The notes beneath the pieces are model-generated. The model was given only the letters and a program-made list of their open reading frames with translations, was not told the DNA's origin and did not search any database. Position numbers and translations under genes: made by a program. A DNA stretch of 64,000 bases from Legionella sp. PATHC035 (lineage in GTDB: Bacteria; Pseudomonadota; Gammaproteobacteria; Legionellales; Legionellaceae), in NCBI RefSeq assembly GCF_026191115.1, contig NZ_JAPHOT010000001.1, positions 1,452,501-1,516,500 of the forward strand. Direction: 5' to 3'. Shown here piece after piece: positions 1-64,000 of the stretch. Numbering within the stretch: position 1 is the first letter of the stretch; the number at the start of each line of letters is the position of its first letter.

Positions 1-3000
1 ATCAAGTTGATTCTGGCCATGACCCATGAAACCCTACCCGGTATTTTGCATTTAAATGAATTAAATCCTTACATCAATTTAGCCAATTCCCCCTTCTACA
101 TTGCCAAAGAGACACAAACCTGGCGTCGCATCAAATATAAAACAGGAGATGATATTCCATTGCGTGCAGGCGTTAGCTCTTTTGGATTTGGTGGCACCAA
201 TGCACATATTATTCTTGAGGAAGGTCGCCCCCACCAGACCATCGTTGAGCGCCATCCAACAAAACCCTATTATTTAATTGCACTTTCAGCCAAACACCAG
301 GAGAGTTTGCAACAAAAAATAGAGGATCTCTACCAATGGCTCAAGCAAAATAAAGAAACGGTTTTCTTACCATCCCTCAGTTATACACTCAATGCTGGTC
401 GTGCGCATTTTGTGTACCGTTGTGCTCTGGTAGTAGACTCCTTGGATGCATTACTCCAGGCGTTGAACTTGTTAATCCAACATGAAACCCCAGAATATTG
501 CCTATTAAATGAAGGTCAAACCTTGACGATTCAGGGACCGGTATTCGATGAAGTATATCAAGCAGCAATCAAGGCATTGCACCAGCCAGACAATCCAGAG
601 CAGTATCGCCACAAATTATTTATCTTGGCTGATCTCTATACGAAACACTATGCCATTGACTGGCAACAAGTCTATGTTGGGGAAAAAATATCGCGATTAG
701 GTGCTTTACCTGCCTACCCATTCATCAAGCAACGCTATTGGTATGACCAGGAATTAAATGCCACACCAGCACCCACAGTCCTCGTACCGGTGGTCAAACA
801 AGCCATCCCAGTAGCAATGGATCTGTCCAGCCAGGTATTAAGCTATTTACAGCACATCTTTGCAGAAAAATTACGTACCGAACCTAAATGCATTCACGTG
901 GATGAAACCTATGAGGTTTATGGCGTTGACTCACTAATTGGCTTGGAAATAACCAATCGCTTGGAGAAAGATTTTGGCAGCTTACCCAAAACATTACTCT
1001 ATGAACGCAATCGATTAAATGATTTAGCCAAATTTTTCATCAAAAATCATAAAGAAAAATTGTCTGGTCTCGTGTCGACAGGCCATGCGTTACCCACACC
1101 AATCCCAGAGGAGATAGAAACGTCGCAACCCATCACAATGACTTGTGAATACCCAAGTCAATCATCCCAGGATATTGCAATTATTGGCTTAAACGGAACC
1201 TTTCCAATGGCCAACTCCATGGATGAGTTTTGGCATAACTTAAGCTCAGGACGTGATTGCGTGGGCGAAGTGCCGGCTGATCGCTGGAATTATAAAGAGT
1301 ACCCGGTAATGATCGGAGGTGAGGAGCATTATTTCCCGCATGGAGGCTTTATACCTGATGTCGATAAATTCGATCCCTTGTTTTTTAATATCTCCCCACG
1401 CGATGCTGGACTTATGGATCCGCAAGAGCGTTTATTCATGCAGTCTGTGTGGTCTACTTTAGAAGATGCAGGTTATACGCGCGACAAATTAAAGAGTAAA
1501 GCAAACAATTCGGTCGGTGTCTTTGCTGGCGTGACTTATAATTTTTACCCACTGTTTATTGCAGAGGAGTGGCAAAAAGGAAATCGTGTGCCACTGGATA
1601 TCCAATCATTCTCCGTAGCCAACCGGATTTCCTACTTTCTTGATGTAAACGGTCCAAGCTTTGTGGTCGATACAGCCTGCTCATCCTCCTTGGCAGCAAT
1701 CCATTTAGCGTGCGAGAGCCTGTTACGAGGTGATTGTAAAATGGCAATTGCCGGTGGCGTCAACTTGTCGTTACATCCCAGTAAATACCACTTCCTAGGC
1801 AGTTTTAATTTTATGTCGGAACAAGGTCGTTGTGCGAGCTTTGCTGAGGGAGGAACCGGATATGTACCCGCCGAAGGTGTTGGCTCTGTATTGCTGAAAC
1901 CTCTAGCTGACGCAATTGCCGATAAGGATATGATTTATGGGGTCATTAAAGGGAGCAGCATGAATCATGGGGGAAAAACCAGCGGCTATACTGTTCCTAA
2001 TCCCAATGCGCAAGCAGCGGTGATTCTCCAAGCCTTAAAAAAGGCACAAGTTGATGCTCGAACGATATCCTATATCGAAGCGCATGGTACAGGAACGGCC
2101 TTAGGAGACCCTATAGAAATTCGTGGTCTTCAAGATGCCTTTGAACATTTTACGGAAGACAAGCAATTTTGTGCGATAGGTTCAGTCAAATCCAATATTG
2201 GACATTTGGAGTCAGCCGCAGGTGTATCCCAATTGGCCAAGGTCCTTTTACAAATGCGTCACCAAAAATTAGTACCTACCTTGCATAGTGCTCAATTGAA
2301 CCCCTTTATTGATTTTCAAAACTCACCTTTTTACGTACAACAAGAGCTCAGCGATTGGCAGCCTGACCATGATCTACCCCGTCGTGCCGGAGTCAGTTCT
2401 TTTGGTGCGGGTGGCGCAAATATACATATGATAATTGAAGAATACCGACCACCAAGAAAACAGCAGAATATCGTAAATGGCCCGTATGTCTTCATACTAT
2501 CTGCATTAAATGAGGAGCGATTGGCAGCAAAAATACAGCAAATGCACCACTATTTGTTACAACACTGCCCTACAGAAAATAAAGAATGGCTTCGAGATGC
2601 ATGCTTTACGTTACAAACCGGACGAGAGCATATGACCGCACGATTCGCAGTGCTCATCACCAACAAAGACGAGTTGCTTACGGCCTTGGCGAATTATCCT
2701 CAGGGTAATGGTTCTAAGTTCTGGATAAATCCTAATGCACCAAGTAATCCCCAACCCGCAGTTCATTTAGCCGAGTTAATCAGGAGCGCCCACTATGAAG
2801 AATTAGCTCAACATTGGGTTAATGGAGCAAAAATAAATTGGGACCAATTATACACACAACAATCACCCAACATTATCTCCTTACCTACCTATCCCTTTAC
2901 GAAACGACGCTGCTGGATTCCCACTAAGGAAGTGGAAACACAACCCGTAGCATTAGCCAGTGTGCAACCAAACATCCCTCCTGTAGTCCGCATTAGCGCA

Positions 3001-4878
3001 GAGATTGACGCCCAAGATTGGCTTTATCGGACCCAATGGGAGAAAAATCCTCAAGTCACTCAGACCGGATTGTCAAAACATGAGGGAAAATGGTTGATTT
3101 TTTGTGATCAAGAATCAATTCCTGCATTGAGGCAGCAGTTTGCAAGCGGTATTTATTGTTTTGCAAGCACCTCGGGTGCAGCAACTGATCAGGATGAGTA
3201 CGCAATCAATGGATCGCAAAAAGCAGATTATGAGCAATTATTTGCGACAATCCATGCATTGCACCAAGAACATTTACACGGAGTTATCTATCTATGTTCT
3301 GCAGTGGCTCCTCCTGAAACCTATACTAGAGAGAATACTGCTCAAACATTGTTATACCTGCTCCAGGCCATGATTGAGCATTCTTGGCAACATCAACTGA
3401 CGTTTTGTCTTGCCTCACAATCCGCCCAACACGTAAATCCCCATGACTCGGTCAATATAGGGCAACATCATCTTTGGTCCATGACCCGCATTTTTGCTGC
3501 CGAACAGGCAAAATACCAAGCCTTGCTGCTTGATTTGGAGAGGGATGCAGGGATAGAACAAAATGCCAAGATCCTGGCTCAAGAATTGACTCATTACCAA
3601 GTGCAACAAAATCATGTTGCCTATCGTGCTGGCCAACGCTATACCCTTCGTTTCATGCCTTATCAGATGCCACAAAATCATGAGCTAGCTCCCTCTTACA
3701 CTACTCCTGTGGCTGCGTTAATTACCGGCGGTTTAGGTGCGTTAGGTTATGAAATAGCAGAATCTCTCGTGGCCGAAGGGACACGCTTTATCTTGCTTAC
3801 TGGAACAACCCAATTGTCTGCTCAAACCGCAGAAAAAAACACCTGGCTCAAACAATTAGAAGCTCGAGGAGCACAGGTTCGCTACGCGGCGGTCGATGTA
3901 GCTGACAAAGAACACATGCAAAAGGTGATTATGAATGCCGAAAAAGCATGGCAGCAGCCCATTGATGGCGTTTTTCATTTGGCTGGAATCACGACGGATA
4001 ATGTCACGATTGCCGATATGGACGAAGCATTATGGAACAAGGTATTACGCGTCAAAATACAGGGCTCATTGGTGTTGCATGAACTCTTTTTACAATCCCG
4101 ATTGTCGTGCTTCGTGTTGTTTTCTTCCATTGCTGCAGTGCCTCATTTTGGTATGGCTGGGCTTAGTGCCTATGCCGTAGCCAATGAATTCATGAGCGGC
4201 CTAGCTTTATATCGTCGCAGCATGCAATTACCTGCATCCAGCATTAACTGGGTCGCCTGGTCGGAAAAAGGAATGAGTCACCGGCATAATCATGATGCAT
4301 TTTTAGATGCGGTAGGCATGGCGTCGCTAAGTATTAAGGATGGAGTTGCCCTATTTCATACCCTTCTCAGACTTAATCTTGCTGAAATTACGGTGTGTCA
4401 CATTCAATGGAAGAAATTCTTACACGTTAATCCCACCGCCAAACAACTGGATTTCTTTAACTATTTTGTTGCTGAGTTTGCTGCAAGCCCATCCACAGTG
4501 GTCGTTTCTACATTAAACCCCGAAGAAATTCCGGCATTAGTTCTGAATCTCTTTGGGAGCGTCTTAGGCTTGGACGTGGCTGAAATTGATCGGGAAACCC
4601 CTTTCCAGCAATACGGGATGGACTCCATTACCGGCATCGATTACACCGAAGCACTCGGTCAACATTTTCCCGATGTGGTCGCACCGATGGACTTATACCG
4701 CTACCCCACCCTCAATCAATTGACGAATTACATCATGCAACGCGTGCAAATAAACTGCGAGCCCAGTCCTGCACCACTTTTTAGTGCGGAGGCTATTGAT
4801 TTGGAGCACTTAAACGCTGCACAACTCAATGAACTACTTGAACTGGAATTAAAAGAGCTAGAGCTGGCCTATGAATGA
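1..4878 (+). CDS. Trans-AT type I polyketide synthase, 5'-truncated by window edge (KS end-ACP-KS-KR-ACP)
   Basis: The frame is open to the first base, so the gene starts upstream of the window. Numbering here starts at a TTG at base 7, which is not a true start. The order is: the C-terminal end of a ketosynthase (to about residue 75, ending with the GTNAH motif), a post-KS linker, an ACP with phosphopantetheine Ser309 (GVDSL), a complete KS (about 387-830; Cys558, His693, His733 all present), a ketoreductase (TGGLGALG at 1240-1247, catalytic Tyr1389 in YAVAN) and a terminal ACP (Ser1540). No acyltransferase lies after either KS, and the linkers end in the short aromatic motif typical of trans-AT modules. 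Its stop overlaps the next PKS start by 8 bp, so the two are translationally coupled. The first visible module would leave a beta-ketone and the second a hydroxyl. The family call is secure; the product is inferred. Confidence 0.93.
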   Translation: MKLILAMTHETLPGILHLNELNPYINLANSPFYIAKETQTWRRIKYKTGDDIPLRAGVSSFGFGGTNAHIILEEGRPHQTIVERHPTKPYYLIALSAKHQESLQQKIEDLYQWLKQNKETVFLPSLSYTLNAGRAHFVYRCALVVDSLDALLQALNLLIQHETPEYCLLNEGQTLTIQGPVFDEVYQAAIKALHQPDNPEQYRHKLFILADLYTKHYAIDWQQVYVGEKISRLGALPAYPFIKQRYWYDQELNATPAPTVLVPVVKQAIPVAMDLSSQVLSYLQHIFAEKLRTEPKCIHVDETYEVYGVDSLIGLEITNRLEKDFGSLPKTLLYERNRLNDLAKFFIKNHKEKLSGLVSTGHALPTPIPEEIETSQPITMTCEYPSQSSQDIAIIGLNGTFPMANSMDEFWHNLSSGRDCVGEVPADRWNYKEYPVMIGGEEHYFPHGGFIPDVDKFDPLFFNISPRDAGLMDPQERLFMQSVWSTLEDAGYTRDKLKSKANNSVGVFAGVTYNFYPLFIAEEWQKGNRVPLDIQSFSVANRISYFLDVNGPSFVVDTACSSSLAAIHLACESLLRGDCKMAIAGGVNLSLHPSKYHFLGSFNFMSEQGRCASFAEGGTGYVPAEGVGSVLLKPLADAIADKDMIYGVIKGSSMNHGGKTSGYTVPNPNAQAAVILQALKKAQVDARTISYIEAHGTGTALGDPIEIRGLQDAFEHFTEDKQFCAIGSVKSNIGHLESAAGVSQLAKVLLQMRHQKLVPTLHSAQLNPFIDFQNSPFYVQQELSDWQPDHDLPRRAGVSSFGAGGANIHMIIEEYRPPRKQQNIVNGPYVFILSALNEERLAAKIQQMHHYLLQHCPTENKEWLRDACFTLQTGREHMTARFAVLITNKDELLTALANYPQGNGSKFWINPNAPSNPQPAVHLAELIRSAHYEELAQHWVNGAKINWDQLYTQQSPNIISLPTYPFTKRRCWIPTKEVETQPVALASVQPNIPPVVRISAEIDAQDWLYRTQWEKNPQVTQTGLSKHEGKWLIFCDQESIPALRQQFASGIYCFASTSGAATDQDEYAINGSQKADYEQLFATIHALHQEHLHGVIYLCSAVAPPETYTRENTAQTLLYLLQAMIEHSWQHQLTFCLASQSAQHVNPHDSVNIGQHHLWSMTRIFAAEQAKYQALLLDLERDAGIEQNAKILAQELTHYQVQQNHVAYRAGQRYTLRFMPYQMPQNHELAPSYTTPVAALITGGLGALGYEIAESLVAEGTRFILLTGTTQLSAQTAEKNTWLKQLEARGAQVRYAAVDVADKEHMQKVIMNAEKAWQQPIDGVFHLAGITTDNVTIADMDEALWNKVLRVKIQGSLVLHELFLQSRLSCFVLFSSIAAVPHFGMAGLSAYAVANEFMSGLALYRRSMQLPASSINWVAWSEKGMSHRHNHDAFLDAVGMASLSIKDGVALFHTLLRLNLAEITVCHIQWKKFLHVNPTAKQLDFFNYFVAEFAASPSTVVVSTLNPEEIPALVLNLFGSVLGLDVAEIDRETPFQQYGMDSITGIDYTEALGQHFPDVVAPMDLYRYPTLNQLTNYIMQRVQINCEPSPAPLFSAEAIDLEHLNAAQLNELLELELKELELAYE

Positions 4879-7800
4879 TACCACTACTTTAAAAAAATCA
4901 TTGTTGATGATTCAAAAGCTTAAAAAACTTTTGCAGGAACAAAATGAACAATCATTTGATCCCGTTGCGATTATTGGGATGAGCTGTCGTTTACCCACAG
5001 CAAATACCCCGCAAGAATTTTGGGAGTTATTATGCCAAGGTAAACAGGTCATTTCTTCAATCCCCGATGAACGTTGGGAGCTGCTAAAAGGAACTCGAGA
5101 ACCCGAACAACGTGATGTCAATTTACCTTATTGGGGTGGCTACTTGCAGCAGATTGAGGCGTTTGATGCCTATTTTTTTGGCATAAGCCCCCGCGAAGCC
5201 ATGCGCATGGATCCGCAACAACGTATTTTAATGGAGGTCGCTTATGAATCCCTTGAAGACGCTGGTTTAACTGTTGAAACCTTAGCCGGCTCCAATATGG
5301 GCGTTTTTTCGAGCTTATACGCAAGCCAGTTCAGTCATCTACAAAAGCTGGACTCAGATATGGATGCTTTGTTTATTCCTACAGGAAGTGCCATCAGTAT
5401 GGCAGCCAATCGCTTATCGTATTTATTCGATTTGCGGGGTCCTAGCCTGGTATTAGATACTGCATGCTCCTCTTCACTGATTGCCATACAATTAGCATGC
5501 CTCAACTTACAGGCAAAATTATGTGATACCGCCCTGGTCAGCGCAGTGAATATCAATTTATTACCCTCCATTCACGCGGTTTTAGCCAAAGCAACGATGC
5601 TCTCGCCAACTGGACAGTGCCACACTTTTGATGCCAAAGCGGATGGTTATGTGCAAGGCGAAGGAGCAGGCTCCATTGTGCTCAAACCACTTTCCAAAGC
5701 ATTAAAGGATCAAGACAAAATCTATGCCGTGATCACCGGAGGGGCGATAAATCAAGATGGCAAAACAAATGGTTTAACCGCCCCCAACGGTTTGCAACAA
5801 GAACAATTATTACGTTCCGCCTATCGAGCAGCCAAAACAGACCCTGCGCACATTGCCTATATCGAATGTCATGGAACAGGAACCTTTTTGGGGGATCCTA
5901 TTGAAGTGCAGGCTTTGGGAGAGGTGATTGGCAACAATCGTAATCCTGAAAAACCCTGCTGGATTAGCTCAGTCAAAACCAACGTAGGCCATCTGGAACC
6001 TGCAGCAGGTATTATCAGTGTGATTAAGGTGGCTTTAGCTTTAAAAAAAGGGTTGCTTCCCCCCCACCTTAATTTTACAGAGGCAAACCCGCATATCCCC
6101 TTTGATCGTTATTCTTTGCGTATCCCGCAGCAAACAGAACCATTACCTCGCTATGGTGATAAGTGCATTGCGGGCGTGAGTGGCTTTGGTTTTGGTGGTG
6201 CCAATGCCCATCTTGTACTCCAGGAACATTCTGTAAATGAGCAACCTGACTGCACACAGGCCCTCACTCGAGATAAAGAATTATTTACCATTTCGGCAAA
6301 AGAGCCTGCTGCATTATCTGCTTTGATTGGGCTTTGGTGTGATTTTTTAAAAAACAATCCAGAAACGAACCTGGCGCAACTCTGCTACAACCTCCATCTC
6401 AAACGTTCCCATTACGTACATCGTCTCGCCATAATCAGCACCTCAATTGCGGATCTTTACCAAAAGCTGGAGATTTTACGTGCCGATCCTCATACGAAAA
6501 ATAAACAGATATTTATCAATCAGGAACTGAAAAAATCCAACAGCCCGCTGAAAATATCGGAGTTTGCGACCATAGACTTACCGCTTTTAGCGAAAAACTA
6601 TATCAACCATGCACAGGTTGATTGGAAGAAATTTGAAGCACAACGAACTTACATGCCTCTGGATATGCCGTTTTATCCATGGCAGCGTAAAACTCATTGG
6701 CCAACTTTCGAGCAAATCGCGACAAGCAAACATGGCAATACCAACCATCCTATGCGAGGAAGAGTCCTTTCTTCGCCTTTATCCGCCCGACAATTTGAGT
6801 TTGTCTTTGATACCAAAACACTGCCGGAGGTTCAGGATACTTTTTATGTTTTGCATGCAGGCTATTATCTGGAAATGTTAGCTTATGCCTCCGAGAAACT
6901 ACAACCAATAGGCTCCTTTAGCATACATCATCTTAATTATTTATCCCCTATATTAGTTCTGGATGGAAAAACCGTCTTGGTCCACTTAATCATCGAACAG
7001 GATGAAAATAATGCATTATCTTTTCGTTTTTTCAGCAGTGATGGCACCGAACATTGGATAGAACATGCAACTGGATGCTTAGCTCTGCATGCTCCCACTC
7101 GCAACGAATTCGAACAAGCCAAGCTCAAGCTGATGCAAGGACTTCCTGCGTCAGGAACTATGGAACATTTTTACAACCGCATCACAGAAATGGGGATGCC
7201 CGCCGGTGGGACCATTCGTTGGGCACATCAATATTGGGTCAATAACAATGAATTGTTTTGTGAATTACGCGAACCTAAAGCTGCAGAGCGTGGAAAGCAA
7301 TTTGTAACGCAAATGCATCCAGGAATCATCGATGCTTGCATTCAAACTCTCTTTTTATTATTGCCAGAACAATTGTCTAAACCCTATATTGCATCACATA
7401 TGGGCACTGTAGAATTTTATGGTTCTGCAGAAGACCAACGATACATTCACACCGTATTAAAAGAACTCCATCCGGAAGGGAAGCATATCATTGCGGACTG
7501 GTACTTGTTGGATAAACACTATAGGGTGATTGCTCAATGCCATGATCTACGCATGACCGTACTCAACGATACCCTACAAATTAATCAAATTATGGAGATC
7601 CAGTCTCAATTCCAACTCGATTTATCTTTACCTTATGAGGCATGTAAACATCAATTGATTCATTATTTGACTGAACAATTCGCGATGATTTTTTCGATGC
7701 CACAACATGACATTAGCCCCTTCCAATCCTTGCATGAATTAGGGATGGATTCGCTGATGGCCTTAGCGGTAATCCGAATCATAGAAACCAATTTGAACGT

Positions 7801-8755
7801 TACTTATTCTTTACCGCTCATGATGCAAGGGCCATCCATTAATGAGATTGCTGAGTATGTGTTATCAAGCCAATGGCTAGGCACGAAAATAGAGCCTAAG
7901 CCACAAAAACGTTTAGATAATCTGTGGATTGCCAATCGAAAAATTCAAGAAAATGCTCAAGTTCGCTTGTTTTGTTTTCCCTATGGCGGTGGTGGCGCCT
8001 CCATTTATCGTGAGTGGCAGCAGGAGTTCCCCGATTATATTGAAGTATGCCCGGTACAGTTGCCAGGTAGAGAAAATCGGATGGAAGAGCAACCCCTAGA
8101 TAATCTTGATAATCTGATTTCTTTGTTGGCCCATCAGCTGCATCCCCAATTTGATTTACCATTTGCCTTTTTCGGCCATAGTTTTGGTTCACTGATTGGA
8201 TTTGAGCTCACTCGGTATTTGCGTCGCCATCACTTTGCCACCCCGGTCCATCTTTTTGCATCAGCTTATCCTGATCCCCGGGTCCCCTCCAAAAGTTTGA
8301 CGAATCTGCTGGCAAAACTACAACACTTCAATATCAATTTATTTGATTTAAATTCAGAACGACTCGGTGAATTAGACGACCAACAATTAACGACTTTATC
8401 CAGCGTATTTCAAGAAAATGGTATTGTTGATTACAGCGATGAGCGAATGAACAAAAGCATTATTAAGGTATTATTACCCATTTTTATCGGTGATATGAAC
8501 ATTGTAAAAAGTTATGCTTATCGTGATGAATTACCGTTAAAACTGGATTCCACTGTATTTTTAGGGACACACGATGCCTGGGTCGCTCCCGAAGATCATT
8601 TTGGATGGAGCAATCACTTCTTGAAACCCTGTGAATTTCAACAATTTGACAGCGGACATCTGTTTATAAGAGAAAAAGAAATAAGATCGAAAATCATTCA
8701 AAAAATTACCGATAAGCTCTCGTGTTTTAATACGGCAGAATGTGAGATCCAATAG
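4871..8755 (+). CDS. Trans-AT type I polyketide synthase, terminal module KS-DH-like-ACP-TE
   Basis: The protein has 1294 residues. A complete KS occupies about 30-450 (Cys199, His334, His374). A PKS dehydratase-like double hotdog follows (about 627-900), then an ACP (Ser961 in LGMDSL) and a C-terminal alpha/beta hydrolase resembling type II (GrsT-like) thioesterases, with nucleophile Ser1104 in GHSFG, likely acid Asp1235 and His1263. The dehydratase-like half is odd. The usual HxxxGxxxxP motif cannot be aligned: the region before YYLEM is shorter than normal and has only His662, although the partner Asp821 (HPGIIDAC) is kept. It may act as a cyclase or hydrolase, or be inactive. The thioesterase makes this the chain-terminating protein. 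There is no acyltransferase. It is read directly from the upstream PKS gene and is convergent with the acyl-AMP ligase gene. Confidence 0.93.
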   Translation: MNDTTTLKKSLLMIQKLKKLLQEQNEQSFDPVAIIGMSCRLPTANTPQEFWELLCQGKQVISSIPDERWELLKGTREPEQRDVNLPYWGGYLQQIEAFDAYFFGISPREAMRMDPQQRILMEVAYESLEDAGLTVETLAGSNMGVFSSLYASQFSHLQKLDSDMDALFIPTGSAISMAANRLSYLFDLRGPSLVLDTACSSSLIAIQLACLNLQAKLCDTALVSAVNINLLPSIHAVLAKATMLSPTGQCHTFDAKADGYVQGEGAGSIVLKPLSKALKDQDKIYAVITGGAINQDGKTNGLTAPNGLQQEQLLRSAYRAAKTDPAHIAYIECHGTGTFLGDPIEVQALGEVIGNNRNPEKPCWISSVKTNVGHLEPAAGIISVIKVALALKKGLLPPHLNFTEANPHIPFDRYSLRIPQQTEPLPRYGDKCIAGVSGFGFGGANAHLVLQEHSVNEQPDCTQALTRDKELFTISAKEPAALSALIGLWCDFLKNNPETNLAQLCYNLHLKRSHYVHRLAIISTSIADLYQKLEILRADPHTKNKQIFINQELKKSNSPLKISEFATIDLPLLAKNYINHAQVDWKKFEAQRTYMPLDMPFYPWQRKTHWPTFEQIATSKHGNTNHPMRGRVLSSPLSARQFEFVFDTKTLPEVQDTFYVLHAGYYLEMLAYASEKLQPIGSFSIHHLNYLSPILVLDGKTVLVHLIIEQDENNALSFRFFSSDGTEHWIEHATGCLALHAPTRNEFEQAKLKLMQGLPASGTMEHFYNRITEMGMPAGGTIRWAHQYWVNNNELFCELREPKAAERGKQFVTQMHPGIIDACIQTLFLLLPEQLSKPYIASHMGTVEFYGSAEDQRYIHTVLKELHPEGKHIIADWYLLDKHYRVIAQCHDLRMTVLNDTLQINQIMEIQSQFQLDLSLPYEACKHQLIHYLTEQFAMIFSMPQHDISPFQSLHELGMDSLMALAVIRIIETNLNVTYSLPLMMQGPSINEIAEYVLSSQWLGTKIEPKPQKRLDNLWIANRKIQENAQVRLFCFPYGGGGASIYREWQQEFPDYIEVCPVQLPGRENRMEEQPLDNLDNLISLLAHQLHPQFDLPFAFFGHSFGSLIGFELTRYLRRHHFATPVHLFASAYPDPRVPSKSLTNLLAKLQHFNINLFDLNSERLGELDDQQLTTLSSVFQENGIVDYSDERMNKSIIKVLLPIFIGDMNIVKSYAYRDELPLKLDSTVFLGTHDAWVAPEDHFGWSNHFLKPCEFQQFDSGHLFIREKEIRSKIIQKITDKLSCFNTAECEIQ

Positions 8756-8772
8756 TCTGAGTTGCTTTATAA

Positions 8773-8798
8773 CCCGGATTAGCGCAGCGTAATCTGGG
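8773..8798. repeat. REP-like palindrome between convergent PKS and ligase genes, possible bidirectional terminator
   Basis: Arms CCCGGATTA (8773-8781) and TAATCTGGG (8790-8798) form an imperfect hairpin in the 47-bp gap between two converging genes. The minus-strand core GATTACGCTGCGCTAATC differs by one base from a second copy near 16,030-16,047. The repeat identity is seen directly; a terminator role is inferred from position, since no strong U-tract follows. Confidence 0.7.
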
Positions 8799-8802
8799 TA
8801 AA

Positions 8803-11800
8803 TTACGTCAACCAATAATGGTTCTTCTCAAAACAATAAGTCGGTAAGATGACTTTTGATAATCCATGAGTATAGGGGGCATAATTCGCGGCCCAATCGA
8901 CGTGTTTGCCATTTAAATAAGCACTTTTTAGATCGCCACCAATAACGATTTCTTCAGTCAACGTAGTTTCTACGGCTACGGTTTGACCTAATTGCTCAAT
9001 CAACTCCTGCTTACTCTGAGCATAAATGGCTATCCGCCATTCGAAATGACTACGGCCTGTAGCTGCCGTGTAGCATATATCGGCTAATGAGTCCTTAGTG
9101 GTTTTCAAATAATCTTTATAGGCACCTATCAAAGACTGCAACGAGTTCTCCGTTTTTGCAGATAAAACAAAAAGTGGTGTTGCAGGTAACTCAATCGGTT
9201 CTTTTTTGTTGTCTTGAGCTGACTCCTCAATGATCACATGAGCATTAGTCCCATTAAAGCCAAAAGAGCTGATAGCAGCCCGACGAGGATTTTGGCCTCG
9301 TTCCCAAGGCTTGTTCACGGCCATCACTTCTGCAGGAAAGTTTAACCGAATATGCGGGTTGAGCAGCTTAAAATGAAGATTCGCTGGAATTTGCTCATGC
9401 TGTAAGGCCAAAATAGTTTTGATAAGGCCGGCGATACCCGCCGCAGCTTCCAAGTGACCAATGTTGGTTTTTACCGCCCCCAAATACAGCGGATGATTCA
9501 ATTCCCTATGCTCACCATAGACCTGGCCTATTGCACCGATCTCGATAGGATCCCCTAAAGAAGTCCCTGTTCCATGGCACTCAATATAATCAATGTCATT
9601 CGATTTTAATCCCGATTTAATCAAAACAGACTGCAATAGTGATTTTTGCGCAGCACCATTAGGTACCGTTAGACCACTACTCGCACCATCCTGATTAATC
9701 CCGGATGCTTTGATAACCGCTAAAACTCGATCATTATCCCTTTGCGCTGCAGATAAAGGTTTTAAAATAACCACGCCACATCCTTCACCGCGAACATAAC
9801 CATTTGCACTTGCATCAAACGTCTTACATGCCCCATCGGGCGATAGCATCCCCGCTTTTCTTAAATTGAGGGTGAGATCGAGAGACAAGAGCGCATTCAC
9901 TCCGCCAACGATGGCGAGCCCGCATTCTTCGTTACGTATGGACAAACACGCCTGATGAAGAGCAACCAATGACGAGGAGCACGCTGTATCAATGGCCATA
10001 CTTGGGCCTTGAAGCCCTAAAGCATAAGACAGTCGTCCAGAAGCGGAGCTTGCCGCATTACCCGTTGCGACGTGAGGGTGAATAATTAATTCTTTATGGC
10101 TAAAAATAATATGTTCATAATCATGACTCGAAATTCCAATAAACACCCCGGTGCTACTCCCACGTAATTGACGCGGATCGCACGCGGCATTTTCCAAGGC
10201 TCGCCATGCGTTGGTTAATAATAGGCGTTGTTGCGGATCCAAGAGCAAGGCCTCACGAGGTGAAATGGAGAAAAAACCCGCATCAAACTCGGTAATGCCA
10301 TCAATGCAGCCTCCTTTTAGTGGCGGTAAGGAATTCAACGCCTCAGGGGATCGATTGCTGTAATATTCAGAGAACCAACGCTCTTTGGGAATCTCTCGCA
10401 CCCCATCTTTTCCCTCCGCCAAAAGTTGCCAAAATTCATCGATGTCCTTAGCACCTGGAAATTGGCAGCTCATACCAATAACAGCTATCTCTTCATGCCA
10501 TGGCGATCGAAGATTTTTTGAATGCTCTGGCGTCGATCGCTGAGGCTCTTCTTTTTTAGAGCTCAACTCCTCATACATATAATCAATTACTGCCTGGATA
10601 TTGGGAAAATTAAATAATAACGAACTCTCCAAGATTAAAGCATTGCCTAATTTTGTCTGTAACAAATTAATTAATTCTACGGCATTAATTGAATCAAGGC
10701 CTAGGTCAAAAAATCCTTTACTCAAGTCGATGGGCGTGTCTTCCATAGGGATGTAGTGAGCAACTGATGTTAACACCAGATCTTTTATTGCCAATCGCTG
10801 CTCTTCCTTCGTCAACTGCTTAAATCCTTCGAACCATTGACTTGGATTTTTAACTGCATTCACCTCATGCTCATCAACTTGCAGCCTATCTTGCGCTTCA
10901 GAGGCAATAAAACGATAAAGGGGCAACAAATGATGTTCCTGAATAAATTGTTTACAACGTCTACGTTGTAACTTACCACTGCTTGTTTTAGGAATCGATT
11001 TAGCCGGTACTAAATGGATGGCCTTAGCCGTAATATGACTGTCTTGGCTTAGTCTTTGATTGATACGTTCAACGATCTCAGGATACGTTTGTGGCGCGGT
11101 TTTAGGCTTTAACTCGGCAACCACTACTAAAATTTCTTCATCTTCGACTTGATCAGCATAGGCAATCACACATCCTTTTCGTATCGTAGGATCTGCATGA
11201 AAAACGGATAACTCGATGTCTTGAGGGTAATAATTTTGGCCACGAATAATGATCATATCTTTTATTCGCCCACAAACGAAAAGCTCATTTTGGTATAAAA
11301 ATCCAAGATCACCACTTCGCAAGTAGTTTTCATTCGAGGGATCATGAGCTAAATGTGCATGAAAGGTTTTCGCGGTTTCTTCTGGATTATTATAATAACC
11401 TTTCGCTACCGATTTACCTTGAATCCAAATCTCGCCAATCTCTAATTCACCACATTCGGTCAATAAGTCTGGATTCACGATTTTTAATGGCATCAGCGGG
11501 GTTCCACTACTTTCCAGGCAAGTAGAAGCACCATCACCTGGGTTAATGTCGACCTTATTCAGTTTTAATTGCTCCGAGTTGACAGAAAGTCTAATTTCCT
11601 CTGAAAGCGCGAATTTACTTGAGGTCATTACCGTGGATTCGGCCAAGCCATAACAAGGTAATAAAGCGTTCTTTTTCAGACCAGCAGAAGCAAACGTGGT
11701 ATAGAAAAAATCCATCGTTTTAGGATTAATGGGCTCTGCTCCATTCGCAGCTACTTGCAGGCAACTTAGGTCCAATGTTGCAATATGTTCCTTAGTTTCT

Positions 11801-12699
11801 TTTGAGGCGCATAATTCATAAGCAAAGTTAGGGCCACCAGTTAGTGTGCACCGATATTTTGAGATCCCTTCCATCCATCGGGATGGTTTTGCTATGAAAT
11901 CCAGAGTGGGTAACAGCACAGAAGTCCCGCCCACGTAGATTGGCTGAATCACGCCCGCAATTAAACCCATATCATGATAAGGAGGTAACCAGGAGTAGCA
12001 AATAGTATTGTCGCTGGTCTGGCAGGCATACTTAATAATTTCTGAGTTATCGACTAGGTTACCATGACTGACTAAAACACCTTTTGGTTCAGCAGTAGAG
12101 CCCGAAGTATATTGGATAAAGGCGATATCATCACAAAGAACTGGATAAGGTGTGATCTGGGTTATGTCAATTTTTATATCATGAGTAATAATCAACATAT
12201 TAATTTCAATGGATTTCAATGTCTTAAACAACTGCTCATGCTTATCTGATAGGCCAACAAAAGATTTTAATCTGTTGGGAATAAAACGATTTATTTTTTG
12301 CGCGATATTGAGACCTCTTGAGGTCATTACGTCAAAAAGAATTAATTGTGGCTGAACATTCTCGATAATATGTAAAAATCGATTGGCCATCATTTTATTA
12401 AACGGTGGGACCAAAGGCACCGCAATTGTCCCAGTAGCCAAACAAGCAAAAAATCCTACGATAAAATCTATTCCGGGCTGAGCACATAAAATGATTCGAT
12501 CTTTGGGATTTGCGTTTTGTTGAATTTGGTAAGCTAAATGAAAGACTCTAGCGATCAGTTCTTCATAGGTTATGACGTTGAGCTCTTTATCCTTACTTAA
12601 CAACCGATAGGCCGGTTTTTGCGGAGAGTTTTGATAATTGAGCAACAGTTTGGAAATAATTGTATCGGTTGGGCTATTACCAGCAGAATCTTGCGACAT
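8803..12699 (-). CDS. Fatty-acyl-AMP ligase-like / ACP / ketosynthase loading protein of the PKS
   Basis: The protein has 1298 residues. An adenylate-forming domain fills about 1-590: the ATP-binding motif YTSGSTAEPKG, YGLAES, the signature GRIKDMIIIRGQNYYPQDIE and the C-terminal catalytic lysine region KTSSGKLQRR. The KDMIIIRG-YPQDIE wording is typical of fatty-acyl-AMP ligases (FadD32/FAAL clan), which hand acyl-adenylates to an ACP rather than to CoA. An ACP follows with Ser670 (LGLDSI), then a complete KS (about 735-1160; Cys907, ECHGTGT, NIGHLE). The protein stops just after the post-KS linker (NHYWL), so the rest of this module must be on another polypeptide. There is no acyltransferase. 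The inferred role is to activate and load the starter acid, probably the lyase product, and to start elongation. The substrate cannot be read from sequence. The start is an ATG preceded by GTGGTGG. Confidence 0.9.
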   Translation of the reverse strand: MSQDSAGNSPTDTIISKLLLNYQNSPQKPAYRLLSKDKELNVITYEELIARVFHLAYQIQQNANPKDRIILCAQPGIDFIVGFFACLATGTIAVPLVPPFNKMMANRFLHIIENVQPQLILFDVMTSRGLNIAQKINRFIPNRLKSFVGLSDKHEQLFKTLKSIEINMLIITHDIKIDITQITPYPVLCDDIAFIQYTSGSTAEPKGVLVSHGNLVDNSEIIKYACQTSDNTICYSWLPPYHDMGLIAGVIQPIYVGGTSVLLPTLDFIAKPSRWMEGISKYRCTLTGGPNFAYELCASKETKEHIATLDLSCLQVAANGAEPINPKTMDFFYTTFASAGLKKNALLPCYGLAESTVMTSSKFALSEEIRLSVNSEQLKLNKVDINPGDGASTCLESSGTPLMPLKIVNPDLLTECGELEIGEIWIQGKSVAKGYYNNPEETAKTFHAHLAHDPSNENYLRSGDLGFLYQNELFVCGRIKDMIIIRGQNYYPQDIELSVFHADPTIRKGCVIAYADQVEDEEILVVVAELKPKTAPQTYPEIVERINQRLSQDSHITAKAIHLVPAKSIPKTSSGKLQRRRCKQFIQEHHLLPLYRFIASEAQDRLQVDEHEVNAVKNPSQWFEGFKQLTKEEQRLAIKDLVLTSVAHYIPMEDTPIDLSKGFFDLGLDSINAVELINLLQTKLGNALILESSLLFNFPNIQAVIDYMYEELSSKKEEPQRSTPEHSKNLRSPWHEEIAVIGMSCQFPGAKDIDEFWQLLAEGKDGVREIPKERWFSEYYSNRSPEALNSLPPLKGGCIDGITEFDAGFFSISPREALLLDPQQRLLLTNAWRALENAACDPRQLRGSSTGVFIGISSHDYEHIIFSHKELIIHPHVATGNAASSASGRLSYALGLQGPSMAIDTACSSSLVALHQACLSIRNEECGLAIVGGVNALLSLDLTLNLRKAGMLSPDGACKTFDASANGYVRGEGCGVVILKPLSAAQRDNDRVLAVIKASGINQDGASSGLTVPNGAAQKSLLQSVLIKSGLKSNDIDYIECHGTGTSLGDPIEIGAIGQVYGEHRELNHPLYLGAVKTNIGHLEAAAGIAGLIKTILALQHEQIPANLHFKLLNPHIRLNFPAEVMAVNKPWERGQNPRRAAISSFGFNGTNAHVIIEESAQDNKKEPIELPATPLFVLSAKTENSLQSLIGAYKDYLKTTKDSLADICYTAATGRSHFEWRIAIYAQSKQELIEQLGQTVAVETTLTEEIVIGGDLKSAYLNGKHVDWAANYAPYTHGLSKVILPTYCFEKNHYWLT

Positions 12700-12749
12700 A
12701 TACCACCACTCTCAATCATTGAATTTTGGATAATTATTAATTCCCTATA

Positions 12750-12755
12750 ATTATA
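12750..12755 (-). promoter_or_regulatory. Possible -10 element for the acyl-AMP ligase gene
   Basis: A perfect TATAAT is read on the minus strand about 50 bp upstream of the start codon. No convincing -35 hexamer lies at the right spacing, so this is a weak call. The 164-bp gap to the upstream channel gene suggests the ligase gene may have its own promoter. Confidence 0.3.
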
Positions 12756-12863
12756 GATGGCTTTTTTTGAACTTGTGGAAAAAAAAAGAACTTTGCTAAG
12801 CCCGCCATTTTTGACTGCAAACGGCAGGGGGTTTGCTTAAACAAGCAATGATCGACAGAAAAG

Positions 12864-14147
12864 TTATGCAAAACTCCAGGTAATTTGTCCACCAATTACA
12901 GTTGTTTGCGTGTTGTTATGCCCTTTAAGAGAGGTCACTGGAGTAATGAGATTCACCGGCATTTGGTTAAAAAATGAATGACCGACACCCACATCATAGC
13001 CTAAATTCTCAGTAGGTTGAAAATGGGCTCCCACAGCCAGGATAGTTGCAGTTCCTACCGGATCTGCAATGCCTCGATCGCGATCATTAGAAGGAGTACT
13101 CATAAATTGGATCCCACCTCGTAACAACAATTTTTCGGTTGTTTTAAACGTGGCTCCGACTGCATAATCAACAGAATTGTGGTAATTGAAGGGAATGGTT
13201 ACTGGAATTGTTACTCCAAAAGGAGTTTCCGTATGCTCCATTGTTATTTGATTAAATGTTCTCCAATTGGTGTAAAATACCGTGGCCATACCCGTCCATC
13301 GTCGGGTAAAATCATGTTGCACACTCAATTGAGCTCGAGCAGGCAAAGCAGCTTTGGTTTCTTGTTGATTTGTTCTGAAGACACCTCCGAAAGGGACATG
13401 AACAGTGCTGTGCCCTTTAGTCGTAATTGAGATTTTAGAGTAGTAACTTAATCCAATCCGAGTTGCCGATGACAAATCAAATAACAAACCACCATGCCCA
13501 CCGTATCCCCAGCCACTTAAATGATTCTCAAGTCGTGAATCGTAAGGAAAAGAAATAGGTGGACCATACATATTATTGAGTGTAAATGCCAAATGAAGTG
13601 CATCAAATCCCGCGCCTAGAGAAAAACGATCCGTTAGCTTCACACCCACACTTGGACCTACATCAATCCCCACCACTTGGGAACGCGTGGATGCATAACG
13701 CGCAATGGAGGAGCGTGAGGAGCCATAATTCGTACCTAAAGCGAATGGGGTCGTAAAGTTTAAACCCAATGTAATGCGCTGATTAACAGGAGCAGCATAA
13801 TAAAATGAAGGCATGAACGCTTTAATTTGACTGCGCGCTACCCCAGATTGAACAATGGGGAAAGGAAATGGGGATGGAGATGGAGGTGTAACTGAAGTCC
13901 CTGTAAAACGTGCTGTCCCTGTGACACCTAATAAATTAGCCACTATTTGTTGATGACGCAGCTTCACCAGTCCTGCCGGATTTGTGTAAGCCGTACTTGC
14001 ATCACTATCAGCAGTTGCCCAATCTGCATAAGCCACCCCTAAGCCCGCGGTATTAACAAAAGGCAAACTAAAATCGGAATGTGCCGAAACAGGTGAAGAA
14101 AGACAGAAAACAGAGATCGCTAGGGAAAACTGGGACAATTGGCGCAC
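12864..14147 (-). CDS. FadL/TodX-family outer-membrane hydrophobic-compound channel
   Basis: The protein has 427 residues, with an N-terminal signal peptide ending near PVSAHS. Mature FadL-family features follow: an early hatch segment (NTAGLGVAYADWAT, with AYTNPAGL as the family hallmark), then alternating beta-strand sequence up to the C-terminal aromatic residue expected of a beta-barrel (ending TWSFA). FadL proteins move long-chain fatty acids or aromatic hydrocarbons across the outer membrane. The gene lies between the ammonia-lyase and the acyl-AMP ligase genes in the same direction, which suggests it takes up an acid substrate or passes the hydrophobic polyketide. That link is inference from position. 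A generic fatty acid transporter is the alternative. Confidence 0.88.
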   Translation of the reverse strand: MRQLSQFSLAISVFCLSSPVSAHSDFSLPFVNTAGLGVAYADWATADSDASTAYTNPAGLVKLRHQQIVANLLGVTGTARFTGTSVTPPSPSPFPFPIVQSGVARSQIKAFMPSFYYAAPVNQRITLGLNFTTPFALGTNYGSSRSSIARYASTRSQVVGIDVGPSVGVKLTDRFSLGAGFDALHLAFTLNNMYGPPISFPYDSRLENHLSGWGYGGHGGLLFDLSSATRIGLSYYSKISITTKGHSTVHVPFGGVFRTNQQETKAALPARAQLSVQHDFTRRWTGMATVFYTNWRTFNQITMEHTETPFGVTIPVTIPFNYHNSVDYAVGATFKTTEKLLLRGGIQFMSTPSNDRDRGIADPVGTATILAVGAHFQPTENLGYDVGVGHSFFNQMPVNLITPVTSLKGHNNTQTTVIGGQITWSFA

Positions 14148-14263
14148 GTTTTACTCCTTTATATGTACGTGCTCAGCGCCTATCAAAGAACGGCTCAAAT
14201 ACCCATATTGAGAGAATCCAACCGTCCGAGTAACCATCAATAAGGGGCTCTGAGCGATTACCT

Positions 14264-15883
14264 TTAGATTTTGCCATCCTTTAATAAATTAATCATGAGC
14301 TCAATCTCTTCCGACATCGGTCTGCAATGCTCTATTTTTGGTGAATAATGACGAACATTGTGGTAAATGGATTGAGCTTTTTTACTTGCCTTTTCGATAC
14401 CCCGCAATTCAAGTGCCTGAGTTGCCGCAAGCAGCAAAATAGCGGTTAGACGCTCCAAATTGGCTACTGACTCTTGCAAATCAAAAGCAGCATGTGTTCC
14501 CAAGCTGTTCACATCTTGATTATCACCCTCTGTCGGTAAAGTATATGCCTGATGTGACTGGGCCAATTTGCGATTTTGTACTGCAAGCGCCGCAGACAGC
14601 AGCTGCATGGAACGGAACCCGTTATGTTTTTCTGGATTAGGCACTAAATTCACTGGTAAATCATGATTCTTACGCGGATGGACTAAATTGGCGAGCAATG
14701 CATGCATCCACGTCGAGGCTTGAGCGATATTCATTTTCAAAATATCACACGCATCAGTAACATAATAACCCATAAAATTAGCACTATGATGAATATTATT
14801 CGCAGCAACATCAATAACAGGATTATCATTAACGGAATTCATTTCACTTTCTACCCACTCAATGGCACGTTCCAAATTCTCTTGAAAAGGACCAAATCCT
14901 TGAGGAACTGAGCGAATAGAATAATAATCTTGTACGGGTTTATAGGTGTAATCAGTGGTCCGTAACTCATCTAAATCCGTCAATAATTGACTGCCTTCCC
15001 AGAAATCAATGAAAAATTGATTGATTTCAATTTCTCCCTTCTGCTTTTTCAGTTGGTGTACCATTGGGTGATACGCGCTACTAATTACGAGTAAAGACTC
15101 TAAGGTCATCGCAACGGCTGCTAACATGTATTTGAATAAATGATGCAAATCATAAACTGCCAAACTGGCAATTGCCGTCATAAATGACGTGCCATTAATC
15201 AAAGCAAGCCCATCACGCATCACCGGTTTATACGCTTTGAGACCAGCTAATTGAATGGCCTCAGGGGCTAACATCACTTTATCCTGATAAGTGACTGCGA
15301 CAGGCTCTCCAATCAACGCTGCGGCAATCATGGAAAGAGGAATGAGATCGCCACTAGCACCAATCGATCCATAACAACGGACAACGGGGGTAATACCCGC
15401 ATTGAGAAAATCTAACAGTGAATTGATCAATTCTGGATGAACACCTGAATACCCTTGCGCCAGGCAATGAGCCCGCAACATCATCGTGACACGCACGAGG
15501 TGAGGTGAAACTACCGTACCTAAACCGCAAGAAAGTGAGCGAATAATGTTTTCTTGTCGTTCATTAATGGATTCATAATAATCTAATGTGTCCGTATCTT
15601 TGAGTGCAGCATCGATATAACGAACCTGATCACCAAAGTTGGTATTCACACCGTAAATCGGAACTCGCGAATCAACATGTACTTTCAAATATTGATACGA
15701 AGCCTCTATTGCTTCCATCGCCTGTGGTGGTAAAGCCACCGCTGATGAATAATGCGCTAGTGTTTGAGAGGAGGCAATGGTCAATTGACAACCATGTCCG
15801 ATGGTTACAACGGACCTACCTGTTCGATTCACATCGACACCATGAGACGTTTGGGGAGTATTGAAAGACTTTAGATGTTCCAA
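14264..15883 (-). CDS. Aromatic amino acid ammonia-lyase (PAL/HAL/TAL superfamily, MIO enzyme), probable cinnamate-forming
   Basis: The protein has 539 residues and spans the whole fold. The Ala-Ser-Gly triad that cyclises to the MIO electrophile is at 176-178 (GSIGASGDLIPLS). The Tyr loop reads YGVNTNFG, and LINGTSFM, YSIRSVPQ and NDNPVID are conserved. At the pair that helps set substrate choice (Phe-Leu in PALs, His-Leu in TALs, Ser-His in histidases) it reads Ser-Leu (IIRSLSCG), so a histidase label is unlikely, but Phe versus Tyr is not settled. The start is a TTG with GGAG seven bases upstream; the next in-frame Met is residue 56 and would remove conserved sequence. No hut genes are nearby. 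The neighbourhood (FadL channel, acyl-AMP ligase, PKS) argues that it supplies an arylacrylate starter. Confidence 0.9.
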   Translation of the reverse strand: MEHLKSFNTPQTSHGVDVNRTGRSVVTIGHGCQLTIASSQTLAHYSSAVALPPQAMEAIEASYQYLKVHVDSRVPIYGVNTNFGDQVRYIDAALKDTDTLDYYESINERQENIIRSLSCGLGTVVSPHLVRVTMMLRAHCLAQGYSGVHPELINSLLDFLNAGITPVVRCYGSIGASGDLIPLSMIAAALIGEPVAVTYQDKVMLAPEAIQLAGLKAYKPVMRDGLALINGTSFMTAIASLAVYDLHHLFKYMLAAVAMTLESLLVISSAYHPMVHQLKKQKGEIEINQFFIDFWEGSQLLTDLDELRTTDYTYKPVQDYYSIRSVPQGFGPFQENLERAIEWVESEMNSVNDNPVIDVAANNIHHSANFMGYYVTDACDILKMNIAQASTWMHALLANLVHPRKNHDLPVNLVPNPEKHNGFRSMQLLSAALAVQNRKLAQSHQAYTLPTEGDNQDVNSLGTHAAFDLQESVANLERLTAILLLAATQALELRGIEKASKKAQSIYHNVRHYSPKIEHCRPMSEEIELMINLLKDGKI

Positions 15884-16027
15884 GCGTAAACTCCATTTAT
15901 CATAGTAAAAAAATCGTCATGACACTCGCTTTTTAGTTTAGTGTGTTCTTTTTTGTAAAACTTTTCAATAAAAAATTGAGTGTTTTATTGAGGACGATAA
16001 GTTCTTTAAACCCGGGCATAGAAGCTC

Positions 16028-16048
16028 CCGGATTACGCTACGCTAATC
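16028..16048. repeat. REP-like palindromic repeat, second copy of the GATTACGCTRCGCTAATC family
   Basis: The core GATTACGCTACGCTAATC lies in the 197-bp gap between the ammonia-lyase start and the algC stop. It matches the minus strand of the 8.8-kb copy at 17 of 18 positions. The rest of the gap is AT-rich and should hold the lyase promoter, but no clear -35/-10 pair was assigned. Confidence 0.7.
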
Positions 16049-16080
16049 TTGACAATACAACACTCAGGCTACAGTACACA

Positions 16081-17469
16081 TTAAAATGGCAACTCGAGCT
16101 TATCATTCAATAAATGCATTTGCTTCTTAAATAACTGTTGGATGTGCTCCAAATTATCTTCATCTTCCGCTTCAAAGCGAGCAACGAGACAAGGAGTAGT
16201 GTTGGAAGCACGTAAAAGACCCCAACCTTTATCGAACTCAACCCGTAAACCATCAATTGCAATCACTCGTGCCTTAGGAAACTCTGCCATTTCATTAAAG
16301 CGTTTCATAAATTGAAACTTCTCATCATCGGCTATAGCGATTTTCAGTTCAGGAGTATTAATGCTATTAGGAATCGATTCAAATTGTTCACTGACGGTTA
16401 GATCCGCAGCACTAATGATTTCGAGCAAACGACAAGCACTGTAGAGTGCATCATCAAATCCATACCAACGATCTTTGAAGAACAAATGCCCACTCATTTC
16501 ACCTGCCAGAGCGGCACCTTCTTTTCTCATCACGTGTTTTACGATGGAATGGCCTGTGGGGCACATTTTGGGTACCCCACCTGCTTCTTTGATCACCGAT
16601 TCTAAATGACTGGAACATTTCACATCAAAAACTATAGTCGCTCCAGGAAGACGGGTTAATAATTCACGGACATAAAGCATCATCAACCGATCAGGCCAAA
16701 TCATCTCACCTTTATTGGTAATTAAACCCAATCGATCCGCATCCCCATCAAAAGCTAAACCTATATCCGCCTGATGTGCTGCCACTGCGGCTTTTAAATC
16801 AGCTAAATTCGCCTCTATTGTTGGATCAGGATGATGATTGGGAAAGTGACCATCGACATCACAGTAAAGAGCCACCACCTCACACCCTAACTGACTGAGC
16901 ACTTCGGGAATAATCGGGCCAGCAATACCATTACCGCAATCGACCACCACTTTTAATGGACGTTTAATTTTGATATCACTTAAAATACGTTGCTTGTATT
17001 TAGGCAATACATCAAATGCCACATCTTGACCTTGACCGACAAGCCGCTTCCGTTCATGAACCAAGTGATACAAGATATCAATGTCTTTTTGCATTAAGGT
17101 CTTACCTAATAAGACCATTTTAATTCCATTGTAATTTGCTGGATTATGGCTTCCGGTTACCATCAAACCACAATCAATTTCTTGAGTATGAATTGCAAAA
17201 TACATCACCGGTGTTGGTACCGCACCCAAATCAAATACATCAATCCCACTATCCAATAGTCCTTGCTTTAAAGCGGAAGCCATTGCAAAACTGGTGAGAC
17301 GACCATCCCGTGCCAAAAAAATTTGTTGCCGTTTTAAGTCATGCAAATGACAAGCCAGGGCAAGTCCAATACTATAAAAGGCATTTTCATCCAATTCTTG
17401 TCCAATGATGCCGCGGATATCATAGGCACGAAACACAGAACGAGAAACTTGTTTTTGCTGGTATTTCAT
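16081..17469 (-). CDS. algC: Phosphomannomutase/phosphoglucomutase
   Basis: The protein has 462 residues of the alpha-D-phosphohexomutase family. The phosphoserine loop is TGSHNPANYNG (Ser107), the metal loop is DGDADRLG, and the sugar-binding GEMSGH and C-terminal phosphate-binding RASNTTP loops are present. The enzyme interconverts hexose 1- and 6-phosphates, giving mannose-1-P or glucose-1-P for LPS and polysaccharide precursors. Its ATG directly abuts the TAA of dut, and coaBC lies 17 bp further upstream, so coaBC-dut-algC is probably one transcript. This grouping is common in gammaproteobacteria. Confidence 0.95.
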   Translation of the reverse strand: MKYQQKQVSRSVFRAYDIRGIIGQELDENAFYSIGLALACHLHDLKRQQIFLARDGRLTSFAMASALKQGLLDSGIDVFDLGAVPTPVMYFAIHTQEIDCGLMVTGSHNPANYNGIKMVLLGKTLMQKDIDILYHLVHERKRLVGQGQDVAFDVLPKYKQRILSDIKIKRPLKVVVDCGNGIAGPIIPEVLSQLGCEVVALYCDVDGHFPNHHPDPTIEANLADLKAAVAAHQADIGLAFDGDADRLGLITNKGEMIWPDRLMMLYVRELLTRLPGATIVFDVKCSSHLESVIKEAGGVPKMCPTGHSIVKHVMRKEGAALAGEMSGHLFFKDRWYGFDDALYSACRLLEIISAADLTVSEQFESIPNSINTPELKIAIADDEKFQFMKRFNEMAEFPKARVIAIDGLRVEFDKGWGLLRASNTTPCLVARFEAEDEDNLEHIQQLFKKQMHLLNDKLELPF

Positions 17470-17928
17470 TTAATGTCTCCCTGAACTGCCAAATCCACCT
17501 TCACCTCTGGAGGTTTCAGTAAACGAGTCCACTATTTCGAAAGCGGCTTGCACCACCGGAATAAAAACTAATTGAGCGATACGCTCTCCTGGATTGACAG
17601 TGAAATGCTCAATGCCTCTATTCCAACAAGAAATCTTGAGCTCACCTTGATAATCCGAATCAATTAACCCGACTAAGTTACCTAAAACAATACCATTTTT
17701 ATGTCCCAAACCTGAACGCGGTAAAATCACTGCGGCTAATTTAGGGTCAGCAATATAGATTGATAATCCTGTAGGCAATAATACGGTTTCTTGGGGGGCA
17801 ATTTGAATGGGTTCATTAATACAAACTCGCAAGTCTAATCCAGCTGCCCCATGGGTGGCATAGGTAGGTAATGGGATGGTATCGCCGATTCGTGCATCCA
17901 GAATTTTTAGTTGAATTGCTTGGGTCAT
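17470..17928 (-). CDS. dut: Deoxyuridine 5'-triphosphate nucleotidohydrolase (dUTPase)
   Basis: The protein has 152 residues, normal for a trimeric dUTPase. Conserved motifs are in order: [18 protein letters not shown], the uridine-binding [10 protein letters not shown] with its catalytic Asp, GERIAQLVF and the C-terminal glycine-rich [10 protein letters not shown]. The enzyme hydrolyses dUTP to dUMP and pyrophosphate, which keeps uracil out of DNA and feeds thymidylate synthesis. It sits between coaBC and algC in a tight minus-strand operon. Confidence 0.97.
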
Positions 17929-17945
17929 AATTTTTCCTATTAATC

Positions 17946-19151
17946 TTAATGCGCATCATTTTGCAGAGTTGCAGCAATGATTGCAATAATTTGTCCTGCT
18001 AACCGTGTTTTATGGGTTAAGGGCAATTCGATTTGCTTGCTTTTTGTAATGATAATGACTTGATTCACCTCACTCTCAAATCCAAGTCCTTTTCCTACCG
18101 AATTCGCCACAATCATATCCAATTTTTTACGTTGTAGCTTTTCGGTGGCGTAATGCACGACATCCGTGGTTTCAGCAGCAAATCCAACCACGCAAGAAGC
18201 CCGGGCTGAATCGACAACACGACTGAGAATATCGGGATTTTTTATCAACTTAAGCGTCATTTCCTCATGGTTTTTCTTCTTCATTTTTTCTGACGCAGGC
18301 GACTCAACCCGATAATCTGCAACAGCAGCTGTTCCTATAAATATACCATCTGTAGGCATTTCTTGCATTACGGCATCAAGCATCTCTTGTGCAGATTCAA
18401 CCTGAATTCGCCTAATTCCAGCCGAAGCCTGTAAAGAAGTTGGTCCACTAATTAAGGTAACTTGTGCGCCGGCCATAGCAGCGGCCTCTGCCATAGCGTA
18501 CCCCATCTTTCCGGAGCTGTAATTGCTGATGTAGCGCACTGGGTCCAGCGGCTCACGAGTAGGCCCAGCGGTGACAAGAACTTTTTTTCCCGCAAGTAAC
18601 TGGTGTACATCCGACAAACGTAATGCACTCATGATGTGTTCCACTTCGCTCACACGTCCAAAACCTTGCTCGCCACACGCTTGCGAACCTTCTTCAGGCC
18701 CCACAAAAATTGCCCCCCTGTCCCGCAAAATCGTGCAATTGGCTTTGGTTGCAGGATGAGCCCACATACTATGATTCATCGCCGGACAAACAATGACCGG
18801 GACTTCTGATACCAGGTATAAAGTAGAAAGTAAATCATCCGCAATACCCTGAGCCATTTTAGCAAGAATATTTGCAGAAGCAGGCACAATCACTAAATAA
18901 TCTGCCCAACGCGCTAGCTCAATATGTCCCATAGCGCGTTCTGCCTCGGCATCAAATAATTCTGTACGTGCGCTGTTGCCGGATAAAGCTTGCATTAACA
19001 AAGGGCTAACAAACTGCTGAGCTGATTGGGTCATCACTACTTGTACTTCAGCTCCGGCTCGAGTTAACTCCCGAATCAGGTAGGCTGATTTATACGCAGC
19101 GACCCCACCACATACCCCAAGAAGTATTTTTTTGCCAATAAAATCTTGCAT
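17946..19151 (-). CDS. coaBC: Bifunctional phosphopantothenoylcysteine decarboxylase / phosphopantothenate-cysteine ligase
   Basis: The N-terminal CoaC flavoprotein domain ([15 protein letters not shown], the catalytic-His region, and PAMNHSMW with the substrate-binding Asn) is followed by CoaB ([24 protein letters not shown], the KxKK motif and KNPDI). It performs steps two and three of CoA synthesis from phosphopantothenate. I chose the Met of [12 protein letters not shown] as start (401 residues). An upstream in-frame Met adds 27 residues that run into the radC region and look unlike the family. coaD lies elsewhere in this window, at 61.3-61.8 kb. Confidence 0.95.
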
Positions 19152-19217
19152 GACTGGTCTTTTTTGATAAGAATAGCTCCGATCAAAGCACAAACTTCGC
19201 AATAAAGGAATAGAAAA

Positions 19218-19904
19218 ATGACGGTTGTCCAATCAACACGGCAGTTGAACTTGCGTGAAAAACTGCTCACCCATGGTGTACAAAGTCTTTCAGATACTGA
19301 ATTACTCGCTGTCTTTATCAGCTCTGGCAATAGTAAAAAATCCTGTGTACAACTCGCTTTTGAGCTCCTCAAGCACCTGGGCGATTTACGAGCGATTCTT
19401 AACGCCGATAAACAATCTTTCCAGCAAATACCTGGTTTAGGAGAGGTTCGCTATGCCCAATTGCAAGCAGTCAAGGAAATATGTCGGCGCAGTGACTTCA
19501 TTCAATTACAAAAAGATACACCCATCACGAACAGCAAACAAACCTACGCCTATTTAAAAAAACGTTTGCGCGATTATAAATATGAAACTTTTGCCGCGTT
19601 GTTTCTCGATAATCAGCATCGCATCATTGCCTATGAGGAACTTTTTTCTGGCACCATCAATACGGCAACAATTCATCCAAGACCCATCATAGAACGTGTT
19701 CTTCAACTCAATGCAGCAGCACTGATTCTTGCCCACAACCACCCCTCAGGCTTATCCGATCCCAGTCATCAGGATATCGCAGTAACAGAACGTATCCGTG
19801 ACGCATTGGAATTGGTTGATGCGCGTTTACTGGATCATCTAGTCATTGGTGATAATGAAGTCTATTCCATCCTGGCCGAAAGCAAATTGATATGTCGCGA
19901 ATAA
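19218..19904 (+). CDS. radC: RadC-family JAB/MPN domain protein
   Basis: The protein has 228 residues: an N-terminal helix-hairpin-helix region (ELLAVFISSG to IPGLGEVRYAQL), then a JAMM metalloprotease-like domain with HNHPSGLSDPSHQD supplying the zinc-binding His, His and Asp. Despite the historical DNA-repair name, the biochemical role of RadC is unresolved. The gene is divergent from coaBC with a 66-bp gap, the usual arrangement in gammaproteobacteria. Confidence 0.95.
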   Translation: MTVVQSTRQLNLREKLLTHGVQSLSDTELLAVFISSGNSKKSCVQLAFELLKHLGDLRAILNADKQSFQQIPGLGEVRYAQLQAVKEICRRSDFIQLQKDTPITNSKQTYAYLKKRLRDYKYETFAALFLDNQHRIIAYEELFSGTINTATIHPRPIIERVLQLNAAALILAHNHPSGLSDPSHQDIAVTERIRDALELVDARLLDHLVIGDNEVYSILAESKLICRE

Positions 19905-19907
19905 TCC

Positions 19908-19938
19908 CCCTCACCCGACGCGTTGCGTCGGGTGAGGG
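19908..19938 (+). terminator. Strong hairpin after radC
   Basis: A perfect 13-bp inverted repeat (CCCTCACCCGACG, five-base loop, CGTCGGGTGAGGG) begins four bases after the radC stop. The T-run after it is only three bases, so it may stop transcription weakly or be a repeat-type element. The position favours a transcript end. Confidence 0.6.
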
Positions 19939-20017
19939 TTTCAAAGCAAATAATTTACTACAAAAAAAATTCTCGAATATAATTAAAATAGGCTTACTCA
20001 AAACCCCTATATCTCCT

Positions 20018-20434
20018 ATGACCCGATTTATTTTATTGTTCCTTTCTTCTTTTGCGGCCAGTACTGTTTTCGCTGAAACAGATTATTGCCAACAGGCATT
20101 AGAAAATTTATACACCAAAGAAAGTAATTTAATCTCCGTAATCAAAATCAATACCAATAAGGCCTCGCTTTATTCATCAACCGTCGAAACAAGTAAAGAT
20201 TGTCAAAATTACATCCCCTTATTTTCAGTTAAAAACCCTGATGCGATAAAAACTCAAGGGGGTTTATGTGCCATCTTGCCTGCCGATGAAATAAAACCGG
20301 GTTTATGTTCCTTGCACATGACACTTTGTATCTCAGAAAAAGATTGCCAGAGTTTAACGATAAAATTAACCACAGAAAATAATCATTATACACACGCAGA
20401 TCCTGCTTATTATGAAATGGACTTCAATAATTGA
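20018..20434 (+). CDS. Small secreted protein of unknown function
   Basis: I chose the ATG that begins MTRFILLFLSSFAAS, because this gives a clean signal peptide with likely cleavage after VFA-ET; the longer frame begins inside the radC terminator hairpin. The mature part is about 118 residues with six or more cysteines (for example DYCQQ, KDCQNY, GGLCAI, GLCSLH, TLCIS, KDCQS), which suggests disulfides in the periplasm or outside the cell. I do not recognise a family. It is followed by a convergent gene. Confidence 0.6.
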   Translation: MTRFILLFLSSFAASTVFAETDYCQQALENLYTKESNLISVIKINTNKASLYSSTVETSKDCQNYIPLFSVKNPDAIKTQGGLCAILPADEIKPGLCSLHMTLCISEKDCQSLTIKLTTENNHYTHADPAYYEMDFNN

Positions 20435-20494
20435 TAAAAACCATTTCTTTAGAAACAATTCGTTCCTATTCATGCTTGGGTTCTACTTTTACTT

Positions 20495-22492
20495 TTAGCA
20501 GTTGAACGTCTCACTAGCATCCAACTCTTTTTGTTTCTCAGCAAACCCTTGAATTTGCTCTTTTGAAAGCGTTACTTTATAGACTTCATCCGTCTCATAA
20601 TTCGTCTGAAAGAAAATAGCAAACTTCTTATTTTCGCCTATTGGCTTTTCTTGCTCACACGGTATTATTTTTTCAATAAGATGATACGCTTCGCTCAGTG
20701 TCTTATCTTTATTTTGCGCAGCAAACCCTACTTGCTGCCCGAGTTCCAGTATCGGCAATCTGGCTAAATAGTTTAATGCCCGTTCAAGCTCCTCATCTGT
20801 AATGGGATGACATATGTCAGATAATCTCTCTTTAAGCATGCTATTTTTTGCTTGCGCATGACCTACGTCTGAAAAAAAATGCTGTTGATGTATGGATTGA
20901 AGGTGTTTAAATAATTGTTCATTATGAGAAGGCTTATGAGTAATATTTCTTTTTATAAAACTGCCGCTGCGTTCGCTACTGACTAAATCATGATAGTTCT
21001 TTGGAATTAAAACGTTATGAATGCTGTCAATATGGGCCAGTCTTTTACCTTCATAAGCACGCATCGTCTCGACTATCTTAGCCATCGTCAGCGGTTCACT
21101 TGGTTGCCACTTAGCATAATAACGTGCGATTTCAGTAGCGATATAGAATGCTTCGGCTTTATCTTTTTTTAATGCTTTTTGATGCTCTGTGAGTGCGTTA
21201 ATAAACTGCTGATTGTATTGTTGGAGCCTTTCTTGTTGAGGACGATCCAATTCTAAATTGAGCCTATGATCAAGTGCATTATAAAGATTCGCCTCTTCTT
21301 GAAATTTGGTAAGTACCCTTTCCACTTCTGAGCGGCGTGTTTGTAATTGTTTCCCAGCAGAAACCCATTGATCGATAGTTGTCTTATGTCCCCACGTTCT
21401 ATTAAAAACAGCTCCCATGGCATTATTGTTATAATAAGTTGTTGCGATTTGGCCTATTATTGAAAGCTGACAATACCATTCCTCAGGAATAGGGACAGCA
21501 CCAAGCGAATGGGCTTCGGTTAGGGATTGATCGCCAGCAACACCACATACATCAGAGAGGCGCATCAAATCAAGGGTTGCATCATGAGTAAATCGATCTC
21601 TTTGGAATACTCGAAACTCCCTACCATTAGGATTTTTATCATCTAAAATAATCTCTTTATGGGGCTTTTCTGAGTCCCCGGTGAAGAAAACAAGCTTCCC
21701 ATACCCCAATTTTTTTAACTTATCTTGAAAGTCTGGCTCTTCAAGCATGGAGAATACCATCTGATCTTTCCCAGTGTCGCTCCTGGCACTCATAAAATAA
21801 TTGGCATGCTTCCCTTCTTCATTGCTCGCAGCAAATACAGTTGCGGCTCTTTTATAAGACTTAGGAAAATTGTAGTAAGAAAAGGCAAAACCATTTTTCT
21901 TGAGAAAGGATGGGTCTTCAGATGAGGTCCCTAATACTTGTTTTTTTAAAAGCGGATCGAGTGTGCTAAGAATTTTACTTCGGGCCTCAAATTTCTTGGC
22001 AGGATCCAGACGCGAAAATTTTTTTAAATCGGATTCAATTAAAATTCCAGGATAACCATCACCTACACCGACATTCCCACTCAAACAAATTATTGGTGGT
22101 TTATATTGTGTCTGATCATAAAGGCCGTACTCACCAATAAACATTTTGAGGCACTTGTTATTGTGGTAATAGTGTTCCAAGGAGTTATCATAAATTGCGG
22201 TTTCTACTGCAAGTTTTGCGCTATCACATACTTTTTCTACTTCATGTAGATTAGAAGAGTCCACCATGTGAATTTGATGATATCGCTCAAGAAGTTTTGG
22301 CTCAATGTCGTTAACCTTTACAAAGGAATCCATTTTACCTACAACGTAAATAGGGGCATCTGGATACTTATTCATGAGAAATTTAGCAATTTTCATTGCC
22401 AGGGAAACATCACCGTAGCCCTTCTCATCAATCATATGCAAAACGATAGGGCCTTTAAAATCAGATTTAAAAACATCCTCGGTTCGTATCAT
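20495..22492 (-). CDS. Unrecognised 665-residue protein, GT-B glycosyltransferase-like, candidate Dot/Icm effector
   Basis: No signal peptide or membrane segment is visible. The N-terminus (VLHMIDEKGYGDVSLAMKIA, then IYVVGKMD) reads like a Rossmann strand-loop-helix. Around residues 315-340, VAGDQSLTEAHSLGAVPIP resembles the nucleotide-sugar loop of GT-B glycosyltransferases. The second half (about 370-560) is helical and charged. The last 20 residues include EKQKELDASE, an E-rich stretch like the E-block found in many Dot/Icm substrates. Size, solubility, an isolated position and this C-terminus fit a translocated effector. Both the enzymatic and effector assignments are inference from weak local similarity. 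The coding frame itself is secure from length. Confidence 0.75.
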   Translation of the reverse strand: MIRTEDVFKSDFKGPIVLHMIDEKGYGDVSLAMKIAKFLMNKYPDAPIYVVGKMDSFVKVNDIEPKLLERYHQIHMVDSSNLHEVEKVCDSAKLAVETAIYDNSLEHYYHNNKCLKMFIGEYGLYDQTQYKPPIICLSGNVGVGDGYPGILIESDLKKFSRLDPAKKFEARSKILSTLDPLLKKQVLGTSSEDPSFLKKNGFAFSYYNFPKSYKRAATVFAASNEEGKHANYFMSARSDTGKDQMVFSMLEEPDFQDKLKKLGYGKLVFFTGDSEKPHKEIILDDKNPNGREFRVFQRDRFTHDATLDLMRLSDVCGVAGDQSLTEAHSLGAVPIPEEWYCQLSIIGQIATTYYNNNAMGAVFNRTWGHKTTIDQWVSAGKQLQTRRSEVERVLTKFQEEANLYNALDHRLNLELDRPQQERLQQYNQQFINALTEHQKALKKDKAEAFYIATEIARYYAKWQPSEPLTMAKIVETMRAYEGKRLAHIDSIHNVLIPKNYHDLVSSERSGSFIKRNITHKPSHNEQLFKHLQSIHQQHFFSDVGHAQAKNSMLKERLSDICHPITDEELERALNYLARLPILELGQQVGFAAQNKDKTLSEAYHLIEKIIPCEQEKPIGENKKFAIFFQTNYETDEVYKVTLSKEQIQGFAEKQKELDASETFNC

Positions 22493-22634
22493 GATCTACT
22501 ACCAAAAACAACGCTATATGGTTAATGTTAGACCATTTATTGGGTTATATAGGCTGAGCAGTACTGTTTATTGATTTTGGAACATTAAGATCTTTTATCG
22601 ATGAGGAGGAAAAACTTAGAGGAGAAGACCAAAA

Positions 22635-23576
22635 CTAGGCTCTAGTGAAATCAAAAGAAATAATTTTAGCAATCTCTGGTTGTTTGAGGGCCAAAGCGAC
22701 TAACCGGTCAATACCTAAAGCCACGCCGCTGCAAGGAGGCAATCCATGTTTTAAAGCCTGCAAAAGATAGTGATCGGCAGCTACGGAGGGAAGACCTTTT
22801 TCACTTCTTAGCTTTTGGTCTTCAACAAAGCGTTTTGCTTGAGCATCGGCATCAGTCAACTCATGAAAGCCATTCGCTAATTCCACTCCTTGGTAATAGA
22901 CCTCAAAACGCTCTGCGACTCCATCATTAATTTGTGCTAAAGCAGCTTGTGATGCTGGAAAATTATACACAGCAACTGGCGCATTTTCTTTTGCTAAAAA
23001 AGGTTCTACAACATGACTCATCAGTAAGAATAGATATTGATCTTTATCTTCTTCCTGAGGAAGTAATACATTGTCCAAATCAAAGCGCGCCAATGTTTGA
23101 CGAAGTTGAGGGATTGTTGCAGTGAATGGATCCACATTGCACGCGTCAAGAAAAGCATGTCGATAGGTTTTTTTGATCATGGATTTAGAATGCATGACCA
23201 TTTGCAGAAACAGATCCATTTCATCCATCAATGCATGATGATCTATACCCAGTTGGTACCATTCTAACAAAGTAAACTCTGGATTATGCCAGCGCCCTAA
23301 TTCATCGTCGCGAAATACCCGCGCTATTTGAAAAATAGAACCACTTCCTGCCGCAAGCAAACGTTTCATATGATATTCAGGGGAAGTTTGTAGGCAATAG
23401 GCTTCACCACGAAACGTTGCTTTGATATTACTGAGATAGACATCCGTTGTGCCATAACGGGCCATGATTGGCGTCTCAACTTCCCAATAACCCCGTTCAG
23501 TAAAGAAATGCCTGATTTTTGTTAATAGTTCTGCCCGTTGGCGCAAATACTCAATAGATGCTGAAGGTTGCCACAT
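22635..23576 (-). CDS. epmA: Elongation factor P beta-lysyltransferase (EF-P--(R)-beta-lysine ligase)
   Basis: The protein has 313 residues. It is a truncated class II lysyl-tRNA synthetase paralogue (PoxA/YjeA/GenX) without the anticodon-binding domain. Motif 2 (FRDDELGRWHNPEFTLLEWY) and motif 3 (GVALGIDRLVAL) are intact. It attaches (R)-beta-lysine to a conserved Lys of EF-P, which helps ribosomes through polyproline stretches. Its ATG directly follows the TAA of sufT, so it is probably read from the end of the suf operon. The partner aminomutase EpmB, a radical SAM iron-sulfur enzyme, is not in the window. Confidence 0.94.
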   Translation of the reverse strand: MWQPSASIEYLRQRAELLTKIRHFFTERGYWEVETPIMARYGTTDVYLSNIKATFRGEAYCLQTSPEYHMKRLLAAGSGSIFQIARVFRDDELGRWHNPEFTLLEWYQLGIDHHALMDEMDLFLQMVMHSKSMIKKTYRHAFLDACNVDPFTATIPQLRQTLARFDLDNVLLPQEEDKDQYLFLLMSHVVEPFLAKENAPVAVYNFPASQAALAQINDGVAERFEVYYQGVELANGFHELTDADAQAKRFVEDQKLRSEKGLPSVAADHYLLQALKHGLPPCSGVALGIDRLVALALKQPEIAKIISFDFTRA

Positions 23577-23912
23577 TTAATAAAAAATTCCCAATTCAAG
23601 ACGTGCTGCTTCAGTCATTCTCTCCTGAGTCCAAGGCGGCTCCCAAACTAACTCCACAGTACAATCACGAACCCCTTCAACTTTATTGACTGCTTGTTCT
23701 ACCGTTCCCGGAAAAGTTTGAGCAACAGGACAACCAGGAGTGGTTAAAGTCATTTGAATGGTAACATGGGCTTCATCATCAATGGATACATCATAAATTA
23801 AACCCAAATCATAAATGTTAACAGGAATTTCAGGGTCATAAATTTCCCTAAGCGCATTAGTAATGGCCTCTTTCAGCAATTCTGAATCTTGTTTTTTCTT
23901 AAAACCAAACAT
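23577..23912 (-). CDS. sufT: SUF-associated iron-sulfur maturation protein, MIP18/DUF59 family
   Basis: The protein has 111 residues with the DUF59 core (LREIYDPEIPVNIYDLGLIYDVSI), the conserved TTPGCPVA with its cysteine, and VWEPPWTQERMTEAARLELG at the C-terminus. Family members act in iron-sulfur cluster maturation alongside SUF. It is the seventh gene in the suf direction, about 100 bp after sufU, with a long inverted repeat in between, and abuts epmA. Confidence 0.92.
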   Translation of the reverse strand: MFGFKKKQDSELLKEAITNALREIYDPEIPVNIYDLGLIYDVSIDDEAHVTIQMTLTTPGCPVAQTFPGTVEQAVNKVEGVRDCTVELVWEPPWTQERMTEAARLELGIFY

Positions 23913-23948
23913 AAAGTACCTGCTTATATTTTGGATAACCCAAGGCCA

Positions 23949-24009
23949 GTTTCTATTTTACTAGTTCCCACATCACCTCGAGCGCCGCGAGGGAAGATGT
24001 GATAGAAAC
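23949..24009. repeat. Nested inverted repeat between sufU and sufT
   Basis: Outer arms GTTTCTAT (23949-23956) and ATAGAAAC (24002-24009), middle arms CACATC (23969-23974) and GATGTG (23996-24001), and inner CTCG/CGAG can form one interrupted hairpin in the sufU-sufT gap. It could trim or attenuate the transcript before sufT and epmA. No U-tract makes it a clear terminator. Confidence 0.5.
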
Positions 24010-24014
24010 CAACC

Positions 24015-24464
24015 CTATTCCGTTTTCACAACATTGCTGTCTTTATTCAATGCCGCTTCTAATGTATGCCATGCCAAAGTCGCGCATTTTACCCGGGCTG
24101 GATAAGCCTTCACTCCAGCAAGAACCATTAACTTGTCCATATGCACTAACTGCCCCTCTTCATTTTGTGTCAGCATATGATGAAAACGATGAAACAGTTC
24201 ATGCGCCTCTTCTATGCTTTTCCCTTTTAAAGAATCGGTCATCAAGGAAGCTGAGGCCTGGGATATGGCGCAACCACATCCTAAGAAACTTAACTCAGTG
24301 ATCAAATCTTCTTCGATTTTGGCATAAACCGTTAATTTATCACCGCATAAAGGATTAAAACCATTCGCCTGCACCGTCGCATCTTTCATTTCATAATGAT
24401 GACGTGGATTGCGATTGTGATCGATAATGATTTCCTGATAAAGCTCACGCAGTTCAGCACTCAT
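24015..24464 (-). CDS. sufU: SUF system NifU/IscU-like protein
   Basis: The protein has 149 residues. The three family cysteines are present: NPLCGD, FLGCGCAIS and RVKCATLAW, with the SUF-type insertion (FHRFHHMLTQ) between the second and third that distinguishes SufU from IscU. SufU accepts sulfur from SufS or serves as scaffold, depending on the organism. Its ATG overlaps the sufS stop as ATGA, showing translational coupling. No sufE or sufA is present, so this is probably the SufS partner. Confidence 0.94.
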   Translation of the reverse strand: MSAELRELYQEIIIDHNRNPRHHYEMKDATVQANGFNPLCGDKLTVYAKIEEDLITELSFLGCGCAISQASASLMTDSLKGKSIEEAHELFHRFHHMLTQNEEGQLVHMDKLMVLAGVKAYPARVKCATLAWHTLEAALNKDSNVVKTE

Positions 24465-25684
24465 GCAAATACCTCTTTAACTCGATGCAATACTTTGATG
24501 CATCGATCAATTTCCTCTCTAGTGTTATAAAAGGACAAGGAAATTCGTGACGTAGCAGCGACATTGTAAAAATCCATCAATGGCATAGCACAATGATGAC
24601 CGCTCCGTACTGCAATTCCTTCGCTATCTAAAATAGTGCCCACATCATGAGCATGGATTGTTCCATGCACAAAAGAAACAACCGGTACTTTTTGCTGAGC
24701 AGTTCCGATTATATTAAATCCGCCGACAGACTGAACCCCAGCAGTTGCATAGTCCAGTAACTGTGTCTCATAAGCGATAATCGCTTCCATATCCAAAGAT
24801 TCTAAATAATCGATAGCGGCGCCTAACCCAATGACACCGGCAATATTCGGCGTGCCTGCTTCAAATTTATGCGGAATAGGCGCATATTCTGTTGCATCAA
24901 AGGTCACGTAATTAATCATCTCACCGCCTCCCTGATAAGGAGACATGGCATTCAAAAGCTCTTCTTTACCCCATAAAACACCAATACCGGTAGGACCATA
25001 TAATTTATGCCCTGAGAATGCATAAAAATCACATCCCAAATCCTGCACATCTACAGGCAAATGAGGAATAGCTTGCGCGCCATCTAGTAATACTTCAGCA
25101 CCATACTCATGGGCCATCTTAATCATTTCTTTTACCGGATTGACAGTACCCAAGGCATTAGAAGCATGGGTAATCGCAACAAACTTAGTATTTTTATTTA
25201 ATTTTTTGGCAAATTCTTCTAATAAAATTTCACCATCCAGGGTCATAGGCGCAACTTGCAGTTTTGCCCCTGTTTTTTTGCACACCATCTGCCAAGGAAC
25301 AATATTGGAATGATGTTCCATATGGGTAATTAAAATTTCTTCATCCGGTAAAATGCGCGGTGCAACCAAACTTTGAGCAACCAAGTTAATCGCTTCCGTT
25401 GTGCCGCGAACAAAGATACACTCATTCGGGGAGTTGGCATTGATAAAGCGCTTTACTTTGGAACGAGCAGCCTCATAATGCTCTGTAGCTCTGACACTCA
25501 AGGTATGAACACCGCGGTGGATATTCGAATTATCCTGCTCATAATAACGAGAAATAGCCTCAATCACTGCCTTAGGCTTTTGAGTCGTTGCCGCATTATC
25601 AAAATAAACTAAATCAAAATCATTTATTTTTTGCTTGAGTACAGGGAAATCGTTACGAATTGCATGAATATCCAAAGCGTCCAT
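24461..25684 (-). CDS. sufS: Cysteine desulfurase SufS
   Basis: The protein has 407 residues, a class V PLP aminotransferase fold of group II. The Schiff-base lysine is in FSGHKLYGPTG and the persulfide cysteine in RSGHHCAMPLM. ITHMEHHSNIVPWQ and LLDGAQAIPH complete the cofactor site. It removes sulfur from cysteine, giving alanine and an enzyme persulfide passed on to SufU and SufBCD. It is five bases from sufD and overlaps sufU. Confidence 0.97.
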   Translation of the reverse strand: MDALDIHAIRNDFPVLKQKINDFDLVYFDNAATTQKPKAVIEAISRYYEQDNSNIHRGVHTLSVRATEHYEAARSKVKRFINANSPNECIFVRGTTEAINLVAQSLVAPRILPDEEILITHMEHHSNIVPWQMVCKKTGAKLQVAPMTLDGEILLEEFAKKLNKNTKFVAITHASNALGTVNPVKEMIKMAHEYGAEVLLDGAQAIPHLPVDVQDLGCDFYAFSGHKLYGPTGIGVLWGKEELLNAMSPYQGGGEMINYVTFDATEYAPIPHKFEAGTPNIAGVIGLGAAIDYLESLDMEAIIAYETQLLDYATAGVQSVGGFNIIGTAQQKVPVVSFVHGTIHAHDVGTILDSEGIAVRSGHHCAMPLMDFYNVAATSRISLSFYNTREEIDRCIKVLHRVKEVFA

Positions 25685-25689
25685 TGAGC

Positions 25690-26982
25690 TTACCCCAACT
25701 GTTGTGTTAATAAATGCCCCATGTAGTCCGCCAATTGACGATGGGGAATAAGCCGCAGATTATCACTGGCAAACGCATGGATTAAATAGTGTGATGCTTC
25801 AAGTCGATCAATTCCGCGGGTTGCCAAATAAAATAATGCTTCCTCATCCAATTGTCCAACCGTTGCACCATGAGAACACAATACATCATCAGCAAAAATT
25901 TCTAATTGCGGTTTAGTATCCACTTCTGCATTGGCTGAAAGTAAAAGATTTTTATTTTGCTGTTTGGCATCCGTATGCTGTGCTTCGTGCGCAACAATTA
26001 CTTTACCATTAAATACCGCACGCGAACGGCCCATGAGAATCCCTTTATAATCCTGTTCACTACTGCAATTAGGCACCAAATGCTGCACTGTTGTATGATG
26101 GTCCACATGTTGCCCTTCTGCAGGAGCATATATTCCGTTCATTAAGGAATGCGCTTTTTCTTCTTGCAAATACAAACTAATGTCGGACCGTACCCATTGG
26201 CCGCCGAGGCTTAGAGAATGATTCGCAAACTCACTGCCTGCTAATTGTTTGACGGATAAATGACCCACGTGAAAAGCAGATTTACTCTCTCTTTGAATGG
26301 TGCAATGGGTTAGTTTTGCACCAGAACCTACGACAACCTCAGTGACCTTATTGGTCAAATAGCTACAATCTGCCAAACCTTGATAATCTTCAATAATCGT
26401 CGCCTGGCTGTTTGCCTCAGCAATAATCAAATGTCGCAGATGTACCGCTTGATCCCTACGATTTTGTCTATGCGTTAAAGCAATCGGCTCTTCAATAACC
26501 ACTCCTGCGGGAATGTAGATCATCACCCCACAATGAATCATGGCGGTATTTAAAAAATGAAAACCATGCTCTTGTTTTAAAATCGTCCCCAAATAAGGCT
26601 TCAACAGCTCCGGATGCTGGGTTAACGCTACGCTTAAAGGAAGTACCAATACTCCTTTCGGTAACGCTTGCATAAGTTGCTGTTCACCAGAAATAAGTCC
26701 ATTAAGGATCAATAAATTCTGCTTTATTGGTAAATCAGAAGACATTGCTTCATCGTAAGCGGCATTCCCTGAATCTTTAGAAGGCTCAGCAGCATCAGAA
26801 CGCATAAAGGGTTGATTTAACAAGGCATCAACAGAAGTATATTTCCAATTTTCATCATGGCGCGTTGGAAAGCCCTGCTGATGCAAATCATTTAATGCTT
26901 TAGTTTGCAATTGGGCAAGCCAAGGCAAAGTAGAAAAACTGGCTTTTGCCCGTTGTTGGTAAAAATCCAAGATCTCGCTCAT
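25690..26982 (-). CDS. sufD: SUF scaffold complex subunit SufD
   Basis: The protein has about 430 residues of the SufB/SufD beta-helix family. The central AEANSQATIIEDYQGL, the SLGGQWVRSDISLYLQ repeat strands and the C-terminal SHGATVGQLDEEALFYLATRGI signature are present; the latter holds the conserved His used with SufB for cluster assembly. It forms the SufBC2D complex. I start at the ATG one codon after an in-frame GTG that overlaps the sufC stop; either is possible. Confidence 0.95.
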   Translation of the reverse strand: MSEILDFYQQRAKASFSTLPWLAQLQTKALNDLHQQGFPTRHDENWKYTSVDALLNQPFMRSDAAEPSKDSGNAAYDEAMSSDLPIKQNLLILNGLISGEQQLMQALPKGVLVLPLSVALTQHPELLKPYLGTILKQEHGFHFLNTAMIHCGVMIYIPAGVVIEEPIALTHRQNRRDQAVHLRHLIIAEANSQATIIEDYQGLADCSYLTNKVTEVVVGSGAKLTHCTIQRESKSAFHVGHLSVKQLAGSEFANHSLSLGGQWVRSDISLYLQEEKAHSLMNGIYAPAEGQHVDHHTTVQHLVPNCSSEQDYKGILMGRSRAVFNGKVIVAHEAQHTDAKQQNKNLLLSANAEVDTKPQLEIFADDVLCSHGATVGQLDEEALFYLATRGIDRLEASHYLIHAFASDNLRLIPHRQLADYMGHLLTQQLG

Positions 26983-26984
26983 CA

Positions 26985-27731
26985 CTACACCGTTTCCTCA
27001 AGCCAACTGTAGCCTTTTTTCTCTAATTCAAGTGCTAATGTTTTATCACCGGACATAATAATACGACCATTGACCAGCACATGAATAAAATCTGGCTGAA
27101 TATAATCCAGCAACCGCTGATAATGGGTTACTAAAATAATAGAGCGCTCTGGTGAGCGCATAGCGTTAACACCATGGGAAATAATCCGCAATGCATCGAT
27201 ATCCAACCCTGAATCGGTCTCATCCAAAATAGCAAGCTTGGGTTCTAAGGCAGCCATCTGTAAAATTTCATTGCGCTTTTTTTCACCACCAGAAAACCCT
27301 TCATTAATGCTGCGGTATAAAAAACTTTCATCCATTTCCAATAACTGACATTTCTCTCGGATGAAGGTCAGAAACTCAATTGCATCTAATGTGTTTTTTC
27401 CCTGGCCTTTACGTACGGCATTAACAGAAGCCTTGAGAAAATTGACGTTGGTTACCCCAGGTATTTCTACAGGGTACTGAAAAGATAGAAAGATACCGGC
27501 ACGCGCTCTTTCCTCGGGAGATAAAGGAGCTAAATCCTGGCCTAGATAGCTTATTTCTCCACCAGTCATATGATACGAAGGATGACCAGCCAATACCTTA
27601 GACAGAGTACTTTTTCCTGAACCATTAGGCCCCATAATAGCATGAACTTCACCAGCGTTTACCTGGAGATTAATGCCTTTTAAAATAGCTTGATCATTTA
27701 TTTCAACACTTAAGTCTTTAATTTCTAACAT
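26985..27731 (-). CDS. sufC: SUF complex ATPase SufC
   Basis: The protein has 248 residues of the ABC-ATPase fold: Walker A GPNGSGKST, Q-loop FQYPVEIPG, signature FSGGEKKR, Walker B LAILDETDSGLD and the switch histidine in ILVTHYQR. It drives conformational change of SufB and SufD during cluster assembly in the cytosol. It has no membrane partner, as usual for SufC. The gap to sufB is one base. Confidence 0.97.
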   Translation of the reverse strand: MLEIKDLSVEINDQAILKGINLQVNAGEVHAIMGPNGSGKSTLSKVLAGHPSYHMTGGEISYLGQDLAPLSPEERARAGIFLSFQYPVEIPGVTNVNFLKASVNAVRKGQGKNTLDAIEFLTFIREKCQLLEMDESFLYRSINEGFSGGEKKRNEILQMAALEPKLAILDETDSGLDIDALRIISHGVNAMRSPERSIILVTHYQRLLDYIQPDFIHVLVNGRIIMSGDKTLALELEKKGYSWLEETV

Positions 27732-27732
27732 A

Positions 27733-29181
27733 TTAACCTACTGCCCCTTCTAAACTCAGACCTAGCAATTTGGTTGCTTCCACCGCAAATTCCATAGGTA
27801 ATTCTTTCAATACCTGCTTACAAAAACCATTGACAATCATTGAAACAGCATCTTCGGTGTCGATTCCACGTTGTTGACAGTAAAATAATTGTTCTTCACT
27901 GATCTTCGAAGTCGTTGCCTCATGCTCTACTTGTGCCGTAGGGTTCTTGACCTCTATATAAGGAAAAGTATGTGCCGAACATTCAGAACCCATAAGCATG
28001 GAGTCACATTGAGTATAATTGCGCGCATTGGTCGCTGTGGGTGCAATACGAACCAGACCACGATAAGCATTATGTGCGTGTCCGGCACTGATTCCTTTGG
28101 AAATAATGGTTGAACGCGTGTTTTTACCAATATGAATCATTTTAGTGCCGGTATCGGCTTGTTGATAGTTATTGGTTAAAGCAACCGAATAAAATTCACC
28201 GACAGAATCATCACCTTGTAAAATCACACTGGGATATTTCCAGGTAATTGCTGAACCGGTTTCTATTTGTGTCCACGAAATTTTAGAGCGTTTACCGCGA
28301 CAGGCTCCACGCTTGGTCACAAAATTATAAATACCGCCTTTTCCTTCCTTATCACCAGGATACCAATTTTGTACTGTGGAATATTTAATTTGCGCACCAT
28401 CCAGCGCAACCAATTCAACCACCGCCGCATGCAATTGATTTTCATCGCGCATCGGCGCAGTACAGCCTTCAAGATAAGAAACGTAACTGTCTGCATCGGC
28501 AATGATTAGGGTACGCTCAAATTGTCCTGTAGACGCTGCATTAATGCGAAAATAAGTCGATAATTCTATAGGGCAACGCACCCCTTTGGGAACATAAACA
28601 AAGGAGCCATCACTAAAAACAGCCGAATTCAAAGCAGCATAGAAATTATCGCGATAAGGAACTACAGAGCCCAAATATTGCATCAGCAACTCAGGATATA
28701 GATGTACTGCTTCAGAAATGGGACAAAAAATGACCCCTTTTTCAGCAAGTTTGGCTTTAAAGGTGGTGGCTACAGACACGCTATCAAACACTGCATCTAC
28801 CGCAACGCCGGCCAGCATTTCTTGTTCTCTTAAAGGAATGCCTAATTTCTCATAGGTCCTTAGCAATTCAGGATCCACCTCATCCAGACTTTTGGGTGCA
28901 TCTTTTTTCTTTTTCGGTGCTGAATAATAAGAAATAGACTGGTAATCCACCGGAGGATAATGCACGCTGGACCATTGCGGAGGCGACATGGTTAACCAAT
29001 GCCTGTAGGCTTTTAAACGCCACTCCAGCAAAAACTCTGGCTCCCCTTTAATTGCAGATAAACGACGAATAACCCCTTCATCCAATCCAGGCTCAAAAGT
29101 ATCTACTTCAATGTCGGTGGTAAACCCATGTTGATATTCTCTATCGAGCAGAGAATTAATTTGCTCACTGCTTTTAGCCAC
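27733..29181 (-). CDS. sufB: SUF scaffold complex subunit SufB
   Basis: The family is recognised by [49 protein letters not shown] and [23 protein letters not shown] place the start at a GTG (V-A-K-S-S-E) rather than the longer ATG 39 bases upstream. GGAG lies six bases before this GTG, and the GTG overlaps the stop of the regulator gene (GTGGCTAA), which gives 482 residues. The extra 13 residues of the longer form are just the regulator's tail read in another frame. SufB is the main cluster scaffold. Confidence 0.95.
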
Positions 29182-29635
29182 GATTAACTCCACTTGCCAA
29201 TTGTCGAACTCGTTCCACATCGTGTGCTTGCAAAGTAGGTTTCGCCAAACTAGCCAAACTCACACTATCCAGGGCTGTTTCAATTGCTTGGCTAATTAAT
29301 CGCCAATTACCCTGAATCGTACACACACCTTGTAACGAACAATCATTAGGTTGCAAACTGCATTCTGTGAAACCACGATGTTCTTCAAATGCAAAAATTA
29401 TTTGCGACACAGAAATCTCAGTTGCAGGCCGTCGCAATCGGTATCCTCCAGTCACTCCACGTACTGAAGCTAACAAACCTGCACTGGTTAAACGTTTTAA
29501 AATTTTACTTACCGTAGGTACAGTCAGATGAGTATGTAATGCAATGTCACGAGCATTACATAGTTCTTGCGCGTGCCTGGCGAGATAAACCATCACAACT
29601 GTTCCATAATCGGCCAACTTGCTGATGCGCAGCAT
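29174..29635 (-). CDS. Rrf2-family iron-sulfur regulator of the suf operon
   Basis: The protein has 153 residues with an N-terminal winged helix ([39 protein letters not shown]) and three cysteines in a CX6CX5C pattern ([14 protein letters not shown]), expected to hold an iron-sulfur cluster as in IscR. It is the first gene of the suf operon and overlaps sufB, so it probably controls its own operon. A perfect palindrome over the likely promoter is a candidate binding site. The Cys spacing differs by one from E. coli IscR (CX5CX5C). Confidence 0.93.
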
Positions 29636-30011
29636 AACACCTCAAACTCGAATAATCTAGTACTGAATAAGTCTTAATTAGAGACAAACTCCGGCTTCAT
29701 CATTTTTTTATCTATACTATAAATATAGTACCAAAATAGTTCTATATTTGGCAAACGTGAATAGTACCTTATTGTTAAGGAATGACGCAATACGCCCTGG
29801 AAATATATTCAACATGAAGTGGGTTGATCAGTAAATTAAGCTCCATGCAATCAGGTGAACTGTTCATAAAGGGTAGAATCTCACCATTATGATGGTCCAG
29901 ATGCTCCGCCTCCAGTTTTTTTGAGCCTTAAACCATAAACTGATCCGAAATAAATGCCCGATTTGGGCTATACTTTTTCTATGTCGAGTCCCAAAAAAAG
30001 CTTTATTTAAA
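29636..30011. other. 376-bp intergenic region between the suf regulator and the 629-residue unknown gene
   Basis: Besides the suf promoter and operator, it contains AT-rich sequence that must include the promoter of the plus-strand gene at 30012. GGCTATACTTTTTCTATG just before that gene contains TATACT, a possible -10 (about 29969-29974), about 40 bp from the ATG. No further gene or repeat was seen. Confidence 0.5.
29715..29754 (-). promoter_or_regulatory. Probable suf operon promoter with overlapping palindromic operator
   Basis: On the minus strand, TTGCCA (29754-29749) and TACTAT (29730-29725) lie 18 bp apart, about 90 bp before the regulator start. The perfect palindrome TACTATA-AA-TATAGTA (29715-29730) covers the -10 and likely start site, which would suit repression by the Rrf2 protein. 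The palindrome is seen directly; binding is inferred. Confidence 0.5.
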
Positions 30012-31901
30012 ATGCACTCCTATCGATTATATGTGGTGAAGGATCTAGATAGCGCAATCACTGCACTTCGTTCACGGCTCGATGCTTTAATCACGCAAGT
30101 GAAAATGTCTGATGCACACCTATCTCAATATTTTGACGTAGCCCAAATAACTGCTGCACTCAGTTCAATTGCAGATAAAAATTTGGGGCTAAACACCTTA
30201 AATACGCTTGAAAAACTTGCTGCCGATTTAATACAAGTCAAAGAAATTGCTGATTTAAGCCAGGAGAAAACCGAACATATCGCTGAGATGATGAAAGCGA
30301 CTCCATCCCTAACTTATGCAGTACATTTGATGAGTGAGTTATCTGAAACCATTAAGGAAACAGAGCGTCTGCTCAATATGGAGCTTGTTGTTAATTCAAG
30401 CCAGGATGCTGATCAGGGGGCAATTTTAGCATCTAACGATCAGAGTATTAAATATTCTTTAAAGAATCACTCATTCGAGCGATTCAGTGAATTTCAAGCT
30501 GCCGATTCGAAAGAACAGCAATCAGAGGAAATGCCATGGAAAAGTGATATGGCTCACTTCGATGGCGATCCCGAACAGTACTCAAGATTAATTTCCAAGC
30601 AGATTACCAATTGTCATAGTGTGATTATGCTCGAAAAGACCACGCAAACGGTATGGATGATGCATGTATTGCCAAGAAGTGAGTTTTACCTCAAGCCACT
30701 GTATGTTGATTTGCTCCATGAACAGAGCGGGCTTAATGATAAGTCCGATATGGAAGTAGTTTTTTTCTCTCGTTATTTTGATAAACACCACTGTGACCTC
30801 AATACATTTACGGCGACATTGCCTAAAGAAGCCAAAAAAAATATTCTCTTAACTGAATCTACAAGTCATTTTTCTAAAGAAGCGTACTTTGTATTATTTG
30901 ATCCTCAGCGTAATAAAATTATCGTGGCCACTCATTCTTTGTCAGAATGCCGCGTCTATGAGGATGTTTTTCCCGGCATTGAACCTTCTCCGTTAAAAAA
31001 ACCATTGTTCGATTTGCAACCTGCGTTTGCGATTGCCCAAAAAGAGATGAATGAATTAAAAAACAAAGGGATAATGATTAAAGATTTATCACCTGGCAGT
31101 ACAATTCATCCCGAACATTTCCAGAACCACCCAGATATCAGGCAAACGGTTAGAGAATTAATCGAGCGATTGAGAAGGGAAAATAAGAGTGGTGAACCCA
31201 AGGTTGTTCACGCTTTTTTTCAAAAATGCGATTTCCTAATACCTTGCTCTGTCAAAGAAGTGGAGCATCTCATCAACAAGAAAAAGCTACTGACTTCAGG
31301 CCAAAGAGATGACTCGCAACCCTCTGATATAGAAAAAATAATTTTTGATGTCTCGCTGGAAAAAGAGTTTGGCGCAGTAAATGCAGTCAAAGAGATCAGA
31401 CATATTTCCGGTCTTCTGCATGTACCCAATAAACCATTGCTTATTTCTTCATCTAGTCAATACTCCCAGGCATTCAAGGAATGCGGCATCCTTTTAAAGC
31501 TGAATCAGGATATTCAAGAACGGTCAACCTGGTTAGCATTTGAAACTAATGGCATTGGGCGTGAGACAGACGTTCATCGTCCAGGTTATTTTTATCCTTT
31601 TGATACATGCCCAACATCGGAGTCTTTAAAACAAGCAGCAAATATTAACTTTCAAATTTTTGGTGGTGTAGGTATCCAGGATATTTCTGAAATATGGGTA
31701 CCAAAAGCGATAGATAAAACGTTATTAGCTGAGCTGAAAACCTTGCAAATACCTATTTATCATTATGCGTTACAAAAAAAATCAAACGATGATTCTTTCT
31801 TTAAAGAGACATCCTTTGTCCCTGATTTTAAAAAAAGGCAATTGGTTTATGAATCCACCCCTTCCAGCAAGCCGAATGATGGAAGGTGCACTATCTCCTA
31901 A
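30012..31901 (+). CDS. Unrecognised 629-residue protein, possible Legionella-specific effector
   Basis: No signal peptide or transmembrane segment is seen. The first 140 residues are helical and heptad-like (LDSAITALRSRLDALITQV to IKETERLLNME), suggesting coiled coil. Later parts look like a mixed alpha/beta fold with repeated short strands (SVIMLEKTTQTVWMMHVLP, AYFVLFDPQRNKIIVATHSL). The tail is polar and ends in GRCTIS. No motif I can name is present. Size, lack of export signal, isolation and proximity to icmH-icmF fit a Dot/Icm substrate, but proximity is weak evidence because effectors are scattered. The long open frame with normal composition supports a real gene. Confidence 0.75.
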   Translation: MHSYRLYVVKDLDSAITALRSRLDALITQVKMSDAHLSQYFDVAQITAALSSIADKNLGLNTLNTLEKLAADLIQVKEIADLSQEKTEHIAEMMKATPSLTYAVHLMSELSETIKETERLLNMELVVNSSQDADQGAILASNDQSIKYSLKNHSFERFSEFQAADSKEQQSEEMPWKSDMAHFDGDPEQYSRLISKQITNCHSVIMLEKTTQTVWMMHVLPRSEFYLKPLYVDLLHEQSGLNDKSDMEVVFFSRYFDKHHCDLNTFTATLPKEAKKNILLTESTSHFSKEAYFVLFDPQRNKIIVATHSLSECRVYEDVFPGIEPSPLKKPLFDLQPAFAIAQKEMNELKNKGIMIKDLSPGSTIHPEHFQNHPDIRQTVRELIERLRRENKSGEPKVVHAFFQKCDFLIPCSVKEVEHLINKKKLLTSGQRDDSQPSDIEKIIFDVSLEKEFGAVNAVKEIRHISGLLHVPNKPLLISSSSQYSQAFKECGILLKLNQDIQERSTWLAFETNGIGRETDVHRPGYFYPFDTCPTSESLKQAANINFQIFGGVGIQDISEIWVPKAIDKTLLAELKTLQIPIYHYALQKKSNDDSFFKETSFVPDFKKRQLVYESTPSSKPNDGRCTIS

Positions 31902-32061
31902 TAGCCATAATCAATATAAGATCAGTAAGGAGGGCACCCTATTTCCCCAAAAAACCAATCAGACAACCATTTTGCACAAAACAAAGAAATTAAGATTTTC
32001 TTTTAAGCAGATTAACTATAAAATACCCAGCCCAACTAAATTGTAAGACAAGGAATTAATT

Positions 32062-32508
32062 ATGGGTTACAGCAGTATATTCAGTCTAGATACAGGCTAC
32101 AGTTTGTTCGCAAGTGGCTATAACTTTCTTACTCATAGAAGAACATCACAAATCGTAAATACGCTCTCTTTTATCGGTGCAGCCTATAGTCTTTTGGCGA
32201 ATTATAATCGATTTAATGAAGTGGTTGGAACATATGCCTTAGATGCTCTAGTTCATGGGTTAAACCTTCTTTTAATGGATTCACAAAATCCTAATGTCAT
32301 TAAAGCGTTAAAATATTTAAACGATGCTCAAATTGCCACTAACTTGGGAGCCATCGGTGGTATTTTTAGCAAGGGTGCTCTTTCTAGCGATTTCATACTT
32401 ACAGGACAATTAGCAGGAGATGCGTTCACTCATCTTGTTAATCATTTAGCATTATTAAAAAATGATGAAGAAGCTGGAAATGAGGAGAGTAAAGCACATA
32501 AGCTTTAA
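32062..32508 (+). CDS. Small hydrophobic hypothetical protein
   Basis: The protein has 148 residues, with AAGGA nine bases upstream of the ATG. It has several hydrophobic helices (IVNTLSFIGAAYSLLA, ALDALVHGLNLLL, AIGGIFSKGAL, LTGQLAGDAFTHLVNHLALL), none strongly membrane-like, and a charged tail (NDEEAGNEESKAHKL). I recognise no family. It is 160 bp downstream of the 629-residue gene in the same direction and may share its transcript. Confidence 0.6.
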   Translation: MGYSSIFSLDTGYSLFASGYNFLTHRRTSQIVNTLSFIGAAYSLLANYNRFNEVVGTYALDALVHGLNLLLMDSQNPNVIKALKYLNDAQIATNLGAIGGIFSKGALSSDFILTGQLAGDAFTHLVNHLALLKNDEEAGNEESKAHKL

Positions 32509-32768
32509 TAATAGCCAGCGTTAACCCGTTTTGGTATTCAAAAGTTCAGGCTGCATTCATGATGTGGCCTCATACCATTTGAGAAATAATATAAATCCTT
32601 CATTCAAAGACCATGACCTCCTGACTCCAACAGCATGAAACCAAAATCCAAAATCATAAAGCTTGACTCACTTGAACTATGCGCGTTATATAACGTATCA
32701 TCTTCTTTTTAATTTGAGTGTTGCACTACGATTTCATGCTTGAATCAAGACCCATTAGGAGCACGACC

Positions 32769-33557
32769 ATGACAGTTGCGCATTATCCAGCCTCTCTGGT
32801 CAGCAGTCAGCTTGTTCATTCGGGATCCATGCTAGTCCCGCAAGGTTACTATCGCTCAAAATTATTTATTGCTCCTTTTTCTACTAATGCTTTAGTTGCA
32901 GCAGCAGGTCCTTTACTATCCCTATTGGAACGACTTTGTCTTAGCCCATCGCTTCCTCCTATTGAAAACATTAGAGACAACATTGAGCATGAATTACTGG
33001 CCTTTCAAAGCAAGATGGATGCCTCCAAATACCCTGCAGACTTTGCCGCTATTGCCTACTATTTAATGTCCGCTACCATAGACGAAATAATCGGTAAAAA
33101 TTACATGCGCGTCTATCAGATTACTGCAGAATTTAAAGCGTTTACGCCACTGACGAGTGATGAAGCGCTACCACAACATCGTTTTTTTGAAATTCTTAAC
33201 TACATTAAAGAGCGGCCGAATCAATACCTTGATCTTATTGAATTGGTTTATTTTTTTCTGATTGTTGGTTTTGAAGGCCATTACCATCTCAAGGCTGATG
33301 GACGACAGACTCTAGATAATTACATTGAAGATCTTTATCAAATAATTCAACAAAATCGGTTCAATCAACCACGCCGCTTATTTAATGAAAACCCTCTACC
33401 CAAAATAGTTAAAAAAAATTATAAAGCGGCCATAATAACGTTAATTTCTGCGGTTGCTGTGGTAGCACTTGCTTTTTTTACCAGCCAGTATTTATTGGAA
33501 AATAAGGCAAAAACCGTTTTATTTGGACATACCCAACTTGCTCTTCTGGATAGCTAA
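32769..33557 (+). CDS. icmH: Type IVB secretion system protein IcmH/DotU
   Basis: The protein has 262 residues, matching the length I recall for L. pneumophila IcmH. The DotU/TssL cytoplasmic domain (AIAYYLMSATIDEIIG, FFEILNYIKERP, LIELVYFFLIVGFEGHYH) is followed by one transmembrane helix at about 220-241 and a short periplasmic tail. I chose the ATG (MTVAHYPASL) preceded by AGGAG eight bases upstream, not the upstream TTG. IcmH with IcmF stabilises the Dot/Icm core complex in the inner membrane. It overlaps icmF by one base (TAATG). The neighbours found in type VI clusters are absent, so this is IcmH rather than TssL. Confidence 0.94.
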   Translation: MTVAHYPASLVSSQLVHSGSMLVPQGYYRSKLFIAPFSTNALVAAAGPLLSLLERLCLSPSLPPIENIRDNIEHELLAFQSKMDASKYPADFAAIAYYLMSATIDEIIGKNYMRVYQITAEFKAFTPLTSDEALPQHRFFEILNYIKERPNQYLDLIELVYFFLIVGFEGHYHLKADGRQTLDNYIEDLYQIIQQNRFNQPRRLFNENPLPKIVKKNYKAAIITLISAVAVVALAFFTSQYLLENKAKTVLFGHTQLALLDS

Positions 33558-36478
33558 TGGACAATTCGTTACGCGCACTATGTGATGCTATAAAAAAAAT
33601 ACTTTCACAATTAAAGCCACAAAGCAATCCACTATCTTTTATAGTGATTACCGGTAGAAATGCTCAAGGAAAATCGGCCATATTAAAGCAAAGTAATATG
33701 GAAGAAATACCTGTTTTTAGCGAACAACATGCTAAAATTTATTTCAATCAGAAAGGCATCATCATTGAGCTGGGTGAGAATTGGCTGAATAACAGCAAAA
33801 CCTTATTACAAGCCACGCTAAAGCAATTAAATCGATGCAATTCGCATCTAAAAATTACTGGTCTTGTTTTATGCATTGATGTTAATGAACTACTTATCGC
33901 TGATCCGGGACAATTTGCCGAACATAAAAAAGCACATGTGCAATTGTTGGAGCGGTTTGGGGCAAATCTAAATTACTCGGTCAATCTTGCACTCATCTTT
34001 ACTAAAATGGATACCCTTGCAGGTTTTACCGAATTTTATCAAGCCGATCACGCAACTGATTTATCGAAACCTCTGGGATTTTCGCTTGACTGTCGAAATG
34101 AACTTAAGAAAAAAATAGAGGCTTATTCATTACAATTCAATCAGCTTACAGAACAAATTGGTCAACAAGTAATTAATAAAATGCATCCTGCACGTTCCAC
34201 AATGAGGCGCAGTTTAATTCGGGAGTTTCCATTGCAAGTTGCCAGTTTGCGTGCCCCTATCCAAGCACTCATCCAAGGAATTTCACCGAAGCTCTTTAAT
34301 TTACACTCCATTTACTTTACCAGCGCAGAGCAAGGTGGTGTAAGTATTGATCGGCTAAACAAGAAAATTCAGCATGAATATGCATTGGTAGTACAAGATA
34401 CATTCCCGCAAGCTACCAATTTCAGGGCTTATTTTGTTGAGGGCGCATTAAAAACTATTCAAGAGCATTGCAGTCAAGTACCCCAAGCGAGAAAATTTTC
34501 ACAAAAGCCCATTATTGCAGCGACTGCAAGTATCGCCGGGCTGAGTTTACTCCTCTTAAGTTACAACCACTACAAAACAGCTCATCTATTGGATGAAGCA
34601 AGTAAAGAATTACTGGCATACGATGTACTCAATAGTCAGGAAAATAAAGAAAAGCAGGCTCTTTACCATTTGTCTAATGCCGCAAAAACAATGAGTCATA
34701 TTCCCAGTAACTCCTTATCACTACCCACAGTACATCAATTAAAAACAAATTTACACCAAAATGCTGAAAATCGTCTCCATGGTGAATTTTTACCCTCTTT
34801 AACTCATGAATTAGAAGAGGTAATCAACAATCCAGGAAATACGCCGATTGTTCGCTATAATGCGCTGAAAATTTACTTGATGCTTAGCCAACCAGAACAT
34901 TTTTCAGCAATGCAAGTACATGATTGGTTTGCTAACCGATGGAACAAACAACCTGAAAGTGCTTTCAAAAAGCAAATGGCGCTGCTCAAACTTCTATTAA
35001 GCAAACCACCAAAAAATATAACTGTAAAACAACAGATAATTACTGATGCGCGAAATTATTTAAATGCATTGCCCTCCAGTTATCTTTATTATTCCATCGC
35101 TAAAGAGTTTTTCCCTACTGCAAAACAAAAAATTGCAATTAACGGTTTTGTATTGGCAACCAGCGAACTGCCGGTTTACTTTACCCGTTCTGGTTTTAAT
35201 GATGTGATGCAAAAAATTCCTGATATTAGCCATAATTTACAAAAAGAAAATTGGGTACTTGCTCGCAATGATACGTTCCAATTACAGGAAATGATCACTC
35301 AAGCCTATTGTTTTGATTACGTCACCTGGTGGCAAACATTCATGCGTAAGTCACAGCCGTTACATTACCAAGATTATCAAGCAGGGCGACAGGTCGTTAA
35401 AAGCTTGGAACAATCTCATGCACTGAGTAAAATAATTGGCTTAATTCAACAAGAAACTAAAGCAGATCTAACCGATAATTCATCACCGTTTAATCATTCT
35501 ATTGCCAATCAGTTTACCGATTTGAACTTAATGAGCCATTCCAGCACTAAAGAACTTGGCTTAAAGATCGTTGATTTGGAGCGATTTATTTCTACCTTAT
35601 CCATGATTAATGATGGCGGCAAAACAGCGTTTAACATTATAAGAACACGTTTTGCCAGTGATAGTGCTTCCGATCCAGTAAGCCTGCTTTACAACCAAGC
35701 GCGGCAATTACCCGAGCCTCTAAGCACCTGGACCAAACAATTAGCAAGTGATACCTGGGGCATTTTAATAAAAGACAGTCGTCAATATATCAATCAACAG
35801 TGGCAACAAACGGTTTATAGAGAATTTCAAATGACTATTGCCAGACGCTATCCTTTTGATGCGTCACAAAAAGATGAAATAGCAATAAATGATTTTAATC
35901 ATTTCTTTTCTACTCATGGCGCATTGAACACATTTACCGAAAGTTTTGTGAAACCCTTCTTGGACGTTTCCAGTGCCGAGTGGAAACCTAAAGCAGTTAA
36001 TGATTCGGTACTACCCATAGCGTCAGAAACATTAGATGCGCTCATCCGAGCGAATATTATTACCAATATGTTCTTCCCTGATCATGGTGAAGAAAGCAAA
36101 ATTGATTTTAGTTTGCAAAAAATCAGTCTTGACCCTGTAGTGGCTAATCTAGAACTTGAGATTGGCGGCACCAAATTAACTGATAATCAAGGCAGTGATT
36201 CAGTAATTCGTTTTTCCTGGCCGCAACCCAATGCAAAACTTGCACTGGACTCCATCGAAGGTAATCATTACGAACTGGCAGAGCAAGGTACCTGGGCCTT
36301 ATTTAAACTGCTGGAAAAAGTAAATGTTCTGGTTGATGAGCAAGACAGTTCCAGCCTGCAAATTCTCTTTGAAATTAACAGTAACTCGGGACGTTACTTA
36401 TTAAAAACAAACAATCAAGTTAATCCATTCACACCAGGCATTTTAAATGGATTTACCTTGCGTGACTCGATAGTCTAG
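33557..36478 (+). CDS. icmF: Type IVB secretion system protein IcmF
   Basis: The protein has 973 residues. A P-loop GRNAQGKS lies at 33-40 in a small GTPase-like N-terminal domain, followed by LVLCIDVNELL and LALIFTKMD. One clear transmembrane helix lies at about 316-336 (IIAATASIAGLSLLLLSY), then a long periplasmic IcmF-related domain and the C-terminal beta-rich domain (IRFSWPQPNAKLALD). Compared with T6SS TssM it lacks the two N-terminal membrane helices, as expected for Dot/Icm IcmF. It is coupled to icmH. With IcmH it protects DotG/DotH from degradation and aids polar assembly of the system. Confidence 0.95.
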   Translation: MDNSLRALCDAIKKILSQLKPQSNPLSFIVITGRNAQGKSAILKQSNMEEIPVFSEQHAKIYFNQKGIIIELGENWLNNSKTLLQATLKQLNRCNSHLKITGLVLCIDVNELLIADPGQFAEHKKAHVQLLERFGANLNYSVNLALIFTKMDTLAGFTEFYQADHATDLSKPLGFSLDCRNELKKKIEAYSLQFNQLTEQIGQQVINKMHPARSTMRRSLIREFPLQVASLRAPIQALIQGISPKLFNLHSIYFTSAEQGGVSIDRLNKKIQHEYALVVQDTFPQATNFRAYFVEGALKTIQEHCSQVPQARKFSQKPIIAATASIAGLSLLLLSYNHYKTAHLLDEASKELLAYDVLNSQENKEKQALYHLSNAAKTMSHIPSNSLSLPTVHQLKTNLHQNAENRLHGEFLPSLTHELEEVINNPGNTPIVRYNALKIYLMLSQPEHFSAMQVHDWFANRWNKQPESAFKKQMALLKLLLSKPPKNITVKQQIITDARNYLNALPSSYLYYSIAKEFFPTAKQKIAINGFVLATSELPVYFTRSGFNDVMQKIPDISHNLQKENWVLARNDTFQLQEMITQAYCFDYVTWWQTFMRKSQPLHYQDYQAGRQVVKSLEQSHALSKIIGLIQQETKADLTDNSSPFNHSIANQFTDLNLMSHSSTKELGLKIVDLERFISTLSMINDGGKTAFNIIRTRFASDSASDPVSLLYNQARQLPEPLSTWTKQLASDTWGILIKDSRQYINQQWQQTVYREFQMTIARRYPFDASQKDEIAINDFNHFFSTHGALNTFTESFVKPFLDVSSAEWKPKAVNDSVLPIASETLDALIRANIITNMFFPDHGEESKIDFSLQKISLDPVVANLELEIGGTKLTDNQGSDSVIRFSWPQPNAKLALDSIEGNHYELAEQGTWALFKLLEKVNVLVDEQDSSSLQILFEINSNSGRYLLKTNNQVNPFTPGILNGFTLRDSIV

Positions 36479-36657
36479 TTCTGAACCTTGTTAAGGACAC
36501 GACCTCTCTCCAAATCCGTGGTAAAAGCAAAGTGCGAAAAGGCATAGAGCCGAAAACCGCGAGTAAATGAGGAGAGAAGCAACGATTCAAGAAGCAACCC
36601 ACCGTCCTTGCAGCATTAGGGAAAAGCCTAGTTGCCTAAGCTCATTGACGAAGGTTG

Positions 36658-36999
36658 TTATTGACCATTTTTATAAGCGATTGCTTCATGAATCAGTATC
36701 TTTGTAGTGGAGGCTTCAAAAGATTTATCCCATTTAGGATAGATCCTCATGTATTCTTCTAAAAGATTAAACCCTATATTGTCATACATAAAATTCCTGG
36801 TCGCATTTAATACGGATATTTGATCCGAATAGTTTTGAAACCTTGGGTGTTTTTCCTTTTGCTGCTTGCAATAGGTTATTTCATCTTCAATACGATTCAC
36901 TAAACTCTGAAATTGTGACTCAAGAGTATTTTTTGGCGGTGCTTTTAGAGAAGCAAAAAGGCCAATACCACCCTTATTTTCTTTTTGATGCTCAGACAT
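36658..36999 (-). CDS. Hypothetical protein, 113 residues
   Basis: The start at MSEHQKENKGG is supported by GGAG six bases upstream; a longer frame adds 13 unlikely residues. The sequence is helical and charged (LESQFQSLVNRIEDEITYCKQQKEKH), with tryptophan- and tyrosine-containing later helices (MYDNIGFNLLEEYMRIYPKWDKSF). There is no signal peptide and no recognised domain. It is transcribed toward icmF from the Tim44-gene side. The 179-bp gap to icmF shows nothing notable. Confidence 0.6.
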   Translation of the reverse strand: MSEHQKENKGGIGLFASLKAPPKNTLESQFQSLVNRIEDEITYCKQQKEKHPRFQNYSDQISVLNATRNFMYDNIGFNLLEEYMRIYPKWDKSFEASTTKILIHEAIAYKNGQ

Positions 37000-37201
37000 A
37001 TTTATCTCCCTATAATTCAGATACAGTTGGCAATTCAAATGATTATTGCATCCTGTCCAATCCTACTTGGCTGAGGCCAATTTTTTAAAATCCATTCGAC
37101 TTTTTATGTTAAGTATAGTTAAAATTTTAACAACAAAGAGGCAGATTCCTTGGATTTCATATATACTCTTTATCTCAATTGAAAAAACAAAGGTCTATTT
37201 T

Positions 37202-38032
37202 ATGCGTACGTTTATTTCCTATTTGCTTATTGCATTATTCAGTTTTGGCCTGCTCGTTAATGAAGCCTCTGCCAAGCGTTTTGGCGCAGGTAGAAGTTTT
37301 GGCATACAGCGTTCACAAAATGCCCTGTTTTCCCAAAATAAAGTACAGAAATCCAGTGTAATGGGACAAAGCACCAAAAATCCAAGCAGATGGGGGGGCT
37401 TACTCAGTGGTTTATTAATTGGCGGCTTACTGACCAGCTTATTTATGGGACATGGTCTTACCAGTGGCCTCTTGTCATGGCTCATTGTAGGTGCGATTAT
37501 TTTCTTCATTGTCGGTTTTTTCCGCAAAAGAATGCAACCCGGCTTTCAGTCAGGACAAAGCCAAAGCAGTTCCTTTAACCAAAATCCCTTCAGTAATTTT
37601 ACCCAAACCTTCAATAGCAGCAGTTCAGGCGGTTATGGCGATAATGGCGTTGCTGAATACCCTGCAGGCTTTGTACCTGAGGCCTTTTTACGTGAAGCAA
37701 AGGTGACATTTAATCGATTACAAGCAGCTTACGATCAAAAGAATCTTCAAGACATGAGTGAGTTCACCGCACCCGAGGTATTTGCAGAAATTAAAATGCA
37801 ATTGGATGAGCGGGGAGATGCGCCCAATAAAACAGAAGTCATCCGTTTAGACGCGGAATTACTTGATGTTTCAAGACAATCTAATTCTCTAATCGCGAGT
37901 GTTCGCTTTACTGGCTCTATTAAAGAAAATGATGAACCAAGCCAGCTTGATGAAATTTGGCACTTCCGTCAATTCCCTAACAGTCCTCAATGGGTTGTGG
38001 GTGGAATTCAACAAGACGTATTTCAACCCTAA
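37202..38032 (+). CDS. Tim44-like domain membrane protein
   Basis: The protein has 276 residues from the ATG of MRTFISYLLIALFSFG, which begins a signal peptide (to about EASAK); the longer upstream frame would bury it. A glycine-rich hydrophobic segment (GGLLSGLLIGGLLTSLFMGHG to WLIVGAIIFFIVGFF) gives one or two membrane helices. A Ser/Asn/Gln-rich linker follows, then the Tim44-like C-terminal fold (FLREAKVTFNRLQAAYDQKNLQDMSEF to DEIWHFRQF). Bacterial Tim44-domain proteins are poorly characterised and are often annotated as translocase-like by homology only. Confidence 0.88.
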   Translation: MRTFISYLLIALFSFGLLVNEASAKRFGAGRSFGIQRSQNALFSQNKVQKSSVMGQSTKNPSRWGGLLSGLLIGGLLTSLFMGHGLTSGLLSWLIVGAIIFFIVGFFRKRMQPGFQSGQSQSSSFNQNPFSNFTQTFNSSSSGGYGDNGVAEYPAGFVPEAFLREAKVTFNRLQAAYDQKNLQDMSEFTAPEVFAEIKMQLDERGDAPNKTEVIRLDAELLDVSRQSNSLIASVRFTGSIKENDEPSQLDEIWHFRQFPNSPQWVVGGIQQDVFQP

Positions 38033-38354
38033 TAGAAGATGAACCTGGGGATTCTGCAAAACCCAGGTTCATCCCTCTTCATCCTAGGGTCATTTCCAAA
38101 GGTATAGAGAATCTCCCTTCTCCCTCCATCCCATCATCCGCAGTGCTAAGAGAGATATCTCTCCTTGAGCACTTTCTAAAACGAGAAGTTCCCTCGCTAA
38201 GCTTAGAATGACGAGAACAAAGGGGAAGAGGTCGCTCCTGTTGACGCATTGATTGCAGCGACTATACCTACGCCCTCCGTCCGCAACCCACAAGTTGGCG
38301 CGAATTTTAACTGCATGGCAAATTCAGGCTAGGAATTTCGATCGAGGCAGAACA
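38033..38354. other. 322-bp gap between convergent genes, with palindromic repeat-like sequence
   Basis: After the hairpin, the gap contains a perfect 14-bp palindrome GAGAGATATCTCTC (38150-38163) and a pyrimidine-rich block ending CCCTCGCTAAGCTTAGAATGACG. That block resembles dispersed intergenic repeats of the CTCG-ATGACG type. Short open frames here have no ribosome site or recognisable product. The gap separates two convergent genes, so promoters are not expected. Confidence 0.5.
38038..38073 (+). terminator. Hairpin downstream of the Tim44-domain gene
   Basis: Perfect 12-bp arms GATGAACCTGGG (38038-38049) and CCCAGGTTCATC (38062-38073) start six bases after the stop codon. A CCTCTTC tail rather than a T-run follows, so termination strength is uncertain. 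Confidence 0.65.
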
Positions 38355-39986
38355 CTAATTCTCAATCAGTGTTTCATCATAGACAACTACTTGATTTCGC
38401 CCCCTTTCCTTCGCCTTATATAAAGCCTTATCTGCCTGGATCACAATGCTGTTGATATCATGATTGCCATTAAAATATGAAATGCCAACACTAATCGTCA
38501 CATGAACCTTTTGCTCATTTACAGTAAAATAATTTCTGGAAAATTGAAGCCGTAAATCATTACAAATTTTTAGACTGCTTTGCAGATCAGCACCGGGCAA
38601 TATGATTGCAAACTCTTCCCCGCCATATCGTCCAATAATGTCTCGATTGCGTAAACTTACCATAAATAATGAGGCCAACTTTTTAATTACCAGATCACCA
38701 AAAGGATGACCATAGGTATCATTAATCGATTTAAAATGATCAATATCGATCATGATGAAAGATACAGGTGAGTTCTGTTGTTTCGCTCTAGCCACTTCAA
38801 TATTTAAACGATTTAAAATACTCGAATGGTTTAATAAACCCGTCAGACTATCTGTAGTCATGTAATAATTTAAAATGCTTGCACGGTTTGATCGTGAACG
38901 TACCGCCGAAACCAAATCATGTGGAGAAACCGGTTTGGTAAGAAAATCATCTCCGCCCAAACTAATCGCTGCTAATTTTTTATTTTTGTCATCCTCTGTA
39001 GAGAGGAAGATAATTGGCATTTTAGTATATCTTCTATCCTTGCGCAGTAACGCAGCAAGCTCCATACCCGAACATTCTGGCATATATATATCCATCAATA
39101 ATAGATCGGGCTGAAATGTTTCAAGCTCTTTTAATAAATTTAATGGATTGGTAATGGCGCGAGTAATCATATCCGCTTGTTTTAAAATCAGCGAATAATA
39201 TTCAGCAAGTGACTTAGAATCATCCAGAATTAAAATGCGGTATGCTTCATTAACCATTGAACTGCAATTTATGTTTAACTCTTGTACTAAATACGTTACA
39301 TCAAGAGGCTTTTGAAAATAAGCCACACAACCGGCACGTATTGCGGTAAGTCGCGGTGCTAAATCAGCATTTGGAACGATACAAAATAATTGAACTGGGG
39401 TTTTTTGCTTTTTTTGTATCGCAATCAGTTGATCCAGTGCTGACTTTTTTAAATAATTGGTATCAACAATTATTGCAACTGGTTGTTTTTTTTGAACCGA
39501 ACTCAATAAAGACCCGATATCATCTACAGGTTGTGCATGGTAGCCAGCGTGTTTAAGATTTTCACTTAGTTCATGAACTAAATCAGTTTCCTGCTCTAAG
39601 ATATACACTAATTTATTGTCGGTAAGCTCCGTTATGTCGGTAAAAATTAGTGGTTTTTTAGGAGCCTCTTTAGCCAATACACTTTTTAATTGGGCAAAAA
39701 AAGAATTAATTAGTTCCTGATCCTCAGGAGTTAATAGTCCATTAACTAAAATTTCCTTTAATGATATTTCCATCCGGCGTGCTGTTTTACTTAATTCGGT
39801 ATAACCATAGGTTCCCGCTGAGCCACATAAACTGTGGACATCGCGATGAAAGTTTTGAAAGCCTGCTAAATCCCATTTTTTGAGTAGCGCATGCCATTGG
39901 ATCTCTATACTGTGAATTTTTTCTGGTAAATTCTTGCTGTAGAGAACAAAAAGATCATGTAATTTTTTCTGAATTTTTTCATCCAT
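38355..39986 (-). CDS. HPt-REC-REC-GGDEF response regulator, probable diguanylate cyclase
   Basis: The protein has 543 residues. An HPt domain (1-110) carries phosphoacceptor-type His51 (VHSLCGSAGTYG). The first receiver (about 128-250) looks divergent, with VDTNYLKK at the phosphorylation loop. The second (about 255-375) is canonical: ILDDS, LLMDIYMPE, LSTE, TKP. The GGDEF domain reads GGEEF near residue 454, with RNRD five residues upstream as the c-di-GMP inhibitory site. All features fit an active, feedback-inhibited diguanylate cyclase. It overlaps the upstream receiver gene by 8 bp and is the likely output of the kinase two genes upstream. Confidence 0.93.
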   Translation of the reverse strand: MDEKIQKKLHDLFVLYSKNLPEKIHSIEIQWHALLKKWDLAGFQNFHRDVHSLCGSAGTYGYTELSKTARRMEISLKEILVNGLLTPEDQELINSFFAQLKSVLAKEAPKKPLIFTDITELTDNKLVYILEQETDLVHELSENLKHAGYHAQPVDDIGSLLSSVQKKQPVAIIVDTNYLKKSALDQLIAIQKKQKTPVQLFCIVPNADLAPRLTAIRAGCVAYFQKPLDVTYLVQELNINCSSMVNEAYRILILDDSKSLAEYYSLILKQADMITRAITNPLNLLKELETFQPDLLLMDIYMPECSGMELAALLRKDRRYTKMPIIFLSTEDDKNKKLAAISLGGDDFLTKPVSPHDLVSAVRSRSNRASILNYYMTTDSLTGLLNHSSILNRLNIEVARAKQQNSPVSFIMIDIDHFKSINDTYGHPFGDLVIKKLASLFMVSLRNRDIIGRYGGEEFAIILPGADLQSSLKICNDLRLQFSRNYFTVNEQKVHVTISVGISYFNGNHDINSIVIQADKALYKAKERGRNQVVVYDETLIEN

Positions 39987-40371
39987 TATATTTCAACCAT
40001 GCATTTTTTATTGACGTCGCAAGCGTCAAAGGATCAAAAGGTTTTTTAATGACATCAATTGCTCCAATCGACTTATAATCTTCTATCTCATTATTTTGTA
40101 TTTTAGCAGTCATAAATATAGCGGGTATTTTTATAAAATTTGGATTCTTACGTAATTCTCGTAAGGTCGTAGGCCCATCCATTTCCGGCATCATGACATC
40201 CAACAAAAGCAAATCAGGGATGTATTCTATTGCTTCTTCGAGAATTTTTTTTCCATTAGAACAATACCTCACCGTAAACCCACCAATATCTTCCAAAGCA
40301 ATTTGGGCGATAGCTCTTATATCCTCTTCGTCTTCAGCATATAAAATCCTTTTAAGTTCTTTATCAGCCAT
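39979..40371 (-). CDS. CheY-like single-domain response regulator
   Basis: The protein is a receiver domain only, 130 residues: acidic pocket AEDEED, phosphoacceptor Asp58 (LLLDVMMPEMDG), Thr in IFMTAK and the conserved Lys in IKKPFDP. With no output domain, it probably shuttles phosphate between the MHYT hybrid kinase and the HPt of the diguanylate cyclase. It overlaps the downstream gene by 8 bp and lies 23 bp from the kinase gene. Confidence 0.94.
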   Translation of the reverse strand: MADKELKRILYAEDEEDIRAIAQIALEDIGGFTVRYCSNGKKILEEAIEYIPDLLLLDVMMPEMDGPTTLRELRKNPNFIKIPAIFMTAKIQNNEIEDYKSIGAIDVIKKPFDPLTLATSIKNAWLKYNG

Positions 40372-40394
40372 CTTCCATTCCTTTAATCAACGAG

Positions 40395-43019
40395 TTAGAG
40401 AAGGTTTTTAATCGTATTTAATAAAATTTCATTTGAGGAGCTCGATTTAAGCAATGCTTGGCTGACATACTTAGAAGAATCTTCATTTAGTTTAGTATCA
40501 GAAAATACAAGAACCGGCGCATGATATTTCGATATTAAAGGAAGAATGTCGGCACCATTTCCATCGGGCAACAATAAATCTAAAATCACTAAATTATATT
40601 TCTCATTTTGAAGCCTTTTTTTTGCTTCGTCTAAATTATTCGCGGTTGTCACGTTCGCATATTTTTCCAGCAGCACTTCTAAAATTTTTTGGGTATCTTT
40701 ATTATCTTCAACATGCAATATATGAGGTTTGCTTTGGCGGTTATTTTTTTGTATTTTGCTGATTGTGAACAGTAGCTTATTAAAATCTATTGGTTTATCC
40801 AACCAATCAACTATTGAAACAGCGTCACCATTAGATAATTCTCTTCCTGTTTCAGCAATGACAGAAAGCACGATAATGGGTAAATTTTTTGTTTTGTTAT
40901 TGGTGCGCAGTTCTCTAATAAACGAAACTCCATCTTGATCCGGTAATATGAGATCCAACAAGAGCGCATGGTATTCCTGTTTTTCTAACATTTCTCGTGT
41001 CTCTTTTGCAGTATTTGCCACCTCCACAAGAAAACCCGCTGATTCTAATAGTAATTTGATGTAATTTGATTGATCACTATCGTCTTCACAAACAAGTAAC
41101 CTCTTTCTAGACTCTAGGGCAGCTATTTGATTTTTTTCTTGGCTAATAAGCAATTGGTGTGCTATTGGTAAATCGAAATAAAAGGTAGTGAGATCATTAG
41201 GCTTACTTTCAAAACTTAAGCATCCTCCCATTTTCTCGATAATGGTCTTGCTGATGTTTAATCCTAAACCAGTCCCCCCCTTTCCTCGGGTCGTTGAAGA
41301 GTCGCCTTGAGAAAATTTTTGAAAAATTCGATGCTGGAATTCAGGTGATATTCCCGTACCCTTATTGGTAATGGAGACACGCACCGATGAATCAATTTGT
41401 TGGATACTTAGGGTAATCTTCTCCTTTTCATAAGAAAATTTACAAGCATTAGAAACCAAATTGGCCAAAACTTGCATTAAACGACCTGAATCAACGGTGA
41501 CTAAATACTCTTTTTCAGGCGGAATTAATTCAATTTGTACCCCGAACTTATCAGCATACATTTTATTAACATCGATTGATTCCTGAACTATTTCATTTAA
41601 GCTGGTTACCTTTAATTCAAAATCCATTTTTCCGGCTTCAATTTTTTCAATATCCAAAATATCATTTATTAACAACAATAGACGTTCACAGTTATTATTG
41701 GCTATTGCAAGCAATTTCATTATTTTTTCGGGAAATTTACCCATAACCCCACTTACTAAAAGTCCCAAAGACCCCCGGATGGATGTAAGTGGTGTGCGTA
41801 ACTCGTGACTCACTATCGAAACAAATTCATTCTTTAATCGTTCAGTTTGTTTCAAATCAGTAACATCATGGATTACAATCACCGCCCCTAGGTTCTTTCC
41901 CTCTGAATTAATTATTTTTTGCCCATCAATGACTACATTGCGAATCCCATTATTTTTAATATGCATCAGGAGTTCAACAGCGCGCACTCGTTCACCATTT
42001 AAAGCCCGTTTAAGAGGAAAATCCTCAGGGTTAATGGGATTATTATTGGTCGTGTAAAGACTAAAATAATCCAAGATGTTATTGATGTTTTTATTTGACT
42101 TGTCTGAGTTAATGTATTTTTGAATCGTATGATTCAAGACAGTAATTCGCCCCTCAGCATTACATGCGATAATCCCATCTTCTAAGTTATCCAGCATCGC
42201 ATTGAGAAATTCCTTCTCATTTGAGATCGCCGTGACCATTTTTTTGTAATAATTGGATACCGTCAGTGCAAGAGCACAAATCAATCCACTAACGCCTGCA
42301 ATGAAAAAGGCTAAATAGCTAGGTTGTATCCCTGCATTTTCGTTTATCATCACATGGGATAAATTAGGGGTAAATACTGCGGCTGACATCCCTGTATAAT
42401 GCATGCCACAAATAGCAAGTCCCATGAGCAAGGAGCTGATGATTTTTAAATTAAATTGTCTTTTACTTGAACCATAATTGCTTTCTAAGGCAAGCCAAAT
42501 AGCCGCTTCTGCGGCAGCAATTCCAATAAGAATAGAAAGAAAAAATAAAGTCGGTAAATAATGAATCGTTACATGAACCTTCATTGCCTCCATGCCCATA
42601 TAGTGCATGCTGGATATAGCAAGACCAACGATGAAGCCACCCAAAGCAAAATGCAAAAGGGAATAATCTTTTTTCTGTAGAATAAACAAAGCTAACGCAG
42701 AGGCAAGGATGGCAACAATTAGGGAGGCTGCCGTCCAACTTAAATCATACTCCATGGGCATAGGCATGATAAAAGCTAACATGCCAACAAAATGCATCGA
42801 CCATATTCCTGCCCCCATGGCAAAAGCACCACCTGCAAGCCAGTAGGTTCGCGCATGTTTATTTTTTGTAGCACGAAGCCTGCCTACCAGATTTAAAGCC
42901 ACATAAGAAGCAAAAACGGCGATTATATAGGATAAGATCACTAACTTTACATCATAGTGACCCGTTATTACATCAACCGGAATTGGAGTCGTTTGAAACC
43001 ATTCAGAAAAAGTGTCCAT
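40395..43019 (-). CDS. MHYT-domain sensor hybrid histidine kinase (MHYT-PAS-HisKA-HATPase-REC-REC)
   Basis: The protein has 874 residues from the ATG with AGGA seven bases upstream. The N-terminus has seven hydrophobic helices with three MHYT motifs (MHFVGM, MHYMGM, MHYTGM), a module proposed to bind copper and sense a gas or redox signal. Next come a PAS region (about 280-390), HisKA with His405 (VSHELRTPL), and HATPase boxes (NLVSNACKFS, GTGLGLNIS). Two receivers follow at the C-terminus (LLLDLILPDQDG and LVILDLLLPDGNG). It heads a three-gene phosphorelay with a CheY-like protein and an HPt-GGDEF protein. The sensed ligand is unknown. Confidence 0.94.
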   Translation of the reverse strand: MDTFSEWFQTTPIPVDVITGHYDVKLVILSYIIAVFASYVALNLVGRLRATKNKHARTYWLAGGAFAMGAGIWSMHFVGMLAFIMPMPMEYDLSWTAASLIVAILASALALFILQKKDYSLLHFALGGFIVGLAISSMHYMGMEAMKVHVTIHYLPTLFFLSILIGIAAAEAAIWLALESNYGSSKRQFNLKIISSLLMGLAICGMHYTGMSAAVFTPNLSHVMINENAGIQPSYLAFFIAGVSGLICALALTVSNYYKKMVTAISNEKEFLNAMLDNLEDGIIACNAEGRITVLNHTIQKYINSDKSNKNINNILDYFSLYTTNNNPINPEDFPLKRALNGERVRAVELLMHIKNNGIRNVVIDGQKIINSEGKNLGAVIVIHDVTDLKQTERLKNEFVSIVSHELRTPLTSIRGSLGLLVSGVMGKFPEKIMKLLAIANNNCERLLLLINDILDIEKIEAGKMDFELKVTSLNEIVQESIDVNKMYADKFGVQIELIPPEKEYLVTVDSGRLMQVLANLVSNACKFSYEKEKITLSIQQIDSSVRVSITNKGTGISPEFQHRIFQKFSQGDSSTTRGKGGTGLGLNISKTIIEKMGGCLSFESKPNDLTTFYFDLPIAHQLLISQEKNQIAALESRKRLLVCEDDSDQSNYIKLLLESAGFLVEVANTAKETREMLEKQEYHALLLDLILPDQDGVSFIRELRTNNKTKNLPIIVLSVIAETGRELSNGDAVSIVDWLDKPIDFNKLLFTISKIQKNNRQSKPHILHVEDNKDTQKILEVLLEKYANVTTANNLDEAKKRLQNEKYNLVILDLLLPDGNGADILPLISKYHAPVLVFSDTKLNEDSSKYVSQALLKSSSSNEILLNTIKNLL

Positions 43020-43176
43020 TATTACTTCCTGTAATAGTAACACAAAGATTAATTATATTTTTTAGCGGTGAATCACTTAAGGCATTTATTCAAAATGCTC
43101 TAATTGATTATAGACCTTTTTGACACTTTTTACGTACAGAAAACGTCATATTGCGTACTCATTTCCCTAAGCATCA

Positions 43177-43197
43177 ACGTGCCCGCGCAGGGCACGT
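43177..43197 (-). terminator. Hairpin downstream of greA
   Basis: Arms ACGTGCCC and GGGCACGT form a perfect 8-bp GC-rich stem with a five-base loop, starting eight bases after the greA stop on the minus strand. There is no clear T-run, so this is a candidate terminator only. Confidence 0.55.
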
Positions 43198-43204
43198 CCA
43201 AGTA

Positions 43205-43681
43205 TTAAACGTACTGCACATCAATAATTTCGTATTCCACCATACCGCCTGGCGTGTTAACAATGACTGAGTCATCTAATTCTTTACCAATTAAGGCACG
43301 ACCCATAGGAGAGCTGTAAGAGATTTTATTCTGTTTAATATCAGCTTCATCTTCACCAACGATTTTGTAAGTAACTTGCGCATCTGTTGCTATATGACTG
43401 ACGGTAACAGTAGAACCAAAAACTACTTTGCCATTGTTAGGTAATTTACTGATATCAATTATTTGTGCATGTGATAATTTTGCTTCTAACTCCTGAATAC
43501 GGCCCTCATTAAAACTTTGCTGTTCGCGAGCAGCATGATATTCGGCGTTTTCTTTCAAATCACCATGAGCCCGTGCTGTAGCAATCGCTTCAACGATACG
43601 AGGTCTATCAACAAATTTTAAACGTTGTAATTCTTCTTTCAGTGCTTCCGCACCTTCTACTGTCATGGGGTGTTTACTCAT
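43205..43681 (-). CDS. greA: Transcription elongation factor GreA
   Basis: The protein has 158 residues, standard length. The N-terminal coiled coil ([45 protein letters not shown]) carries the acidic tip residues, and the C-terminal FKBP-like domain ends [20 protein letters not shown]. GreA rescues backtracked RNA polymerase by stimulating transcript cleavage. It lies downstream of carB in the same direction, a common gammaproteobacterial order. Confidence 0.97.
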
Positions 43682-43775
43682 ATCTACCTCAAAAAAATAA
43701 TTCCCTGGTAATTCTACTTTTTCTCCAATACAACAAGAGAAAGAGCTTTGCGCATTAAGTTAAGACCTTCATCCA

Positions 43776-43891
43776 ATGATGTCAATTAAGCTTTATACCT
43801 AGACCGAATCAGCGCAAAGCATAAAACGGGGATGCATCCTTAAGATGACGACTTTGCCTAGACCATAGTGCATCATTGAGTTGACATCATT
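43776..43891. repeat. Inverted repeat in the carB-greA gap
   Basis: Perfect 11-bp arms AATGATGTCAA (43776-43786) and TTGACATCATT (43881-43891) flank about 94 bp. The spacer contains a direct repeat, CCTAGACC, near each end. It may be a small non-coding repeat element, or a transcribed structure between carB and greA. No open frame is credible inside. Confidence 0.5.
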
Positions 43892-43924
43892 GCGCCTTAA
43901 CCTAGGCTACAATTTTTATGTTCC

Positions 43925-46900
43925 CTAGTGTAAATCCTGTAATCGGGTTACAGTCTCTCTATCCTCATATTTCATAGCCAAACAAGCCGCTTCAGCGCCT
44001 GATAAAGTCGTAGTATAGCTGACCTTATGTTGTAATGCATTGCGCCTGATTGCAAAAGAATCGGCGATTGCTTGCTTACCCTCGGTTGTATTTACAATAA
44101 AATCAATTTCATTATTTTTTATAAAATCCAAAACGTGAGGTCTACCTTCATTGACCTTAAATACCCTGCGACAATCGACTCCAGCAGCCTGCAAAGCCAA
44201 CGCCGTACCGCGCGTTGCAATGATTTCAAAACCCAATTCAATCAATCGCTTTGCAATTTCACCGACTCGTGTTTTATCCGCATCGCGCACTGAGACAAAC
44301 GCACGCCGTCTCTTAGGTATATTAGAACCAGCACCCAATTGTGCCTTAGCGTAAGCTTGTCCAAAACGTCTGGCAATACCCATCACTTCACCGGTTGATT
44401 TCATTTCAGGGCCAAGAATAGAATCTACTCCGGAAAATTTGATAAAAGGAAAAACGGGAAGTTTAATTGAATAAAATGAGGGCATATGATGATTTTGACT
44501 TAAGCCTTGTTCTTTTAAACTAATTCCCAACTTGCAAAGCGCTGCAATTTTAGCCAAAGGCAGCCCAGTAGCTTTGGAAACAAAGGGAACAGTCCTTGAA
44601 GCCCTTGGATTAACTTCTAGAACATAAATGTCATCCGCTTGAATCGCAAATTGCGCATTAATCAAACCCACTACGCCTAAATTCAATGCCATTTGACGCA
44701 TTTGCTCCATTAAATCTTGTTGTACCACCACACTCAAGCTGAAAGGAGGCAACGTACACGCCGAATCTCCTGAATGAATGCCAGCCTGTTCTATGTGCTC
44801 CATTACGGCACCAATCAATACCTCCTTCCCATCACAAACAGCATCAATATCGACTTCAATAGCGTCATTTAAAAATTTATCCAAGAGTACGGGAGAATCA
44901 TTAGATACAGCCACCGCATGCGAGAGATAATGACGTAAATCATCCTCTTGGTATACAACCTCCATTGCTCGGCCTCCAAGCACATAGGAAGGGCGAACCA
45001 CCAATGGATAACCAATCTTATTGGCTAAAGTAATCGCTTCTGCTTCACTACGTACCGTACCATTATCGGGCTGATGCAATTTCAACTCAGTCACCAATTT
45101 TTGAAACCGATCTCTATCCTCAGCTCTATCGATGGCATCAGGAGAAGTTCCAATAATCTTAACCCCATTTGCTTCTAAAGCACGGGCTAATTTTAAGGGG
45201 GTCTGGCCACCGTAATGAACAATCACTCCATCCGGTTTTTCTACATCGACAATACCCAATACATCCTCTAAAGTCACAGGCTCAAAATATAAGCGATCTG
45301 AGGTATCAAAATCAGTAGATACTGTTTCGGGGTTGCAATTGACCATGATGGTCTGACAACCTGCATCTCTAAGCGCCATAGCAGCATGTACACAGCAATA
45401 ATCAAACTCAATACCCTGACCAATACGATTAGGTCCCCCACCGAGAATCATAATTTTTTTCTTATGCTTATCGGGGCGAGCCTCACATCGGGTTTCATAA
45501 CAAGAATACATATAGGCCGTATCGCTGGGGAACTCACCAGCACAAGAATCAATACGTTTATAAACAGGCACAATGCCTAATTCTTTACGTCGCGTGCGAA
45601 CTTGCTCTTCGGTGCATGACCAAATTTTAGCCAAATAAGCATCAGCAAAACCACGTTGCTTCAGTAAGCGCAACGTCACGACATCCACATCGGAGAGTTT
45701 TTTTCCTGCCATGGACCGTTCCAAGGCAATCAATTCTTCGATTTGCGCTAAAAACCAGGGGTCAACACGACTTTCCTGATGAATTTCCTCAAGCGACATA
45801 TTGCTTCTAAATGCATCGGCAATGTACCAGAGTCGATCTGGCGTCGGTTCTCGTAAATGTCCTCTGAGACGTGCTAAATCCCCTTTTTGGAATAAAGGAT
45901 GCAAACCACAACGACCGATTTCTAACCCACGGATTGCTTTTTGTAATGACTCTTGGAAATTGGAACCGATGGCCATCACTTCCCCTACAGACTTCATTTG
46001 CGTCGTCAATGTATTGGAAGTTTGTGGGAATTTATCGAAATTAAACCGAGGCACTTTAGTCACGACATAATCGATACTTGGTTCAAATGACGCAGGCGTT
46101 TTGCCCCCAGTAATTTCATTTTTTAACTCATCAAGAGTGTAGCCTACAGCTAATTTTGCAGCGACCTTCGCGATCGGAAAACCAGTGGCCTTGGAAGCCA
46201 AAGCGGAACTTCGAGAAACTCTGGGGTTCATTTCTACAACCAGCATTCGTCCATCTTCAGGATTGACGGCAAATTGTACGTTCGACCCGCCTGTATCAAC
46301 GCCTACCGCCCTTAATACCTTAATCGCAGCGTCACGCATGCGTTGGTATTCTTTATCAGTGAGTGTTTGCGCGGGTGCCACAGTAATCGAATCACCGGTA
46401 TGGACCCCCATGGGATCAAAGTTCTCAATGGTACAGACAATAATGCAATTATCATTTTTGTCGCGCACAACCTCCATTTCATACTCTTTCCAACCCAGCA
46501 CTGACTCATCGATCAATAATTCATGGGTTGGTGACAACTCTAAACCGCGCATGCAAATTTCTTCAAATTCTTCTCGGTTATAAGCAATACCGCCCCCACT
46601 GCCACCCATAGTAAATGAAGGACGAATAATAGCTGGGTAACCTAATTGTGCTTGCACCTGGATTGCTTCTTCCATACTATGAGCAATTGCCGAGCGTGGC
46701 ATATCCAAACCAATTTTAATCATTAATTGACGAAATTTTTCTCTATCTTCAGCGCGATCAATTGCTTCACGTGTTGCACCAATCATTTCCACTTGATACT
46801 TTGTCAATATCCCTTCACGCACCAGATCCAGCGCACAATTCAGCGCTGTTTGTCCACCCATGGTAGGTAAAAGAGCATCTGGACGCTCAATTTCAATGAT

Positions 46901-47128
46901 CCGTGCTACCTCTTTCCAGGACACAGGCTCAACATAAGTTGCATCTGCAAGTTCTGGATCGGTCATAATGGTTGCTGGATTAGAATTGACTAAAATTACT
47001 CGATACCCTTCCTCCCTGAGGGCGCGTACAGCTTGGGTACCAGAATAATCAAATTCACAAGCTTGTCCTATTACGATAGGGCCTGCTCCGAGGATAAGAA
47101 TGGATTTAATATCAGTTCGTTTTGGCAT
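43925..47128 (-). CDS. carB: Carbamoyl-phosphate synthase large subunit
   Basis: The protein has 1067 residues with the typical duplicated ATP-grasp architecture: the first half (carboxyphosphate) begins [21 protein letters not shown], the second (carbamate) begins [24 protein letters not shown], and a C-terminal MGS-like allosteric domain ([31 protein letters not shown]) follows. It makes carbamoyl phosphate for pyrimidines and arginine. The small subunit gene carA, usually directly upstream, is not here: the next gene upstream is a 90-residue unknown. Confidence 0.97.
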
Positions 47129-47201
47129 ATTGACAACAAAAAAGAGTAAAATTGACGTATTTTACCTACTTTTGCTTAAAGTTTATACCCTTGAGGAACA
47201 A

Positions 47202-47474
47202 TTAACTGTATCGATTAGCTAAAATAATTTGTAATCCCGCCTCAGTTAACGATAAATATTTATAATGTGGATCCGCTGTGGTTCGTTCCAACCATTCATT
47301 AGCAATGCAAATGTCCGTTAATTTTTGTACCTCTTCTACAGAGACAGGTCTTTGTATTTTTTGAGAAAGCATCGCCGCTGCATCCTCTTCCATACTCAAA
47401 AATACTTGATCTCGAGTTGTTCCACGATTTTTCATCTCGTCATAAAATAATCGCAAAATATCAAGTTCATTCAT
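47202..47474 (-). CDS. Hypothetical winged-helix-like protein, 90 residues
   Basis: GGGA lies nine bases before the ATG. The C-terminal half (VEEVQKLTDICIANEWLERTTADPHYKYLSLTEAGLQII) reads like a winged-helix wing, with a final helix of the kind found in small DNA-binding or adaptor proteins. I cannot name a family. It lies 73 bp upstream of carB in the same direction and could be co-transcribed with it. Confidence 0.65.
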   Translation of the reverse strand: MNELDILRLFYDEMKNRGTTRDQVFLSMEEDAAAMLSQKIQRPVSVEEVQKLTDICIANEWLERTTADPHYKYLSLTEAGLQIILANRYS

Positions 47475-47620
47475 GATCTTGGTCCCTTAAAAGAATCATT
47501 TTACCTATCTACAGTATAAGCTTAAATTGTCCTTTTGAGTGATGAATTAAACAAGAAAAAAAACAATTGCCTTTATTTTAGAAATAAGCGGTGGTCCTCT
47601 TTGGGCTATAGTTCACACTA

Positions 47621-48805
47621 CTAACCTGAGCCAAAATTCATTGATTGATGGTTACCTTGAGAAAGTTCAGAATTATCCTGAACTACGGGAGCAAAAAATG
47701 CTTGTGACGATAAACCTAGCCCTAAATCTAGTTTTTGCTTTTCTGTTAATCTAATGGACAATGCATTGACTAAAAAGCGAATTTGCACAGCAGCCTCATC
47801 AAGCTCTTGGGAAGAGCAATTATCTTTTGTCAGCAGATACCAAATATATCTTGTTTTTTTGCCATTATAATCCCCAGGTTCTTTCAAAAGATCCTTATTT
47901 AGAGGATGAACCGGACTATGTTGCAACCAATTTAACAAATTATCTTTATCGGTAACATAACTGGTTGCAGGGATGTTAAGCCATTTTTGGCCATCCTGAT
48001 ATTGTTTGACCAGCAAAATAGGTGTGTCCACTTCCATATCGACAATCAGTTCATCCTTGATTTGGCTTTTATCATCTTGTTCTAAAGCAACTCGTACTTT
48101 TTCCAGCTTGAGTGATAGATCTTGATATTGGGTATGTAACTTTTGTAACAATTCAAATTGCTGTTTCGCCAGGGGAGGCAAAGGATCTTTAAGCTTGGGT
48201 AATTCATCAATGAGTCTCTGGATTTGTTTTAATTGATTTTCAGTTAACAATTGAGTGGACGCCTGCCCTTCTTTGCTTTCCAGATCGGGAACATCCAATG
48301 GCTTACGGGCTACAGGAACATCCTGCAAGTCCTCAATATTAACGCGTTGAAATCCATTAAAATCGACCTCATTAATTGCGTGCTCTGGGTTTACTCCAGT
48401 CCGCAAAACGCTCTCAGAGGGGATGAGGTTGAAAAGTCGTTGTGAGGCTAATGCATTCTCAAAACCGTCCATACCATAGAGTAGGCCATTTTTAAAACCA
48501 ACCCAGAATGACTCAAGCATATTAACTACAGTATTGAAGGTTAGATAAACGGCTATCCCTGCCAGGGCAACTGCAGTCATTGCAGTGAGTAGCGGAAAAA
48601 AAATCAAACCCGTGATTAGTAAATTCGCCCTGTTCGATACTCCCTTATCTTTAAGGGTATACGCCAAATCCATGGGGAGTACGATGAGAGCGGCCACTCC
48701 CAAAAAGAGCGCTGCTATTGCATAAAAGGCATTATTTACCAGAACACGTAAAGGTAAAACAGTTGTACCCAACAAGATTGCCAGAAGATGCTTCAGAAGT
48801 AACAT
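47621..48805 (-). CDS. Membrane protein with coiled coil and U-box-like C-terminal domain, candidate effector
   Basis: The protein has about 394 residues from the first ATG; a TTG ten codons upstream is possible. The N-terminal 95 residues are hydrophobic, with two or three membrane helices (VNNAFYAIAALFLGVAALIVLP, ANLLITGLIFFPLLTAMTAVALAGIAVYL). The centre (about 165-250) is coiled-coil-like. The segment at about 258-325 (DTPILLVKQY, then TSYVTDKDNLLNWLQHSPVH, then PLNKDLL) follows the U-box pattern D-P-V/I, G-H-T-Y-[DE]-R, I-x-x-W-L, P-L/T, with Tyr, Trp-Leu and Pro-Leu positions kept. U-box proteins are ubiquitin E3 ligases, and Legionella exports some (for example LubX). This resemblance is by eye only. 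Confidence 0.7.
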   Translation of the reverse strand: MLLLKHLLAILLGTTVLPLRVLVNNAFYAIAALFLGVAALIVLPMDLAYTLKDKGVSNRANLLITGLIFFPLLTAMTAVALAGIAVYLTFNTVVNMLESFWVGFKNGLLYGMDGFENALASQRLFNLIPSESVLRTGVNPEHAINEVDFNGFQRVNIEDLQDVPVARKPLDVPDLESKEGQASTQLLTENQLKQIQRLIDELPKLKDPLPPLAKQQFELLQKLHTQYQDLSLKLEKVRVALEQDDKSQIKDELIVDMEVDTPILLVKQYQDGQKWLNIPATSYVTDKDNLLNWLQHSPVHPLNKDLLKEPGDYNGKKTRYIWYLLTKDNCSSQELDEAAVQIRFLVNALSIRLTEKQKLDLGLGLSSQAFFAPVVQDNSELSQGNHQSMNFGSG

Positions 48806-48933
48806 AAAACGCTTTGATAAGAGTGAGTTAACCAATCGTATAAAAAAATCTCACTACGATCAAGGCTCACGCTTTGCATTACCGATGATGCATGTTACCC
48901 TTGCAACCGTTTCTTTTATACAAGTCAAATCCA

Positions 48934-50109
48934 ATGGAAGTAGTAGATGTCGTCATTGTAGGTGCCGGTGCCGCCGGGTTGATGTGTGCCATTGAAGCAG
49001 GCAAACGTCACCGTAGGGTTTTGATACTCGACCACGCCAATAAAGTTGGAAAAAAGATCTTAATGTCAGGTGGTGGTCGTTGTAACTTTACTAATTATTA
49101 CATTGAACCTGAAAAATACAACTCCCATAATCCCCATTTTTTTAAGTCTGCTTTAACTCGTTATACCCAATGGGATTTTATTAAACTTGTAAAAAAATAT
49201 AAGATTCCCTTTCATGAAAAAACCTTAGGGCAATTATTTTGTGATAATAAATCAAAAGATATTGTCGATATGTTGCTTAAAGAATGTGATGCGGCAGGCG
49301 TTGCAATCCAATTAAATACCAACATAGAATCCATTCAAAAATCACAACATTTTAAAATAAAAACCAATAAAGGAATTGTTTCCTGTCAGTCCTTGGTTAT
49401 TGCCAGTGGGGGTTTATCCATACCCACGATGGGAGCCACCCCTTTTGCTTATAAAGTTGCAGAGCAATTTGGTATCAAAGTATGGCCTACCCGTGCCGGA
49501 TTAGTTCCTTTTACTTTGGATGTTGTCGAGAAAGAAAAAATAGCCCCGCTTTCAGGGATTAGTGTTGACAGCTTAGTATCAAATAAACGCATTGAGTTTC
49601 GTGAGAATACGCTATTCACTCATCGCGGTTTGAGTGGCCCTGCCATTTTGCAATTGTCTTCTTATTGGCATGCAGGCGAGAGCATTAGTATTAATTTATT
49701 ACCTGAAATGAATCTTCTGGACTATTTAAAAACTGCACGCGTAGATAAACCACAAAAACAATTAAATTCAATCTTGTCCATGCACTTACCGAAACGAGTT
49801 ATCGAACACTTTATTGCACCTGAGCTTATCGACAAAAAACTTGCTGAGCTCTCAAATCGTGATTTGGAGTCTGTGGCGAAACAACTCAACTCTTGGCAGG
49901 TTAAACCTAATGGTACAGAAGGGTACCGTACTGCTGAAGTAACCATTGGCGGTGTAGATTGTCATGCGATTTCATCAAAAACCATGGAGGCTCAAGAGGT
50001 CCCTGGACTTTATTTTATTGGCGAAGCCTTAGACGTCACCGGTTGGTTAGGCGGCTACAATTTTCAATGGGCATGGTCCTCAGGATGGGCCGCAGGGCAA
50101 GTAGTCTAA
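48934..50109 (+). CDS. YhiN/HI0933-family FAD-dependent oxidoreductase-like protein
   Basis: I start at MEVVDVVIVGAGAAGLMCAIEAGKR (391 residues), where the FAD dinucleotide-binding fold begins at the N-terminus; an upstream ATG adds 14 unlikely residues. Family signatures are present: VGKKILMSGGGRCNFTN, FCDNKSKDIVDMLL, GGLSIPTMGATPFAYKVAEQFG, FTHRGLSGPAILQLSSYW and the C-terminal FIGEALDVTGWLGGYNFQWAWSSG. The physiological reaction of this flavoprotein family is not established. Confidence 0.93.
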   Translation: MEVVDVVIVGAGAAGLMCAIEAGKRHRRVLILDHANKVGKKILMSGGGRCNFTNYYIEPEKYNSHNPHFFKSALTRYTQWDFIKLVKKYKIPFHEKTLGQLFCDNKSKDIVDMLLKECDAAGVAIQLNTNIESIQKSQHFKIKTNKGIVSCQSLVIASGGLSIPTMGATPFAYKVAEQFGIKVWPTRAGLVPFTLDVVEKEKIAPLSGISVDSLVSNKRIEFRENTLFTHRGLSGPAILQLSSYWHAGESISINLLPEMNLLDYLKTARVDKPQKQLNSILSMHLPKRVIEHFIAPELIDKKLAELSNRDLESVAKQLNSWQVKPNGTEGYRTAEVTIGGVDCHAISSKTMEAQEVPGLYFIGEALDVTGWLGGYNFQWAWSSGWAAGQVV

Positions 50110-50153
50110 ATCCTATACTTGGCATTTTGTAATCAATGATTATTGCAGACATG

Positions 50154-50224
50154 GCTTGAGCCTTGGCTGAACTTCATTTTGATACCAACGTGTTATGGAG
50201 CTTTTGTCCAGCCAAGGCTCAAGC
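50154..50224. repeat. 71-bp inverted-repeat element, copy A
   Basis: Perfect 16-bp arms GCTTGAGCCTTGGCTG (50154-50169) and CAGCCAAGGCTCAAGC (50209-50224) flank a 39-bp spacer. Read on the minus strand, the arm is followed by GACAAAAGCTCCATAA, closely matching GACAAAAAGCTTCATAA inside the element at 63939-63996. Both lie just after a coding sequence. This indicates a dispersed MITE- or REP-like family. It may also end transcription of the flavoprotein gene. Confidence 0.7.
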
Positions 50225-50259
50225 GACGTCGATTTTATTGGTTATAGAGGCGGCGGTTA

Positions 50260-50571
50260 TCATAAAAAAAAGTAAACAATAATTGTTAAAACGATGGATA
50301 AAACAAGGTATAAACATTTACCAACATGCCTATCACTTAAAAGATTTTTCGCTTTTTCCCAATAGTCGATCAGATCAATGATCAACGAGCCGCAAAACCA
50401 TAAATAGATAGGGCGTTGCCAAAATGGTTTATCTAAAAAACCGCCCAGTACAAATAATTGTTTTTTGCATAAACTGCAATAATAAACGGCTTGGTCCGTT
50501 GTGATTAATCTTTTTTCCCAACACACCGTGGGTTCCATCCGCTGTCGGCAAAACTTACACTGGATTTTCAT
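50260..50571 (-). CDS. Small zinc-ribbon membrane protein of unknown function
   Basis: The protein has 103 residues. Two CxxC pairs (CKFCRQRM near the start and CSLCKKQL near 32-35) form a likely zinc ribbon, followed by two hydrophobic segments (PIYLWFCGSLIIDLIDYW and CLYLVLSIVLTIIVYFF), the second ending the protein. The layout, a cytoplasmic zinc ribbon and membrane anchor, is seen directly; no function can be assigned. Confidence 0.65.
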   Translation of the reverse strand: MKIQCKFCRQRMEPTVCWEKRLITTDQAVYYCSLCKKQLFVLGGFLDKPFWQRPIYLWFCGSLIIDLIDYWEKAKNLLSDRHVGKCLYLVLSIVLTIIVYFFL

Positions 50572-50698
50572 ATTATTAGTATTTTAATACGATATGGACA
50601 ATATTTTACCATAAAAAAAGGGGCAGAACATTAAATAAGTAGCGGGGATGCAAGAGGCTAACACGGTGGAAAACATTCATTATTGTTAAATAACCCGA

Positions 50699-51766
50699 TT
50701 ACCTTACTCTTTTCATTAAGTACAAACCCAATAAAGCAAAAATAAAAGTAGGCCCTAAAGCAGCTAACTCGGGCGGTAATTGAAATACGGTACTCAGTGG
50801 ACCAAAAAAACGGCTCAAAATATTAAAGCTGAATCCTACTGCTGCGCCAACCAAGAGTTTTGAGCCCATAGTCGTTGAACGCAATGGTCCAAAAATGAAT
50901 GGGATGGAAAGGATCATCATCACCATAGTCGTAAATGGTTGAATAATCCGTTGTAAAAAAGCAAACTGATAATTATGTACATTTTGATGATTACGCTTTT
51001 GTTCTCGTATGTAACGATTCAGTTCTTTTAAGGTCATTTCATCCGGTTCAATACTGCTTATTGTCAAAATTTTTGGTTTTACAGAGACATCCCAGGGAAG
51101 TGAGGCAACTGTCTGTGTTTTGGTTTTATCTGCTTCAAAATCAGTTTGCTGTACATTATATGCAACCCAACCTGTAGGGGTATAGCGGGCTTCGGCAATA
51201 AATCGAGACATTTTTAAATGATGATGATTATCAAAACGAAATTGATAAATATTATTTAAAATATTATTAGGGAGGATTAAACCCACGGAAATGAAATCAT
51301 TGCCATACCGTAACCAAGATCCCTTTGAAGTTCTTAATGTTTGTCCGCCACTGACTGCAGCAGTCTTATAGTCATTGGCATAATGCGATAAGTATGGAAT
51401 TACAGTTTCTCCTAATGCAGTGACCAACACAATCAGTACAATGGAGGCTTTTAATACCGCCATAGTAATCTGCCCTATAGACATTCCTGATGCGCGCATG
51501 ACCACCAACTCACTGTGATTGGCTAAAATTCCAAGGCCAATCAAGCAGCCAAGGAGGCTTGCCATAGGAAAAAATAAATAGACTTGGTAGGGCATTTGCA
51601 ATAAAACAAAAAAAGCAGCTTGCGTAATCCCATAATCCACGCGGCCTAAGTCATTTAATTGGTCGACAAATAAAATGAAAATTTGTAGCCCTACGAGCAT
51701 GAGCGTTACTAACCCAATTGAGCCAAGAACCGTTTTTGCAATATAGCGATCTAATATGTTCATCAT
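50699..51766 (-). CDS. lptG: LPS export ABC transporter permease LptG
   Basis: The protein has 355 residues of the YjgP/YjgQ family: six membrane helices in two sets of three (from GSIGLVTLMLVGLQIFILFVDQL and IIQPFTTMVMMILSIPFIFGPLR) flanking a periplasmic beta-jellyroll domain (about 150-260). FRSTTMGSKLLVGAAVGFSFNI is typical of LptG. With LptF and the ATPase LptB it extracts LPS from the inner membrane. Its start overlaps the lptF stop by four bases (ATGA). Confidence 0.95.
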   Translation of the reverse strand: MMNILDRYIAKTVLGSIGLVTLMLVGLQIFILFVDQLNDLGRVDYGITQAAFFVLLQMPYQVYLFFPMASLLGCLIGLGILANHSELVVMRASGMSIGQITMAVLKASIVLIVLVTALGETVIPYLSHYANDYKTAAVSGGQTLRTSKGSWLRYGNDFISVGLILPNNILNNIYQFRFDNHHHLKMSRFIAEARYTPTGWVAYNVQQTDFEADKTKTQTVASLPWDVSVKPKILTISSIEPDEMTLKELNRYIREQKRNHQNVHNYQFAFLQRIIQPFTTMVMMILSIPFIFGPLRSTTMGSKLLVGAAVGFSFNILSRFFGPLSTVFQLPPELAALGPTFIFALLGLYLMKRVR

Positions 51767-52842
51767 GCCAATTTCGCCTGCTTACGCCCGATTAAGAACA
51801 AACCGAAGGCAACTACGATAAGATGCACCCACCATAAACCGAGCCATTGAGGTGTTTTTCCAGAAACCATTGCATCACGGGCAACAAATAACAAATTCGC
51901 ATATAAAATATAAATGATGATTGCGGGAAATAATTTAGCATATTTCCCTGAACGCGGATTAATACGACTCAAAGGAACCGCGATTAAAGTCAAAGTGAAT
52001 ACCATAATCGGTACCGACAAACGCCACTGCAACTCTGCTGCCTTGGCAGGATCTTCGTTGTTGAAAGGGAGTAAACTGGTCGTACTCATGGTCCGTAGAT
52101 CTTGCGATATATTGACAACAGGATGTGGCAACCGGGCTTTATACTCTCCAAATTCCGCGACTTGATAATCTGCCTGCCCTGGAATTCCTTGATATTCTTT
52201 GCCTTTTTGCAAAATGATATAGTCCTCTCCTGTTTTTGCATCAGTTTCTGCAAAAGCTTGATCGGCCCATAGGATATCCCAACGAATTTGATCATTGACC
52301 GAACTACGCTTTGCCAAAAATACCTGTTCCGCTTTGGTATGATCACGACTCATCGATTGGACATAAAACACTTCTTGACCTTCATTAATCGCATGAAAAC
52401 GCCCAGGCATAATCGTTTGTACCAGAGTTTTTATCCCTGTAGTTCGCAACAACTTCGCTCGTTCAATATAAATTAAAGGACTTCCCCAAATCATAATCAC
52501 AGCCACAATAATCGCTACGACAGTCGCCATAATAAAACTGTGTTTTAATAATTGATTTGGCCCATAGCCACAAGCACGCAATACGGTCATCTCACTCTCA
52601 GCATACAAACGACCATATGCGAGCAACATGGCAGTATAAAAACCTAATGGAACCAATAGACTCAGTAAAGTGGGTAGCTCAAGCATCATGAGCTTCATAA
52701 TAATGACACCTGGGATATTTCCAGAGGCTGCGCGATTGAGGTATTGAATAAATTGGTTACTCAGAAAAATTAATACGAGTATGGAGGTGAGCGCAATTAA
52801 AGTGAGAAACACTTCTTTGGCTAAATAACGAAAAATAATCAC
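51763..52842 (-). CDS. lptF: LPS export ABC transporter permease LptF
   Basis: The protein has 359 residues of the same family as the next gene: N-terminal IIFRYLAKEVFLTLIALTSILVLIFLSNQFI, the conserved SEMTVLRACGYGPNQLL coupling helix that contacts LptB, a periplasmic domain, and C-terminal LQWRLSVPIMVFTLTLIAVPLSRINPRSGKYAKLFPAII. It forms the LptB2FG transporter. Upstream is a 276-bp gap whose far end is the phasin terminator; the promoter must lie next to the start but was not resolved. Confidence 0.95.
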   Translation of the reverse strand: MIIFRYLAKEVFLTLIALTSILVLIFLSNQFIQYLNRAASGNIPGVIIMKLMMLELPTLLSLLVPLGFYTAMLLAYGRLYAESEMTVLRACGYGPNQLLKHSFIMATVVAIIVAVIMIWGSPLIYIERAKLLRTTGIKTLVQTIMPGRFHAINEGQEVFYVQSMSRDHTKAEQVFLAKRSSVNDQIRWDILWADQAFAETDAKTGEDYIILQKGKEYQGIPGQADYQVAEFGEYKARLPHPVVNISQDLRTMSTTSLLPFNNEDPAKAAELQWRLSVPIMVFTLTLIAVPLSRINPRSGKYAKLFPAIIIYILYANLLFVARDAMVSGKTPQWLGLWWVHLIVVAFGLFLIGRKQAKLA

Positions 52843-53064
52843 CCAATGCCCCTATTTTAATAACCTTTTCTAATTATTTTCTAACCTTAAAGCATTGTAT
52901 CCTCTTGCAAGAAACTAAAAAAGCCTTTTCTAACCGTACCTTGGAACAATAGGTTCTTGAGTTGATTTAATTGTCATTTAATCAATTGACTAATAAATTT
53001 ATATAAGGAGTGCGTAAAAGCCCTCCTTCAGCATTGGATTGGGATGGAATAAAGAGTTCAAATA

Positions 53065-53102
53065 TAAAAAAGCAGCCTAGGCTTCATCGCTTCGACTGCT
53101 TT
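53065..53102 (-). terminator. Rho-independent terminator of the phasin gene
   Basis: On the minus strand, AAAGCAG (53102-53096) and CTGCTTT (53075-53069) close a hairpin containing GCCTAGGC-like sequence, and the transcript then runs into a stretch of at least six U. It begins 17 bases after the phasin stop. Stem plus U-tract make this the clearest intrinsic terminator in the region. Confidence 0.8.
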
Positions 53103-53118
53103 AAAATAAGATTTTTAA

Positions 53119-53409
53119 TTAATGTTTTACCTCGGTAGCTTTTTTAGCTTCCTGGACGAAACCTAACATTGCTTTTTCAAGAATTTGAAATGATTTTTGC
53201 ATGTAATCCAAAGCCTTTTTTCCATTTTCAACAGCGAGATTAACTTGCTTTTCTAATAATTCTTCAGGCTTTTTAATATTAGACAGTTCTTCAGGCTTCA
53301 GATAATTCAAACTTTGCAGCGTTTTCACGTTCAATTCAGCCATTGCTTGAAAAGGTTCTTGAAATTTTTTAGCCGCTTCGGTCCATCTTTCAAAATTTTG
53401 TTGACTCAT
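53119..53409 (-). CDS. Phasin family protein
   Basis: The protein has 96 residues from the ATG preceded by GGAG six bases upstream. It is amphipathic and helical throughout (FERWTEAAKKFQEPFQAMAELNVKTLQ, VNLAVENGKKALDYMQKSFQILEKAM), as in phasins that coat polyhydroxyalkanoate granules. Its place next to phaR and two acetoacetyl-CoA reductase genes supports the call. Phasins of this group are short and variable, so family membership rests on composition and context. Confidence 0.85.
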   Translation of the reverse strand: MSQQNFERWTEAAKKFQEPFQAMAELNVKTLQSLNYLKPEELSNIKKPEELLEKQVNLAVENGKKALDYMQKSFQILEKAMLGFVQEAKKATEVKH

Positions 53410-53556
53410 GATATTCTCCACTATGTTGCATCGCACAATTTAATATTAGTCTATTCATAACAAATTTGTCAATGGGTTAAGTAAATATTTTTTTGCAATG
53501 CACCATAAAAATCAACCACTATTGAAATCCTTTATCATCACGCCAGTACTGATATT

Positions 53557-53955
53557 TTAACTTTTAAATATACTTTGCCATTGTTGCATCATCTTTTGCA
53601 TTTGTTGATTCCAATTTTCAGTTGCCTGAAGATAAGGATTATTTTGCAATGGTTTTTCCATAACTTGGAACATTTGTTCCATCATTTGTTTTAAAGAAGC
53701 ATGCATCGGATGATTTGCTAGAGCAATGATCTGCCGCAAAATGTCGGAAGATAAAAATTGAGTGGAACCTGCTTCCATCTCCACAATAATTTGCAACAAG
53801 ATCGAGTTCGTTAAATCGTTACCAGTTAGCGAATCCTCTACTTTAAATTGCATACCCTCCACAACATAACGCTGTAAGTCTTCAAGGGTTATATATTGGC
53901 TTGTCTCAGTATCATACAGCCGACGGTTTTTGTATTTTTTTATTAATCGAGTCAT
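53557..53955 (-). CDS. phaR: Polyhydroxyalkanoate synthesis regulator PhaR
   Basis: The protein has 132 residues. The N-terminal PhaR DNA-binding domain (LIKKYKNRRLYDTETSQYITLEDLQRYV) and the PHB-accumulation domain (DLTNSILLQIIVEMEAG, then FLSSDILRQIIALA) are both recognisable, followed by a glutamine- and methionine-rich tail. PhaR represses phasin and related genes until it is titrated by nascent PHB granules. It lies 147 bp upstream of the phasin gene, its usual target. Confidence 0.94.
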   Translation of the reverse strand: MTRLIKKYKNRRLYDTETSQYITLEDLQRYVVEGMQFKVEDSLTGNDLTNSILLQIIVEMEAGSTQFLSSDILRQIIALANHPMHASLKQMMEQMFQVMEKPLQNNPYLQATENWNQQMQKMMQQWQSIFKS

Positions 53956-54000
53956 AGTTTTCTCTTGATTTTAGGTGCTATTCCATTAAGAGGAAATATC

Positions 54001-54100
54001 CCTTCTCGGCTTGGAGAGAAGGTGTCCGCTAGGGCGGATGAGGGTATTGATTGTGGCAAATAATCCCTCACCACTACCCTCTCCCACATGTAGAAGAGGG
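54001..54100. repeat. Two adjacent hairpin-forming repeats between phaB and phaR
   Basis: CCTTCTC (54001-54007) pairs with GAGAAGG (54016-54022); TCCGC/GCGGA follow; and CCCTCT (54077-54082) pairs with AGAGGG (54095-54100). The wording (CCCTCACC, CTCTCCC, GAGAGAAGG) is typical of intergenic repeat elements found in many gammaproteobacteria. They may separate transcription of phaB from phaR. Confidence 0.5.
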
Positions 54101-54124
54101 AATTTTTATAAAGTACATAGGGTT

Positions 54125-54871
54125 TTAATACATATGAAGGCCGCCATTGACGCTGAGATTAGCTCCTGTAATATATCGACTCTTCTCGCTAATTAAGAAC
54201 TCTACAGCCCAGGCAATTTCTTGTGTTTGCGCCAAACGCTTTGCAGGAATTTGAGCAATAATCGCATCCAGAATATCGGGTCTTATACCTTTCATTAAAC
54301 GAGTATCCACATACCCAGGTGATAGACTATTGACAGTGATGTTCTTACTCATTAATTCCTGAGCCAAACTTTTAGTAAAACCGTAGACACCCGCTTTAGA
54401 TGCTGCATAATTTGCTTGCGAAAATTGTCCTTTTTGGGCATTCACTGAAGAAACATTAACAATTCGTCCTGATTCGTGCTCTCTCATGTTTTCAACGACA
54501 TGACGAGTTACATTAAACATGCCATCAAGATTAACCGTTAATACTTCATCCCATTGCTTCTTGGTCATTTTTGTAAATACAGCATCGCGAGTGATACCCG
54601 CGTTATTAATTAACACATCAATATTACCAAACTGCTCAATAATGGAAGAAATAACCTCCCCGCATTGATCATAATCAGTTACATCCATATGACGAAAATG
54701 AATATTTTTATATCCTTCATCCATCAGCTCTTTTTTCCATGCTTTACCCTCCTCTTCTGTAATTAAATCAAGAGCAAAAACATGTTTGTAAGATGAATTT
54801 AATTCTTTCGCAATTGCTGTGCCTATATCCCCGGTACCACCAGTAATCAAAACGATATTATTATGTTGCAT
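54125..54871 (-). CDS. phaB: Acetoacetyl-CoA reductase-type short-chain dehydrogenase (PhaB family), copy 1
   Basis: The protein has 248 residues. The cofactor motif TGGTGDIG, NNAGIT, catalytic Ser in VNVSSVNAQKGQFSQ, and YAASKAG with catalytic Tyr and Lys are intact. The QFSQANYAASKAGVYGFT and SPGYVDT wording is characteristic of PhaB. It reduces acetoacetyl-CoA to (R)-3-hydroxybutyryl-CoA with NADPH for polyhydroxybutyrate. It follows a close paralogue by 80 bp. FabG-like activity in fatty acid synthesis is the alternative. No phaA or phaC is in the window. Confidence 0.9.
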   Translation of the reverse strand: MQHNNIVLITGGTGDIGTAIAKELNSSYKHVFALDLITEEEGKAWKKELMDEGYKNIHFRHMDVTDYDQCGEVISSIIEQFGNIDVLINNAGITRDAVFTKMTKKQWDEVLTVNLDGMFNVTRHVVENMREHESGRIVNVSSVNAQKGQFSQANYAASKAGVYGFTKSLAQELMSKNITVNSLSPGYVDTRLMKGIRPDILDAIIAQIPAKRLAQTQEIAWAVEFLISEKSRYITGANLSVNGGLHMY

Positions 54872-54951
54872 GAGATTCTCTATAAGTTAGGAGTTTGAGA
54901 ATAAAACAACTACAATGCCCCAGATTCTTAACAGCAAACCCTGGCGCGCAT

Positions 54952-55692
54952 TTACATATATTGACCACCATTCACATCCAAGTTCGCGCCAGTAATAAAT
55001 CCACTGTCTGGAGATGCTAAAAAAGCAACTGCATCAGCAACTTCTTTTGAATGGCCTAAACGACCAACAGGAATACTTGAAATAATAGACTTTAATACCT
55101 CTTCTTTTAGAGAAGCAAGCATGGGCGTTTCTATATAGCCAGGAGAAACCGTGTTCACGGTTATGCCTTTATTGGCTACTTCTAATGCCAAGCTTTTGCT
55201 AAAACCATACAAAGCAGACTTGGTAGAAGCATAGTTACATTGCCCGAATTGGCCTTTTCGGCCATTAATTGAAGAGATGCTGATGATGCGACCATAACCT
55301 TTCTCGATCATCACGGGAATGACATTGCGGGTCATATTGAATACGCTAGTCAAATTCGCATCGATCACATTTTGCCATTGTTCTGGAGTCATTTTGCGTA
55401 AACTACAATCCTGAGTGATTCCCGCATTGTTCACCAGGACATCAACACGACCATAACGCTCCATGATTAGAGACATTATTTTTTCACAATCTGCAAATTG
55501 CGCGATATCCCCATACACGATATCAATATCATAGCCTAGCTTTTTTTGCTCTGCTTGCCATTGCTTCGCTTCTTCATGGTTTCCATGCTTGAAATAACAC
55601 GCGACTACTTGAAAATCGGCAGCTAAACGTTGACAAATGGTTGTGCCGATACCACCAGTTCCACCAGTAACTATTGCTACACCTTTCATCAT
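54952..55692 (-). CDS. Acetoacetyl-CoA reductase-type short-chain dehydrogenase (PhaB family), copy 2
   Basis: The protein has 246 residues from the ATG six bases after GGGAG; a TTG two codons upstream is less likely. Motifs are TGGTGGIG, NNAGITQDCSLRKMTPEQW, ISISSINGRKGQFGQ, YASTKSA and TGANLDVNGGQYM. It closely resembles the adjacent copy, as expected from tandem duplication, but the two have diverged well beyond recent copies. This one keeps the more typical PhaB wording (RKMTPEQW, NGRKGQFGQ). It is first in the direction of transcription. Confidence 0.9.
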   Translation of the reverse strand: MMKGVAIVTGGTGGIGTTICQRLAADFQVVACYFKHGNHEEAKQWQAEQKKLGYDIDIVYGDIAQFADCEKIMSLIMERYGRVDVLVNNAGITQDCSLRKMTPEQWQNVIDANLTSVFNMTRNVIPVMIEKGYGRIISISSINGRKGQFGQCNYASTKSALYGFSKSLALEVANKGITVNTVSPGYIETPMLASLKEEVLKSIISSIPVGRLGHSKEVADAVAFLASPDSGFITGANLDVNGGQYM

Positions 55693-55794
55693 AACCAACT
55701 CCCTGTTATTGCGATATTAAAATACTACTATAGAAAATCGAGACTAAAAGTCAAATATCCTCTTCACTGCCATTAAGCTCCATGCCTATGTAAA

Positions 55795-55880
55795 ATGGTC
55801 ATTCCCGCCTAGGGGAGAATCCATCTCTATCAGCAAAGCCAATTCAGGGATGAGACTTCCGTCTGTACGGGAATGACCAT
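55795..55880. repeat. 86-bp inverted-repeat element upstream of the PhaB pair
   Basis: Perfect 13-bp arms ATGGTCATTCCCG (55795-55807) and CGGGAATGACCAT (55868-55880) flank a spacer with GAGAATCCATCT. The GTCATTCCCG...GAATCCATCT wording matches a kind of intergenic MITE-like repeat seen in many proteobacteria. It sits between the desaturase stop and the phaB promoter area and could be mobile or a processed RNA structure. Confidence 0.6.
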
Positions 55881-55950
55881 ATTCTTAGCCTGATGCCCCC
55901 CTCAACTCCTTTCCGTGAGATGGGCGCGCAAATTCAAAATGATAAAAGGA

Positions 55951-57132
55951 TTACCTATATACCGGCACATATCCTTTGATTTGTTGCGCAAATTGTCTCA
56001 ATACATCAAGGCCTGATTCTTCTGCTTGTCTACACCATTGTTGCAAGGCTTCGATTAACTCTTTTTGTGTGGATGCAGTTTTTAACCAAATATTTTGCAG
56101 TGACTGTTTGTAGGCGTAAACAACACGTAATTGTTCACGGGCTTCAAGCAAATTCGATAAACGCATTTTTGCTTTCGAGTTCAATAGACGATTTTCCCGA
56201 CGCAATAAACTTCCAGCGCGCGCAAAAAGTTTTTTGCCCTCTTTACTTTCAATGCTGCTGTTTTTTTCTTGCTTGAGTATCGGTCGAATCACACTTTTAT
56301 AATAATTAGACATCACCTGAAAGCGATTTCCAATCACTGCCTTTACGGTGTCTATATCGACCTGCAGCTTGCCCTCGTCCATAGCCAATTTAGGGGGTAG
56401 CTTTTTCACTTTGGCAAGACCTAAAAAGGACAAGATACGGATATACATCCAACCTATATCAAACTCCCACCATTTAATAGAAAACTTTGCTGAAGAAGCA
56501 AACGTATGATGATTGTTATGCAACTCTTCGCCGCCTATCCAAAAACCCCAAGGGAAAATATTTCTTGCAGCATCCAGGCATTCAAAATTTCGATACCCCC
56601 AGTGATGGCCGATCCCGTTAATCACTCCAGCAGCATGAAATGGTATCCACATCATCTGAATGGCCCAAATAGTAATTCCAGGGACACCAAACAAAAATAA
56701 ATCAATAAGTAACATGAGCAAAATTCCCTTGGCAGAATGAGGGGAATAAACTTTTCGCTCAAGCCAGTCTGTAGGAGTACCATGAGAATATTTGGCGATC
56801 ATTTCTTTATCTTTACGAGCTGCTTTGTACAGTTCAGCTCCTTGCCAAAATACTTTTTTAATGCCAAAAACTACCGGACTGTGAGGATCACCCTCAACAT
56901 CTGATGATGCATGATGTTTACGATGGATAGCAACCCAATCTGCCGTAACCATTCCCGTAGTTAACCACAACCAAAAACGAAAAAAATGACTGATAATAGG
57001 GTGCAGAGTTAACGCGCGGTGGGTTTGATTTCGATGAAGATATATTGTTACCGCCGCGATAGTAATTTGCGTGAAAATCAACGTCGCAATCACATATCCC
57101 CAAAAAGACAGGTTTAAATAACCAAAAACCAT
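55951..57132 (-). CDS. Membrane fatty acid desaturase (acyl-CoA/acyl-lipid delta-9 type)
   Basis: The protein has 393 residues. Histidine boxes HRNQTH (33-38), HRKHH (70-74) and HNNHH (about 207-211) form the di-iron site. Hydrophobic helices surround them (FWGYVIATLIFTQITIAAV, FRFWLWLTTGMV, GILLMLLIDLFLFGVPGITIW). A helical, basic C-terminal extension of about 140 residues follows and is less conserved. It introduces a cis double bond into saturated acyl chains, adjusting membrane fluidity. It could contribute to the temperature response, but nothing in the sequence shows regulation. Confidence 0.92.
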   Translation of the reverse strand: MVFGYLNLSFWGYVIATLIFTQITIAAVTIYLHRNQTHRALTLHPIISHFFRFWLWLTTGMVTADWVAIHRKHHASSDVEGDPHSPVVFGIKKVFWQGAELYKAARKDKEMIAKYSHGTPTDWLERKVYSPHSAKGILLMLLIDLFLFGVPGITIWAIQMMWIPFHAAGVINGIGHHWGYRNFECLDAARNIFPWGFWIGGEELHNNHHTFASSAKFSIKWWEFDIGWMYIRILSFLGLAKVKKLPPKLAMDEGKLQVDIDTVKAVIGNRFQVMSNYYKSVIRPILKQEKNSSIESKEGKKLFARAGSLLRRENRLLNSKAKMRLSNLLEAREQLRVVYAYKQSLQNIWLKTASTQKELIEALQQWCRQAEESGLDVLRQFAQQIKGYVPVYR

Positions 57133-57307
57133 AATAGCTCCACTTCAAATGCAAAAATGCAAAAATGCAAATTAAGAAAAAACTCATCCTTTAGTTGGGT
57201 ACCTCTTGTAAGAATTCCAGAAAATCCTTATCTCATATTAAGGATACCACAATTTTACTCTTTACGTTGCAACATTTCATTATGTAGCCGATAATTAATA
57301 GTGAATA

Positions 57308-57583
57308 ATGAATAAACTATGGAATCAAGCGATGAACGATAAATTCCAGCTGGGAAAAATCTTTGAAAATTTGGTGCCTTTTATTATAGCAGGTTGTGCT
57401 ATCGCCCTATTTTTTGGTTTGTTATTTATGTTCTCCTACGTTTTAGTTTGGGGAATCATTATAGGGGCTATCCTCTGGCTTGTTGCCACAATCAAACAAT
57501 ACCTGTTCCCAAGCAGCTCGACTAAAAAAGAAGTGATTAAAAAAAACGAGGGCCGCATCATTGAGCATGACGATAAAAAATAA
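57308..57583 (+). CDS. Small two-helix membrane protein of unknown function
   Basis: The protein has 91 residues: a long hydrophobic stretch (LVPFIIAGCAIALFFGLLFMFSYVLVWGIIIGAILWLVATI) forming one hairpin or two helices, then a charged tail (TKKEVIKKNEGRIIEHDDKK). Its stop overlaps the mutM start as TAATG, so the two are translationally coupled. No known function; the coupling supports a real gene. Confidence 0.75.
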   Translation: MNKLWNQAMNDKFQLGKIFENLVPFIIAGCAIALFFGLLFMFSYVLVWGIIIGAILWLVATIKQYLFPSSSTKKEVIKKNEGRIIEHDDKK

Positions 57584-58398
57584 TGCCTGAACTACCTGAG
57601 GTTGAAACGACTAAAGAAGGAATTAAACCCCATCTTGAAGGTCAAACAATTCAAGGGGTTATCGTTCGTAATCCCAAGCTGCGAATCCCTGTGCCTGATA
57701 ATTTGGCTTCATTTTGTGTCGGTAAAAAAATAATCGCCGTTACCCGAAGAGCCAAGTATATTCTAATGCAGCTCTCAACAGGACATCTTTTAATTCATCT
57801 TGGCATGTCGGGGCATTTACGCATTGTATCGGCTCAGAGCAAACCCGACAAACACGATCACATTATGATGATGCTAGACAACGGTCTGGAATTACGGTTT
57901 TGTGATCCCAGACGTTTTGGTTTATTTCTTTATATCCAGGAAAACCCATACCAACATCAATTGCTTGCACATTTAGGCCCGGAACCTCTTTTGGACGAAT
58001 TTAATGGCCTTTATTTATTTCAAAGAGCCAAAAATAAAAATAAACCCATCAAATCATTGATTATGGATAATGACATTGTGGTAGGAGTTGGAAATATTTA
58101 TGCATCAGAAAGTCTATTTTTAGCGAATATACATCCTAATACTCCCGCAAAAATGCTTTCTGAAGAACAGTGTGACAGGCTCACGACACAGATAAAAGAA
58201 GTGTTGAAACAAGCCATCATCTCGGGGGGAACAACCTTGCGCGATTTTTATGCTTTTGATGGCAAACCCGGTTATTTCAGTATATCACTCAAAGTTTATG
58301 GCCGAAAAAATCAACCTTGTTTGTGCTGCCAACGCCCTATTGAATCGCTAATAATTGCCGGACGTAATTCTTTTTTTTGCCCTACATGCCAAAATTAG
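57583..58398 (+). CDS. mutM: Formamidopyrimidine-DNA glycosylase
   Basis: The protein has 271 residues. The N-terminal PELPEVET gives the catalytic proline after Met removal and the conserved Glu. The lysine region (RRAKYILMQLSTGHLLIHLGMSGHL), the helix-two-turn-helix with VGVGNIYASESLF, and the C-terminal zinc finger (CLCC...CPTC) are complete. It removes 8-oxoguanine and formamidopyrimidines and cuts at the abasic site. It is read from the small membrane protein gene upstream. Confidence 0.97.
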   Translation: MPELPEVETTKEGIKPHLEGQTIQGVIVRNPKLRIPVPDNLASFCVGKKIIAVTRRAKYILMQLSTGHLLIHLGMSGHLRIVSAQSKPDKHDHIMMMLDNGLELRFCDPRRFGLFLYIQENPYQHQLLAHLGPEPLLDEFNGLYLFQRAKNKNKPIKSLIMDNDIVVGVGNIYASESLFLANIHPNTPAKMLSEEQCDRLTTQIKEVLKQAIISGGTTLRDFYAFDGKPGYFSISLKVYGRKNQPCLCCQRPIESLIIAGRNSFFCPTCQN

Positions 58399-58672
58399 TT
58401 TTTTTAATGCTCAAACGTGAGTACGAAAAAACGATCGCCAATGTTTTTGGTATTCATGGTGTTCATCCAGAGGCCTTCGTGTTGAGCAGGAACGTAAGAT
58501 TGAGCTCCAGTGAGTTCGTCACCTGGCACAGCAAGTATATTTTTTTACTCAGTAGGCTAAACTTTATATGTTGAATCAACATTTCCAACGTGAATGAGAC
58601 TCTTTAAAAACTATCTGGGCATTCGTATGAACTTGCGCTATATTACCGCTACTTTACTTAACTCTGGCACTA

Positions 58673-59416
58673 ATGAAAATCAATCAATTACGAACCGCAT
58701 TTGTTCTTTGTAATATCATGTTTTATACGGCAGTGACCAGTACGCGCTGTATTTTTAAATATTTTTTTAGCACCATAAATCGAAAATGGACCGATAAAGC
58801 GATCCATCATTGGGTTGATCAATTGCTCAATGCAGTACAAGTAGAATATAAAGTGATTAATCCTTTTAATGTCCAGCCCCAAGAAGGAAGGGCTACAATT
58901 CTAATGTGCAATCATTCAAGTGCCTACGATATTCCACTTGCATTCAAGGCCTTTCCAAATCACTCCATTCGCATGCTCTCTAAAAAAGAACTCGCAAAAG
59001 TTCCCCTAATGGGTAAAGCAATGGTCGCTGCAGAATTTCCTTTTATAGATAGGAAAAATAAATATCAAGCCATTAAGGACTTGGCCTATGCACAGCAACT
59101 CATGGAGAGTGGGATCATTATGTGGATTGCCCCAGAGGGAACTCGCTCCAAAGATGGGAAACTTGGGGCGTTTAAAAAAGGGGGCTTTATCACTGCCATT
59201 CAATCCAAAGCAACGATTATTCCTATAGGAATACGTGGTGCTAACAATATTTTACCCGCACGGACCTTTAATTTTCATCTGAAACAAAAAGCAGAAATAC
59301 ATATTGGCAAACCAATCGATGCCTCACAATTCACCATTGAAAATAAAGAACAATTGATTCAACAAACTTATTCAGTAATCAAAGAACTGGTTGGAGAAGA
59401 TCAGCTCAGACAATAG
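58673..59416 (+). CDS. plsC: 1-acyl-sn-glycerol-3-phosphate acyltransferase
   Basis: The protein has 247 residues. The acyltransferase motifs are in order: NHSSAYD (HX4D), SIRMLSKKELAKVPLMGKAM, AEFPFIDRKNK, WIAPEGTRSKDG and TIIPIGIRGANNILP. A hydrophobic N-terminal helix anchors it in the inner membrane. It makes phosphatidic acid from lysophosphatidate. The 274-bp gap after mutM contains no credible gene: the short frames there lack ribosome sites. Confidence 0.93.
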   Translation: MKINQLRTAFVLCNIMFYTAVTSTRCIFKYFFSTINRKWTDKAIHHWVDQLLNAVQVEYKVINPFNVQPQEGRATILMCNHSSAYDIPLAFKAFPNHSIRMLSKKELAKVPLMGKAMVAAEFPFIDRKNKYQAIKDLAYAQQLMESGIIMWIAPEGTRSKDGKLGAFKKGGFITAIQSKATIIPIGIRGANNILPARTFNFHLKQKAEIHIGKPIDASQFTIENKEQLIQQTYSVIKELVGEDQLRQ

Positions 59417-59468
59417 AGTAGTAGCCACAAGTAAAAATCTAGAAAAAAAACAGATTTGAGTGCCGGTT

Positions 59469-59541
59469 GAGTGAAAAGTGATTCTCAAAAAAGCGCAGTA
59501 TAGCTAACTATGTGAGCATTTTTGAGAATCCCTTTTCGCTC
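59469..59541. repeat. 73-bp inverted repeat, likely bidirectional terminator between plsC and ggt
   Basis: Arms of 23 bases (59469-59491 and 59519-59541) pair with only a few mismatches. The inner 12 bases GATTCTCAAAAA and TTTTTGAGAATC match perfectly, and the loop contains GCGCAGTATAGCTAACTATG. It lies between two convergent genes, 53 bp after plsC and 14 bp from the ggt stop. From memory, GAGAATC-armed elements recur in Legionella; that was not checked here. Confidence 0.65.
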
Positions 59542-59554
59542 ATGGCTTTTTCGG

Positions 59555-61321
59555 TTAGAAGCGTGCTCCATGCCCATATCCGCTTGGCGCGTTCACTACA
59601 GATGCAGCTAATCCAATAGCTCTCGGATCTGATGCCGCGGTAAGGATATTCGTTTGCTTATCCCAGGTAATCGCTTGCATGTCACCATAGTATCGCTCTA
59701 AGGGCATTAGACGATACCCCATTGCTTTTAATGCTTCTTGAATCGCTGGCGGAAAAGTATCCGGTTCAAACTGCAGTGCATCAGGTAAATACTGATGATG
59801 AAAGCGCATCGCTGAAACCATACTAATTGCTCCGTACGCATCGTGGAATACTAATGATGCAATCAAAACCATAGTGGGAATACGACTACCTCCCGGAGTC
59901 CCTAAAATAGCAACACGCTGTGGTAATTCAAGGAAGGTAGGTGTCATGCTGGATAATGGTCTTTTGCCGGGAGCGATAGCATTTTTATCGCCGCCAACAA
60001 TACCAAAAACATTTTCCTCGCCCACTTTAGTAGAAAAATCATCCATTTCATCGTTTAGCAAAACACCGGTACCCTCGGCTACCACACTGGAGCCAAAAAT
60101 ATAATTGATGGACATCGTTGCAGAAACCCGATTACCCTCCGCATCAATAATAGAGATATGCGTAGTATTCGGAGTCTCAGGTTGCATTGCTGATTGTTTT
60201 TTAACCTGTCCCCGCAAAACGGCACTAGGGAGTGTTTTATGGGGTGGGATTAAGGTACTTAACTTTTTCGCGTTCTCTGCAGAAATTAAATTCCCAATGG
60301 GAATAGTCACAAAATCAGGATCCCCCAAAAACTGCTCGCGCTGCCAATAGGCCAAACGCATAGACTCTACCAGGTAATGTATCCATTGAATTTTTGAGAA
60401 TGAAGATAAAGAATAGTTAGACAATATATTGAGCATGGTCAATAATGCAACACCTCCTGCTGAAGGTGGCGGTGCGGTTATAATTAGCATGTTATGATAG
60501 GCACCAATTAATGGTTCCCTCACTTTGATTTTATACTTCGCTAAATCCTCAAGAGTCCAAATTCCTCCCGCGGCATTGACACCCTTAACCAAACGTTCTG
60601 CAACGGCTCCAGTATAAAAGCCGGCTTCGCCCTTCTCGGCGATTAACTTAAGGGTATTTCCCAAATCCGTTTGAATTAATCGCTCCCCAATGCCATAAGG
60701 ACGTCCATTGTTCAAGAAGATTTTCGCTGTAGAAGGATATTTTTTAATTTGCTCCAGCCGGTCCTCGTTTTTTAAGAATGAGCTTAATTGCTTATCAACC
60801 TCAAAGCCCTCTTGTGCTAATTTTATTGCTGGAGCAAGCGATTGCGCTAAAGGTAATCGTCCAAAATTCTTGGCAATGTAGACCAATGCTGCTGGCTCAC
60901 CAGGAATTGCCGCGGCTAGCCCTCCATTTAAGGACAGTCCGGGTATCACATGCCCATCAGCCCCCAGATACATGTCTGCTTTTGCGGCTTGAGGTGCCAC
61001 CTCTCGTCCATCAATAAAGATGTTTTTATGCTGATTTTCTTGGTGCAGCAACCAAAAGCCTCCCCCACCCAGTCCTGAATGATATGGTTCAACAACAGCT
61101 AACGCTGCAGTTACAGCAATTGCTGCATCAAAGGCATTTCCACCATTGGCTAAAATTTCGAGTCCGGCATTAGTTGCTAATGGATTTGCACTGGCTACTG
61201 CATAACCAGGAGGAAGGGGGTTATTTTGCTGGGCAAGCGCATGAGTAGGAAAATAGAGAAAAAGGATGCTACTCGTAATCAGGAAAAAACCATTAAACAG
61301 TCTTCTAGGTTCCATGTTCAT
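59555..61321 (-). CDS. ggt: Gamma-glutamyltransferase
   Basis: The protein has about 588 residues from an ATG with AGAGG four bases upstream; the longer frame runs further into coaD. A signal peptide ends near THALA-QQ. The proenzyme cleavage threonine is Thr387 ([11 protein letters not shown]), starting the small subunit. [15 protein letters not shown] and [11 protein letters not shown] are family signatures. It transfers or hydrolyses the gamma-glutamyl group of glutathione in the periplasm. It overlaps the end of coaD by 17 bp and so is probably co-transcribed with it, an unusual functional pairing. Confidence 0.94.
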
Positions 61322-61796
61322 GTTGCCTCTTTTGGAGTTCTCTGACGACACACGAAGGAACGAACTGAGATATATCTCCTTTCAGAAGCGCAATTTCACG
61401 TACTAGAGTAGAAGAAATATACATAAAATTTTCTGAGGGGGTTAAAAAAATTGTTTCGATTTGTTTGGATAATTTTCGATTCATTCCGGCCAGTTGAAAT
61501 TCATATTCAAAATCAGACACTGCGCGCAAGCCGCGTAACACGACCCCTGCATTGTGTTCTAATGCAAAATCAATTAACAGGTTATCAAACCCCAGTACAC
61601 GTACTCCAGGCAAATGAGCAATGGCCTCCTCAACAAGTTCAATTCGAGTCTCCAGTGGCAAAAAAGGGCGTTTCGCTTTATTGCTCGCTACGGCAACAAT
61701 AATTTCAGGGAAAATCGTAGCGGCACGACTAATGATATCAACATGTCCATTGGTAACAGGATCAAAAGTTCCAGGATAAATTGCTTTTAATTTCAT
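61305..61796 (-). CDS. coaD: Phosphopantetheine adenylyltransferase
   Basis: The protein has 163 residues from [18 protein letters not shown]; earlier in-frame Met codons add residues not expected for the family. The nucleotidyltransferase HxGH-type motif is TNGH here, with the conserved [21 protein letters not shown] and the [17 protein letters not shown] motif. It makes dephospho-CoA in CoA synthesis. It is divergent from lolB across about 80 bp. No strong ribosome site is visible, so the start is the least certain part. Confidence 0.94.
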
Positions 61797-61877
61797 AATC
61801 ATTAACACTAATTGCATATGCGAACAGTCTAGCGTATTGTTAATTGAAAAACTACAAAAAAGGACTTGAGGTGACCA

Positions 61878-62480
61878 ATGAATAATATAAAACGATTAAT
61901 AATAATGATAACCCCCTTTTTGTTAACCGCCTGCGCGCCTCCGCGGCCTGCAGCAGAATTACCCGAAAATAAAGTCATGCCTGTAGAACAACGTAAAGCA
62001 AAAACAGAGACGGTTTCCTCATGGGAACTTCGCGGGGCCATGGCAGCAAAAAATAAAAACAAAGGCTGGTCAGCTGCCATGAATTGGAGGCAGGAAGGAC
62101 CCAATGCGTATCAAATCCGACTTATGGGCCCATTAGGGAGCGGAACAGTCCTTATCGACAAAAAAGGAAATACCATTACCTACCAAGATGGCCCCAAAAA
62201 GATCAGCTCACATAATGCGGACGAATTATTAGTAGAACAAACAGGAATTCGTCTTCCGGTGAACAACCTTTATTATTGGGTGAGAGGACTCCCTGCCCCA
62301 GGGCCTGTTCAAGCGGAACACCGAGATAAGTACAATCACCTAGTCGCAATGAAACAAAATGGTTATACCATTAATTTCACTAAATATACTTCCGTCAAAG
62401 GTATTGATTTGCCAAGCATGATTCGTCTTGAAGGCAATGGGGTTATGGTTAAGGTGGTGATTCAAAATTGGACTATATAA
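61878..62480 (+). CDS. lolB: Outer-membrane lipoprotein insertion protein LolB
   Basis: The protein has 200 residues. The lipoprotein signal ends at LLTAC with lipidated Cys19. The mature domain has the LolB wording [44 protein letters not shown] and [12 protein letters not shown]. It receives lipoproteins from LolA and inserts them into the outer membrane. A GGTG ribosome site lies five bases upstream. In many gammaproteobacteria ispE sits between lolB and prs; here it does not. Confidence 0.93.
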
Positions 62481-62499
62481 GTCCAAGCTAGAATGGGTT

Positions 62500-62542
62500 A
62501 AAAGCAAGATTTAGAACTTCACATTATCTAAATCTTGCTTTT
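62500..62542 (+). terminator. Rho-independent terminator after lolB
   Basis: A perfect 16-bp stem, AAAAGCAAGATTTAGA (62500-62515) with TCTAAATCTTGCTTTT (62527-62542), has an 11-base loop and lies 20 bases after the lolB stop. The stem itself ends in four T and reads on as TAAAT, so termination on the plus strand is likely. Confidence 0.85.
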
Positions 62543-62672
62543 TAAATGATTAGTTTTAGTTCCATATGATATTCTTGTTCTAATGTCAACTCCTGCTTCC
62601 ATTTAAAAATATAAAAAATTATTGCTTTCAAAGTTGACATGTTTCCAAAAGCACTGCAAAATACGCAGCACA

Positions 62673-62700
62673 TTTGCAGGGATGAACGCAATTTTATAAT
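62673..62700 (+). promoter_or_regulatory. Probable tRNA-Gln promoter
   Basis: TATAAT (62695-62700), a perfect -10, and TTTGCA (62673-62678), a fair -35, are 16 bp apart. The predicted start near 62707 is about 20 bases before the tRNA. A second possible promoter, TTGACA (62634-62639) with CAAAAT 17 bp on, lies further upstream. Confidence 0.55.
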
Positions 62701-62726
62701 GGATGATTGTAAGAATCTGCAAATTT

Positions 62727-62801
62727 AGGGGTGTCGCCAAGCGGTAAGGCACAGGGTTTTGATCCCTGCATACCTAGGTTCGAATCCTAGCACCCCTGCC
62801 A
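62727..62801 (+). tRNA. tRNA-Gln (anticodon TTG), CCA encoded
   Basis: The gene is 75 bases long. The acceptor stem AGGGGTG pairs with CACCCCT; the anticodon loop TTTTGAT carries TTG; the T loop is GTTCGAATC; and the 3' end GCCA supplies the discriminator and encoded CCA. It reads codon CAA for glutamine and lies between lolB and prs. Confidence 0.96.
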
Positions 62802-62951
62802 CATTCTTGTTGATTCAAGTAAACAGACAGCAGAAGATAACCTGGAAGGATGCGTTCTTGTAATGCTCAAATAATAATAATATCTTTTTGGCTGTCTTCT
62901 GCTATGTGTTTAAGTTAAATGATTAAACCTAAATCTAAAGGCTTTTTACAC

Positions 62952-63899
62952 ATGTCCACAATGATGATTTTTGCCGGAAATGCAAATCCGGAATTAGCTC
63001 AACAAATCTCTTCTCATCTGCAAATACCTATTGGCCAGGCTACTGTCGGTACTTTCAGCGATGGGGAAACCATGATTGAAATTCTTGAAAATGTTCGCGG
63101 TAGGGACGTTTTTATCATTCAATCAACTTGCGCACCTGCTAGTAATAACCTCATGGAACTTTTGACCATGGCTGATGCGCTACGAAGATCTTCTGCTGCT
63201 CGTATCACCGCTGTAGTTCCTTATTTTGGTTATGCACGTCAGGATCGACGAGTACGCTCTGCACGTGTGCCTATTACAGCAAAAGTCGTTGCTGATATGA
63301 TGGCATCCGTAGGCATTTGCCGTGTTCTTACAGTAGACCTTCATGCAGACCAAATTCAAGGCTTTTTCTATATGCCAGTCGATAACGTTTATGCAACTCC
63401 GATACTTCTCGAAGACATAAAAAGGCAGAATCTAAACAGCATTATGGTTGTTTCGCCCGATGTCGGAGGTGTTGTTAGAGCTCGAGCGGTAGCGAAGCGT
63501 CTTGACCATGCTGAATTGTGTATCATAGACAAGCGCCGCAGTGGCCCTAATAAATCTGAAGTAATGCACATTATTGGTGAGCCAAAGAATAAAGACTGCA
63601 TTATTGTCGATGATATTGTTGATACGGCAGGAACTCTTTGCTCTGCGGCTCATGAGCTTAAGAAAAATGGCGCTCACAGCGTTAGAGCCTATATAACACA
63701 CCCCGTTTTATCTGGCCCTGCAATCAATAATATTAAAAATTCAGGACTCGATGAAATTGTAGTGACCGATACTATTCCCTTATCTGATGAAGCACGGGAA
63801 TGTGAAAAAATTCGCGTTGTCAGTTTATCAGACATGCTCGCTCAGGCAATTAAACGGGTGAATATTGAAGAGTCTGTAAGCTCAATGTTTGCTGAGTAA
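62952..63899 (+). CDS. prs: Ribose-phosphate pyrophosphokinase
   Basis: The protein has 315 residues from [15 protein letters not shown], the standard family length; an earlier Met adds 11 residues. AAAGG lies ten bases upstream. Motifs: [24 protein letters not shown], the ATP loop [29 protein letters not shown], and the PRPP site [13 protein letters not shown]. It makes PRPP from ribose 5-phosphate and ATP for purines, pyrimidines, histidine, tryptophan and NAD. Confidence 0.97.
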
Positions 63900-63938
63900 C
63901 AGTACCGTTATTACTTGCTACTCTTTGTGCAAATTGTA

Positions 63939-63996
63939 GTTGGGCTTTGGCCGACAAAAAGCTTCATAATGTTTTGATGTTGGGCCAAGGCCCAAC
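63939..63996. repeat. 58-bp inverted-repeat element, copy B
   Basis: Arms GTTGGGCTTTGGCC (63939-63952) and GGCCAAGGCCCAAC (63983-63996) pair with one G-T wobble. The interior GACAAAAAGCTTCATAA matches the minus strand of the 50154-50224 element, so these are two copies of one family with different outer bases and spacer length. It lies 40 bases after the prs stop. Confidence 0.7.
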
Positions 63997-64000
63997 CTAA

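What the first reader, a model, noticed from the sequence alone, without database searches (positions are those of the whole stretch)
1..15883. Candidate arylacrylate-primed trans-AT polyketide locus in Legionella, possibly the legioliulin fluorophore cluster
An MIO ammonia-lyase, a FadL channel and a FAAL-like/ACP/KS loading protein point at two PKS genes that end in a thioesterase. The sequence shows all domains with intact KS and ACP residues. Known families: PAL makes cinnamate from phenylalanine, and FAAL enzymes load acids on ACPs. From memory, legioliulin is a phenyl-bearing isocoumarin traced to cinnamate in autofluorescent Legionella. Linking this locus to it is inference.
Basis: partly seen in the sequence, partly recalled or inferred. 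Interest (0 to 1): 0.85.

Follow-up and report, generated by a model that had tools for sequence, protein, structure and literature searches.

The report
Legionella legioliulin fluorophore gene cluster
This stretch of a Legionella chromosome carries most of the gene set that very probably makes legioliulin, the already described compound behind the blue-white glow of some Legionella species, plus one extra loading gene that was found beside the cluster only in its closest relatives.

Summary
Window 1-15883 encodes the end of a 4830-residue AT-less polyketide synthase (PKSA, starting 9.6 kb upstream), a second synthase (PKSB: KS-DH*-ACP-TE), a divergent FAAL-ACP-KS protein, a FadL-type channel and an MIO ammonia-lyase. 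The lyase falls below the curated HutH and PAL cut-offs; the genome's hutH lies beside hutU elsewhere. Lyase orthologs (73-100%) occur in 18 of 45 same-genus genomes, and all 18 hold PKSB. Named hits include 7 of 10 species that one paper lists as blue-white fluorescent, among them L. parisiensis, a legioliulin producer. The guess, legioliulin, is very probably right, and the cluster is already known.

One correction: the divergent FAAL-ACP-KS gene is probably not the starter loader. It lies beside the cluster in 3 of those 18 genomes, and each of the four complete PKSAs examined has its own N-terminal FAAL-ACP. The module order fits cinnamate plus five C2 units closing to a C19 8-hydroxyisocoumarin (inferred; the original papers were not held).

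New details: the trans-AT gene lies inside the cluster in some lineages but not here; a non-Legionella MAG has a shorter assembly line; PKSB's dehydratase-like domain lacks its catalytic histidine.

The parts
1..4878 (+). 3' third of PKSA (whole gene C1:1442886-1457378, 4830 aa: FAAL-ACP-KS1-DH-KR-ACP-KS2-ACP-KS3-ACP-KS4-KR-ACP); in the window: end of KS3, ACP (about 841-1065), KS4 (about 1171-2442), KR (about 3706-4275), ACP (about 4516-4740), C-terminal docking-like tail
4871..8755 (+). PKSB, 1294 aa: N-terminal docking-like helix, KS5 (about 4964-6226), DH-fold domain without the usual catalytic His (about 6791-7600), ACP (about 7664-7861), thioesterase (about 7961-8725); overlaps the PKSA stop by 8 nt
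8803..12699 (-). accessory FAAL-ACP-KS protein, 1298 aa; beside the cluster in the window genome and two near relatives only; under purifying selection (dN/dS 0.10-0.13); no docking tail seen by eye
12864..14147 (-). FadL/TodX-family outer-membrane channel, 427 aa; within 1.5 kb of the lyase in all 13 Legionella loci; no match in the two MAG loci L057 and L058
14264..15883 (-). MIO aromatic amino acid ammonia-lyase, 539 aa (probable phenylalanine ammonia-lyase activity); Leu117 and Gln456 at the positions where HutH proteins have His and Glu

Best explanation
This is the legioliulin (lgl) biosynthesis cluster of a Legionella whose own fluorescence is not known to me. Proposed steps: (1) the MIO lyase deaminates L-phenylalanine to trans-cinnamate (substrate inferred). 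(2) The N-terminal FAAL of PKSA adenylates cinnamate and loads it on the first ACP (inferred from domain order and conservation). (3) A discrete malonyltransferase serves the AT-less modules; in this genome the best candidate is the unlinked AT at C1:467287-468114 (inferred). (4) Five condensations follow: KS1 with DH and KR gives the phenyl-diene; KS2 and KS3 leave ketones; KS4 with KR gives an alcohol later lost as water; KS5 leaves the ketone that becomes the 8-hydroxyl (inferred). (5) Aldol closure and dehydration, perhaps on the modified DH-fold domain of PKSB, make the benzene ring; the enol at C3 attacks the thioester at the TE and releases the isocoumarin (inferred). Predicted product: 8-hydroxy-3-(4-phenylbuta-1,3-dienyl)isocoumarin, C19H14O3. 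The FadL protein may move the hydrophobic product or precursor (inferred). The FAAL-ACP-KS gene is a later addition of unproven link to this pathway.
For: Domains and order. Lyase below the HutH cut-off (353 of 539 bits), while the genome's other lyase scores 682 and sits next to hutU; the HutH-type His and Glu are Leu117 and Gln456 here, invariant in 18 orthologs (numbered 116 and 455 there). Co-occurrence: lyase in 18 of 45 same-genus genomes, PKSB in 19 of 45, namely the same 18 plus G029, which has a 79% lyase fragment. Phenotype match: named hits include anisa, bozemanae, gormanii, parisiensis, rowbothamii, steigerwaltii and tucsonensis, 7 of the 10 blue-white species listed in PMC10975825. 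PMC5126622 states that legioliulin is a trans-AT PKS product, shows it in L. parisiensis and mentions cinnamic acid as its starting unit. Same PKS architecture in L. parisiensis and L. rowbothamii, with orthologous KS positions in the tree.
Against: The published lgl sequences and structure could not be read, so identity and carbon number are unchecked. Substrates of lyase and FAAL are not shown; the lyase also falls below the curated PAL cut-off (279 of 519 bits). Of the species that PMC10975825 calls blue-white, cherrii, dumoffii and lytica (list) and wadsworthii (another passage) are not among the named hits; the tool may leave out the window's own or near records. L. steelei and L. saoudiensis are hits whose fluorescence I did not find stated. 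PMC11828895 reports only 50% similarity of an L. lytica cluster to legioliulin, and counts its legioliulin-type PKS among the most commonly found clusters across Legionella at a 40% identity limit, which would be wider than fluorescence. The 33% lyase of L. parisiensis was not scored as HutH.
Confidence: 0.9

Rival explanations
1. The lyase is a histidine ammonia-lyase and the locus is an unrelated PKS next to a hut gene.
For: Best curated model by score is histidine ammonia-lyase (PRK09367, 361 bits; hutH 353 bits); the best PDB match is also named probable histidine ammonia-lyase (7tqr).
Against: Both scores are below the cut-offs (524, 539). A second lyase in the same genome passes them (736, 682) and lies next to urocanase. 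His and Glu of the HutH group are replaced. The neighbours seen are PKS, FadL and housekeeping genes, not hut genes.
Confidence: 0.02
2. The cluster makes a related but different arylpolyene isocoumarin, for example from a p-coumarate or alkyl starter, with the extra FAAL-ACP-KS gene changing the starter in this clade.
For: FAAL-ACP-KS sits beside the cluster on the lyase/fadL strand in all three genomes that have it and is under purifying selection. PMC5126622 itself speculates about another starting unit in L. cherrii.
Against: The lyase is 91% and 95% identical to those of L. steelei and L. steigerwaltii, whose loci lack the extra gene. The extra protein shows no docking tails of the kind at the PKSA/PKSB junction and its KS groups with stand-alone FAAL-ACP-KS proteins of two other genomes.
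Confidence: 0.1
3. The FAAL-ACP-KS gene is the cinnamate loader.
For: AMP-ligase, ACP and KS all match their families and keep the KS Cys and ACP Ser motifs; same strand as lyase and fadL.
Against: Not found in 15 of the 18 genomes with the lyase, apart from a 49% relative on another contig of G026 (only 14 candidate places per genome were scored). The fadL-PKSB gap of 11 named Legionella loci holds none; only L046 has it. In L. parisiensis, a producer, the best match by E-value is 38% identical and is PKSA's own N-terminus. PKSA's FAAL-ACP is present in the four complete PKSAs examined.
Confidence: 0.04

Closest known systems
Legioliulin (lgl) trans-AT PKS cluster of L. dumoffii / L. parisiensis (Ahrendt 2013, cited in PMC5126622; the 2013 paper itself not seen)
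   Same: AT-less modular PKS, cinnamate starter, isocoumarin-type logic; orthologous genes with the same PKS architecture in L. parisiensis
   Different: This clade has an added FAAL-ACP-KS gene between fadL and PKSB; L. parisiensis has other genes there
Histidine ammonia-lyase HutH (TIGR01225)
   Same: MIO lyase family, ASGDL motif, 30-31% identity to three HutH-group proteins
   Different: Below cut-off, different residues at two positions, no hut neighbours
Phenylalanine ammonia-lyase (TIGR01226; solved relatives 2nyn, 2nyf)
   Same: Leu at the position where HutH has His, as in the printed alignment to 2nyn
   Different: 279 bits against a cut-off of 519
CurJ-type PKS dehydratase fold (5tz6, 3kg8)
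   Different: Catalytic His missing; LHAG kept in 15 of 16 and Asp of DxxxQ in 16 of 16 sequences
Stand-alone FAAL-ACP-KS proteins of Legionella genomes G026 and G034
   Same: Same domain order, 47-49% identity over nearly the whole length
   Different: No PKS gene seen beside them; G026's copy lies beside a desaturase-like gene (named by eye), on another contig than its lgl genes

Membership tests
legioliulin (lgl) cluster | Modular PKS without AT domains (trans-AT) | tested here: met
legioliulin (lgl) cluster | Non-HutH aromatic ammonia-lyase to supply cinnamate | tested here: met
   (sequence only; substrate not shown)
legioliulin (lgl) cluster | Ortholog in a species shown to make legioliulin | tested here: met
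   L. parisiensis; producer per PMC5126622
legioliulin (lgl) cluster | Occurrence follows blue-white fluorescence | tested here: inconclusive
   7 of 10 listed species found by name; three listed species and wadsworthii not seen; steelei and saoudiensis have no phenotype statement that I read
legioliulin (lgl) cluster | Direct identity with the published lgl gene sequences | not testable with these tools
   papers not held
legioliulin (lgl) cluster | Product is legioliulin | not testable with these tools
   needs metabolite data
HutH | Score above TIGR01225 cut-off | tested here: not met
   353 against 539 bits
HutH | Beside hutU | tested here: not met
   hutU is next to the other lyase; neighbours of this lyase
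Phenylalanine ammonia-lyase TIGR01226 | Score above cut-off | tested here: not met
   279 against 519 bits; so it is not filed as a member, though it probably works like one
FAAL (fatty acyl-AMP ligase) for PKSA N-terminus | Closest solved relatives are FAALs | tested here: met
   best rows 7r7f/7r7e/7r7g (572 aa, named only 'Polyketide synthase') and 3kxw (named 'Saframycin Mx1 synthetase B'), then FadD23 and FadD32; substrate not tested
Active PKS dehydratase (PKSB domain) | Catalytic His of HxxxGxxxxP | tested here: not met
Active PKS dehydratase (PKSB domain) | PKS dehydratase fold | tested here: met
   predicted model

The most novel reading that the evidence does not exclude
In this small clade the added FAAL-ACP-KS protein feeds a second, alternative starter (for example a fatty or other aryl acid) into the legioliulin line or extends the starter before PKSA, so that these species make a second, differently coloured fluorophore besides legioliulin.
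Probability: 0.1. Interest if true: 0.55.

Novelty: new member of a known kind. Interest (0 to 1): 0.3.

Why it matters
The cluster ties a diagnostic trait of environmental Legionella (blue-white glow) to genes, and the compound's role for the bacterium was still unassigned in PMC5126622. The comparison adds testable points: the loader is probably PKSA's own FAAL; the trans-AT is inside the cluster in some branches and outside in others; and a non-Legionella bacterium carries the line with the DH-KR-ACP-KS2 block missing, which predicts a product exactly one C2 unit shorter and so tests the module-by-module reading.

Full report
What is there. The window is C1:1452501-1516500 of a 3.9-Mb, two-contig genome. 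Five frames lie at the stated place. PKSA enters from the left; its full gene is 4830 aa and starts 9.6 kb outside the window. Pfam slices give FAAL-ACP-KS1-DH-KR-ACP-KS2-ACP-KS3-ACP-KS4-KR-ACP (the ACP after KS2 was cut by my slicing and shows as a partial match). PKSB (1294 aa) is KS5-DH*-ACP-TE and overlaps PKSA's stop by 8 nt. PKSA ends in an LNELLELEL-type tail and PKSB begins with a helix of the SLLMIQKLKKLL type; both are alike in L. parisiensis and L. rowbothamii. That these are docking parts is recalled knowledge, not tested. On the other strand lie the lyase, FadL and a 1298-aa FAAL-ACP-KS protein.

No AT domain was found in PKSA or PKSB. The genome has three Acyl_transf_1 matches, none in the cluster: one beside a FabH-like and a FabG-like gene (names by eye), so probably FabD itself; one in another probable PKS region; and one alone at C1:467 kb. 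All three pass the curated fabD cut-off, so that model does not tell them apart. Against the AT inside the cluster of L. saoudiensis the lone one is 55% identical, the one near 3.29 Mb 41% and the FabD-like one 33%.

The lyase. It matches Lyase_aromatic (447 bits) but falls short of the curated HutH (353 of 539 bits) and PAL (279 of 519 bits) cut-offs. The other lyase of the genome scores 682 as HutH and its neighbour scores 947 as hutU. Aligned with three HutH-group proteins, the cluster lyase has Leu117 where they have His (SL against SH) and Gln456 where they have Glu; both are invariant in 18 orthologs (where the numbering is one lower). That these positions help decide between histidine and phenylalanine is recalled; the alignment printed shows Leu there in 2nyn, a phenylalanine/histidine ammonia-lyase entry, and His in 7tqr.

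Distribution. Of 45 same-genus genomes (own included), 18 have a near full-length lyase ortholog at 73-100% identity and G029 has a 79% fragment; all other matches are at 34% or less, and one genome has none. PKSB at E <= 1e-200 occurs in 19 of 45, exactly that set (at most 14 candidate places per genome were scored). A named scan gave 15 loci: steelei, parisiensis, gormanii, anisa, tucsonensis, bozemanae, steigerwaltii, saoudiensis, rowbothamii, three unnamed Legionella species, one Legionella MAG and two records titled Gammaproteobacteria MAG. PMC10975825 (passages seen) lists ten blue-white species; seven are among these hits. Cherrii, dumoffii and lytica are not, nor is wadsworthii, which another passage calls blue-white; I cannot tell whether they are missing from the collection, left out or without the genes. 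The fluorescence of steelei and saoudiensis was not found in the papers seen. No red species from that list and no L. pneumophila appears among the 15, but their presence in the collection was not checked. PMC11828895 (passages) finds legioliulin-type PKS genes widely across Legionella at a 40% identity limit; that limit would also catch paralogs, but the statement stands against a strict tie to fluorescence.

Link to legioliulin. PMC5126622 (passages and sections 16 and 20) calls legioliulin a trans-AT PKS product, follows its production in L. parisiensis by fluorescence, and mentions cinnamic acid as starting unit. PMC13229132 (passages) reports legioliulin genes in two further blue-fluorescent species. 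The 2013 and 2004 original papers are not held, so the gene-by-gene comparison and the structure check remain open.

The extra FAAL-ACP-KS gene. At E <= 1e-245 five of 45 genomes match (14 candidate places scored in nearly every genome). The window, G005 (96%) and G025 (92%) have the gene beside the cluster (L089 and L090); G026 (49%) and G034 (47%) have full-length relatives elsewhere, G034 without an lgl lyase. In L. steigerwaltii, L. steelei, L. bozemanae and sp. 515359 fadL lies within about 300 nt of PKSB; in L. parisiensis, anisa, tucsonensis, gormanii, sp. PC1000, saoudiensis and rowbothamii other genes fill the gap. So this gap holds different cargo in different species. The gene is under purifying selection (dN/dS 0.10-0.13; lyase 0.04-0.05), so it does something, but its KS groups with the two stand-alone proteins (100/98 support), nearest to the KS5 group under midpoint rooting and outside KS1-KS4, and no docking tail was seen. 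A link to legioliulin is unproven.

The trans-AT. In 5 of the 19 genomes (G013, G020, G023, G026, G029) an AT gene follows the lyase directly (coordinates); the same order is seen in L. rowbothamii, L. saoudiensis, the Legionella MAG and the non-Legionella MAG (some of these may be the same genomes under another handle). The other 14 have, on another contig or far away, an AT 86-100% identical to the window's; orthologs at 82-84% also occur in seven genomes without the lyase, one of them a partial match. G026 has both kinds (53% beside the lyase, 67% elsewhere). So the in-cluster AT was probably lost or replaced in the window's branch, and a more widely held AT is the likely supplier.

A shorter line. 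The MAG of L057 (RpoB 72% identical to three Legionella genomes, which are 95-98% among themselves) has PKSB, a 3514-aa PKSA, lyase and AT side by side. Its KS domains group with KS1, KS3, KS4 and KS5, with the KS5 Cys present; no DH, KR or KS2 counterpart was found between the first two KS. The Ser of its first ACP was not matched by my pattern. The module reading then predicts cinnamate plus four C2 units: 8-hydroxy-3-styrylisocoumarin, C17H12O3. Whether this is a loss there or a gain in Legionella is not settled.

Verdict. Interest is modest.

Noticed in passing
L054:11599-12447, L055:11617-12465, L057:11606-12454: A discrete acyltransferase gene directly follows the lyase in L. saoudiensis, L. 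rowbothamii and a non-Legionella MAG; the window's genome lacks it there and has an unlinked one at C1:467287-468114.
   Followed up: yes
L091:1545-18684: A non-Legionella MAG (RpoB 72%) has the cluster with PKSA lacking the DH-KR-ACP-KS2 block, predicting a product one C2 unit shorter.
   Followed up: partly
L090:4777-5826: In Legionella sp. PATHC038 a transposase-like frame (by eye) lies between lyase and fadL, and the fadL match begins only at residue 47.
   Followed up: no
C1:2255838-2257991 (L087:7049-10051): A 1000-aa FAAL-ACP protein with a further C-terminal part, 56% identical to the window's FAAL-ACP-KS over FAAL and ACP; similar proteins in G005 and G025.
   Followed up: partly
L050:13093-17796, L060:6246-10718: The fadL-PKSB gap holds different genes in tucsonensis and parisiensis than in the window (transporter-like frames among them, by eye), so the spot may be a recurrent insertion site.
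   Followed up: partly
L009:885-2083: A RES-domain gene beside a gene with a weak Xre/MbcA/ParS match, a possible toxin-antitoxin pair, about 18 kb upstream of the window.
   Followed up: no
L009:7637-9718: A GGDEF-EAL gene lies immediately upstream of PKSA, and its ortholog (85%) lies there in L. parisiensis too.
   Followed up: partly
C1:3260000-3299999 (L013, L014): Another probable PKS region (DNA matches to PKSA, a 3231-aa open frame, not domain-scanned) with its own discrete AT, 42% identical to the one at 467 kb.
   Followed up: no
G046 (genome of L058): This Gammaproteobacteria MAG gave 28 matches to the FAAL-ACP-KS query, so it looks rich in PKS genes; its lgl-like cluster is cut by a contig end.
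   Followed up: no
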